Source: Actinomycetes bacterium
GTDB taxonomy: Bacteria > Actinomycetota > Acidimicrobiia > Acidimicrobiales > Bog-793
Reading direction: 5' to 3'
Length of the DNA: 44,866 nt
NCBI GenBank assembly: GCA_021809805.1
Contig: JAJZKA010000011.1
Location: 1 to 44,866, forward strand
The translations under genes and the position numbers were made by a program. Positions 1 to 44,866 of this stretch are shown here, piece after piece. Positions within the stretch are counted from its first letter, which is position 1. Every line of letters begins with the position of its first letter. Below the pieces are notes generated by a model. That model did no database searches and was not told where the DNA came from. It saw only the letters and a program-made list of their open reading frames with translations.

Positions 1-1095
1 TTCGGCTCTCGTCCTCGGGGCCCAATGGGACCGGATGGGCTCGCTGGACCGCCGGCTGGCTTCATGGGCGCCAGGGTTGCCCATGGCTCAATCGTGCGGG
101 CCGTGCGGGCCGTGTCGCGCCGGGCGAGGGGCTCCCGCTTGCTGGCCAGGAAGGCGAAGGCCTGGCCGAGGATTCGGCCGGAGCGGCCGATCTGAGCGGC
201 GAGGAAATCCGGCGGCATTGGCATGGCGGTGAGAGAGCGCGCGAGCGCCTTACCCCGTGACCCGCCAAGGGCGGGCGGGCCGATGTCGAAACGAGCCGGC
301 AAGCGTGCATCGGTTCGCGGCGCGTGCGCCGAGCATGGTGCGCTTGCCGTGCGTGGGGCCCGTCTTCTCGGCGAGCGGCTCGACAGGGTGCCCCCACGCC
401 TCGACACGGCGGTCACCGAGCCTTGGCGGTTGATGGCCGGGGGGCGGGTGAGGAGCTGCACCCCGAAGAGCCGGAGGCGGTGATCGGGGACGGCTTCATG
501 GAAAAGCGACGTCTTGGACATCCCAACCGCGACTGCAGAGCTCATTGCCGACTCGCCGGGTCGATCTCTCGGGAGAGCCGGCGCGAGCGCGACCGCAACG
601 GCGCTTCACCTCGGACGGAATTGGTCCAAGGCTGACCAGATCGGAACTGTCGGGCAGCTCGGATAACCGAATATCCTGTCACAGAAAGGGCAATAATACG
701 GCTCGTCGATGACCGAGCCAATGCCCACCGGCGAGTTGCGGCGCAGATCGACGGCGCTCTTGCTCACGGGCTTTGGAGCCGGCACCTGATCGCGAGCTGT
801 GATGGCGGCCGGTGAGAGGCCATCAAGCGCGCTTTTTTGCTCGCAGGCCTGGATCTGCTCATTGTGGTCGACGAGCTCGGGCGCGATGAGCCATGCGAAG
901 ACCCGCAGAACAGTCGGAACCCGAGCCTGCGGACGGCCACGCCAGGGTAATGGTCGTCGCCAGGGATGGCCCTGCTCGTTGTGGCCAAGGGGTCGCGGGT
1001 GAACCACGCGTCGCGGGAGCGCGCGGCGCCAGGGGTTTGCGGTGGCGCTCTGGCTGGTCCGTGCGGTGCGCTAGCCGGCGTCCCGGGGACGGAGC

Positions 1096-1392
1096 TCAAT
1101 ACTCGACCGGCAGGCCCCCCCCGCCATCTCGCAGGTGCGCACGGTCGCGGCGGTGACGGTGGATCGGGGTGATCGTCGCCTCGACGAAGCTGTGGAGGTG
1201 GACGGCCGCACTCGTGGGATCGTGGCGCGGCTGGAAGTCGCACGAGCCTTCGTGGTGAGCGGTGCGGACGCAGACCCGACCGGACTGGAGATGGGTCATG
1301 CCACACAGGCCGCAGGCTGCGTACGCAGGATCAACCGAAGCGTTGTGGACATCGAGCCGTATGGTCGTCTTCGAGAGCGGAGCCGTTGACAT
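1096..1392 (-). CDS. hypothetical small Cys/His-rich protein
   Basis: ORF from ATG at 1392 (MSTAPLSKTTIRLDVHNASVDPAYAACGLCGMTH...); CGLCG, Cys and His residues; no family recognised. Confidence 0.35.
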   Translation of the reverse strand: MSTAPLSKTTIRLDVHNASVDPAYAACGLCGMTHLQSGRVCVRTAHHEGSCDFQPRHDPTSAAVHLHSFVEATITPIHRHRRDRAHLRDGGGGLPVEY

Positions 1393-1610
1393 CACTGCAT
1401 CCCGGGGGGCTAGGAAGGGGGCACAGCGCCCCGAGCGGGGAACACCTTCCACAGGGCCAAATTGCCGTCGCGCGGGGTGAGAAGGCAAGGGTCGGAAGTC
1501 CCCATTGCCTTCTCGGATGCCCCACAAAGCGACCCGGCGCGCCGGCCTCGCTACCGTGAAGCTGACCCGTGCCCCACGGTCACCCATCGGACGAACCAAA
1601 GGCGGTCACG

Positions 1611-2144
1611 ATGAGCAACGATCCGTTTGCGCGAATGCCCGACCTCCCCTCCTTCTCACTCACGAGCAGCGACATCGAGGACGGCAAGCCGCTAGCGAAG
1701 GTGCACTACAGCGGTCTGTTCGGCGTACCGGGAGGCGAGGACCGCTCGCCCCAGCTCTCCTGGTCGGGTGCCCCAGCGGACACCCAGGGCTACGTCGTGA
1801 TGGCCTATGACCCCGATGCTCCGACCCTCGCCGGGTTCTGGCACTGGGCGGTGGCTGACATCCCTGGCTCGGTGGGCGAGCTGGCCTCGGGTGCGGGTGA
1901 CCTCTCGGGGAGCAATCTCCCCGCGGGCGCGTTTCAGTTGAGGAACGATGCCGGCTCCGCCCGCTTCATCGGCGCTGCGCCGCCCCCCGGACATGGACCT
2001 CATCGCTACTACTTCGTCGTGCACGCCATCGACGTGGCTTCGCTCAAGGTCCCCAAGGACGCCACGCCCACCTTGCTTGCCTTCAATGTCTTCAGCCACG
2101 CGCTCGGCCGGGCCGTGCTGATGGCGACCGGCGAGCAACCCTGA
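1611..2144 (+). CDS. YbhB/YbcL (PEBP, Raf kinase inhibitor-like) family protein
   Basis: Translation contains SPQLSWSGAP, YVVMAYDPDAP, FWHWAVADIP, GPHRYYFVVHAID, typical of PEBP; internal ATG at 1611 preferred. Confidence 0.9.
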   Translation: MSNDPFARMPDLPSFSLTSSDIEDGKPLAKVHYSGLFGVPGGEDRSPQLSWSGAPADTQGYVVMAYDPDAPTLAGFWHWAVADIPGSVGELASGAGDLSGSNLPAGAFQLRNDAGSARFIGAAPPPGHGPHRYYFVVHAIDVASLKVPKDATPTLLAFNVFSHALGRAVLMATGEQP

Positions 2145-2231
2145 GCAGCGGCGCAAGGTGGACGGCGCGGGAGCCTTGCGAGCCGGTCCCTGCCCGTTCA
2201 CTTTCGTGCATGGCTATTTCGTGGGCACCGG

Positions 2232-3011
2232 GTGGGCGTTGGTAGCGTCGCCCAGGTGCCCTGGCGCGTGCTCCTCGTGGACGGCGTCGCTGCCTTGCGT
2301 GCCCAGATCCGTCAGGCGCTCGAGACGGCCGGCGGTTTCGCGGTCGTCGCTGAGGCGGCCGATGGCGCCGAGGCCCTCGAGTCCGCGGTTCGGCACCAGC
2401 CTGAGCTGATCGTGCTCGATCTCGCGCTTCCCGACCTTGCTGGTTCTGAGCTGTTGACCCGACTTCGGGGCGTGGTGCCACGGGCGCTCGTCGTCGTCTA
2501 CACGGGAGCCTATGGCGAGGTGACCGATGCGCTCAGCGAGCAGGTCGCCGGCATCCTGCGCAAGGACGAGGACGTCCGCTATCTTGCGAAGCTCTGCCAA
2601 GATCTGGCGCAGCGGCACGACGTTGCGGCCACGCTGGAGCTTGGTGCCGAGCACCGCGGGGTTGCGGTGGCCCGCGGGTTCATCGCCGAGCAGTGCCGTC
2701 GCTGGGGCTGCTTGGAGCTCGTCGAGGACGCGAAGCTCGTGGTCACCGAGCTCGTGACGAATGCCCTCGTGCACACGAGGACCCGCTGCGAGATCCGCGC
2801 CAACTACGAGGGGCACCTGTTGCGGGTGGAGGTCGTCGATCATGGCCTCGGGACCCCCGATCCTCGGTTGCCGACCCAGCTTGACGATCATGGACGCGGG
2901 TTGCTCCTCGTGACGGCGCTGTGTGCCGCCTGGGGCGTCGATGCCCGCGACGACGGGCGCAAGATCGTCTGGGCCGAGCTCACCTACCCGCCGATGCTCT
3001 CGCGCAACTGA
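2232..3011 (+). CDS. receiver domain fused to an RsbW-like HATPase domain
   Basis: N-terminal REC features (VLLVDG, LIVLDLALPD, VVVYTGAY, ILRKD) followed by GHKL ATPase boxes (ELVTNALVH, VVDHGLG, GRGLLLV); no DHp histidine helix seen. Confidence 0.75.
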   Translation: MGVGSVAQVPWRVLLVDGVAALRAQIRQALETAGGFAVVAEAADGAEALESAVRHQPELIVLDLALPDLAGSELLTRLRGVVPRALVVVYTGAYGEVTDALSEQVAGILRKDEDVRYLAKLCQDLAQRHDVAATLELGAEHRGVAVARGFIAEQCRRWGCLELVEDAKLVVTELVTNALVHTRTRCEIRANYEGHLLRVEVVDHGLGTPDPRLPTQLDDHGRGLLLVTALCAAWGVDARDDGRKIVWAELTYPPMLSRN

Positions 3012-3049
3012 GTCCGCGCCGAGCCGGTGGCGTCGGTGAGCGACCTTGC

Positions 3050-3700
3050 TCAGGGCGAGGCGTGCGCGGCGATGCGCTGGGCAAGGCTGCTTGCGACGGC
3101 TTGAGGATCTTGTGCGGAGCAGATCGCGGAAATGACGGCCACACCGGCTACGCCGGTCGCGAGGACCGTCTCGAGATTCTCGAGGCCGATTCCGCCGATC
3201 GCGACGCAGGGCAGCCGGCTGTTTGCGACGACCTCGGCGAGCGCTGCGGTGCCCATCGGCGCGGCGGCGTCGGCCTTGGAGCCCGTAGGGAAGACCGGCC
3301 CGACGCCGAGGTAGTCCACGCAACCCTCGGGCAGCTGGGCGGCCGCGGTGGCCTCGACCAGATTGGTCACTGACCATCCGATCACGAGTTCGGGGCCCGC
3401 GAGTGATCTGGCGGCGATGACGGGGAGGTCGTCCTGGCCGAGGTGGACGCCGTCGCAACCCGCAGCGAGGGCGACGTCCAAGCGGTCGTCCACAAACAGC
3501 GCGAGGCCGCGTGGTGCGAGCAGGTCACGAAGCGACCTGGCGAGCTCGCACAATTCGCGCCCTTTTGCCAGCGGGTCGCGCAGCTGCACGGCGGTCACCC
3601 CACCGGCCACGGCGGCTGCGACCGTCGATGCCAGCCCGCGCGCGGCGCACTGATGGCGGTCGGTGACGAGATAGAGCGAGTAGTCGACCTGCCGCCTCAC
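3050..3700 (-). CDS. thiE: thiamine-phosphate synthase
   Basis: YSLYLVTDR, GVTAVQLRDP, CDGVHLGQDDLP, VDYLGVGPVFPTGSK, CVAIGGIGLEN; GTG start at 3700 overlaps the thiM stop. Confidence 0.9.
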   Translation of the reverse strand: MRRQVDYSLYLVTDRHQCAARGLASTVAAAVAGGVTAVQLRDPLAKGRELCELARSLRDLLAPRGLALFVDDRLDVALAAGCDGVHLGQDDLPVIAARSLAGPELVIGWSVTNLVEATAAAQLPEGCVDYLGVGPVFPTGSKADAAAPMGTAALAEVVANSRLPCVAIGGIGLENLETVLATGVAGVAVISAICSAQDPQAVASSLAQRIAAHASP

Positions 3701-4524
3701 GGCGTGGCGGCGAGCTCGCAGAGGACATCGAGGAGGCCGACCGCGAAGCTTCCCGGTCCGGGCTTGGTTTCGGCCGCGCGTTCGCCGGCGGCGGCAAAGA
3801 GCGCGGACGCGCTGGCGGCCGCCTCGAGGGGATCGGCCACCGCGACGCACGCCGCCATGACGGCGCCGAGCGCGCAGCCGACCCCGGTGACGCGCGTCAT
3901 GAGGGGGTCACCGCCGGGGATGACAAGGACGCGTGCTCCATCGGTCAGCAGGTCGACTTCGCCGCTCACTGCGACCGCACCACCGATCCGTCGGGCGAGG
4001 CCGGCTGCGGCCTCGATCGCCTGTTCGCTCGCGGCGAGCGAATCGACCCCCCGACCGCCCGCACCCTCGAGCCCTGCCAGGCTCATGATCTCCGAGGCAT
4101 TGCCCCGCACGATCGCCGGGCCATCGGCGAGCAGCTCAGCGGCCAGGCGGCTGCGGTGCGCGAGTGCCCCGACCGCCACCGGGTCGAGCACCCATGGGGT
4201 GCCCGCCTGCCGGGCGGCCGCCGCCGCCTGGCGCATCGCGGTCTCGACCGACGGCGAGAGCGTGCCGAGGTTGATCAAAAGGGCAGAGGCGATGGCTGCG
4301 AACTCACCGGACTCGTCCGGGTTTTCGACCATTGCGGGAGACGCGCCGATTGCCAGCAAGACGTTGGCGGTGAAGCCGGCGACGACGATGTTCGTCATGC
4401 AGTGGACGAGCGGCGGTCGCTCGGCGATCGCACGAAGCGGCGCGCGGACCGCCGCGTCGCCCCAGGTGATCGTGTGCCGTTCGATGGCCTCGCTCCCTTG
4501 CGTTCTGGCAGCCCGTTCGGCCAC
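3697..4524 (-). CDS. thiM: hydroxyethylthiazole kinase
   Basis: PLVHCMTNIVV, ANVLLAIGASPAM, WVLDPVAVGA, IVRGNASEI, TGVGCALGA. Confidence 0.93.
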   Translation of the reverse strand: MAERAARTQGSEAIERHTITWGDAAVRAPLRAIAERPPLVHCMTNIVVAGFTANVLLAIGASPAMVENPDESGEFAAIASALLINLGTLSPSVETAMRQAAAAARQAGTPWVLDPVAVGALAHRSRLAAELLADGPAIVRGNASEIMSLAGLEGAGGRGVDSLAASEQAIEAAAGLARRIGGAVAVSGEVDLLTDGARVLVIPGGDPLMTRVTGVGCALGAVMAACVAVADPLEAAASASALFAAAGERAAETKPGPGSFAVGLLDVLCELAATP

Positions 4525-4583
4525 TCCGCCGCAGATTACTCAGCGCGCCCTTCGCCCGTGGGACGCCGGTAGTCTGAGCCGCG

Positions 4584-5027
4584 GTGTCACTCCAAGGCGA
4601 ATACGAGCCGAGTCCGCAGGCTTGGGTACGCGAGCAGGTGGACGCGTACGAGCGCTCGGCTGGCGCAGAGGCCAACACGTTGCTCGATACGGGCATCCCG
4701 ATCGTGGTGGTGACCGCGCTCGGCAACAAGACCGGCAAGATCCGCAAGTTCGCGGTGATGCGGGTGGAACACGACGGCGAGTACGCGCTCATTGCCTCCA
4801 AGGGCGGGGCGCCGACGCACCCGCTTTGGTACTCCAATGTGACACAGCATCCGCACGTGATGATCCAAGACGGTCCAGAGCCGCGCGACTACGACGTGGT
4901 CGAGATCGACGGCGACGAGCGTGAGCGCTGGTGGGAGCGGGCGGTCGCCGTCTATCCCGCCTATGCCGAGTACCAGCTAAAGACCGACCGTCGCATCCCC
5001 GTGTTGTTGGCGCGACGGACGAAGTGA
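4584..5027 (+). CDS. nitroreductase family deazaflavin (F420)-dependent oxidoreductase, DDN-like
   Basis: VTALGNKTGKIRKFAVMRVEHDGEYALIASKGGAPTHPLWYSN is a characteristic DDN/FGD-like motif. Confidence 0.88.
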   Translation: MSLQGEYEPSPQAWVREQVDAYERSAGAEANTLLDTGIPIVVVTALGNKTGKIRKFAVMRVEHDGEYALIASKGGAPTHPLWYSNVTQHPHVMIQDGPEPRDYDVVEIDGDERERWWERAVAVYPAYAEYQLKTDRRIPVLLARRTK

Positions 5028-5143
5028 ACACGGTCCGCTCGAGCGGGAACGGCGCGTGGTGTCGCGGGGTTGGGTCGACTGGCAGCACCGGGCGTCGCGG
5101 CGCTTCGTCTCGCCGATCGCCATGACGACATGAAGGAGCTCAC

Positions 5144-5539
5144 GTGGCCAGTATCCCCGCATCGCACCAGGACCTGCTCGCCGCGAGTGTGGCCGTGATC
5201 GCGACCGTGGGCGCCGATGGGCGCCCTCAGCAGAGCGCCGTCTGGTTCCTTGCTGAGGACGACACCGTCAAGGTGTCGCTCGCCGGCTCCCGCCAGAAAA
5301 CAAAGAACCTGCTCGCGAACCCCGTCGTCGACCTGTTCATCTTGGACCTCGCGAACCCGATGCGCTATCTCGAGCTGCGCGGAGACGCCGAGATCGCCTC
5401 GGATGCGGACTACGCCTTCGCGACCAGGGTCGGGGCGAAGTATGGCGCCGACCTGCGTGCCTATGACGGACCGGGCGAGGAGCGGGTGGTCGTCACGATC
5501 AAGCCTGTGCGCATCAACGCCGTCGACATGGGCGGCTGA
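5144..5539 (+). CDS. PPOX-class F420-dependent oxidoreductase
   Basis: AVIATVGADGRPQQSAVWF, KTKNLLANPVVDLFILD, MRYLELRGDAEI. Confidence 0.85.
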   Translation: MASIPASHQDLLAASVAVIATVGADGRPQQSAVWFLAEDDTVKVSLAGSRQKTKNLLANPVVDLFILDLANPMRYLELRGDAEIASDADYAFATRVGAKYGADLRAYDGPGEERVVVTIKPVRINAVDMGG

Positions 5540-5544
5540 GCGAC

Positions 5545-6054
5545 TCAGCGTCGCTCGGTAATCCCACGGATGAAGGCGGCCTGGCCGATGTGTTGGAGAT
5601 CGTCTCCGAGCACGCTCACCAGGCGGACCCCCAAGGTGACCGGCGGGTCGTAGGAGGTGTCGACGACGCGGTCGAGATCGGTGTCACTGAGCGATCCCAA
5701 GTACTCGATCGTTCGCTCGTGGACCGCGTCGTAGTAGCCGGTGAGGAGCTCGGCGGACTCAGCGCGCACGAGCGCGACCTGATCAGCGCTGTCGCCGTAG
5801 CCGGTGAGCTCGGACTGGGCCGGCAGGCCGAAGCGCTCCGGCCACTCGCTCGAAGTCCAGATCTGCTCGCGAGCGGCAGCCTGGGCGAGGTGATGGTCCT
5901 GGACGCGGGAAAGGTGCCAGATCAGCCAGGCGATCGAGTTCGCCTCGCCGTCGACGCGAAAGACAAGCTCGTCCTCGCCGAGCCCCTCAGCCGCGCCATG
6001 CACGAGGGGGCGCAGCCGCCCGTAGGCCTCGACGAGCAATTTGGCCGTGTTCAT
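5545..6054 (-). CDS. DinB/DUF664 family protein
   Basis: NSIAWLIWHLSRVQDHHLAQ and DDLQHIGQAAFIRGI match the DinB four-helix metal-site pattern; ATG at 6054. Confidence 0.8.
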   Translation of the reverse strand: MNTAKLLVEAYGRLRPLVHGAAEGLGEDELVFRVDGEANSIAWLIWHLSRVQDHHLAQAAAREQIWTSSEWPERFGLPAQSELTGYGDSADQVALVRAESAELLTGYYDAVHERTIEYLGSLSDTDLDRVVDTSYDPPVTLGVRLVSVLGDDLQHIGQAAFIRGITERR

Positions 6055-6457
6055 CACCACAGTCCTTTCTCGTAAGCACCAGAACAACGCCCGCCGCGCC
6101 AAGCCCTGACGTCGGCCGGCGGCGCGGCGAGCCTCGTTCGGCACCGTAACGGGGGACCGGGCCCTGCCGGACACGATGCTCGCCGAGAGGCCGCCTTGGC
6201 TGGCGCGCCGAGGATTGTGCTGGCGCGCCTTGTGCCACACCCGCGCCCGAGATGGCCTTGTGGCGACGGCTCACAAGGAGCCCGCGCGCCCGGTCGAGTC
6301 ATGGCCGCCTCGCTGCAATGGGCGCTGCCAGCCGCGGGGCAAGAACCAGTGACCGGGTCGCCGTCTGGACGCGGCACCGCCCCGGCCGGCGGGCCGGGGC
6401 GGGCAGCGGGTGGCGCCGTGCTCCCGAGAGCAGCGATCAGAGCACCGCGTCAATCCG

Positions 6458-6718
6458 TCAATAGGGCATGCCGTGCTCGACGCGCTCGCGCTCCTCGGCA
6501 ACGTAGGTGCGCCCCCGGCTGTCGGTGACCGTGCGACGAGTCCGTGAGCGATATCCCCACGGACCGAAGATCGCGACGGAAATGACAAGGCCGACCAGGC
6601 CGACGATGAACAAAACAAGTCCGATCGTGGCGACGCTCACGGTGCTGGAGCTCCAGTGGATGCCCCAGCGCAATATGGCGCCAACTGCGATCAAGACAAT
6701 GCTGGTGCCGATTCCCAT
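6458..6718 (-). CDS. small two-TM protein, DUF6458-like
   Basis: MGIGTSIVLIAVGAILRWGI...TVGLVLFIVGLVGLVIS-type sequence; recognised from general pattern. Confidence 0.7.
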   Translation of the reverse strand: MGIGTSIVLIAVGAILRWGIHWSSSTVSVATIGLVLFIVGLVGLVISVAIFGPWGYRSRTRRTVTDSRGRTYVAEERERVEHGMPY

Positions 6719-6771
6719 GGCTATCTACCTCCTTGGGAAGAGATGCCCTTGCGGGACCGCGGAAAAACGGT

Positions 6772-8604
6772 TTAGGCAGGATCGGTGCGGGGAAGTCGGG
6801 CGCGCGCCGCTGCGAGATGGGCCCGTGCCCGCTCGGGCACGATCGACGCCTCACCCTCGAGTTGCCGTCGCATTGTCTCGATGGGCTCGATGAACGGCGA
6901 CGGGCTGCGCTCGATGCTGCGATTGCCAAAACGTCTTGTCATCGCCCACGAGCAATGCAGCTCGTCTTCGGCGCGACTGAGCGCGACGTAAAGGAGGCGG
7001 CGCTCCTCGGCAAGTGCCGCCCTGCCGCTCGCGTGTGCGATCGGAACGAAGCCGTCCTCGAGGCCGGTGACGAACACCACGGACCACTCAAGACCCTTCG
7101 CCCGATGGAACGTCGTCAGCTCCACCGCGTCGCGTGCCCCCGGGGAGGGCTCACCGCGAAGCGCCTGTCGGACGTAGCCGGAAAACCCGTCACCGCTACC
7201 CCTCGGGTCGAGGTCGAGGTACTCCATGCCGAGCTGGGCGAGCGCCTCGAGATCAACGCACTCCTCGGCGCCCGGGGCCCCGGGTGCGGCCGGATCGAGC
7301 TCTGCCCGCTCGATCAGCTGTTCGAAAAACGCGCGCAGGACTGCGGCCCCGGTGCTCGGGGGCAGTTCGGCGAGCGCCGCGCGTACGGCGGGCCGGGCAA
7401 GGAAGGTTGCGCCCGCAGCGCTGCGCACGGGGATGTTGGCGCCGCGCAGTGCCTGCTCAAGCTCAAGCAGCTGGGCGTTGGTGCGCGCGAGAACTGCGCA
7501 GCGCGACCAGGGTCGCCCCGGATGGTGGCAGGTCCGCAAGGCGGCGGCAATGCCCTCGGCTTCGGCCTCGGCACTCAGATAGGCGCGAAGGGTGGGGACC
7601 GTGCCTCCCGGGCGTGCCGAGCGCGGGGCGCTCGATCCGGGGACCGGGTTGACCTGGCGGCCCTGGCGCACGCCGAGTGCCGCCGCAGCGAGCGCGACGA
7701 CCTGAGGGCTCGAGCGGTAGTTGGTGTCGAGGGTGAGGATCTCGCCGCCGGGGTAACGCTGGCCAAATTCGAGCACGCCGCTCGGGTCGGCACCGTTCCA
7801 GCCGTAGATGGCTTGGCGAGGATCACCCACCGCGAACAGGTCCTTGCGCCCACCCAGCCAGGCATCTAACAGCGCGAGCTGTGCCGCGTTGGCGTCTTGG
7901 AGCTCGTCGACGAAGAGATGGGCAAAGCGCCAGCGCTGGGCCGCGGCGAAGTCGTGATCCTGGCGCATCTCCTCGACGAGGCCGATGAGCAAGTCGTCGA
8001 AGTCGACGAGGCCGCGTCGTCGCCGCTCGCGTTCGTAGGACGCGTAGGCCTGTGCGACCACCTCGAGGGGCAGCGACGGCGTGCGGCGCGCCGCGGTCGC
8101 CTCGGGGACGTAGTGCTCGGACGCGACGAGGCGCGCCTTCGCCCATTCGATCTCAGCAGCGATGCCGGCGAGCGAGCTGCGTCGGTCGCTCGCCCCGGCC
8201 CTCACCGGCGCGCTCCGCTCGGGCATCACCCGAGCGAGCAGGCGGACCTTGGACTCGAGGAGCACCGGGGGCCTTCTCCCGCTCTCCGCCGCCCGGCGCC
8301 GTAGTTCGGCGAAGGCGATCGCGTGGAAGGTGCCGGCGGTCACCGGTGCCGGGAGGCCGAGTCCTGCGAGGCGAGCGCGCAGCTCGGCGGCCGCCTTTCG
8401 CGTGAAGGTGAGCGCGAGCACGTGCCCGGGTGTGGCCGAAGCGTCATGGACGCGCCAGGCGATCCGACGGGTGAGCACCCGCGTCTTACCCGATCCGGCG
8501 CCCGCGACCACGAGCAGCGGGGCGGCGGAGGAGCAGATGGCGGCGATCTGGTCGTCGTCGCAGCCGGCCAGCAGCCGTCGTTTCCACCCCGCGCGGTCAT
8601 CCAC
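6772..8604 (-). CDS. UvrD/PcrA-like ATP-dependent DNA helicase
   Basis: Walker A AGAGSGKTRVL, LTFTRKAAAEL, DEXQ box VDELQD, GDPRQAIYGWNGA, TFHRAKGLEW, RRLLYVALSRA. Confidence 0.92.
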   Translation of the reverse strand: MDDRAGWKRRLLAGCDDDQIAAICSSAAPLLVVAGAGSGKTRVLTRRIAWRVHDASATPGHVLALTFTRKAAAELRARLAGLGLPAPVTAGTFHAIAFAELRRRAAESGRRPPVLLESKVRLLARVMPERSAPVRAGASDRRSSLAGIAAEIEWAKARLVASEHYVPEATAARRTPSLPLEVVAQAYASYERERRRRGLVDFDDLLIGLVEEMRQDHDFAAAQRWRFAHLFVDELQDANAAQLALLDAWLGGRKDLFAVGDPRQAIYGWNGADPSGVLEFGQRYPGGEILTLDTNYRSSPQVVALAAAALGVRQGRQVNPVPGSSAPRSARPGGTVPTLRAYLSAEAEAEGIAAALRTCHHPGRPWSRCAVLARTNAQLLELEQALRGANIPVRSAAGATFLARPAVRAALAELPPSTGAAVLRAFFEQLIERAELDPAAPGAPGAEECVDLEALAQLGMEYLDLDPRGSGDGFSGYVRQALRGEPSPGARDAVELTTFHRAKGLEWSVVFVTGLEDGFVPIAHASGRAALAEERRLLYVALSRAEDELHCSWAMTRRFGNRSIERSPSPFIEPIETMRRQLEGEASIVPERARAHLAAARARLPRTDPA

Positions 8605-8641
8605 GAGGCGACGGTACCGCGGACCAGTATCGTCGGCCCCC

Positions 8642-9385
8642 GTGCTGCAGAGCTTTGCCGGCGGTCGTCTCGTCGCGGAACGCCACGGATCAGGGGAGCC
8701 AGAAGTCGTCGCGCTGCACGGCTGGGGACGCAGCTGCAGCGATTACGCCCCGACCTTGGCGCTGCTCGCGGAGCCGGCGCTGGCGGTGGATCTGCCAGGC
8801 TTCGGCCTTTCAGCACCCCCACCTTCTCCGTGGACCCCAGGGGACTACGCGGGCTTCCTCGGTGAGGAGCTTCTCGCGACGCTGCGCGCGCCGGTCGTCG
8901 TCGTGGGGCATTCCTTTGGCGGGCGCGTCGCGGTCCATCTGGCGGCGACGCACCCCGGCGCCGTGCGTGCGCTCGTGCTGACAGGCGTTCCGCTCTTTCG
9001 TGGCCAAAGCGGTTTGGCGCGTCCCGCCGCGGCGTATCGGGTCGTGCGCGCCCTGGCGCGGGCGGGCCTTGTTGGCGAGCGGCGGCTCGAGGCGGCGCGG
9101 CGTCGCTACGGCTCGGCCGACTACCGCAACGCCGGCGGCGTGATGCGCGACGTGCTGGTCGCCTCGCTTGCCGCCTCAGATGACGACGCGGTCGCTCGCG
9201 TCACGTGCCCGGTCGCGTTGGTCTGGGGCGCGCGGGACACCGCCGCCCCGCTCTCGGTGGCCGAGCAAGCCCAGGTGGCATTCCACGGTGCTTCCCTCGA
9301 GGTGCTCGATGACGATCACTTCGTGCCGCTGCATCATCCCGAGGCGCTGGCCAAGGCGATTGCCACCGTGGGCGGCGAGCGATGA
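8642..9385 (+). CDS. alpha/beta hydrolase
   Basis: VALHGWGRSCSDY, nucleophile elbow VVGHSFGGRVAVHLA, C-terminal DDDHFVPLHHPE; GTG start at 8642. Confidence 0.88.
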   Translation: MLQSFAGGRLVAERHGSGEPEVVALHGWGRSCSDYAPTLALLAEPALAVDLPGFGLSAPPPSPWTPGDYAGFLGEELLATLRAPVVVVGHSFGGRVAVHLAATHPGAVRALVLTGVPLFRGQSGLARPAAAYRVVRALARAGLVGERRLEAARRRYGSADYRNAGGVMRDVLVASLAASDDDAVARVTCPVALVWGARDTAAPLSVAEQAQVAFHGASLEVLDDDHFVPLHHPEALAKAIATVGGER

Positions 9386-10944
9386 CCTTGCTCGAGCTCG
9401 TGGTGCTGGCCGGGTGTGCCGTCGCCGTCGTCTTGTCCGGGCTGCGCTGGGTGCGCGTTGCCCAGCGTGAGCACTACCTTCCCGGCTCGGTGACACGCTT
9501 CGCGGCGCGGTGGTGGCGCGCCCGACCGGAATCGTCGGCGCTCGCCGTGCTGAGCGTGCTGGCTGGGCTGTCGGCAACGGCCTGGCGTTGGCCCGCGCTG
9601 ATCACGGCGGCCGTGGTGGGGATCGGGCCCCTCGGGCTGCGGGTGCGGGGAACGACCTCTCAGCTGGTGTGGACCCGGCGCTGCCGCAAGGTGGCCGCGC
9701 TCAGCGCCGCGCTCGCCGTTGTGCCGGTGCTCATGGGTGGGCTCCTCGGAGGGCTTGGCGTCGCGGCGATCGTTGCCGGTTTCACGGCGCTCGCGGTCGC
9801 ACCCTTGGTCGACCTTGCGCTCTTCGCGCTCGCCCCGCTCGAACGGCGCTTGGCGACGCGCTTTGTCGAGACCGCGCAGGCCAAGCTCGCCCGCATCGCC
9901 CCGAGCGTCGTCGCGATCACGGGTTCGTACGGCAAGACGTCGACCAAGGGCTACCTCGCTCACCTGCTCGCCGGGCGGTTCAACGTCCTTGCGAGCCCAA
10001 AGAGCTACAACAATCAGGCCGGTCTGGCGCGGACGGTGAACGAGCTCCTTTCTCCCGGCACCGAGGTGCTGATCGCCGAGATGGGGACCTACGGACCTGG
10101 CGAGATCGCGGCGATGTGCTCGTGGATGCACCCGACGGTCTCGGTGCTCACCGCGATTGGCCCGGTGCATCTCGAGCGCTTCAAGTCGCTCGAGGTGACG
10201 ACGCGTGCGAAGGCGGAGATCGCCGGGGGTGCGGCGGTGGTGGTGTGCAACGTCGACGACCCACGCCTTGCGGCCCTCGCGAACGAGCTCACCGCCAGGG
10301 GCCAGCGCGTGCTGCGCGCCTCGGCGGGCTCGCCGGCGCCCGGCACACCGCCCGACGTCATTGTGCGAGGGCTTGCCGGCGGTCTCGACGTCGAGGTCGA
10401 GGGAGCTGCGCTCGGCCTCGTCGAGCTGCCTCAGGGTGCGAACGTCGCGGCGGCGAGCAACGTCGCCTGCGCGCTGGCGGCGGCGATGGCGCTCGGTGTC
10501 GCTCCAGGCGAGCTGCTCGGCCCGCTCGCTTCGCTACCGGTTGCCGAGAACCGCCTGGCGCGCACGGTGAGCGCGCGCGGGGTCGTCGTGCTCGACGACA
10601 CCTACAACGCCAACCCCGCCGGTGGCCGCCTTGCGCTCGAGGAGCTCGCCCGGCAGGGGAGCGGCGGCCACAAGGTCGTCGTCACCCCCGGGATGATCGA
10701 GCTCGGCCCGTTGCAGTTCGAGGAGAACGCCGCCTTCGCCGCGGCCGCCTTAGCCGTCGCTGACACCCTCGTCATCGTGAAGCGGACGAACCGTTCCGCC
10801 CTGCTCGCGGGGGCCGCTCAAGCGGGGGCCGGGCGCACGGTCGTTCTCGAAGGGCGCGAGCAGGCGGTCGTGTGGGTGAGAGAACATCTTGTTGGAGGCG
10901 ACGCCGTCCTGTATGAGAACGACCTCCCGGATCACTACCCCTAG
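9382..10944 (+). CDS. murF: Mur ligase family protein, MurF-like, with N-terminal membrane segment
   Basis: ITGSYGKTSTKGYLAHLL, SYNNQAGLARTVNE, EMGTYGPGEIA, VLDDTYNANP; hydrophobic N-terminal ~150 aa; 4-bp overlap with upstream gene and ddl downstream. Confidence 0.8.
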   Translation: MTLLELVVLAGCAVAVVLSGLRWVRVAQREHYLPGSVTRFAARWWRARPESSALAVLSVLAGLSATAWRWPALITAAVVGIGPLGLRVRGTTSQLVWTRRCRKVAALSAALAVVPVLMGGLLGGLGVAAIVAGFTALAVAPLVDLALFALAPLERRLATRFVETAQAKLARIAPSVVAITGSYGKTSTKGYLAHLLAGRFNVLASPKSYNNQAGLARTVNELLSPGTEVLIAEMGTYGPGEIAAMCSWMHPTVSVLTAIGPVHLERFKSLEVTTRAKAEIAGGAAVVVCNVDDPRLAALANELTARGQRVLRASAGSPAPGTPPDVIVRGLAGGLDVEVEGAALGLVELPQGANVAAASNVACALAAAMALGVAPGELLGPLASLPVAENRLARTVSARGVVVLDDTYNANPAGGRLALEELARQGSGGHKVVVTPGMIELGPLQFEENAAFAAAALAVADTLVIVKRTNRSALLAGAAQAGAGRTVVLEGREQAVVWVREHLVGGDAVLYENDLPDHYP

Positions 10945-11007
10945 CGAGCGAAGCCCGCGCCGCTCGCTCCCCGAGAACGAGCAGGGGCGCGCCTAGCATC
11001 GCAACCG

Positions 11008-12138
11008 ATGCCTAGCCTTCCATCCCACGTCGGCGTCCTCTTCGGTGGCCCCTCTCCTGAACACGACGTCTCGGTGCTCACCGGCCTGCAGGCCGCTCGT
11101 GCCTTGAGTCGCGTCGAGGGCGTCACAAGTTCCCGCGCCCTTTATTGGTCCAAGAACGGCGCCTTCTTCCTCGTCGATCCGCTGCTCGAGGCGAGTGCCT
11201 TCGCGAGCGGGCCGCCCCAAGGCGCCGAGGCGCTCGTTCTGGTCGTTGGTCCCGACGGAGGCTTCAAGATCCCGCGCAGTGGGCTGCGCGCCCGCCTTGA
11301 GCGGATCGAGCTCGATGCCGTCGTCGTCTGCTGCCACGGTGGCCCGGGCGAGGACGGGTCCCTCCAAGGTGCGCTCGACCTCGCCGGGATCGCCTACAGC
11401 GGGCCGAGCGCGGCGAGTGCCGCACTTGGGATGGACAAGCTGGCCTCCTACGCTGCGGTGGCATCGGCTGGCCTGCCGGCGCTCGAGCGCCGGCTGCTGC
11501 ATCCTGAGATGAAGCTCGACGCTTTGGCCGGTCCCTTCATCGTCAAGCCGCGCTTTGGTGGCTCCTCGATCGGCATTGAGGTGGTGGCCGACCTGGCGAC
11601 GGCGCGCGACCGGCTGGGCGCGAGCGTCCATTTTCGCCGTGGGGCGGTGATCGAGCCCTATCGCGCCGACCTGTTTGACCTGCAGATCGCCGTGCGCACC
11701 TATCCCGCGCTTGAGCTCTCGGCGATCGAACGGCCGCTGCGTTCCTCGGCCGCCGCGGAGATCCTCGGCTACGGCGACAAATACGTCGGGGGCGAGGGCA
11801 TGGCGGCGGCCCCGCGCGAGCTCCCCGCGAAGATCCCGGCCGCTCTCATGAGCGAGCTGCGCGCTGTCGCCCGCGAGGCGGCAATGCTGCTCGGGGCGCG
11901 GGGGGTGGCACGCATCGACTTTCTGAGCGACGGCGAGTCGATCTATCTGAACGAGATCAACACGATCCCCGGCTCGCTCTCTCGCCACCTGTTCGTCGAC
12001 CCGGCGGTCCCCTTCGAGGCACTCCTTGAAGCGCTGTTCCGTGAGGCGATCGAGCGACCAAGCGTCCAGTTTTCCTCGGCCGGAGCCGATGGCACGGTGC
12101 TGCGTGCCGCGGGGAGCATCGCGGCCAAGCTGGCCTAG
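11008..12138 (+). CDS. ddl: D-alanine--D-alanine ligase
   Basis: VGVLFGGPSPEHDVSVLTG, PFIVKPRFGGSSIGIE, ARIDFLSDGESIYLNEINTIPG. Confidence 0.95.
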   Translation: MPSLPSHVGVLFGGPSPEHDVSVLTGLQAARALSRVEGVTSSRALYWSKNGAFFLVDPLLEASAFASGPPQGAEALVLVVGPDGGFKIPRSGLRARLERIELDAVVVCCHGGPGEDGSLQGALDLAGIAYSGPSAASAALGMDKLASYAAVASAGLPALERRLLHPEMKLDALAGPFIVKPRFGGSSIGIEVVADLATARDRLGASVHFRRGAVIEPYRADLFDLQIAVRTYPALELSAIERPLRSSAAAEILGYGDKYVGGEGMAAAPRELPAKIPAALMSELRAVAREAAMLLGARGVARIDFLSDGESIYLNEINTIPGSLSRHLFVDPAVPFEALLEALFREAIERPSVQFSSAGADGTVLRAAGSIAAKLA

Positions 12139-12139
12139 C

Positions 12140-12718
12140 GTGCGCGGCGTCGAGCTCGAGGCCGACGAGCGGCTACTCACCGCGGCTCGACCACACCCGA
12201 TCGTCCTGGCGGCCCCGCTCGCCAAGGCGCTCGGCGGCCTCGCGGTGATCTTGGTGCTCTTTCTCGGCTGGCACAGCGCACCCGCCTGGTTCGGGCTGGT
12301 GCTCGCTGCCTGCTTCCTCGCGGCGTTGGGCTATATCGTCGCCCAGGTCCTTACCTGGCGGGCTGGGCTGGTGGTGGTGACCTCCCAGCGGGTCATCCAG
12401 CGCTCGGGGTTGGTGCACCGCGTGGGCCGCGAGATCCCTATCCACAAGATCGCAGATGTGGCCTCCCGCCAGGGACCCCTCGGCCAGCTACTCGGCTACG
12501 GCGAGCTCGTCGTCGAGTCGATCGGCGCCAGCACTGCCCGGCCGATTCCGGCGGTGCGCGCCCCCGAACGGGTCCAGCACGCCATCCATCAGGCCGAGCG
12601 CGGCGACGCGCTCGGCCGTTTCACCTCGGCGGACCGCCAGGCGCGCGAAGAGACGCACGGATTGCCACCAGTGCCTCCTGATGCGGCGCAATCGGGCGGG
12701 GACGTCGCCGGTTGGTAG
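12140..12718 (+). CDS. PH (bPH2/YdbT-like) domain membrane protein
   Basis: Two TM segments then VVVTSQRVIQRSGLVHRVGREIPIHKIADVASRQGPLGQLLGYGELVVES; GTG start at 12140. Confidence 0.82.
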   Translation: MRGVELEADERLLTAARPHPIVLAAPLAKALGGLAVILVLFLGWHSAPAWFGLVLAACFLAALGYIVAQVLTWRAGLVVVTSQRVIQRSGLVHRVGREIPIHKIADVASRQGPLGQLLGYGELVVESIGASTARPIPAVRAPERVQHAIHQAERGDALGRFTSADRQAREETHGLPPVPPDAAQSGGDVAGW

Positions 12719-12727
12719 GATCGATGG

Positions 12728-14020
12728 GTGCCACAGCGCTACTGGATCGAGACGCTCGGCTGTCCGAAGAATGCTGTGGACTCCGCCAAGCTGGCGGGCA
12801 CGCTGCACGGCGACGGCTTTGTGCCGGCCGAGTCACCTGAGGATGCCGACCTTGTCGTCGTCAACACGTGCGCCTTCATCGAACCGGCGCGGGCAGAATC
12901 GGTGGAGACCATCCTCGAGCTGTCCGAGCGACGCCGCGCCTCGGCCCGGCTGGTCGTCACTGGCTGTCTCGCCGAGCGGGCGGGGCCTGAGCTGGCCGAC
13001 GCATTGCCCGAGGTGGACTTGGTCGCCGGGTTCGGGGTGCCGGTGCAGCTCACGACGGGCCCGCGCTTGCAGCGCTCCCACTCGGGCGTCCTCGGCAGCT
13101 TCGACCTCCTCGAGCTCGAGCGACCGCGTGCGGACACGCCGTGGGCCTACGTCAAGGTCGCCGAGGGCTGCGACCGCAAGTGCGGGTTCTGCGCCATCCC
13201 GAGCTTTCGCGGCGCGCAGCGCTCCCGGCCGGTTGCCTCGGTGCTCGCCGAGGTGGACACGCTCACCGCCGGAGGCGTGCGCGAGATTGTCCTCGTTGCC
13301 CAGGACCTCGCCTCTTACGGGCGCGACGATGGACGCCCCGGCGCGCTCGTCGACCTGATCGGCGCGGTGCGCGAGCGGGTCGAGCGCGTGCGGCTCCTTT
13401 ACCTGTATCCCTCGTCGCTCACCGACACCTTGATCGACGCGGTGATCGCCACGGGCGTCGCCTACTTCGACCTGTCGTTGCAACACGTCTCGAGCCAACT
13501 GCTGCGCAAGATGCGCCGCGTCGGCTCGGCCGAGCGCTTCTTGGAGCGGATCGCCACAATTCGTGAGCGCGCCCCGCAGGCCGCGCTGCGCTCCTCGTTC
13601 ATCTTGGGCTATCCGGGGGAGACCGAGGAGGATCACGACGCGCTCCTCGCCTTTCTCGAGGCCGCCCAGCTCGACTGGGCGGGCTTCTTCAGCTTTTCGG
13701 AGGAGCCGGGGACCTATGCGGCAGGGCTCGAGGCCAAGGTGCCCGAGGAGCTCGCGATCGCGCGCCTCCGCGAGTGCGCAGAGCTGCAGGACGAGGTGAC
13801 CGCCAAGCGACGGTCCGCGCTCGTGGGGAGCGTGATCTCGGTGCTCGTGGATGCACCCGGCGTGGCCCGCTCGCATCGCGAGGCACCCGAGATCGACGGC
13901 GTCGTGCAGGTCGACCCGACCATTGCCCCCGGTAGCGTCCTCGACGTCATGGTGCACTCCGCCGAGGGGCCCGATCTGTACGCCGAGGCGCTGCCGGTCG
14001 CCTGGGCGATGGCGCGGTGA
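12728..14020 (+). CDS. rimO: ribosomal protein uS12 methylthiotransferase RimO
   Basis: YWIETLGCPKNAVDS, VVNTCAFIEPA, radical-SAM CDRKCGFCAIPSFRG, C-terminal TRAM-like segment; GTG start. Confidence 0.95.
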   Translation: MPQRYWIETLGCPKNAVDSAKLAGTLHGDGFVPAESPEDADLVVVNTCAFIEPARAESVETILELSERRRASARLVVTGCLAERAGPELADALPEVDLVAGFGVPVQLTTGPRLQRSHSGVLGSFDLLELERPRADTPWAYVKVAEGCDRKCGFCAIPSFRGAQRSRPVASVLAEVDTLTAGGVREIVLVAQDLASYGRDDGRPGALVDLIGAVRERVERVRLLYLYPSSLTDTLIDAVIATGVAYFDLSLQHVSSQLLRKMRRVGSAERFLERIATIRERAPQAALRSSFILGYPGETEEDHDALLAFLEAAQLDWAGFFSFSEEPGTYAAGLEAKVPEELAIARLRECAELQDEVTAKRRSALVGSVISVLVDAPGVARSHREAPEIDGVVQVDPTIAPGSVLDVMVHSAEGPDLYAEALPVAWAMAR

Positions 14021-14610
14021 GCCCCGAGGTGACCGCCGATGCGCGCCTTGCGGCCGAGAAGCGCTTCGGGCCCTCTGCGCTCGTCACGCCAGCGAACGCA
14101 CTCTCGATGGGGCGCGTGCTCGCCGCCCCGGTCTTCGGTGTCCTGGTCGCCCGCACCGGCCCGAGCGGTTGGCTGCTCTGGGGGCTATGGGCGGTGCTGG
14201 CTATGTCGGACCGGGCCGACGGCCAGCTCGCACGCCGCCACGGCGCCACGCGCTCGGGGGCCTTTTTGGACCCGCTTGCCGACAAGCTGCTCGTGCTCGC
14301 CGCGCTCGCCGCGCTCGGGGAGCTCGGTTACTTCTCTTGGTGGCCCATCGCGATCATCGCCGTCCGCGAGCTCGCGATGAACGTCTTTCGCAGCTACGCG
14401 GGTCGCCGCGGCATTTCGGTGCCGGCCCGCCTTCCCGGCAAGATCAAGACTCTCGCCCAGGACATCGCCATCGGCTTCGCTTTCTTCCCGCCGGTCGGCG
14501 CGCACCTGGCTGGGGTGCCTCGCGCATTGCTGTGGGTGGCGGTCGCGCTGACCTTGTACTCGGGCTATGAGTACGCCCGGGACGCTCGCTCGATCCTGCA
14601 CCAACGCTGA
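14017..14610 (+). CDS. pgsA: CDP-alcohol phosphatidyltransferase (PgsA-like)
   Basis: TPANALSMGRVLAAP and SDRADGQLARRHGATRSGAFLDPLADKLL (CDP-OH-P motif, with SDRADG in place of the usual TDxxDG). Confidence 0.9.
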   Translation: MSPEVTADARLAAEKRFGPSALVTPANALSMGRVLAAPVFGVLVARTGPSGWLLWGLWAVLAMSDRADGQLARRHGATRSGAFLDPLADKLLVLAALAALGELGYFSWWPIAIIAVRELAMNVFRSYAGRRGISVPARLPGKIKTLAQDIAIGFAFFPPVGAHLAGVPRALLWVAVALTLYSGYEYARDARSILHQR

Positions 14611-15860
14611 TGCGCGCCGAGATCGTCGCCGTCGGCACGGAGTTGCTCCTCGGCCAGAACCTCGACACGAACACGGCACACATCGCCGAGCGCCTTGCGG
14701 CGAACGGGATTGACTGCACCCACCAGGTTTGCGTCGGCGACAACCTGGCGCGTATCGCAGATACGTTCCGCCTCGCGCTCGCTCGGTCGGACGCGGTCAT
14801 CTGCACCGGCGGCCTCGGGCCCACCCAGGACGACATCACGCGCGAGGCGATGGCGGAGGTCGCCGGTGTCCCGCTCGAGCGCAACCCCGAGGCCGTGGCA
14901 CTGGTCGAAGCGGTCTTCGCCGCCCGCGGGCGGCACATGTCTCCGAGCAACCTGCGCCAGGGCGACGTCCCCAAGGGTGCGACGATCATCCCGCCCCGGC
15001 TCGGCACCGCACCGGGTCTCATCGTTCCTGTTGGGGAACAGGTGATCTATGCGATGCCCGGCGTGCCCGAGGAGATGGCTGAGATGCTCGAGCGGGTGGT
15101 GCTGAGCGATCTGCGGCGTCGCTCGGGAGACCACGCCGTCATCGCCAGCCGGGTGATCCGCACCTGGGGACTTGGCGAGTCCGCCCTCGCCGAGCTCGTC
15201 ACGCCGCGCTTCGACGCGCTCGAGCACGCCGGCCCGAGCGCGCCCACCATCGCCTTTTTGGCGAGCGGGATGGAGGGGATCAAGATCCGCCTCACCGTCA
15301 AGGCGGGCGATGCAGCCACGGCGCTCGCCGCGCTCGACGCCGAAGAGGCGCAGCTGCGGACGCTGCTCGGACCGCTCGTCTTTGGCACCGACGAAGAGAC
15401 CATGGAACAGGCGATCGGCAAGCTCCTCCTCGGGCGTTCGCTGCACCTCGCCCTCGCTGAATCCTTCACGGGCGGCCTGATAGCGGCGCGCCTCGTCGGG
15501 GTCGCCGGAGCGAGCCAGTACTTCTGTGGCGGGATTGTCGCCTATGACTCGGCGATCAAGCACCGGCTGCTCGGCGTGCCGGCTGGGCCGGTGGTGAGCG
15601 CCGAGGCAGCGATCACCATGGCGGACGGCATCTGTTCGCTGCTTGGCGCCGAAGTGGGACTGGCGACGACCGGGGTTGCCGGTCCTGACCCGCAAGACGG
15701 TGAGGTGCCGGGCACCTGCTTCGCGGCCATCGCGTTACCGGACCGGCCGACCGAGGCGGTGGCGCTGCGTCTGTCGGGCACGCGCCAGCGGATCCGGGAG
15801 ATCGGTACGATCTCGGCGCTCGATGCGTTGCGGCGCCGCCTGCTTGACGCGACGCCCTGA
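14610..15860 (+). CDS. cinA: CinA family competence/damage-inducible protein
   Basis: MRAEIVAVGTELLLGQNLDTNTAHIAERL, CTGGLGPTQDD, AESFTGGLIAARL, TTGVAGPDPQDG. Confidence 0.95.
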   Translation: MRAEIVAVGTELLLGQNLDTNTAHIAERLAANGIDCTHQVCVGDNLARIADTFRLALARSDAVICTGGLGPTQDDITREAMAEVAGVPLERNPEAVALVEAVFAARGRHMSPSNLRQGDVPKGATIIPPRLGTAPGLIVPVGEQVIYAMPGVPEEMAEMLERVVLSDLRRRSGDHAVIASRVIRTWGLGESALAELVTPRFDALEHAGPSAPTIAFLASGMEGIKIRLTVKAGDAATALAALDAEEAQLRTLLGPLVFGTDEETMEQAIGKLLLGRSLHLALAESFTGGLIAARLVGVAGASQYFCGGIVAYDSAIKHRLLGVPAGPVVSAEAAITMADGICSLLGAEVGLATTGVAGPDPQDGEVPGTCFAAIALPDRPTEAVALRLSGTRQRIREIGTISALDALRRRLLDATP

Positions 15861-15957
15861 GCACCGGGGTGGCCGGCCTGAGGCGCTGAGCTCGGCATCT
15901 TCTGCTCCAACCCGCGAGGCCGAACGTTGTCGCGTGCTCGTCGCGCCTATCCACCAC

Positions 15958-15973
15958 TCGAACATGTGTTTGG
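15958..15973. promoter_or_regulatory. candidate LexA/SOS box upstream of recA
   Basis: TCGAACATGTGTTTGG versus actinobacterial SOS box TCGAAC-N4-GTTCGA: 10 of 12 defined bases match; about 147 bp upstream of the recA ATG. Confidence 0.7.
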
Positions 15974-16119
15974 AGTTACCATCGTGAAACTCTCCCGACC
16001 AGGTGCGCGCGCTCGCTGCGGGAGGCCGGTGGCACTGCCCACTGATACAGCGGGTCCCTAAGGTCCCGTCCGTTTCGAGGACAGCTGGCCGGTTATCGGC
16101 CGAGGAGGGAGACGAAGCA

Positions 16120-17163
<1,044 letters not shown>

Positions 17164-17456
17164 GCAGAAAAGAGGGTCACGGTACGCGCTGCGAGCTCGT
17201 TTCCAGGCGCCGCGCCACGATCTTGACGCCTGGACGCGCTCAAGCAGGCGGCAGGGCAGCGGCAGTTTCTTGCTCATTGACGGCCGTGGGAGATCGACAA
17301 GAACGAGCTCGGCCGCGTGCCGGGGCGAGAAGGGGTTCGCCACCGGCATGAGGCGTGTCTTGAGCCGCAAGCGGGCGTGTGGGGTCGCTGCCGAGTTGTG
17401 AATGCACGCGCCAGCGCGCCCGGGCGGAGCGCTGGCCGGCATGGGCGGTCAGGGCC

Positions 17457-18056
17457 TCAGCGCGGGAGCGCGGTGTGCTTGAACTCATTGAGCGCCGGCG
17501 CGTCCGTGATGAGGTCGAGGACGCGCTCGATCGTGGTCTGCGCCAGCGCACTGTCCCCGGCGGGGCGATTCATCAGGCGGACGAAAACGGCACGATCCGC
17601 GAGGATGAAGGTCGGCACGCCGAAGACTGCGTGCGCCTGGACCGACCCCTCGTGCTCGTCGCGGATCGTGGTGAAGGGCCAGTCCGCTTCGAGCTCGGCG
17701 AAGACGGCGTCCGCGTCCACCTCGGCACGCTCGAGTGCGGCACGGACGACCTTCTCGTCTCGGACGTCGTCCCCGTCGTCATGGCGGATGGCGAACAGCG
17801 AGCGGTGCGCCGCCAAGAAGCGTTCCGGGTGGCGATCGCGCACGACGAGGCCCGCCGCCAGCGCCATTAGCTCGCTCCGCTTGGCGGGGTCCGTCCAGAC
17901 CGGCGGGTCGTCGGCCTCGACGTGCACGGCCGTGAGGGAGAACGCCGCGAAGGTCACCTCCCAGGGGGCACCTGCCTCGAGCGCCGTCATGACGTGCTCG
18001 TTTGCGTTGCGGGCGAAGGGGCAGCGGTAGTCGAAGTTGATGGAAAAGCGGCGCAT
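17457..18056 (-). CDS. DsbA family protein (thioredoxin-like)
   Basis: FDYRCPFARNANEHV..., VFGVPTFILADRAVFVRLM (cis-Pro region); active site CPFA rather than CxxC. Confidence 0.8.
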   Translation of the reverse strand: MRRFSINFDYRCPFARNANEHVMTALEAGAPWEVTFAAFSLTAVHVEADDPPVWTDPAKRSELMALAAGLVVRDRHPERFLAAHRSLFAIRHDDGDDVRDEKVVRAALERAEVDADAVFAELEADWPFTTIRDEHEGSVQAHAVFGVPTFILADRAVFVRLMNRPAGDSALAQTTIERVLDLITDAPALNEFKHTALPR

Positions 18057-18236
18057 GTCCCAAGGCTACGGCGCCGGCCGCCCCGCGCTCCACCCGGGCA
18101 GCAGGCGGCAATCTAAAAAAGAGATGGTAATCATCGAAAATAACTCTTTGACAGATTGACCCAGAGCACGGACACTGGACTTGCCTCGCAGACAGAGCAG
18201 ACGCAGATGAGCGAGAAGCGTGAAAAGGAGCAAGCG

Positions 18237-18776
18237 ATGGCAAAGAGTTGGGTGTTCGATGCAGTGACCGGGCGATCGGGCCAGTTGTGGGCCGAGGACA
18301 AGACCTCGCTGCGCCGCGGCGCCCACCCCCGCCCGGTTCGCCGGGCTGTCGAGGCCGACGCCCGGACCCTTGACTTGGTCGGCCTCCTCGGCCAGATTCC
18401 CGCCGGTGAGGCGACCTTGACGTTGCGTGGCCCGGTCGCCCGGCGCCACGAGCAGGCTGACCTGCGCACCTATCGGGCTTCGCTGCGCTTTGGCGGCGTG
18501 GTGCCGGTGCGCCAGGAGGTGGAGATCGACGTGACCACCTACGGAGCCCAACTGGGCTCGCTGGCGATCCGCAGTGCCGAGCGACTCGCGCGTCGGATCG
18601 ACGAGGCCCGCTATGAGACGGCTGCTGCCGCGGCGCTGGCCTCGATCGAGCGCCTCCTGCCCTGGCAGACAGCGAGCGACGCGATGGTCAAGGCAGCCGA
18701 GGGTCGGGTCCTGCAGGCGGCGGATGCGATGCTCGCCGACGCGGAGGAGACCTCCGAGGACGAGCAGGCGGCCTGA
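18237..18776 (+). CDS. hypothetical protein
   Basis: aaaggag RBS 6 nt before ATG at 18237; MAKSWVFDAVTGRSGQLWAEDKTSLRR...; no family recognised. Confidence 0.6.
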   Translation: MAKSWVFDAVTGRSGQLWAEDKTSLRRGAHPRPVRRAVEADARTLDLVGLLGQIPAGEATLTLRGPVARRHEQADLRTYRASLRFGGVVPVRQEVEIDVTTYGAQLGSLAIRSAERLARRIDEARYETAAAAALASIERLLPWQTASDAMVKAAEGRVLQAADAMLADAEETSEDEQAA

Positions 18777-18838
18777 TCGGCCAACTGCACCGGTCGCCAA
18801 GCGGCCGGCGCAGCATTCCCCCACGTTCATGCAGACAA

Positions 18839-18863
18839 CCGGGCGGGCCCTTGGCCCGCCCGG
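18839..18863. terminator. strong hairpin between convergent genes, likely bidirectional terminator
   Basis: CCGGGCGGGCC-CTT-GGCCCGCCCGG, perfect 11-bp stem with 3-nt loop, between convergent CDSs; no clear U-tract. Confidence 0.65.
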
Positions 18864-18901
18864 TCGCGTCTGCGGCGTCTCGGGGGCGCTCGCTGGCGGG
18901 C

Positions 18902-19738
18902 TCAGCCCTTGACCGCGCCGGAGGTGAGGCCGGAGACGACCGCCTTGCGGAAGACGAGCACCAAGATGGCGATGGGCACGACGGCGATGACGCTTGCCGC
19001 GAAGTAAGCACCGTAGGGGACGGTGAACTGCGAACCGAAGGACGCGATCCCGACGGGAATCGTCTTTTTGCCGAAGTCAAATGACAGGGCCATCAAGAAC
19101 TCGGTCCAACAGGCGGTGAAGGTGAAGACGCCGGCCGTGAAGACCCCCGGCCGGACCTGGGGGAAGACGATGGACCACAAGGTGCGCAGCGACCCGGCGC
19201 CATCGATCCGAGCGCTCTCTTCCATCGACAGTGAGATGCCGAGGAAGTAGTTCCGCAGGATCCAGATCGCAAAGGGCAGGTTGAAGGCGGTGTAGGGAAA
19301 GATCAGCGCCTGGTAGGAGTTCAGCCAGCCGACGTCTTTCAAGATCAAATAGAGGGGCGCCACCACCGCGATCTCGGGAAATACCGAGATCATCAAGAGC
19401 GAGATCATCACCGGGTACTTGCCGCGCATCGGCAAGCGCCCGAGCGCGTAGCCGGCGAAGGTGCCGAACACGAGGACGAGCGCCGTCGAGCAGATCGCGA
19501 TGATGAGCGAATTGGCGATGTAGCCGCCGAAGCCGTCGTTGAAGGCCGAGTGGTAGCTCGAGGTGCTGATCGGGTTCGGGAAATACTGGGGCGGACTCGC
19601 GCCAACGTTGCTCTGGGTCTTAAAGCTCGAGGCGAGCATCCAATACATCGGCAGCAAGATGAACAGCGTGATGAAGAACGAGCCGACGTAGGGCAGGTTG
19701 ATGTAGCGGCGCCATCCTCGGCGCTTGCGCCTACGCAT
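18902..19738 (-). CDS. carbohydrate ABC transporter permease (MalG-like)
   Basis: Multiple TM segments and binding-protein-dependent permease signature MEESARIDGAGSLRTLWSIVFPQVRPG. Confidence 0.92.
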   Translation of the reverse strand: MRRRKRRGWRRYINLPYVGSFFITLFILLPMYWMLASSFKTQSNVGASPPQYFPNPISTSSYHSAFNDGFGGYIANSLIIAICSTALVLVFGTFAGYALGRLPMRGKYPVMISLLMISVFPEIAVVAPLYLILKDVGWLNSYQALIFPYTAFNLPFAIWILRNYFLGISLSMEESARIDGAGSLRTLWSIVFPQVRPGVFTAGVFTFTACWTEFLMALSFDFGKKTIPVGIASFGSQFTVPYGAYFAASVIAVVPIAILVLVFRKAVVSGLTSGAVKG

Positions 19739-20702
19739 TGAGGGTCTCCCGGCCGACCTGCTGCCTGAAGGCCCGCAGGAACACGAGGCAGACGATCAGC
19801 ACGATCACGGCGGTGCTGACGGCCACGGCCGCGCCCGGCCCGAAGTCGATGTTGGTGAACATCGTGTTGTAGCCGAGCATGGCGAGGGACTCCGTCGAGG
19901 TCCCCGGCCCGCCTCCGGTGAGGACGTAGGGGAGGTCGAACAGGCCGAAGGCCTGGAGGACCCGGAACAGGACGGCGATGCCGAGCGTCGGACGGAGCAG
20001 GGGGACGGTGACCCGCCAGAACGACTTCCAGCTCGATGCGCCGTCGACCTCGGCGGCCTCGATCAGCTCCTCGGGGATCATGACGAGCCCAGCGAGGACG
20101 ATGATCGCCACGAACGGCGTCGTCTTCCAAACATCGGCGAACATCAACGCGATGGTCGCCGAGAGCGGATAGCCGAGGACGTTCGGCGCCGATCCTCCGG
20201 TGATGGCGTGCCAGAACTCCCCGAGCACGCCGTAGGTGGGGTTGTAGATATAGCTCCACAGCTCGGCCGAGATGACCGTGATCAAGGACCACGGGATGAG
20301 CAAAAGGGCCATCATGGCGCCCCGACCCGCCGCGAGGCGCTCCAGGACGAGGGCGAACAGGGTGCCGAGCAGGAGCTCGGCCGCCACGGTGACGAGGGTG
20401 TAGATCGAGGTGAACCACAGCGCGTGGTGCCACAGGCTGGACTCGCCCATGATCTTGTAGTTGTTGAGGGTGCCGCCGAGCAGCGAGAAACCGTTCGCGG
20501 TGACGTTCACGTTCTCGAGGGACAGGACGAGGGCGAACAGGATCGGGAAGATCGTGAAGACGCCGATCACCACGAACGCTGGGGCGGAGAAACCCCATCC
20601 CACCCGGGCGAAGTGCCGGGTCGTCTGGTCACGAGGCACACGCGGCGCCGAATGTCGTCGGGTCGTTGCCGAGGTGCCGCCCGTCAGGTCGATCGCCGCC
20701 AT
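19731..20702 (-). CDS. sugar ABC transporter permease (MalF-like)
   Basis: Multiple TM segments; EELIEAAEVDGASSWKSFWRVTVPLLRPTL. Confidence 0.92.
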   Translation of the reverse strand: MAAIDLTGGTSATTRRHSAPRVPRDQTTRHFARVGWGFSAPAFVVIGVFTIFPILFALVLSLENVNVTANGFSLLGGTLNNYKIMGESSLWHHALWFTSIYTLVTVAAELLLGTLFALVLERLAAGRGAMMALLLIPWSLITVISAELWSYIYNPTYGVLGEFWHAITGGSAPNVLGYPLSATIALMFADVWKTTPFVAIIVLAGLVMIPEELIEAAEVDGASSWKSFWRVTVPLLRPTLGIAVLFRVLQAFGLFDLPYVLTGGGPGTSTESLAMLGYNTMFTNIDFGPGAAVAVSTAVIVLIVCLVFLRAFRQQVGRETLNA

Positions 20703-20723
20703 GCTCGCTCCTCATTTTGGAGG

Positions 20724-20757
20724 GTGGTGCCGGTGGCCCGAAGACCACCGGCACCAC
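20724..20757 (-). promoter_or_regulatory. intra-operon hairpin between substrate-binding protein and permease genes
   Basis: GTGGTGCCGGTGG-8nt-CCACCGGCACCAC, perfect 13-bp inverted repeat. Confidence 0.7.
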
Positions 20758-20796
20758 TGCCGATGACTGCTTTGGTGACTGCTGACTGCTTGGTGA

Positions 20797-22134
20797 CTAC
20801 AGCCCGCTCGAGCTCAGCGCTGCCTTGATCCCGCTCGCGATCGCCGCCGCGGCCTTGGCCGGACTTGTCGAACCCGAGATGGCCGAGTTTGCGTTCGCGT
20901 AGATCGCCTGGGAGATCTTCGGGTAGTTCGGCGTCTGCGCCGGCCGCGAGATCAGCTTGGTCTGTGCGAGCACCGCGAAGGGCGGGTTGAGGTGCTTGAT
21001 CGCCGGGTTCGTCCGCACCGCCTGGTTGGTCGGGATCTCCGAGAACGGCGGCCGTGCCTCGATCGTCTGGGCCTGGACGCCGGTGATGAACTTGATGAAG
21101 GTCAGGTCAGCCTGCACGTGGGTCGAGTGCGGGTTGATGTAGAGGTTCCACCCGCCGATCGTCGAGTAGCCCGGGTAGGGGCGGCCGGCGAACGTCGGCA
21201 GTGGGGCCACCCCGACCTTGCCGATCACCTTGGATCCCTTGGCCTGCGACGTCGAAAACGCGTAGTCCCAGTTGCGCATGAACGCCGCTTGGCCATCGGC
21301 GAAGGCGGTCATCGCCTGCGGCTCCTGGAAGGTGTCGACGGCCCCCGGGGAGGCGCCCGAGGTCACCAGACTGCGCATGAAGCTCAGCGCCTTGGTGGCG
21401 GCTGCAACATTGAACACCGAGCCCTTGTCGGTCGCGTTCAGCACGCTCGCGCCGGTGTCCCCGTAGTACTCCATGAAGTCACAGGTTCCGCCCTCGTACG
21501 AGGCGCCCTGCCAGACGAAGCCGTACTTGACCTTGTTCTCCTTGGCCAGCTTGGCCGCATCTGCGCGCAACTGCTCCCAGGTCCTTGGCACCGACATGTG
21601 CGCTGCCGCGAGGAGGTCCTTGCGGTAGTACAAGAAGCCCTGGTCCTGGAAGAACGGCGCCCCGTAGACCTGGCCGTTGTAGCTCGCGCCGGCGACCAGG
21701 CCGGGGGCGAAGCGCTTGAAGAAGCTCTTCGGCAGGTACTTCGAGAGCGGCAGCGCCAGGCCGTGCGCACCGAACAGGCCGGGCCAGACCACATCGCCCA
21801 TGACCACGTCGGGGGTCTTCGCCCCGCCGGACAAGGTGGTGACGAGGTCGGTCTGGTTCGTGTTCTCGTCCGTCGGCGCGGTCTCGAGCTTGACCGTGAT
21901 GTTCGGGTGGGTCTTCTCGAAGGCCTTGATGAGCGTGGTGCGCAGGTCGGGCCCGCTCGTGTTGATCGGCGAGGCCCACCAGGTGATGGTGGTGCTCTTG
22001 GCGTGCGCGACGGCCGCCTGGCTGCTCGGCGCGAGCCCGACGCCCGCCATGCCCACCGTTGCCAGCATTCCCCCGACGGTGAGCGCCCGCAGGCTCCGCC
22101 GGCCGGCGCGGGCCGATGTCCTTCTTCCCCTCAT
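20797..22134 (-). CDS. extracellular sugar-binding protein of ABC transporter
   Basis: Signal-like N-terminus, TITWWASPINTSGPDLRTTLIKAFEKTHPNITVKLE, YRKDLLAAAHMSVPRTWEQL; ATG at 22134. Confidence 0.92.
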   Translation of the reverse strand: MRGRRTSARAGRRSLRALTVGGMLATVGMAGVGLAPSSQAAVAHAKSTTITWWASPINTSGPDLRTTLIKAFEKTHPNITVKLETAPTDENTNQTDLVTTLSGGAKTPDVVMGDVVWPGLFGAHGLALPLSKYLPKSFFKRFAPGLVAGASYNGQVYGAPFFQDQGFLYYRKDLLAAAHMSVPRTWEQLRADAAKLAKENKVKYGFVWQGASYEGGTCDFMEYYGDTGASVLNATDKGSVFNVAAATKALSFMRSLVTSGASPGAVDTFQEPQAMTAFADGQAAFMRNWDYAFSTSQAKGSKVIGKVGVAPLPTFAGRPYPGYSTIGGWNLYINPHSTHVQADLTFIKFITGVQAQTIEARPPFSEIPTNQAVRTNPAIKHLNPPFAVLAQTKLISRPAQTPNYPKISQAIYANANSAISGSTSPAKAAAAIASGIKAALSSSGL

Positions 22135-22405
22135 GGACTGTTCCCCTTTCTGTTGGATCCCTGCTGGTCGCTTTGCACGCACGCCCGCCGAGTGGGGCGG
22201 AGCCGGTCGTGCGAGCGACGCGCTGCACGGCGAAGCGGCATTTCGACGGTCGTCCCGTCGGGCTCGCCGACTGCGCCGGTTGGGTGGGTGCGGGTCGGTG
22301 GCCCGTAGCACTGGGGCCACCTCCTCACCCTGGCGGCGAAAATCGGACTCCCCCCTTCTCGTGTTCCACCGCCGACATCTGTCTTTTTCAGGTCCTGTTC
22401 GGTGC

Positions 22406-23464
22406 CTATCCGGCCTTTTTGGCATAGAGGGCACCGGGCGGTGCGCGCCGTCGCGTCGTGTGGCGGGCGGCAGTGCTCTTGCGGACCACGAGCTCGGGCG
22501 CGAGGTGGATCGGCTCGGTGCCCGCCCCGCGCGGGTCGTCGAGGGCGGCCACCATGCGCACGGCGATGAGGCGCCCCTGTTCAGCCACGCGCTGGCACAT
22601 GGTCGTCAGATCGAGGACCTCGGCCATCGGGTGGTCGTCGAAGCCGATGACCGAGACGTCGTCGGGCACCCGACGGCCGAGGCGGTGCAACAGGCTCATG
22701 GCTCCAAAAGCCATCTCGTCGCTCTCGGCGAAGATCGCGGACGGGCGGCGGCGGCGGCCGAAGAGCTGCGCGGCAGCCTTCAGCCCGCCGTGGGCGGAGA
22801 AGTCGGCGGAGATCTCGAGGTCGGGATCGGGAGCGATGCCCGCCGCCTCCAAGGCGGCGCGGTAACCGAAGCGTCGGTCGCGCGCCACGGTGAACATGCT
22901 CTGGTCCTCTTCGTTCCCGCAGATCAGTCCGATCTGCTCGTGGCCGAGGTTGAGCAGATGCTGCACGGCGGTCGACGCCGCCGCGACGTCGTCGATCCGG
23001 ACGCTCTCGAAGCCCTCGACGTCAAAGCCCACCAGCCCGACGGGCACGCCGAGGGCGCGCAGGGCTTCGACCTCGACGTCGGTGAGCCCGAGCGTGACGA
23101 GCAAGACGCCGTCGACGCGCTTGCGCAGTCGCTGGAAGGAGAAGTGTGCGTGGCGCGCTTCGGCGTCGCCGACGCGATAGAGGAGCAGGTCGAGCCCTGC
23201 GCCGCGCAGGATCGGCTCGGCGGCGCCGAGGATCTCGCCGTAGAACCAGCGGTCGAGGTAGGGCAGGACGACGGCGACGGTGCGGGTGTGCCCGGACGCG
23301 AGCCGTGACGCGAGGGGGGAGGCGGAATAGCCCATCTGCTCGGCGATCTCGCGCACGCGCTTGGCGGTCTCCAGCGACACCCCGCTGCGCCCACGCAGTG
23401 AACGCGAGACGGTCGCGGTCGACACGCCGGCGCGCTGTGCGACTTCATGAATGGTCGTCTCCAC
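22406..23464 (-). CDS. LacI family transcriptional regulator
   Basis: METTIHEVAQRAGVSTATVSRSLRGRSGVS HTH, then periplasmic-binding-like domain (SAIFAESDEMAFGAMSLLHRLGRRVPDDVSVIGFDDHPMAEV). Confidence 0.95.
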   Translation of the reverse strand: METTIHEVAQRAGVSTATVSRSLRGRSGVSLETAKRVREIAEQMGYSASPLASRLASGHTRTVAVVLPYLDRWFYGEILGAAEPILRGAGLDLLLYRVGDAEARHAHFSFQRLRKRVDGVLLVTLGLTDVEVEALRALGVPVGLVGFDVEGFESVRIDDVAAASTAVQHLLNLGHEQIGLICGNEEDQSMFTVARDRRFGYRAALEAAGIAPDPDLEISADFSAHGGLKAAAQLFGRRRRPSAIFAESDEMAFGAMSLLHRLGRRVPDDVSVIGFDDHPMAEVLDLTTMCQRVAEQGRLIAVRMVAALDDPRGAGTEPIHLAPELVVRKSTAARHTTRRRAPPGALYAKKAG

Positions 23465-23570
23465 AGCCCCCCGGCTTCGTCGATCGACCCCGGCACGGCG
23501 CTGGCGCTCCGTGCCGGATTACGAGCATGTTAACGATCTTTGAGGATGCTAACCCTGGCCTTCGAGCCCC

Positions 23571-23695
23571 GCAAGCGTTTACGGTCCAGCACGCAACGAA
23601 GGGCCGTCAACTCTGCAATATCGCGCCCGGCGCTGGTGTCGGGTCCGACTCGCCACGAGAACTCGCGCGCAAGCGCTTCCGCGCCAAGCGCTGAA
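23571..23695. promoter_or_regulatory. cluster of candidate LacI-family operators
   Basis: Cores AAGCGTTT (23573-23580), AAGCGCTT (23671-23678), AAGCGCTG (23686-23693) in the divergent lacI/GH13 intergenic region. Confidence 0.55.
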
Positions 23696-23813
23696 ATGGC
23701 CGTGCCGGCCGACAGGGCCCCGGTTCGCGCGGCGCGTTGGGGTGGGCCGGCGGGGTGCGCCGAGCGGGGCGTGCCTGCCCGATTGATCGACCCGTCCACC
23801 TCCTATGATTCGC

Positions 23814-25412
23814 GAAATGGCCACCGAGAACGCCCCTTTGCTGCGGCCGCCGCGATGGTGGGAGGGCGCCGCCCTCTACCAGGTCTACGTCCGCTCCTTC
23901 CAAGACAGCGACGACGACGGCTACGGCGACCTGCAGGGGCTGTCCTCGCGCCTTGGCTACCTCGCCGACCTCGGTGTCGACGGCGTGTGGTTGTCGCCGA
24001 CGATGCCCTCGCCCGATACCGACTGGGGTTATGACGTCTCGGATTACTACGGCGTGCATCCCGAGCTCGGCACGATGCAAGACCTCGACCAGCTCATCAA
24101 GGGGGCGAAGGCGGCTGGCATGGAGGTGTTGTTGGACCTCGTGCCGAACCACACGAGCTCGCGCCATCCCTGGTTCGTCGAGGCGATCGGCGACCCGGCC
24201 TCGCCGCGGCGTGAGTACTACGTCTTTTGCGACCCAGGCCCCGACGGCGGGCCGCCGAACAACTGGCTGGACTCGACTGGCGAGTGCGCGTGGGCGCTCG
24301 ACGAGGCGAGCGGCCAGTACTACCTCCACAATTTCCTCGATACCCAGCCCGACCTCAACTGGTGGAACCCGGCCGTCCACGCCGAGTTCGAGCGGGTGCT
24401 TCGGTTTTGGTTCGATCGCGGCGTGGCGGGTTTTCGAATCGACGTCGCCCACGGCCTCTACAAGGACGCCGAGCTGCGCAACAACCCAGACGCCGAGATC
24501 GACAGCGCCCAGGCACGCTTTGGCCGCGAGCCGGTCTACTCGGCGAACCGCCCCGAGACCCACGAGGTCTTCCGGGCCTGGCGCAAGCTCGCGGACACCT
24601 ACGATCCGGGCCGCTTGCTGCTGGGCGAGACCTGGGTGTGGGACCCCGAGCGGCTCGCCAGCTACACCGGCGACGACGACGAGCTGCAGCTCGCCTTCAA
24701 CTTTCGCTTCGCCCTCGCGCCCTTCTCCGCGCCGCATCTCGCCGCCGTCGTCGAGTCTTCGATCGCGACCCTTGGCGAGGCCTGTCCGGTCTGGACCGCC
24801 TCGAACCACGACATCGGCCGCTTCGCCAGCCACTGGGGCGAAGGCGACGTGCGCCGGGCGCGCCTCGGGCTGATGCTCTTGTGCAGCCTGCCGGGCACGG
24901 TCGTCCTCTACTACGGCGACGAGCTGGCGATGACCGATGTCGCCGTGCCGCTCGAGCGCCAGCGCGACCCGATGACCAAGGGCAATCGCGGCGGCAAGGA
25001 GGAGCGCGACCGCGGACGCACGCCGATGCCCTGGTCGTCAGCGCCGAATGGAGATTTCACGGCGCCCGGCGTGGAGCCGTGGTTGCCCCTCGGGCCGCTC
25101 CCGGCGGGCAGCGTCGCCGAGCAGGCCGCCGACCCGACTTCGCCGCTCTGCCTGACCCGGGCGCTGCTCGCGCTGCGCCGCCAGCACCTCGCCCCGGGCA
25201 TCGCGGCCTATCAGACGCTGTCGGTCGACGAGGAGCATTTGGTCTATCGCGTCGGCGATCTCGTCGTGGCGCTGAACTGGGTGGACCGGCCTGGCGTGCT
25301 GAAAGTGCCCTCTGGACGGGTGCTGATGTCGACAACACTGGAACGCGCTGGCGACGATGTGGAAGGATCGATTCACCTCGCGCCGTATGAAGGCGTCATC
25401 ATCGGTCGCTAA
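23814..25412 (+). CDS. GH13 alpha-glucosidase/alpha-amylase family protein
   Basis: WWEGAALYQVYVRSFQDSDDDGYGDLQG, VLLDLVPNHTS, GFRIDVAHGL, GETWVWD, WTASNHDIGRF; ATG in MATENAP used, upstream ATG at 23805 possible. Confidence 0.93.
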   Translation, partial: EMATENAPLLRPPRWWEGAALYQVYVRSFQDSDDDGYGDLQGLSSRLGYLADLGVDGVWLSPTMPSPDTDWGYDVSDYYGVHPELGTMQDLDQLIKGAKAAGMEVLLDLVPNHTSSRHPWFVEAIGDPASPRREYYVFCDPGPDGGPPNNWLDSTGECAWALDEASGQYYLHNFLDTQPDLNWWNPAVHAEFERVLRFWFDRGVAGFRIDVAHGLYKDAELRNNPDAEIDSAQARFGREPVYSANRPETHEVFRAWRKLADTYDPGRLLLGETWVWDPERLASYTGDDDELQLAFNFRFALAPFSAPHLAAVVESSIATLGEACPVWTASNHDIGRFASHWGEGDVRRARLGLMLLCSLPGTVVLYYGDELAMTDVAVPLERQRDPMTKGNRGGKEERDRGRTPMPWSSAPNGDFTAPGVEPWLPLGPLPAGSVAEQAADPTSPLCLTRALLALRRQHLAPGIAAYQTLSVDEEHLVYRVGDLVVALNWVDRPGVLKVPSGRVLMSTTLERAGDDVEGSIHLAPYEGVIIGR

Positions 25413-25446
25413 GGCACAACGCTGCGGCGCAGACAAGGGGGAGTCA

Positions 25447-26616
25447 GTGGCACCGATCACCTTGGACCAAGTGAAAAAGGTCTACCCAAATGGGTTCGAG
25501 GCTCTCCATGGCCTCGACCTGCATGTAGATGAGGGCGAGTTCATGGTGCTCGTCGGTCCGTCGGGGTGTGGCAAGACGACCGCGCTGAGAATGGTCGCGG
25601 GCCTCGAGGACATCTCGGGGGGCACCTTGCGCATCGGCGAGAAGGTGATGAACGACGTGTCGCCGAAGGACCGTGACATCGCCATGGTCTTCCAGAACTA
25701 CGCGCTCTACCCGCACATGACCGTGTCGGAGAACATCGGCTTTGCCCTGAAGCTCCGCAAGATGCCAAAGGACGAGATCCGGCGCCGCGTCTCCGACGCC
25801 GCCGAGGTGCTCGGCCTCACCGAGTGGCTGGACCGCAAGCCTGGCCAGCTCTCGGGTGGTCAGCGCCAGCGGGTCGCGATGGGCCGGGCCATTGTGCGCG
25901 AGCCCTCGGTCTTCTTGATGGACGAGCCGCTGTCGAACCTCGACGCCAAGCTGCGCGTGCAGATGCGCGCCGAGGTGTTGCGTATCCAGCGCCGACTCGG
26001 CGTGGCGACCTTGTACGTCACCCACGACCAGACCGAGGCGATGACGATGGGTGACCGCGTGGCGGTGCTGCGCGCGGGCGAGCTGCAGCAGTGCGACTCG
26101 CCCCAGGTCCTCTATGACCACCCGACCAACCTGTTCGTCGCGGCCTTCATCGGCTCTCCGGCAATGAACCTGTTCGAGGGCGGGCTCTCGGCGGACCGAC
26201 ACACCTTGACGATCGGTGACCAGCACCTTGCGATGCCCGAGTCGATCGACGGGGTGCGCCCAGGCGTGCGCAACTACGCCAACAAGGCCCTCGTCGTCGG
26301 CATTCGGCCCGAGCACCTCACCCCAGCGGCTGAGGGCGACCCGGCAGTGCTCGACTCCAAGGTTGACCTCGTCGAGGCGCTCGGCTCCGAGCTGCTCGTC
26401 CACTTCGCGATCGATGCCAAGCGCGTCCAGGCGGAGGGCACGAACGAGGAGGCGGCCGAGGGCCTGAATGCCGGCCAGCTCGAGGTGCACGGCGAGGGTG
26501 TCGCCCGCCTCGACCCCCGTGCCGACGTGAAGGCCGGCCAGCGCCTGCGCCTCGCCGTCGACGCGACGCGGCTGCACTTCTTCGACCCGTCGTCGGGGTC
26601 GGCGATCTGGGACTGA
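25447..26616 (+). CDS. sugar ABC transporter ATP-binding protein (MalK/UgpC/MsmX type)
   Basis: GPSGCGKTTALRMVAGLE, LSGGQRQRVAMGRAIVREPSVFLMDEPLSNLDAKLR, C-terminal TOBE-like region; GTG start at 25447. Confidence 0.95.
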   Translation: MAPITLDQVKKVYPNGFEALHGLDLHVDEGEFMVLVGPSGCGKTTALRMVAGLEDISGGTLRIGEKVMNDVSPKDRDIAMVFQNYALYPHMTVSENIGFALKLRKMPKDEIRRRVSDAAEVLGLTEWLDRKPGQLSGGQRQRVAMGRAIVREPSVFLMDEPLSNLDAKLRVQMRAEVLRIQRRLGVATLYVTHDQTEAMTMGDRVAVLRAGELQQCDSPQVLYDHPTNLFVAAFIGSPAMNLFEGGLSADRHTLTIGDQHLAMPESIDGVRPGVRNYANKALVVGIRPEHLTPAAEGDPAVLDSKVDLVEALGSELLVHFAIDAKRVQAEGTNEEAAEGLNAGQLEVHGEGVARLDPRADVKAGQRLRLAVDATRLHFFDPSSGSAIWD

Positions 26617-26657
26617 GTACGCCAGGGTTCCCGCCTCCTGCCAGTGCCGCCGAGGCG

Positions 26658-27260
26658 GTGCGGCAGGGGCGTCCTGGCGAAGCGGCGGCGATCGCCACCG
26701 CGTTGGCTGGTGCGTTCGTCACCGACCCGGTGGCGACGCATCTGTTTCCCGACCCGACCACGCGGCGCGCCCAGCTCGAGCGCTTCTTCGGGGTGCAGCT
26801 ACGCCACAGCTACTTGCCCCGTGGCGAGGTCTTTGTCTGCGCGGCCTCAACCACTGGGCCCCTCGTCGGTGCCTCGCTCTGGCTGCCTCCAAGCGCGTTC
26901 AGCGGCAAGGTCACGTTCGCCCTCTGGCCGATCCTGCTCGTTGGGGTGTTCGGTCGACGATTTGGCGTGGCGCGTCGCCTCGGCGCCGTGCTTGAGCGCC
27001 AACATCCTCCTGAGGGTCACTACTACCTCGGGACAGTCGGGGTCGCGCCCGACCGGCAGCGCCAGGGTCTTGGCAGCGCGCTGATCGCGCCGGTGCTCGA
27101 GCGCTGCGACGTTGAGGGCGTTCCCGCCTATCTCGAGTGCTCGCGCGAGGACAATGTCTCCTTCTATGCCCACCTCGGCTTTTCCGTGCGCGAGGCGATC
27201 ACCTTTGAGGGTGGGCCGATGCTGTGGCTGATGGATCGGCCACCCGGTGGGGCCGCGTAG
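26658..27260 (+). CDS. GNAT family N-acetyltransferase
   Basis: GHYYLGTVGVAPDRQRQGLGSALIAPVLERCDVEGVPAYLECSREDNVSFYAHLGFSV. Confidence 0.88.
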   Translation: MRQGRPGEAAAIATALAGAFVTDPVATHLFPDPTTRRAQLERFFGVQLRHSYLPRGEVFVCAASTTGPLVGASLWLPPSAFSGKVTFALWPILLVGVFGRRFGVARRLGAVLERQHPPEGHYYLGTVGVAPDRQRQGLGSALIAPVLERCDVEGVPAYLECSREDNVSFYAHLGFSVREAITFEGGPMLWLMDRPPGGAA

Positions 27261-27263
27261 GGA

Positions 27264-28250
27264 TCAGCCGGCGCTCGATTCGTCGTGGCGCCGGGCGAAG
27301 GGCCCTGCGATCGGCACGATGGGCGGGTGAGCCGCCGCTGCACCCACCGGCCGCACGCCGGCGGGGACGCGGTCGGGGTCGTAGATGATCTCCGAGAGGA
27401 TCTCCAAGACGGCGCGCACCGGTGCACCGGGCAGGCCTCGACGCCGCTGGGCGACGCCGACCAGCCGGGGCGGCAGCCCGACGATGGGCAGCTGGGCGAA
27501 CGAGCTCTGCAAGTAGGCGGGGATCGCGCCGGCCGGCAGCACGGAGTAGCCGGCGCGGTCGAAGGTGAGCGAGGCCATCAGGCGGACGCTGTCCATCTCC
27601 GCCTTGGCGCGCAAGGTGATCCCCGCCGCCTCGGCCTGTGCGTCGAGCTCGTCACGAAAGGCCGTGCCCGGCAGCGGCAAGAAGAGCGGGATCCCCGCCA
27701 GCGCGGCGAGCGGCACGCTCTGGTGTTCGGCAAAGGGGTGGTCCCGGGGGACGACGAGGACGAGGTCCTCCTCATAGAGGGGGATCGTGCGGATCTCCGG
27801 CCCGCCGCCGGGCAGGGCGAGGACGCCGACGTCCACCTGGCCCGAGGAGAGCTGCTCGCCGAGGCCCGTGGTGGTCGCTTCGACGAAGACGAGGTGCAGC
27901 TGGGGATGGCGCAACGGCGTGATGTCGACGAGCTGGGGGACCAGCCAGCGTGCTGCGGTGCCGATCGCGCCGACGCGCACGGTGCCGACGATCTCCTGGC
28001 TGAGCGCGGTGACGTCGGCGGTGAGTGCGTCGAGCTCGCGCAGCACGCGCTTGGCGCGGGCGACGACGAGCGCCCCTGCGTCGGTGAGCTGGCCACTGGC
28101 GCGATCGACGAGCTGGGTCCCGAGCTCGCGCTCGAGCTTCTTCACGTGGGTGGAGACGTTGGACTGCACCGTCGAGAGCGCATCGGCGGCCGCCGAGAAA
28201 GAGCCCTGCTCCGCGATCGCCACGATCGCTTGCAGCTGGCGAAGGTCCAT
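27264..28250 (-). CDS. LysR family transcriptional regulator
   Basis: MDLRQLQAIVAIAEQGSFSAAADALSTVQSNVSTHVKKLERELGTQLVDR HTH; LysR substrate-binding domain. Confidence 0.93.
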   Translation of the reverse strand: MDLRQLQAIVAIAEQGSFSAAADALSTVQSNVSTHVKKLERELGTQLVDRASGQLTDAGALVVARAKRVLRELDALTADVTALSQEIVGTVRVGAIGTAARWLVPQLVDITPLRHPQLHLVFVEATTTGLGEQLSSGQVDVGVLALPGGGPEIRTIPLYEEDLVLVVPRDHPFAEHQSVPLAALAGIPLFLPLPGTAFRDELDAQAEAAGITLRAKAEMDSVRLMASLTFDRAGYSVLPAGAIPAYLQSSFAQLPIVGLPPRLVGVAQRRRGLPGAPVRAVLEILSEIIYDPDRVPAGVRPVGAAAAHPPIVPIAGPFARRHDESSAG

Positions 28251-28324
28251 CGCGAGAACCATAAGCCACCGCTTGGAGGGACGCGGACGATGCGCTTGGT
28301 CGCCGCGCTTGCCATGATGGAGCG

Positions 28325-28624
28325 GTGAGTACGTCATCGCCCCCAAAGGCCCTGCGCCTCGATCCAAGTGACAACGTGGCCGTCGTCATCTCGGCGCTCG
28401 GCGCCGGTGATGAGGTGGCACTCGAAGGAGTCCGGGTCGTCGCCCGCGAGGCGATCGGCTTTGGGCACAAGATCGCCCTCGCCGCGATCCCTGTGGGGGC
28501 GCCGGTGCGCAAGTACGGGGAGGTGATCGGGATCGCCACGGCCGATATCACCGCTGGCGCCCACGTCCATGTGCACAACGTCGTGAGCGCTCGGCTGCCC
28601 GGTGCTCAGGCGGCCGCGCGATGA
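28325..28624 (+). CDS. UxaA family SAF-domain small subunit
   Basis: DNVAVVISALGAGDEVALEG...IGFGHKIALAAIPVGAPVRKYGEVIGIATADITAGAHVHVHNV, typical altronate/galactarate dehydratase N-domain. Confidence 0.9.
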   Translation: MSTSSPPKALRLDPSDNVAVVISALGAGDEVALEGVRVVAREAIGFGHKIALAAIPVGAPVRKYGEVIGIATADITAGAHVHVHNVVSARLPGAQAAAR

Positions 28625-29460
28625 GTGCCTTGGACCTGATGGGCTATCGGCGCGCGCACGGCGGGGCCGGCGCGCGCAATCACGTGCTCGTGCTGCCCTC
28701 GGTCGTCTGCTCGACGCGTGTCGCCGAGCAAGTGGCGGGGGACGAGGCGGTGTCGGTCACTCACCAGCACGGATGTGGGCAGGTCGGCGACGACGTGAAG
28801 AACTCCTCTCGCCTATTCGTCGGCATGGCGACGAACCCGAATGTGGCGGGTGTCGTGGTGGTCGGTCTTGGCTGCGAGACGATCGGCGGCCCTGGCCTTG
28901 CCGAGGAGATCGCCCGCGCCCACCAGCACGTCGCGTTCGTCGGCATCCAGGCCTGTGGGGGCAGCGCCGCCACGGTCGCCGCGGGCACCGCGGAGCGCGA
29001 GGCGCTCGTCGAAGCGGCCCGGCGCCTCGAGCGCCAACCGGTCGCCGCCTCGGCGTTGCGCGTCGGGCTGGATGACCCAAGCGCTCCCTTTGCCACTTCG
29101 CTCGCCGCGGCGCTTGAGGAGGCGGGGGCGTCGCTCGTGCTGCCGGGCTCTTCACAGCGCGGCGAGCTCGCCCACGCCGAGCTTGCCGCAGCCGGGGTGA
29201 CCGTGATCGTGGCGTGGTGCGGGCCGGGCGTGGGGCCGAGATCGTTCCCGGTGGTGCCCGTCCTCTCGGTGAGCGGCGACCCTGTGCTCGCGGCCGCACT
29301 CGGCGAGGATTTCGATGACATGGTCGAGCCCGGCGATACCGCAGCGGCCGGCGCTCGTCTCGCCGCCGCCGCCGCCGCCTGCTTCTCGGGCAAGGCGTGT
29401 GCCGCCGAGCGCCGGGGTGCCGCGGAATTCACCCTCCCACGTCTTGCGAGGTCGATGTGA
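28621..29460 (+). CDS. UxaA-type large-subunit paralogue A (retains HQHGCG and GLGCET motifs)
   Basis: MGYRRAHGGAGARNHVLVLPSVVCS, VTHQHGCGQVGDD, VVGLGCETIGG; 4-bp overlap with previous CDS. Confidence 0.85.
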   Translation: MSALDLMGYRRAHGGAGARNHVLVLPSVVCSTRVAEQVAGDEAVSVTHQHGCGQVGDDVKNSSRLFVGMATNPNVAGVVVVGLGCETIGGPGLAEEIARAHQHVAFVGIQACGGSAATVAAGTAEREALVEAARRLERQPVAASALRVGLDDPSAPFATSLAAALEEAGASLVLPGSSQRGELAHAELAAAGVTVIVAWCGPGVGPRSFPVVPVLSVSGDPVLAAALGEDFDDMVEPGDTAAAGARLAAAAAACFSGKACAAERRGAAEFTLPRLARSM

Positions 29461-30599
29461 GCGACACCTTTTCCGGTTACGTCCGGCCCGATGGCCGCGT
29501 CGGGGTACGCGACCACGTCCTCGTGCTCGCGATGCGCTCGGTCGCCAACGTGGCGGCGCGGCGCGCGGCGGCGGGTCTCGAGGGCGTCGTGGCCGTCCCC
29601 CAGGAGCTCGAGCGGCCCGACCAGGTCGACGGCGAGCGGGTGCGACGGACCCTGGCCGGCTTCGCCACGAACCCGAACGTGGGGGGCCTGGTCGTGGTGG
29701 GTCTGGATGCCAGTGACGGCTGGCTCGTCGAGCACGCTGCCGAGTCGGGCATACCTTGCGCCCTCGTCACTTTGGCTGAGCACCGTGGCACGAACGGGGC
29801 CGCTGAGGCCGCCGCCGCCGCCGCCTCTCGGCTGCGCGCCGCCGCGACGACGCAGCGACGAAGCGTTTCGGTGAGCGAGCTGATCGTGGGGCTCGAATGC
29901 GGTGGCTCGGACGCGTTGTCCGGCATCACCGCGAACCCGGCGCTCGGGGTGGCGAGCGATCGCCTGGTCGCCGGCGGCGGCGGCTCGATCCTTGCTGAGA
30001 TCCCCGAGCTGATCGGCGCCGAGGAGTCGCTGGCGGCCCGGGCGATCTCGAGCGAGGTCGCCGCGGCCGTGCGAGGGGTGATCGATGACTTCGAGCGCTC
30101 GATCCGCGACCTCGGGGTCGACGTGCGCGGCGCCCAACCCTCCCCGGGCAACCAGGCCGGCGGCCTCACCACCATCGAGGAGAAGGCGCTGGGCGCGGCG
30201 AAGAAGGGGGGCAAAGGCCCGATCAGCGGGGTCCTCGACTACGCCGAGCGCTGCCCGCGAGGCGGGCTCTACATCATGGACACCCCAGGCCAAGACATTG
30301 AGCAGATGGTCGGCATGGTGGCCGGCGGGGCGCAGATCGTGGCCTTCACCACCGGCCGGGGCACGCCGACCGGCTCGCCGATCGCACCGTGCCTGAAGAT
30401 CGCCACCAACAGCGACGTTGCCGCCCGCCTGGTGGGCGACATCGACCTCGATGCGGGCGTGATCCTCGCGGGGGTCGAGAGCGTGGCGAGCATGGGCGAG
30501 GTGATCTACGCCCGCTTGCTCGCCGTGGCCTCGGGCGAGCTCACGGCGGCCGAGCGCAACGGGGAGCGGCAGTTCGCCCTGAGCGTCGTCGGGACCTAG
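29457..30599 (+). CDS. UxaA-type large-subunit paralogue B (retains CGGSDALSGITANPALG motif)
   Basis: GYVRPDGRVGVRDHVLVLAM, VGLECGGSDALSGITANPALGVASDRLV, YIMDTPGQDIEQMVGMVAGGAQIVAFTTGRGTPTGSPIAPCLKI; GTG start at 29457. Confidence 0.88.
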   Translation: MSDTFSGYVRPDGRVGVRDHVLVLAMRSVANVAARRAAAGLEGVVAVPQELERPDQVDGERVRRTLAGFATNPNVGGLVVVGLDASDGWLVEHAAESGIPCALVTLAEHRGTNGAAEAAAAAASRLRAAATTQRRSVSVSELIVGLECGGSDALSGITANPALGVASDRLVAGGGGSILAEIPELIGAEESLAARAISSEVAAAVRGVIDDFERSIRDLGVDVRGAQPSPGNQAGGLTTIEEKALGAAKKGGKGPISGVLDYAERCPRGGLYIMDTPGQDIEQMVGMVAGGAQIVAFTTGRGTPTGSPIAPCLKIATNSDVAARLVGDIDLDAGVILAGVESVASMGEVIYARLLAVASGELTAAERNGERQFALSVVGT

Positions 30600-30614
30600 C
30601 GCGACAATCTGTCT

Positions 30615-30635
30615 CTCAGATGGGCGCCATCTGAG
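30615..30635. repeat. perfect inverted repeat, possible terminator or operator
   Basis: CTCAGATGG-GCG-CCATCTGAG, just after the UxaA operon stop and 8 bp upstream of the putative 6C RNA -35. Confidence 0.7.
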
Positions 30636-30643
30636 GAAACTGT

Positions 30644-30672
30644 TTGACCGATGCGACCCTGATCGCCATACT
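30644..30672 (+). promoter_or_regulatory. sigma70-type promoter of 6C RNA
   Basis: TTGACC - 17 bp - CATACT, start predicted near 30679. Confidence 0.7.
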
Positions 30673-30678
30673 GGAGCA

Positions 30679-30762
30679 CAGACCGCAGGACGCAACGGAA
30701 TCCCCCCTCCGTGCCTGAATGGTCGATGAAAGAGGGCCGGTCCCCCCACCGGCCCTCTTTCC
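30679..30762 (+). ncRNA. 6C small RNA (actinobacterial)
   Basis: GCAGGACGCA then hairpin ACGGA-ATCCCCCC-TCCGT and terminator hairpin GAAAGAGGGCCGGT-CCCCCC-ACCGGCCCTCTTTC; two C6 loops are the hallmark of 6C RNA. Confidence 0.88.
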
Positions 30763-31120
30763 ACGTCCGGGGACGGATTTCGCGGCCGCGACGTGGCGAC
30801 GCCGATCAAGAGGCCTTTGGCGCTTTGTCCAGGGTCAGACGGTCCTCACGCGCGGGCAAGTTGGCCCGTCGTGGCGGGCCGGTGCTGCGTTCGCTCGAGT
30901 CGGCCCATCGGGTGCTGGGCAGGAGGTCTCACCGACCTCGAGCGGACAGACGACCGAGGGACATGGGCCGGCCAGATCGTCGCCCCTGATCGCGCTCGCC
31001 GGGGTTGGCGACGAGGAGGCGGTCGTCTGAGAGGCCGAGCGCCGCGGCGTCATCGGCGATGTCGACGACGTTTTCCGGGCGCGTCTTGGACGATGAGGTA
31101 GGGCGGGTGGGCCATCGCGC

Positions 31121-31274
31121 AGCCGGCCGCCACTTGGGCCCACGAACTCGATCGGCGCGGACATCGTCCCCGTCGGGTGCTCGAGCCGGCACGCTGAGCC
31201 GGCCGCCACTTGGGCCCACGAACTCGATCGGCGCGGACATCGTCCCCGTCGGGTGCTCGAGCCGGCACGCTGAG
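31121..31274. repeat. two-copy 76-bp perfect tandem repeat
   Basis: Unit agccggccgccacttgggcccacgaactcgatcggcgcggacatcgtccccgtcgggtgctcgagccggcacgctg at 31121-31196 and 31197-31272, continuing 2 bp. Confidence 0.95.
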
Positions 31275-31292
31275 ACCGATACCTTCGCGGTC

Positions 31293-32996
31293 GTGAAAAT
31301 GGTGGAGGTGCCGGTACTGCCGCGGCCCCGGCGGTTCGATCTCGACGACCGGAGCGTGCCGGCCGTTCCGCCACGGGTGCGCCACGACCCGCGGCTGGGG
31401 CGCGAGGCCTTTCGGGTGTCGATCTCCGAGGGCGCCGTCGAGATCGTGGCGGGGGGCCAAGCGGGCGAGTTCTACGCGAACGACACCCTCGAGCAGCTCG
31501 CCGGAGCGTTCTCGGGCCGGCTCCCCACCGGCACGATCGACGATGAGCCGGCGCTCGGCCAGCGGGGGGTGATGCTCGACGTCTCGCGGTCGCGGGTCCC
31601 GACGATGGCGACGCTGTACGCGATGGTGGACCGGCTCGCGCGCTGGCGGATCAACCATCTCGAGCTCTATCTCGAGCACACCTTCGCGTACGTGGGTCAC
31701 GAGACCGTCTGGGAGGGCAGTGACCCCTTCAGCGAGACCGAGATCGGTGCATTGCGCGTCTATTGCGCCGCCCGGCACATCACCCTCGTCGCCAACCAGA
31801 ACACCCTCGGCCATTTCGAGCGCTGGCTCGCCCATCCCCGCTACCGCCCGCTCGCCGCGCGCCCCGAGGGCTTCCTCGGTCCTGACGGGGAGTGGCGCGC
31901 GCCGAGCACCCTTGATCCGAACAATCCCGATGCCCGCGCGCTCGTGGCTTCGCTCATCGAGCAGCTGGTGTCGGTGCTTCCCTCCGAGGAGGTGAACATC
32001 GGCCTGGATGAGCCCTGGGAGCTGATCTCGGGGCGCGAGCAAGAGTGGCTGGCGTGGCTTGAGTGGTTGGCGGCGCTGCCGGTGCTCAAGGACAAGAGGC
32101 TCTTGTGCTGGGGCGATGTCCCGGCTCGCCATCCCGAGCTGATCGGAGCTCTGCCCGAGCAGGTCGTCGTGTGCGAGTGGGGCTATGAGGCGGACCATCC
32201 CTTCACCGAGCGCGCGGCGGCGCTCGCCGGGGCTGATCGCCGCTTTTGGTGTTGCCCGGGCACCTCGAGCTGGAACAGCGTGGCCGGGCGGCTGGACAAC
32301 GCGCTCGGCAATTGCGATGCCGCGGCACGCGCCGCACTCGAGTTCGGCGGGGAGGGGTTCCTCGTGACCGACTGGGGGGACGGCGCGTGCCAGCAGTACC
32401 TACCCTTCATCGAGGTACCGCTCGCGCTCGGCGCGGCGGCCGCCTGGAGCGGCGCGTCACCGACGGGCGACCTCGGCCCGTTGATCGGCCGGCGGGTGTT
32501 CGCGGACCCAAGCGGCGCCATGGGTGCGGCCGTGGTGATCCTCGCCAACGCCTACCAGGTGATGGGCGTTCAGATGAAGAATGCCTCGATCCTCACGCGG
32601 CTGTTGTTTGCGCCGGCCGACCCGGTCGCCCCGCCGCGCTACGCGGGCGTGTCCGCGCAAGGATTCGAGGCCGCACTCGAGGCGATCGAGGCAGCCCGCG
32701 CCGAGCTCGCCAGCCAACGAAGCGCCCGCGAGGACGCCACGTTGATGGTCGAGGAGATCGAGGCGGCGGCCGAGGTCCTGGCGCTGTGTGCGCACGACGG
32801 GTTGGCGCGCCTTTCGGGTGACGGCACACTGGCCGGCATGGCGGGGCGCGACCGGGTTCGTCTCGCGGCGCAGGCCACGCGCGCGGCGACGCGTCACCAA
32901 GGCCTCTGGCTGGCGAGGAACCGTCCCGGCGGACTCGAGGAGAGCCTGGGCCCGCTCCGTCGCTACGCCGCGACCCTCGAGGCGACGATGCGCTGA
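31293..32996 (+). CDS. GH20-like beta-N-acetylhexosaminidase
   Basis: RGVMLDVSRSRVPTMATLYAMVDRLARWRINHLELYLEHTFAY, catalytic-type VNIGLDEPWEL, LLCWGDVPARHPEL; GTG 31293 or ATG 31299. Confidence 0.78.
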   Translation: MKMVEVPVLPRPRRFDLDDRSVPAVPPRVRHDPRLGREAFRVSISEGAVEIVAGGQAGEFYANDTLEQLAGAFSGRLPTGTIDDEPALGQRGVMLDVSRSRVPTMATLYAMVDRLARWRINHLELYLEHTFAYVGHETVWEGSDPFSETEIGALRVYCAARHITLVANQNTLGHFERWLAHPRYRPLAARPEGFLGPDGEWRAPSTLDPNNPDARALVASLIEQLVSVLPSEEVNIGLDEPWELISGREQEWLAWLEWLAALPVLKDKRLLCWGDVPARHPELIGALPEQVVVCEWGYEADHPFTERAAALAGADRRFWCCPGTSSWNSVAGRLDNALGNCDAAARAALEFGGEGFLVTDWGDGACQQYLPFIEVPLALGAAAAWSGASPTGDLGPLIGRRVFADPSGAMGAAVVILANAYQVMGVQMKNASILTRLLFAPADPVAPPRYAGVSAQGFEAALEAIEAARAELASQRSAREDATLMVEEIEAAAEVLALCAHDGLARLSGDGTLAGMAGRDRVRLAAQATRAATRHQGLWLARNRPGGLEESLGPLRRYAATLEATMR

Positions 32997-33739
32997 GTGG
33001 CGCGGGGGCTGGCTTGCATCGCCCGGATCCGGGCGCGATGCCTGTTGGACGTCCCGTGATCCGGCCACCCACGTTCGGATCCAGCCGACGGCCCAAGGCC
33101 ACCTCGACGATGCCGGCAGCGATGTTGGTGTGGCGGCGCACGCGCCAAGAGAGCCAGAGGTTGCCGCCAGGAGGGCGGTGTCCGCCGCAGTGTGCGGGGC
33201 GTGGTCGATGCGGACGCGCAGGGCGAGCGAAGCGACCAGGCATGCGCTGTCACGCTGGTCGCTCGCAGGGTTGTGGTGCCGGCTCACATGATCAGGCGGC
33301 CGATGCCGCGTTGCGGTGTCGGTGAGGGGCGGACCACAAGGCCAACACAGCGCGACGCGGTGGCCGAAGTGGGCGCAAGGAGGCGACAGGAGCGGGGTGG
33401 CGACGATGATGAGGAGCGTGATCCCCGCGGTCGGCCGCCCACCGACTTGGCGATGTGCCCAACGCGTCGGCCCACAGACTCAAGCACCGGACCTGTGCGC
33501 ATCGATCTCGATGTCGCGAGCGTCGCAGTCGATCAGGCCCGCACCGGCGATCCCGGCGACGACCTCACCTTGCTCATGGCCCATGACCAGGCACTCGTCG
33601 TTGCCCGCGTCGAGGCACGCTCAGCTGCAGCGATCGGCGATCCGATCGTCTCGCCGGCGATCCGGCGCCAGTCCTCATTCTTCTCGCCGGCGACGGGCGA
33701 GAACCTCCGTGGTGACACACTGACCGCCGCCGCCCCTTC

Positions 33740-34666
33740 CTACCAGGGCTGAGCCGACCCGAGCCGGCGCCGGGCCCCGTCTTTTCGGGCGCTGTCAGGA
33801 AGGGTCCAGCTGCGCCGCCACGGCGCTGCCTGCGGACCGCGCAATGGTGGCGTTGTCCCATCGCTGGCGCGCCGCCGGGCGCTCCACCAGTCGCTCTCGG
33901 CCTCGTCGGCGAGCAGCGCGACGGCCGCCTCGATGCGTGCGCCGAATCGCCGGGCGTCCTCCTCGCGGCGCTCAGGGCCCGCCGGTTCGAGTCGCAGCGC
34001 GTCGCCGAAGCGCACCTCAACCCTGCCCGGCCGCAGCGTCGAGCTCCCTTTGGCAAGGATCGGGCGGGTGCCGCGCAGGTGGAAGGGAACGACGGGCACG
34101 CCGCAGCGCTTGGCGAGGTAGGCGGCCCAGCCACGGAACTCCTGGCCCCAGCCGTCGGGGGTGCGGCCGCCCTCGGGGAAGATCACGAGGCTCCAGTCCT
34201 CATCGAGCAACCCGGCGATCAGCTCGAGGCTGCGACGCTCGACCTTGGTGCGTTCGATGGGGATGGTCCCGAGCGCGAAGGACCACAGCGCCGCCTTCCA
34301 ATGGCGGTCGAAGAAATAGTCCGACGCGGCGGCCACCACGCTCTTGTGGCGAAAGCGCGCCGGCAGGCACGACAACAGGATCGAGGTGTCGAGGTGGCTC
34401 GCGTGGTTGCCGGCGAAGATCACCGGCCGCTCGAGCGGCGCGAGGTGCTCGAGGCCGCTCACCTCGGGAGTCGCGAGGAGGTGCACGAGGGGGCGCGTGA
34501 GGTTGTCGAGCATGATCGCCCGTCCGACGCGCGCGGCGGGCGTGCGGGCCCAGGTCGTGTCGTAGCTCGTGCCGAGGCGGGCTTTGGGAATGGGGCGCTC
34601 GAGCGTGCCCGGCCAGGTCGGGGGCGACAAGACCGCGGCGAGCGGGCGCGGCAGCGCCGGCTTCAC
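33740..34666 (-). CDS. 1-acyl-sn-glycerol-3-phosphate acyltransferase (PlsC-like)
   Basis: NHASHLD (HX4D), GTIPIERTKVERRSLE, IFPEGGRTPDG. Confidence 0.9.
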   Translation of the reverse strand: MKPALPRPLAAVLSPPTWPGTLERPIPKARLGTSYDTTWARTPAARVGRAIMLDNLTRPLVHLLATPEVSGLEHLAPLERPVIFAGNHASHLDTSILLSCLPARFRHKSVVAAASDYFFDRHWKAALWSFALGTIPIERTKVERRSLELIAGLLDEDWSLVIFPEGGRTPDGWGQEFRGWAAYLAKRCGVPVVPFHLRGTRPILAKGSSTLRPGRVEVRFGDALRLEPAGPERREEDARRFGARIEAAVALLADEAESDWWSARRRASDGTTPPLRGPQAAPWRRSWTLPDSARKDGARRRLGSAQPW

Positions 34667-36249
34667 GACACCTCGGCGATCAGTAGCGGTGGCGTGTGGA
34701 GGTGGGTGATCGTCGGATCCCGGCCGACCACGTCCTCGGCCATCTCGAGCGCATCGGCGAGCGTGCTGGCCGGTTTGAAGCCGAGGCGGCGCACGGCCGC
34801 GCGGTCACCGCCGACGACGATGACGGCACCGAGATGGTCCAGGGCGTGCGCGCACCAATACCACATGTAGAAGGGGTGCACCCCGTGGTACGCGTGGGAC
34901 GTCCGGTACAGGTGGATGTACCACGGGTCGCGCGCGTAGCTCTCCTCGAATCGCTTTTCGACCTCCAAGGGGTCGGTCGTCTCGGCGAGCACCTGCTCGA
35001 AGAAGTCGATGTAGCTCGGGTGGTGCACGGGATGGAAGGCCCAGGGGGTCGGGTGCGACAAGATCACGACGCCGCCCTGGCGGACGAGCGGCTTGCCCTT
35101 GTAGAGGTTGAACAGGTACCCAAGCCCGAGGCAGGCCACGAGGATCGGGTTCATGATCGAGTTGACGTTGTAGGGCGAGATAAAGGGCAGACCCATCGTC
35201 AACACGTCGGTCTGGCCTTGGACCGGCACGAGCTGCTGGGCGAAGAGGTGGTCAAGGGTCTGCTCGTGCACCGCCTCGACCTCGCCGGCTTGCACCGAGG
35301 TCAGCCGGTACGGGGCGCGCACGGAGTGGAAGATCTGACGGGCGAGCGGCGCCGGGGTCCGATCGAGGGCGGCGCGCACGGTGTGGAAGGCGGCGCGGTC
35401 CTTTAGCCCCCACTCCCACTCGCGGTGATTGAGAAACCCGAACTGGTCGGGGAAGGTCGCCGTGTTGAGGGTCGTCTCAATCTGGAAGATCTTCAGTGAC
35501 TGGGCGATCAGGCGGCCCATTCGCCAGTTCGAGGTGTGCAGCTCGGAGTGGTGCCGATCCATGAACGAGCGGCTGTGCTGCATCGTCTTGACGTTGTGGT
35601 GATGGCGGATGCTGTCGTAGCTCGCCAGGCCGGTGGCGACCGACTTGTGCCCACCATCCATCGCGACGAGGTTGATGTTCACGTAGACGAGCAGGTCGCT
35701 CTCGGCAGCGCGGCGGCTGATGGCGACGAGCTCGCCCTCGTCAGTCTCGCCCAAGGTGACCATGGCGTCGGGATCCTCGGCGTCGTGCTGCCACAACAGC
35801 CCGTTCGGTGCGAAGGCGTCGAAGACCCGCCTGCCGAGCGCGTGGCGCAGCTCGTCGTCGGTCATCCGCCGGTGCAGCGCGAGCGCTGCGATGAGCACGA
35901 CGTCATCGACACCGGCAGCGGCCGCCTGGTCGAGGACCGCCTCGATCACCCGAGCGCGGACGTCGGGCGCTTCCATCTGGGGCAGCGGCAAGGAGACGTC
36001 GTCGAACGCGATCGTCAGCTTCATGCCCGGATGCAGCAGCGCAGAGAGCGGAGCCGAATCCCCGAGCGGGTGCTCGAGCGCATGGGCAATCGCGGCGTCG
36101 GGGTCGGCAAGGGGCACAAGCGGCTCGGGCGGATACACGACGCGGCTGCCGATGGGAAGGCGTTCGAGGCGGAAGTTCTCGCCGTGCCAGAACAGAGTCG
36201 GCGGCGTCGAGCGGTCGACCTCGAGGACGAATCCCGGCCTCGGACTCAC
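34663..36249 (-). CDS. LarA/DUF2088 (lactate racemase N-domain)-like protein
   Basis: HPGMKLTIAFDDVSLPLPQM, LIAALALHRRMTDDELRHALG, GGHKSVATGLASYDSIRHHHN; GTG start overlaps previous stop. Confidence 0.75.
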   Translation of the reverse strand: MSPRPGFVLEVDRSTPPTLFWHGENFRLERLPIGSRVVYPPEPLVPLADPDAAIAHALEHPLGDSAPLSALLHPGMKLTIAFDDVSLPLPQMEAPDVRARVIEAVLDQAAAAGVDDVVLIAALALHRRMTDDELRHALGRRVFDAFAPNGLLWQHDAEDPDAMVTLGETDEGELVAISRRAAESDLLVYVNINLVAMDGGHKSVATGLASYDSIRHHHNVKTMQHSRSFMDRHHSELHTSNWRMGRLIAQSLKIFQIETTLNTATFPDQFGFLNHREWEWGLKDRAAFHTVRAALDRTPAPLARQIFHSVRAPYRLTSVQAGEVEAVHEQTLDHLFAQQLVPVQGQTDVLTMGLPFISPYNVNSIMNPILVACLGLGYLFNLYKGKPLVRQGGVVILSHPTPWAFHPVHHPSYIDFFEQVLAETTDPLEVEKRFEESYARDPWYIHLYRTSHAYHGVHPFYMWYWCAHALDHLGAVIVVGGDRAAVRRLGFKPASTLADALEMAEDVVGRDPTITHLHTPPLLIAEVS

Positions 36250-37559
36250 GACGCTCCCTTCGTTGGGCTGTGGTCGGTGACCGGCGGCATGCCAGCGGCC
36301 GAGGCGGGCTCGGTGCTGTGCCATGAGCCGGCTGGGCGCCGCAGGTCGAAGACGATCTTGATCGCGCCCCGGCGCCCGGCCTGGCCGGCGTGCCGAAGTG
36401 CCTCTTCGTAGTGCTCGAGAGCGTAGCTGGCCGAGACGAGGCGCCCGAGATCGGCGGAGCGCACGAGCTCGAAGGCGAGGTCGAACGTCGGCCGGGCTCG
36501 GACTTCGGCGACTTCGCCGGGGCGTGCGGGCTCGCTGACGTGCTCGGTGCCGTAGGTGTAGGCGCCGAGCAGGGTGATCTCGCGCTGCCACAGGGGCGCA
36601 AGGTCGACCTTGACCGTCGAGGGCATGCCGGCGAGCACGACGCGTCCACCGGGTCGGACGACCGCAAGGGCCTCGGTGATCGACTCGCTCGTGCCGACGC
36701 AGTCCAAGACGACGTCTGCGCCGCCGGCGAGGCGTTCGAGCTCCCCGGCGTCGCGCTCGAAAGCGAGCGTCGCGGTCGCCCTCCGCACCGCTCGGGTGAG
36801 CTCGGTGGAGGAGACGACGCCATCCGCACCGAGCGAGCGGGCGAGGCTGCGCTGGACCGGATGGCGGGCGACGGCGATCAAGGTGCGCGGCAGGCCGTAG
36901 CGGCGCAGCGCCGCCAAGGTGGTGAGGCCGATCGTCCCCGCACCGAGCACGACCGCGACCTCGCCGGGGACGACGTCGGCCGCGAGCGCCACGTGGATCC
37001 CGCACGCGGTCGGTTCGACGATCACCGCCTCCTCGTCACTCAGGTCGTCGGGGACGGCGTGCAGCTGGGTGTCGTGGGCGATGAGCTCTTCGGCGAATGC
37101 CCCACCCGTGTCATGGCAAAAGCCAGTCTGGAGCCCCGCGGAAATCTCCCCGTAGGCGATGCGCTCGCACCGCCCCTTTTGGCCGCGCCGACACGCCGAA
37201 CAGGGCGGGTCGATGCCCCGCGCAGCGCAGCCGAGGACGGGCTCGAGCACGGCGCGCCGGCCTGCCAGCGGGCCGTCGAGGACGTCGGCGACGACCTCGT
37301 GGCCGAGCACGAAGGGAAAGCTGACGATCGGCTCGAAATAGCGCGAGCTGGCGCCGTCGACGGTGTGAAGGTCCGATCCGCAGATCCCCGCCAGGCGGGG
37401 CCGGATGCGGTGCCAGGCGGACGAGGGGAGTCCGGGTGCCTCGGCCTCGAGCAGGCGGAGGGGACCGAGCCCGTGGGCGGCCCCCGTGCCAGCGAGCGCG
37501 GCGCCGAGGCGCGCGGCGGCGAAGCGATGCAGCTGGCGCTCGACGACGAGGGCCTTCAT
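36246..37559 (-). CDS. zinc-dependent alcohol dehydrogenase (MDR family)
   Basis: GICGSDLH, GHEVVADV, CSACRRGQKGRCE structural zinc motif, VVLGAGTIGLTTLAALRRYG. Confidence 0.92.
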   Translation of the reverse strand: MKALVVERQLHRFAAARLGAALAGTGAAHGLGPLRLLEAEAPGLPSSAWHRIRPRLAGICGSDLHTVDGASSRYFEPIVSFPFVLGHEVVADVLDGPLAGRRAVLEPVLGCAARGIDPPCSACRRGQKGRCERIAYGEISAGLQTGFCHDTGGAFAEELIAHDTQLHAVPDDLSDEEAVIVEPTACGIHVALAADVVPGEVAVVLGAGTIGLTTLAALRRYGLPRTLIAVARHPVQRSLARSLGADGVVSSTELTRAVRRATATLAFERDAGELERLAGGADVVLDCVGTSESITEALAVVRPGGRVVLAGMPSTVKVDLAPLWQREITLLGAYTYGTEHVSEPARPGEVAEVRARPTFDLAFELVRSADLGRLVSASYALEHYEEALRHAGQAGRRGAIKIVFDLRRPAGSWHSTEPASAAGMPPVTDHSPTKGAS

Positions 37560-39952
37560 CGATGCTCCTGTGGGCTGGTGAGCTTCGGGGCGAGCGTCGT
37601 CCGTGGGCCGAGGCGGCGGGTGGCGACGGCGAGGAGATTGCGGGGACCCCCAGCGGTGCGCGCCCAGCGCTCGACCGGCCAGCCACGCCGCCGTGCGATG
37701 GCGGCCAGCTTTGGCTCGGGGTTCACCGCCACCGGCATGCCGGCGGCCTCGAGCATCGGCAAATCGCTCGTCGAGTCCGCGTAGGCCACGGTGCTCGACA
37801 GGCCGAGCCCGTGCCTCGCCGCCCACTGCTCCATCAGCGTCGCTCGCGCCTCGCCGGTGGGCGGGGTGGAGACCATCTCGCCGGTGAAGCGGCCGTCGTG
37901 CTCGCCAAGACGGGCGCAGACGATCTCATCGAACAGCGGGGTGAGCGGCGCAACGACGAAGTCGAGCGCACCGGTGATCAACAGCGTGTGGTGGCCGAGC
38001 GCCCGGTGCGCCCGCACTCGTTGGATCGCCCCGGGGAACGACCGCGTGAGGAGCAGGTCGCTGAACAGCTCCCAGGCGTCCTCTCGAACCCGTTCGACCG
38101 GTGCGTCCTCATAGCGGCGATAAAAGGATCGGAGGAAGTCGCCGCGGTCGCGCCGGTCGACGGCGAGCAGGCGCGGGCCCTCGAGCATCAAGCTCAAGGT
38201 GAGCTGGGCGCGCCGCAGCGGTTCGAGGTGCCGGGTGGCGAGCCAGGCGTAGGACTCCACCACATTGGAGTTCACGATCGTCTGCTCCAGGTCGAAGACC
38301 GCGACGTGGGGCTCCTTGGACAGGATCGCCCGTCGGGCGCGCTCTTCTCGTGTACCGCTCACGCGCTTTCCCGGGCTCGTGCGCACGCGGGCGTGGCGGA
38401 CGACGGAGGGAAGGTGGATCTCGGTGACGTAGCGCTCCCAGTCGACCACCCCAGGGTCGAAGCAGAACTCTGCCTGGTCGGCGGGATCGAGGCTTGAGAA
38501 GAACGCGAGGCTTCGGTCGATCGAAAAGCGCGCCTCGGTCTCGGTGTAGGAGCCATACAGCTCGACGTAGCCGAGCGCCCGCTCAGCGAGCGCCTTGCGT
38601 TCTTCTATCTCGACAATCTGCTCGGCTCGCTCGCCGCGCACGGGCAGGGATGAGGCGAGGCGCTCGATGAGCCCGAGGACCTTGGCGGCACGGCGCAGCT
38701 CGCCCTGGACCTTCCCGCGCCCGGGGAACTGCCAAGTCGCGACGGCGATTGGCTCACCGCGCTGGTCATAGAGCGGTCGCTCGTTGAACCACTCCTCGCA
38801 GAGCCGCACCAGCTTGCCGTAGCGCAGCGGGTTGCGGACGCTCGAGGCGACCTGGAAGATTGGCGGCGGTGCGTCGGGAGTGCCCGTTGAGGGGTGTGCG
38901 GCGACGGCGATCAGCGCGGCGGTGACGAGGTCGACCGGGATGACATCGACCACGCCCTCGGGGACGCCGGGGAACTGGCGCAGCAGCCCGCGGGCATAGG
39001 AGATGATCACCGGCTCGGCCATGCGAAAGCCGCGGATCCAGCCGGGCCGGGGCTCGGCAAGGGCGGACTCGACGATCGAAGGCCGCACGATGGTGGTCGG
39101 AAGCGGCCCGCGGTTCTGCGACAGCGCGACCTCTCCGAGGGACTTCGTATACGCGTAGGCATCGGGCCAGCCGAGGGCTTGGGCACGGGCACGCCCGAGT
39201 TCCACCATGCGGTCGCTCACCCAGTCCGTGCGGAGCCGTTCGGTGCGTTCGGCGAGCAGGCTGCGGCCGGCGGCCCCGAGCTCTTGGCGGGCCGCCTTGG
39301 CGAAAGCGGCGAGGCGATCGGGCTCACGGCTTTGGCCGTCGGCCTCGCTGCGCGCCCGCCGAGCAGCGGCGACCTCCCCGCGCCAGTCCGGAAGGCTGAA
39401 GAAGCGGTCGTCGGCGACCGGCTGCTCGGGCGCGTCGCCGTGACGCCCGCTTTGGACGTAGGCCGTCGAGACCGCGACGAGATGGGGAAGCGGTGCGCCG
39501 GGCGGGCGGTGGCGCGCCGCGAGCTCCAGCAGAGTCGTCGCGACGCGGCTCGGGCCGAGCAGGTTCACCTCGACCGCGCCGTCGAGCGGCGCGTCGAAGC
39601 TGACCGTTGCGGCCGAGTGCACGACGACGTCACAGCTCGCGAGAATCGCGCCATCGGCCTCACTCAACCCGAGCCCGTCGGTGCCGACGTCGCCGGCGAT
39701 CGTGACGAGGCGTCGGGCGATGGTCCCCTCGAACGCGTCGCCGAGCTCGTTGCGCAGCCGGTCGAAGCAGTCATTGCGGATGATCTCGCGCGCCGTGCGC
39801 TCGGCGGCCCCCGTCCGCCGGCCCGGTCGGACAAGGACGACGATCTCGCAGTCCGGCACGGCGCGCACCAGGCGCTCGACGAGGGCCGTGCCGAGGAAAC
39901 CTGTTGCCCCGGTCACCGCGATGCGGCGACCGGCAAGGAGCGAGGAGATCAC
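37556..39952 (-). CDS. fatty acyl reductase (NAD_binding_4) fused to HAD-IB phosphatase-like domain
   Basis: VTGATGFLGTALVERLVR, VHSAATVSFDAPL, YAYTKSLGE; C-terminal HAD motifs VFDLEQTIV, LLITGALDF, YADSTSDLPML. Confidence 0.88.
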   Translation of the reverse strand: MISSLLAGRRIAVTGATGFLGTALVERLVRAVPDCEIVVLVRPGRRTGAAERTAREIIRNDCFDRLRNELGDAFEGTIARRLVTIAGDVGTDGLGLSEADGAILASCDVVVHSAATVSFDAPLDGAVEVNLLGPSRVATTLLELAARHRPPGAPLPHLVAVSTAYVQSGRHGDAPEQPVADDRFFSLPDWRGEVAAARRARSEADGQSREPDRLAAFAKAARQELGAAGRSLLAERTERLRTDWVSDRMVELGRARAQALGWPDAYAYTKSLGEVALSQNRGPLPTTIVRPSIVESALAEPRPGWIRGFRMAEPVIISYARGLLRQFPGVPEGVVDVIPVDLVTAALIAVAAHPSTGTPDAPPPIFQVASSVRNPLRYGKLVRLCEEWFNERPLYDQRGEPIAVATWQFPGRGKVQGELRRAAKVLGLIERLASSLPVRGERAEQIVEIEERKALAERALGYVELYGSYTETEARFSIDRSLAFFSSLDPADQAEFCFDPGVVDWERYVTEIHLPSVVRHARVRTSPGKRVSGTREERARRAILSKEPHVAVFDLEQTIVNSNVVESYAWLATRHLEPLRRAQLTLSLMLEGPRLLAVDRRDRGDFLRSFYRRYEDAPVERVREDAWELFSDLLLTRSFPGAIQRVRAHRALGHHTLLITGALDFVVAPLTPLFDEIVCARLGEHDGRFTGEMVSTPPTGEARATLMEQWAARHGLGLSSTVAYADSTSDLPMLEAAGMPVAVNPEPKLAAIARRRGWPVERWARTAGGPRNLLAVATRRLGPRTTLAPKLTSPQEHR

Positions 39953-40596
39953 CGCCGGCGCGAGGCAGCGGCGCGGGTGGCAGCACGCCGCGGGGGCGTA
40001 TAGCGCTTGGAAGCAGCTGGCACCTTCGTGGTCTGGTTGCCGCGGGACTTCGGGCCCGTGTCGACCGTGCCACTGAAACGTCCTGCCGCCTGGTCCTGGC
40101 GCTGCTTCCTCATGACCCGGAAGATCAACCAGCCGCCAAAGAACAGATAGAGGACGGCACCGTAAAGGAACCCGGTCGAGAGCATCTCCATGCCGATGAG
40201 GAATGAGGCAAAGCCAAGGAGCGCGCGACGGCGGAACACGACGCCGCCCACCAAGATGGCGCAGCCGACCAGGCCGGCGATCAGGTAGGTGGCGGCGTCG
40301 TGGCGGATCGTCGTGTTGGCAGAACCCCGAGCGACGAAATACACCGCGACCGCCAGCACCGCGGCGATGGCGCTGAGGATGGCCCCGAAGATGATCTCAC
40401 GGCGCTCGAGGCCGTTGACGATCTCCTTGGAGTTCGCCGGGAGCGGGGTTGGCTCTTTGGGCTCACGCGGTCCGGGCTTTTGGTGCCAGAGATCCCGGAC
40501 GATCTCGACCAGCGAGCGTGGCTTGAAATGGGTGGACTCCTCGGCCACGTCGGCCGGTTCGGGGGGCCTCTGGTCGCCGTACTCAGAGCGCGTCAC
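39949..40596 (-). CDS. small integral membrane protein of unknown function
   Basis: Hydrophobic segments IIFGAILSAIAAVLAVAVYFVA, AATYLIAGLVGCAILVGGVVF, LLGFASFLIGMEMLS, FLYGAVLYLFFGGWLIF; GTG start 40596; 4-bp overlap with downstream gene. Confidence 0.7.
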   Translation of the reverse strand: MTRSEYGDQRPPEPADVAEESTHFKPRSLVEIVRDLWHQKPGPREPKEPTPLPANSKEIVNGLERREIIFGAILSAIAAVLAVAVYFVARGSANTTIRHDAATYLIAGLVGCAILVGGVVFRRRALLGFASFLIGMEMLSTGFLYGAVLYLFFGGWLIFRVMRKQRQDQAAGRFSGTVDTGPKSRGNQTTKVPAASKRYTPPRRAATRAAASRRR

Positions 40597-40643
40597 GGGC
40601 CGAAGGCTAGTCGCCTCGCCTTGTGGGAGCAGAAGGCGGCGGC

Positions 40644-41414
40644 TCAGGCGCAAAGCGCGGGCAGCAGCTCGCTGATCGAGCCGTCGAGTCGCGCTTGGGC
40701 GAGATGGTCGAGCTCGGTCGATCCCTTGGTGAGGATCACGATCGGGCGTCCGATCTCGTGCGCGAAGTGGACGAGGCCGGCGGCGGGGCGGACGCTGAGC
40801 GTCGTCCCCACGGCCATGAGCAGGTCGGCGGCGCGCACGGCCAGTGCGGCTCGGCGCAACAGGGTGGCGTCAAGCGGCTCGCCGAACAAGATGGTCGAGC
40901 CTTTGAGCAGGCCGCCGCAGGGGGCGCCGTCGACGATCGCCATGCAGTGCGGGTCGGCTTCCCCGGCGCGGACGCGTTCCACCACGAGCTCGGTGTCACC
41001 CTCCACCCCACAGCGCCAACAGCGCGTCCGCCGGATCGATCCGTGCAGCTCGACGACACGATCGCGGTGGTGGCCGGCGGCCAGGTGGAGGCCGTCGGTG
41101 TTCTGGGTGGCGAGGAGCTCGAGGCGTCCTGCGGCCTCGAGGCCCACAAGGGCGCGGTGACCCGCATTGGGGGTCGGGACGGGTCGCGAGGGATCGGCGA
41201 GCCGCCGCCACGCCGCGGCGCGCAGCTCGGGATCGTTGAGGTAGGCCGACAGCGTCGCCCGGCGCCCCGCGAGGGGGTCTCGAGCCCATAGACCGTCAGG
41301 ACCGCGGAAGTCGGGGATGCCCGAGTCCGTCGAGATGCCCGCACCGCTCAGCACGACGATGCGCTGGGCGTGCTCGAAGAGCCGATGGGCGCGTGAGAAA
41401 TCGTCGGCGACCAT
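40644..41414 (-). CDS. NAD-dependent protein deacylase, Sir2 family
   Basis: IVVLSGAGISTDSGIPDFRGPDGLW, LLATQNTDGLHLAAG, VVELHGSIRRTRCWRCG, ILFGEPLD, MAVGTTLSVRPAAGL. Confidence 0.95.
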   Translation of the reverse strand: MVADDFSRAHRLFEHAQRIVVLSGAGISTDSGIPDFRGPDGLWARDPLAGRRATLSAYLNDPELRAAAWRRLADPSRPVPTPNAGHRALVGLEAAGRLELLATQNTDGLHLAAGHHRDRVVELHGSIRRTRCWRCGVEGDTELVVERVRAGEADPHCMAIVDGAPCGGLLKGSTILFGEPLDATLLRRAALAVRAADLLMAVGTTLSVRPAAGLVHFAHEIGRPIVILTKGSTELDHLAQARLDGSISELLPALCA

Positions 41415-41453
41415 CAGTTGATGATCGCGCGACGGGTGCTCGAGCCGGCCCTC

Positions 41454-42791
41454 CTACCAGTTGGGCCAGCCGAGCGGCAACGCGCCGCTCGGCGCGTTCT
41501 GCTCGACCCCGCCGGGCGCACCGAGACTCGTGAGGAGTGTCGAGAAGTTGGCGCCGAAGGCCGTCGTGTTGTTGCCGTAGAACTGGCCGGCCGCCGCGGC
41601 CATGGTGTCGCCAAGACTCCCGTTCGCCCAGCCGGTTTCAATCCCGTCCGGGCCACCGTAGACCGTGCCGATCACGGTGTCGGCGTTGACCGACTGGCCG
41701 ACACTCACCGTCGGGTTGATGTCCTCTGCGGCGTAGACGACCATTCCGGCTGCGGGGCCGTTGGTGAGGCGGTAGGTGATGTAGGTACCGCCCGGCCACC
41801 CCCCATTGACGGTGCTCAGCACCACGCCGTCGCCGATGGCGAAGATCGGGCCGTAGCCGCTGTAGTCCACGCCCTGGTCGATGCGCTCTGGGCTGAGGCC
41901 GGCGATGCCGCGTAACGGGTCGAGGTAGCCGGTTGGCGCAGCGACCTGGCTCGGCGCCGCGAGCGGGCCGTTGACGACCCGGTGGGTGACGGCACGGCGG
42001 GGGGCCATGCGTACGTGCGCCCGAGCAGGGGCTGGCGGCGGCACCGGCATCGTGGTCGAGGTGGCCGCCGCTGCAGCGGCCGCTGCGGCTTCGGCACGGG
42101 CGAGTGCTTGTTCCTGGGCGCGCTGGGCGGCCGCCTGGCGGGCGGCCGCCGCGGCGAGCAATCCCTGCAGGTTGCCCCGCACCCCTGACAGCAGCTGCTC
42201 GTCTTGGGCAACGGCCTGGTTGGCGACCTGCTCGGCGCTTCGCAGCTGGCGTAGCGTCGTGCGCTCTCGCTGGCCCTCGATGCGCAGCACCGTGCGGGCG
42301 ACGCTGATGCGATGGCGTGCGAGCGAGTAGTTCGTGAGCACCTGATCGAAGCGACTGGTCGCGACGTTGGCGTACACGCTCGCGAGGTCCGAGTTTGCGC
42401 TCGGTGTCCCGATCCCGACGCCCGTCGAGCCTCCTGCGACATACGCGCTGATCGCTACTTGGCGGACTTCGCCCGTCAGGCGGGCAACGGTGCCGCGTTC
42501 GCTCACGAGCTCTTGGGAGGCCCGTGCCACGTGCGCTTTGATGGTGTTCTCGCGGGCCTGGGTGGCGTTGGCGCGCCCCACCAGGGTTTGAACGGTCGCG
42601 CCCTCCTGGGCGATCTCGGCTTCGAGGCGGCCGATGCGCGAACGGTCTCCCGATACGCTCGCCGCGACTGCGGGGTGGGTCGAGACGTTTAGCGCGACTC
42701 CCGCGAGGGAAGCACCAGAGAGTCCGGCCACCACCAACGCCGCCGTTTGAAGCCGGGCGCGCGTTGAGCGGCTGCTTTGTCGCGCCATCAC
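41454..42791 (-). CDS. coiled-coil protein with degenerate M23/LytM-like C-terminal domain
   Basis: Signal/TM N-terminus, long coiled-coil, then RIDQGVDYSGYGPIFAIGDGVVLSTVNGGWPGGTYITYRL resembling M23. Confidence 0.7.
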   Translation of the reverse strand: MMARQSSRSTRARLQTAALVVAGLSGASLAGVALNVSTHPAVAASVSGDRSRIGRLEAEIAQEGATVQTLVGRANATQARENTIKAHVARASQELVSERGTVARLTGEVRQVAISAYVAGGSTGVGIGTPSANSDLASVYANVATSRFDQVLTNYSLARHRISVARTVLRIEGQRERTTLRQLRSAEQVANQAVAQDEQLLSGVRGNLQGLLAAAAARQAAAQRAQEQALARAEAAAAAAAAATSTTMPVPPPAPARAHVRMAPRRAVTHRVVNGPLAAPSQVAAPTGYLDPLRGIAGLSPERIDQGVDYSGYGPIFAIGDGVVLSTVNGGWPGGTYITYRLTNGPAAGMVVYAAEDINPTVSVGQSVNADTVIGTVYGGPDGIETGWANGSLGDTMAAAAGQFYGNNTTAFGANFSTLLTSLGAPGGVEQNAPSGALPLGWPNW

Positions 42792-42864
42792 GGGGGCAGA
42801 ACCGTATCGGCTTATTTGACTCCCGTCGAGCCTTTGCCCCCTGACCAGGAGGTTTCACGCGCCC

Positions 42865-44121
42865 GTGGAGCAGTCGCCCCTGCTTACGGTTTTACGACCG
42901 TCCGAGGGGGCATCACTGGCCCCAATGGGCAGCGCAGCCCTACGAGGAGGCCGGTCGGTGGATTCGCTTTCGTGCCCAGCGCACAGCAGTGCAGAGCTCG
43001 AGCGGCTCGCCTGGCGCATCGGTGCCGAGGTTGCCGCGCCTGCGGCTGGCGATGTCGACCAACGCGCTCGGTTCCCGCTTGAGGCGGTTGCTGCGATGCG
43101 CAAGGAGCGCTTGCTCGCCGCGTTGATCCCCAAAGCCGATGGTGGTCTGGGTTTCACCGTCCAGGAGATGGTCGGCGCGCTGCGGGCGATCGCGACCCAC
43201 TGCCCTTCGAGCGCGCTCGTCCTCGCGATGCACTCGGTCGAAGTCGACACGCTCGTGCGTCACGGGACCACGCCGGGCCTGCGCGCGCTGCTCGAGGAGG
43301 TCGCGACCAGCCAGCTCCTCATCGGCAACGCCAGCAGCGAAGTCGGCCTTGGTGGCGCCGCGGGCCGCAGCCGGTGCGCGCTCGAGCAGCACGACGGCGG
43401 GCTGTTCCTCGACAAGCAGGTGCTTGCGATCTCCTATGGCGAATACGCCGACGCGGTCGTGGCGACGTGCCGGAGAACGCCAGACAGTGCAGAGACCGAC
43501 CAGATCCTCGTCGTCTGCCGGCGCCCGGCAATGCGGCTCACGGCAACATCGACCTGGAACACGAGCGGATTGCGCGGCACGTGCTCGCATGGCTATCACC
43601 TCCAGTCCCCGGTTGAGGCGGACCTCGTCTTCCCGGCGCCGTTCGCGACGATCGCCGGCCGGGGGGCGGCGCAGGTTCGCCAACTGCTCCTCAGCGCGGT
43701 GTGGGTCGGCATCGCCGAGGCGGCGGTTGCGACGGCGCATCAGCACGTGCTCCGCCGCGCTCCTGGACCCCTCGTGCTCGATACGACGCGCCTCGCCGAG
43801 CTGGTAGGTCTCCTCAACAAGTCGCGCAGCCTCCTTCAAAGCGCGTGTCATTGGTTCGAGCGCGTCGAGCCTGATCGCGAGGCAGTGGAGAGCGCCGGGA
43901 TGATGATCGCCTTGCGCAACTTGAAAGTGGGCACCTCGCGTCTCGCCGCGGAGGCGGCGACCGGAGCGCTCGCGATCTGTGGGATCGAGGGCTACCGGCG
44001 CGACAGTCGGTCCAGTCTGGATCGGATCATCCGCGACGCCCACGGTGGCTTGGTGATGGTGAGCAATGACCGTCATCTCGAGGAGAGCGCCGCTGTGCTG
44101 CGGGCATGGAAGGCAATCTGA
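42865..44121 (+). CDS. acyl-CoA dehydrogenase family protein
   Basis: LLAALIPKADGGLGFTVQEMVGALRAIATHCPSSALVLAMH, GYRRDSRSSLDRIIRDAHGGLVM; start may be the internal ATG (MGSAAL...). Confidence 0.82.
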   Translation: MEQSPLLTVLRPSEGASLAPMGSAALRGGRSVDSLSCPAHSSAELERLAWRIGAEVAAPAAGDVDQRARFPLEAVAAMRKERLLAALIPKADGGLGFTVQEMVGALRAIATHCPSSALVLAMHSVEVDTLVRHGTTPGLRALLEEVATSQLLIGNASSEVGLGGAAGRSRCALEQHDGGLFLDKQVLAISYGEYADAVVATCRRTPDSAETDQILVVCRRPAMRLTATSTWNTSGLRGTCSHGYHLQSPVEADLVFPAPFATIAGRGAAQVRQLLLSAVWVGIAEAAVATAHQHVLRRAPGPLVLDTTRLAELVGLLNKSRSLLQSACHWFERVEPDREAVESAGMMIALRNLKVGTSRLAAEAATGALAICGIEGYRRDSRSSLDRIIRDAHGGLVMVSNDRHLEESAAVLRAWKAI

Positions 44122-44727
44122 TTCGCGACAATGTCGAGCAGGGGTCCTTCGGGGCGATGCCGAAAGGGTTCGATCGATCGGCGCTATCGGAGAGCGAGAG
44201 GTTGCGTCGATCCTCGACGATTTTGCGTTCTCCGTGATGTCGTGGAGCTGAGTGGATGCTGGCGTCGTGGCGTGTCCGCGTCTTCTTGAATGCACGCCAC
44301 CGAGTGAGCTCACCTGCGCGGTGCCGGAATCCCGCTGACCCGAAGTTGCCCACATCGTCGAGTACCGACTTTCCCGGCTCCGATCCGCTGGACTGGTGGA
44401 TCGCACGCGCCCGCACGCGGCGTCGGGCTCGGCGCCAGGAACACCAGGTTGGAAGTCGCCTTGCGGCCGGCGAGGTAGCTCCGACGACCCGAGCACCGTT
44501 GCGAGTCAGCCACCAAAAGAACGACGGCCATCGCCGGCCTCGACGCGGCGCTCGTCGAGTCGGGGCGAGCATCGGGATGCGCTTCGAGTCGTGGCTGCGA
44601 CAACGCTCAGGACAAAGCACTACGTGACCTGGTAAAACGCGCAAACGTTGCCTGACGCGGCACTCGTGGTCCCGCCGATAAGTACATCGGTGTAATTTGA
44701 AGGCGTCCTCGCGAGCTGGGGGTCGTC

Positions 44728-44866
44728 ATGTCTCGTCGCTCACCCTTCGAAGTGCGACTCTCGCCGGAGGAACGGGCCGTTCTCGAGCAACGGGCGGTGT
44801 CGCGGACGGTCTCGCACGCCGCAGTCGTTCGGGCGCGGATCGTGCTCCTGGCGGCGGAAGGCGTGC
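44728..44866 (+). mobile_element. 5' part of IS630-type transposase, truncated by window end
   Basis: MSRRSPFEVRLSPEERAVLEQRAVSRTVSHAAVVRARIVLLAAEGV, typical IS630 N-terminal HTH region. Confidence 0.8.

Follow-up and report, generated by a model that had tools for sequence, protein, structure and literature searches.

A conserved actinobacterial operon with a single-histidine LarA-like enzyme and a probable role in ether-lipid backbone synthesis

In this report, we describe an operon on a 44,866-nucleotide stretch of actinobacterial DNA (hereafter, the window) that is probably dedicated to the synthesis of membrane-lipid backbones. Its predicted product, 1-O-alkyl-glycerol-phosphate, would be the initial intermediate on the way to mixed ether/ester phospholipids. 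The gene set occurs in a fixed order across deep-branching actinobacteria, and it joins a fused fatty acyl reductase (FAR) and HAD protein, a zinc-dependent dehydrogenase, an acyltransferase and an unusual relative of LarA, an enzyme that works with the nickel-pincer nucleotide (NPN) cofactor.

Layout and conservation of the operon

Five minus-strand genes run from position 40596 to position 33740 of the window (Table 1). An earlier note on this DNA held that neighboring genes overlap by 4 bp, as ATGA or GTGA, at every junction. Direct reading of the sequence bore this out for all four (GTGA at 39949-39952, ATGA at 37556-37559, GTGA at 36246-36249 and GTGA at 34663-34666), and the coordinates and domain names given at that time were upheld by the same reading and by domain searches. 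The first gene encodes a small membrane protein for which Pfam and NCBIfam domain searches returned no match. A promoter scan found nothing, such a scan being uninformative at this G+C content.

Table 1. Genes of the operon in the window, in the order of transcription
Product	Protein	Coordinates	Strand	Basis
Small membrane protein, optional (family-level) first gene	P0001	39949..40596	-	ORF and GTGA overlap
FAR-HAD fusion	P0002	37556..39952	-	Fatty acyl reductase 1-545 and HAD-IB phosphatase-like domain 546-798
Zinc-dependent MDR dehydrogenase, polyol/ketose-reductase-like	P0003	36246..37559	-	ADH_N and ADH_zinc_N
LarA-like NPN enzyme, LarAH14/15/16 family, single catalytic His	P0004	34663..36249	-	Lar_N, NF052592
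PlsC-family acyltransferase	P0005	33740..34666	-	PF01553, 1.3e-17

Several other features of the window deserve mention. A Sir2-family gene (40644-41414, minus strand) sits upstream of the operon at a distance of 47 bp and in the same orientation; of the 80 loci mapped, only that of the sister genome G023 has such a gene in this position. A 76-bp unit is repeated perfectly in tandem at 31121-31274, close to where a glycosyl-hydrolase-20-like gene (31200-32996 region) begins; this duplication could be recent or an assembly artefact. Two overlapping neighbor genes on the plus strand (28621-29460 and 29397-30599) belong to the altronate/galactarate dehydratase family, the former with only a weak match to the C-terminal domain.

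With the LarA-like protein as the query, a search recovered matches from 30 of the 35 family genomes and from 162 of the 396 genomes in a phylum-wide sample; many genomes in the same order, and some in other classes, held close relatives. The stretches around 80 of these matches and 80 named loci were mapped with the window's proteins. Where all four of the FAR-HAD, zinc-dehydrogenase, LarA-like and acyltransferase genes were present, they stood in this order and on one strand at 121 of 122 loci. The named loci contained all four core genes in 71 cases and at least three in 80. Where the record says, nearly all of these carriers are Acidimicrobiia or unspecified Actinomycetes, and the cultivated Ferrithrix thermotolerans DSM 19514 (locus L218) is among them. 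The core set spans many family labels within a single phylum. Further, the 4-bp overlap recurs in homologous loci at the junctions between FAR-HAD and dehydrogenase (93/137), dehydrogenase and LarA (72/146), and LarA and PlsC (39/132). Because these overlaps recur, and because order and strand are so consistently retained, the operon arrangement exceeds chance. The neighborhood comparison that the earlier note had proposed thus reveals a widely conserved gene set, not one whose members are adjacent only in this genome.

The membrane protein is a different matter. It was found in only 29 homologous loci, and there it rarely overlaps its neighbor; the core therefore comprises four genes rather than five, and we rejected this protein as a part of the pathway. 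The original description of a five-gene operon holds for the window, in which all of the junctions overlap, but not for the conserved unit. In three Rubrobacter-like operons (L130, L131 and L127), extra genes lie between the dehydrogenase and LarA genes, one of them MOSC-domain-like by eye.

Acyltransferases and the proposed lipid pathway

Phospholipid assembly requires both a first and a second acyltransferase. The window's genome (G000), its relative G030 and the closed genome G114 (2,158,157 bp), which we take to be that of Acidimicrobium ferrooxidans, each encode exactly two PF01553 proteins, and PlsY was not found in any of the three. In all three, the PF01553 protein outside the operon adjoins a cytidylate-kinase-like gene, and the neighborhood of cmk is the usual place of plsC. 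This cmk-linked PlsC is 34% identical to the operon acyltransferase over 157 residues. Given that only two PF01553 proteins exist, that one of them belongs to a cmk-plsC cluster and that PlsY is absent, the operon acyltransferase is the sole candidate for the first acylation in these genomes. Other carriers have more acyltransferases than these, so the argument rests on the three genomes named. The enzyme has the expected motifs NHxSHxD/HX4D (N87, H88, S90, H91 and D93) and EGxR (E165, G166 and R168), and H88xxxxD93 and EGxR are conserved at a level of at least 95% in about 130 sequences.

A Rubrobacter-like clade (f26, presumably Rubrobacter itself) presents a second form of the operon. In this clade, which includes the closed genome G075 (3,225,748 bp; presumably Rubrobacter xylanophilus), the operon contains no PlsC, and PlsY is encoded just upstream of FAR-HAD where the region was mapped. 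The best or only PlsY, confirmed by TIGR00023, fell in the operon region in 7/7 genomes tested. PlsY is the textbook first-step acyltransferase. That two unrelated first-step acyltransferases occur in one operon points to a common role, which we take to be entry into glycerolipid synthesis.

The remaining enzymes are consistent with such a role. The FAR-HAD protein contains NAD_binding_4 (1.5e-54) and HAD (3e-29) domains, and a PDB search identified the fatty acyl-CoA reductase 7eoz as the nearest solved structure to its FAR part (2.5e-67). At least 95% conservation was observed for the cofactor motif GxxGFxG (G15, G18, F19 and G21) and for YxxxK (Y266 and K270) in 126 sequences, and likewise, in about 130 sequences, for D554, T558, D726 and D730 of the HAD domain. 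The same holds in about 130 zinc dehydrogenases for the catalytic-zinc residues (C60, H87 and E88) and the structural-zinc cysteines (C111, C120, C123 and C131); the sole PDB match to this enzyme below 1e-20 is the ketose reductase 1e3j. With the exception of the second catalytic histidine of the LarA-like protein, catalytic residues are kept in all of the operon enzymes, making their activity plausible from sequence.

A FAR yields a fatty alcohol or aldehyde, and alkyl-ether lipid synthesis classically begins when this is joined to the backbone. In the pathway that we propose, the operon acyltransferase (or PlsY) would acylate glycerol-phosphate or DHAP, FAR would provide the fatty alcohol or aldehyde, and the zinc dehydrogenase would reduce a keto (DHAP-level) intermediate. 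A hydride transfer without racemisation would fall to the single-histidine NPN enzyme, and the cmk-linked PlsC would then attach the second, ester-bound chain. The title of a report on five species of Rubrobacterales (Sinninghe Damste et al. 2023, Syst Appl Microbiol 46:126404, as given in PMC11150832) describes membranes dominated by mixed ether/ester lipids. The earlier note had envisaged an unusual-lipid pathway with an ether lipid as one option; this idea finds good support in the conserved neighborhood, the exchange of PlsY and PlsC, the lack of another first-step acyltransferase, and the reported ether/ester membranes of Rubrobacterales.

An improbable alternative is that the operon builds long-chain 1,2-diol lipids, as Thermomicrobium does. 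In that case, FAR would reduce a 2-hydroxyacyl thioester, and the LarA-like enzyme would act on the 2-hydroxy group. A FAR and an enzyme of a 2-hydroxyacid family would be chemically suited to this task, GpsA is missing from several complete carriers, and Thermomicrobium roseum has an all-diol membrane and no plsB. However, a diol needs only one acylation, whereas the first-step acyltransferase of the operon (PlsY in f26) and the second PlsC represent two, and the lipids named in the Rubrobacterales title are of the ether/ester type.

The LarA-like enzyme

The LarA-like protein of the window scores 900.7 bits against NF052592, the model for LarAH14/15/16, which has a curated cut-off of 740 bits. 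Distant operon LarAs also exceed this value (860.9 for a Rubrobacter-like protein and 899.9 for that of L112), and LarAs from outside the operon fall below it (524, 456 and 311). In a phylogenetic tree, the operon LarAs group together in a single 69-tip clade (support 0.98) on a long stem, with one non-operon member, and LarAs below about 46% identity are without such an operon. Many carriers, L241, L244 and L245 among them, possess another LarA-like gene, which is distant in sequence (25-38% identity) and whose surroundings are unrelated. These second copies were checked for a FAR/PlsC context, as were distant LarAs from f30, f43 and others within the mapped stretches; neither group has such an operon.

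We compared active sites by aligning two sets of operon LarAs (A1 and A2) to 9q2u. Invariant in both sets are K202, H217/H218 and H126, the equivalents of the NPN-binding Lys184, the nickel-binding His200 and the catalytic His108. The position of the second catalytic histidine, His174, is occupied by Asn in the operon LarAs, in which N191 and N193 are invariant; the absence of this second histidine has been stated for LarAH groups 14/15 (PMC12611868). LarA-type enzymes carry a cationic Arg75/Lys76 associated with the NPN phosphate/substrate carboxylate, whereas the operon LarAs of A1 have Leu87 or another uncharged residue at the equivalent position. An AlphaFold model of the window's protein (pLDDT 89.8) has the single-histidine LarAs 9q3k/9q3j as its nearest structures. 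With these and with the LarAH14/15/16 family it shares the fold, the NPN-binding lysine, the nickel-binding histidine, the catalytic histidine and the Asn at the second-histidine site (PMC12611868). Its genomic context differs from that of 9q3k/9q3j, for which a carbohydrate context has been suggested.

These features bear on the kind of reaction to be expected. The earlier note had associated LarA with alpha-hydroxy-acid racemisation, a function that is not supported for the operon enzyme, given the missing second histidine and the inactivity, on the acids tried, of LarAH14 from Frankia, the only tested member of its family branch. We rejected a plain 2-hydroxyacid racemase because the second histidine and the cationic residue are both missing. 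Since the NPN lysine, the nickel histidine and the first catalytic histidine are kept and the second is gone, the operon LarA should, judging from its residues, be regarded as a user of the LarA cofactor and not be called a racemase. The NPN genes larC (186.8 bits) and larE (299.2 bits) are present in the window's genome. Within the class, larC occurs in 19/21 operon carriers vs 0/17 non-carriers (p=1e-8, from counts that ignore kinship); it was not found in 6 of 63 high-quality carriers.

Pfam and NCBIfam searches of the operon's five proteins detected no AGPS, Ger, PlsA or ACS/ACP domain. The absence of AGPS, Ger and ACS/ACP domains leaves the ether-forming step of the operon without a known catalyst. 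We offer, as a speculative and rather unlikely solution, that the LarAH14 enzyme is this missing catalyst, replacing AGPS by a hidden-redox reaction. In such a scheme, the NPN would take the C2-H hydride of 1-acyl-glycerol-phosphate (or of the DHAP form), the acyl ester would be exchanged for a fatty alcohol, and the hydride would be returned on the same face by means of the one histidine.

It is also improbable that the operon combines standard diester phospholipid synthesis with a side branch to wax esters or fatty alcohols, LarA acting on a small, non-lipid hydroxy acid. Each of the enzyme families has such uses elsewhere, and LarAs outside the operon clade occupy other contexts. The operon LarA, however, is translationally coupled in mid-operon and kept there phylum-wide, its clade is almost exclusively operon-borne, and the failure of the Frankia enzyme to act on the acids tested speaks against a small-acid substrate.

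GpsA distribution and known ether-lipid systems

GpsA (PF07479) has no match in 26/63 high-quality carriers vs about 23/236 non-carriers, in counts that ignore kinship. It was not found in the near-complete or closed genomes G000, G023, G114, G045, G075, G126, G323 and others, of which G114, G045 and G075 are closed. Such an absence is unusual for bacteria (PMC5059525). Quite improbably, the operon could replace GpsA, in which case the zinc dehydrogenase and LarA would form glycerol phosphate in a novel way and FAR would play an accessory part; however, many carriers keep GpsA, the counts cover PF07479 without glycerol kinase or GlpD, and the phylum-wide excess vanishes within the class (absent from 7/21 carriers vs 6/17 non-carriers), which led us to reject this as the main function. 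As a clue only, the absence of GpsA is compatible with an ether-lipid pathway in which DHAP is acylated first and then reduced by the zinc dehydrogenase.

Among the closest described systems is the elb operon of Myxococcus (ElbA-ElbE), which brings FAR1-like, HAD and acyltransferase functions together and includes ElbC, a protein of unknown function (PMC9131029). The earlier note's statement that no such pathway had been described was thus too strong. In Myxococcus xanthus (MIBiG BGC0000871), the likeness extends to a FAR1-like reductase, a HAD protein and an AGPAT-like acyltransferase associated with alkyl-ether lipids in an aerobe. Unlike elb, the window's operon has FAR fused to HAD and includes a zinc MDR dehydrogenase and a LarA-like enzyme. 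Further, ElbD is a multidomain protein with ACS and ACP domains, whereas the five proteins of the window's operon contain no AMP-binding or ACP domain. Therefore, by analogy, this operon may act like elb without being a member of that group.

In the eukaryotic FAR1-GNPAT-AGPS route, three steps would be matched by FAR, the acyltransferase and the keto-reductase, but the window's operon has no AGPS gene. Closer to home, five Rubrobacter genomes reportedly all harbor a putative 1-O-alkyl-glycerol-phosphate operon, which is said to resemble an operon of other aerobes. That operon most likely has the gene set described here in its PlsY form, in place of which the Acidimicrobiia have a PlsC-family enzyme after LarA. 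Our literature search found no direct account of a FAR-LarA operon or of Rubrobacter lipids. We conclude that the operon has probably been described in part in Rubrobacter. Three points seem to be new: the operon extends widely into Acidimicrobiia and other lineages, two enzymes replace each other at the first acylation, and the orphan LarAH14/15/16 group is assigned to a membrane-lipid pathway.

An orphan branch of the nickel-pincer enzymes thus gains a pathway, and the formation of alkyl-ether lipids in aerobic bacteria that have neither AGPS nor Ger in the pathway becomes a testable question. If LarAH14 does catalyze ether-bond formation, this would take the NPN cofactor beyond isomerases for the first time. 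Finally, ether lipids are predicted for the Acidimicrobiia, inhabitants of soils, bogs and acid mine waters. Their presence there would bear on the sources of the bacterial ether lipids that serve as environmental biomarkers.
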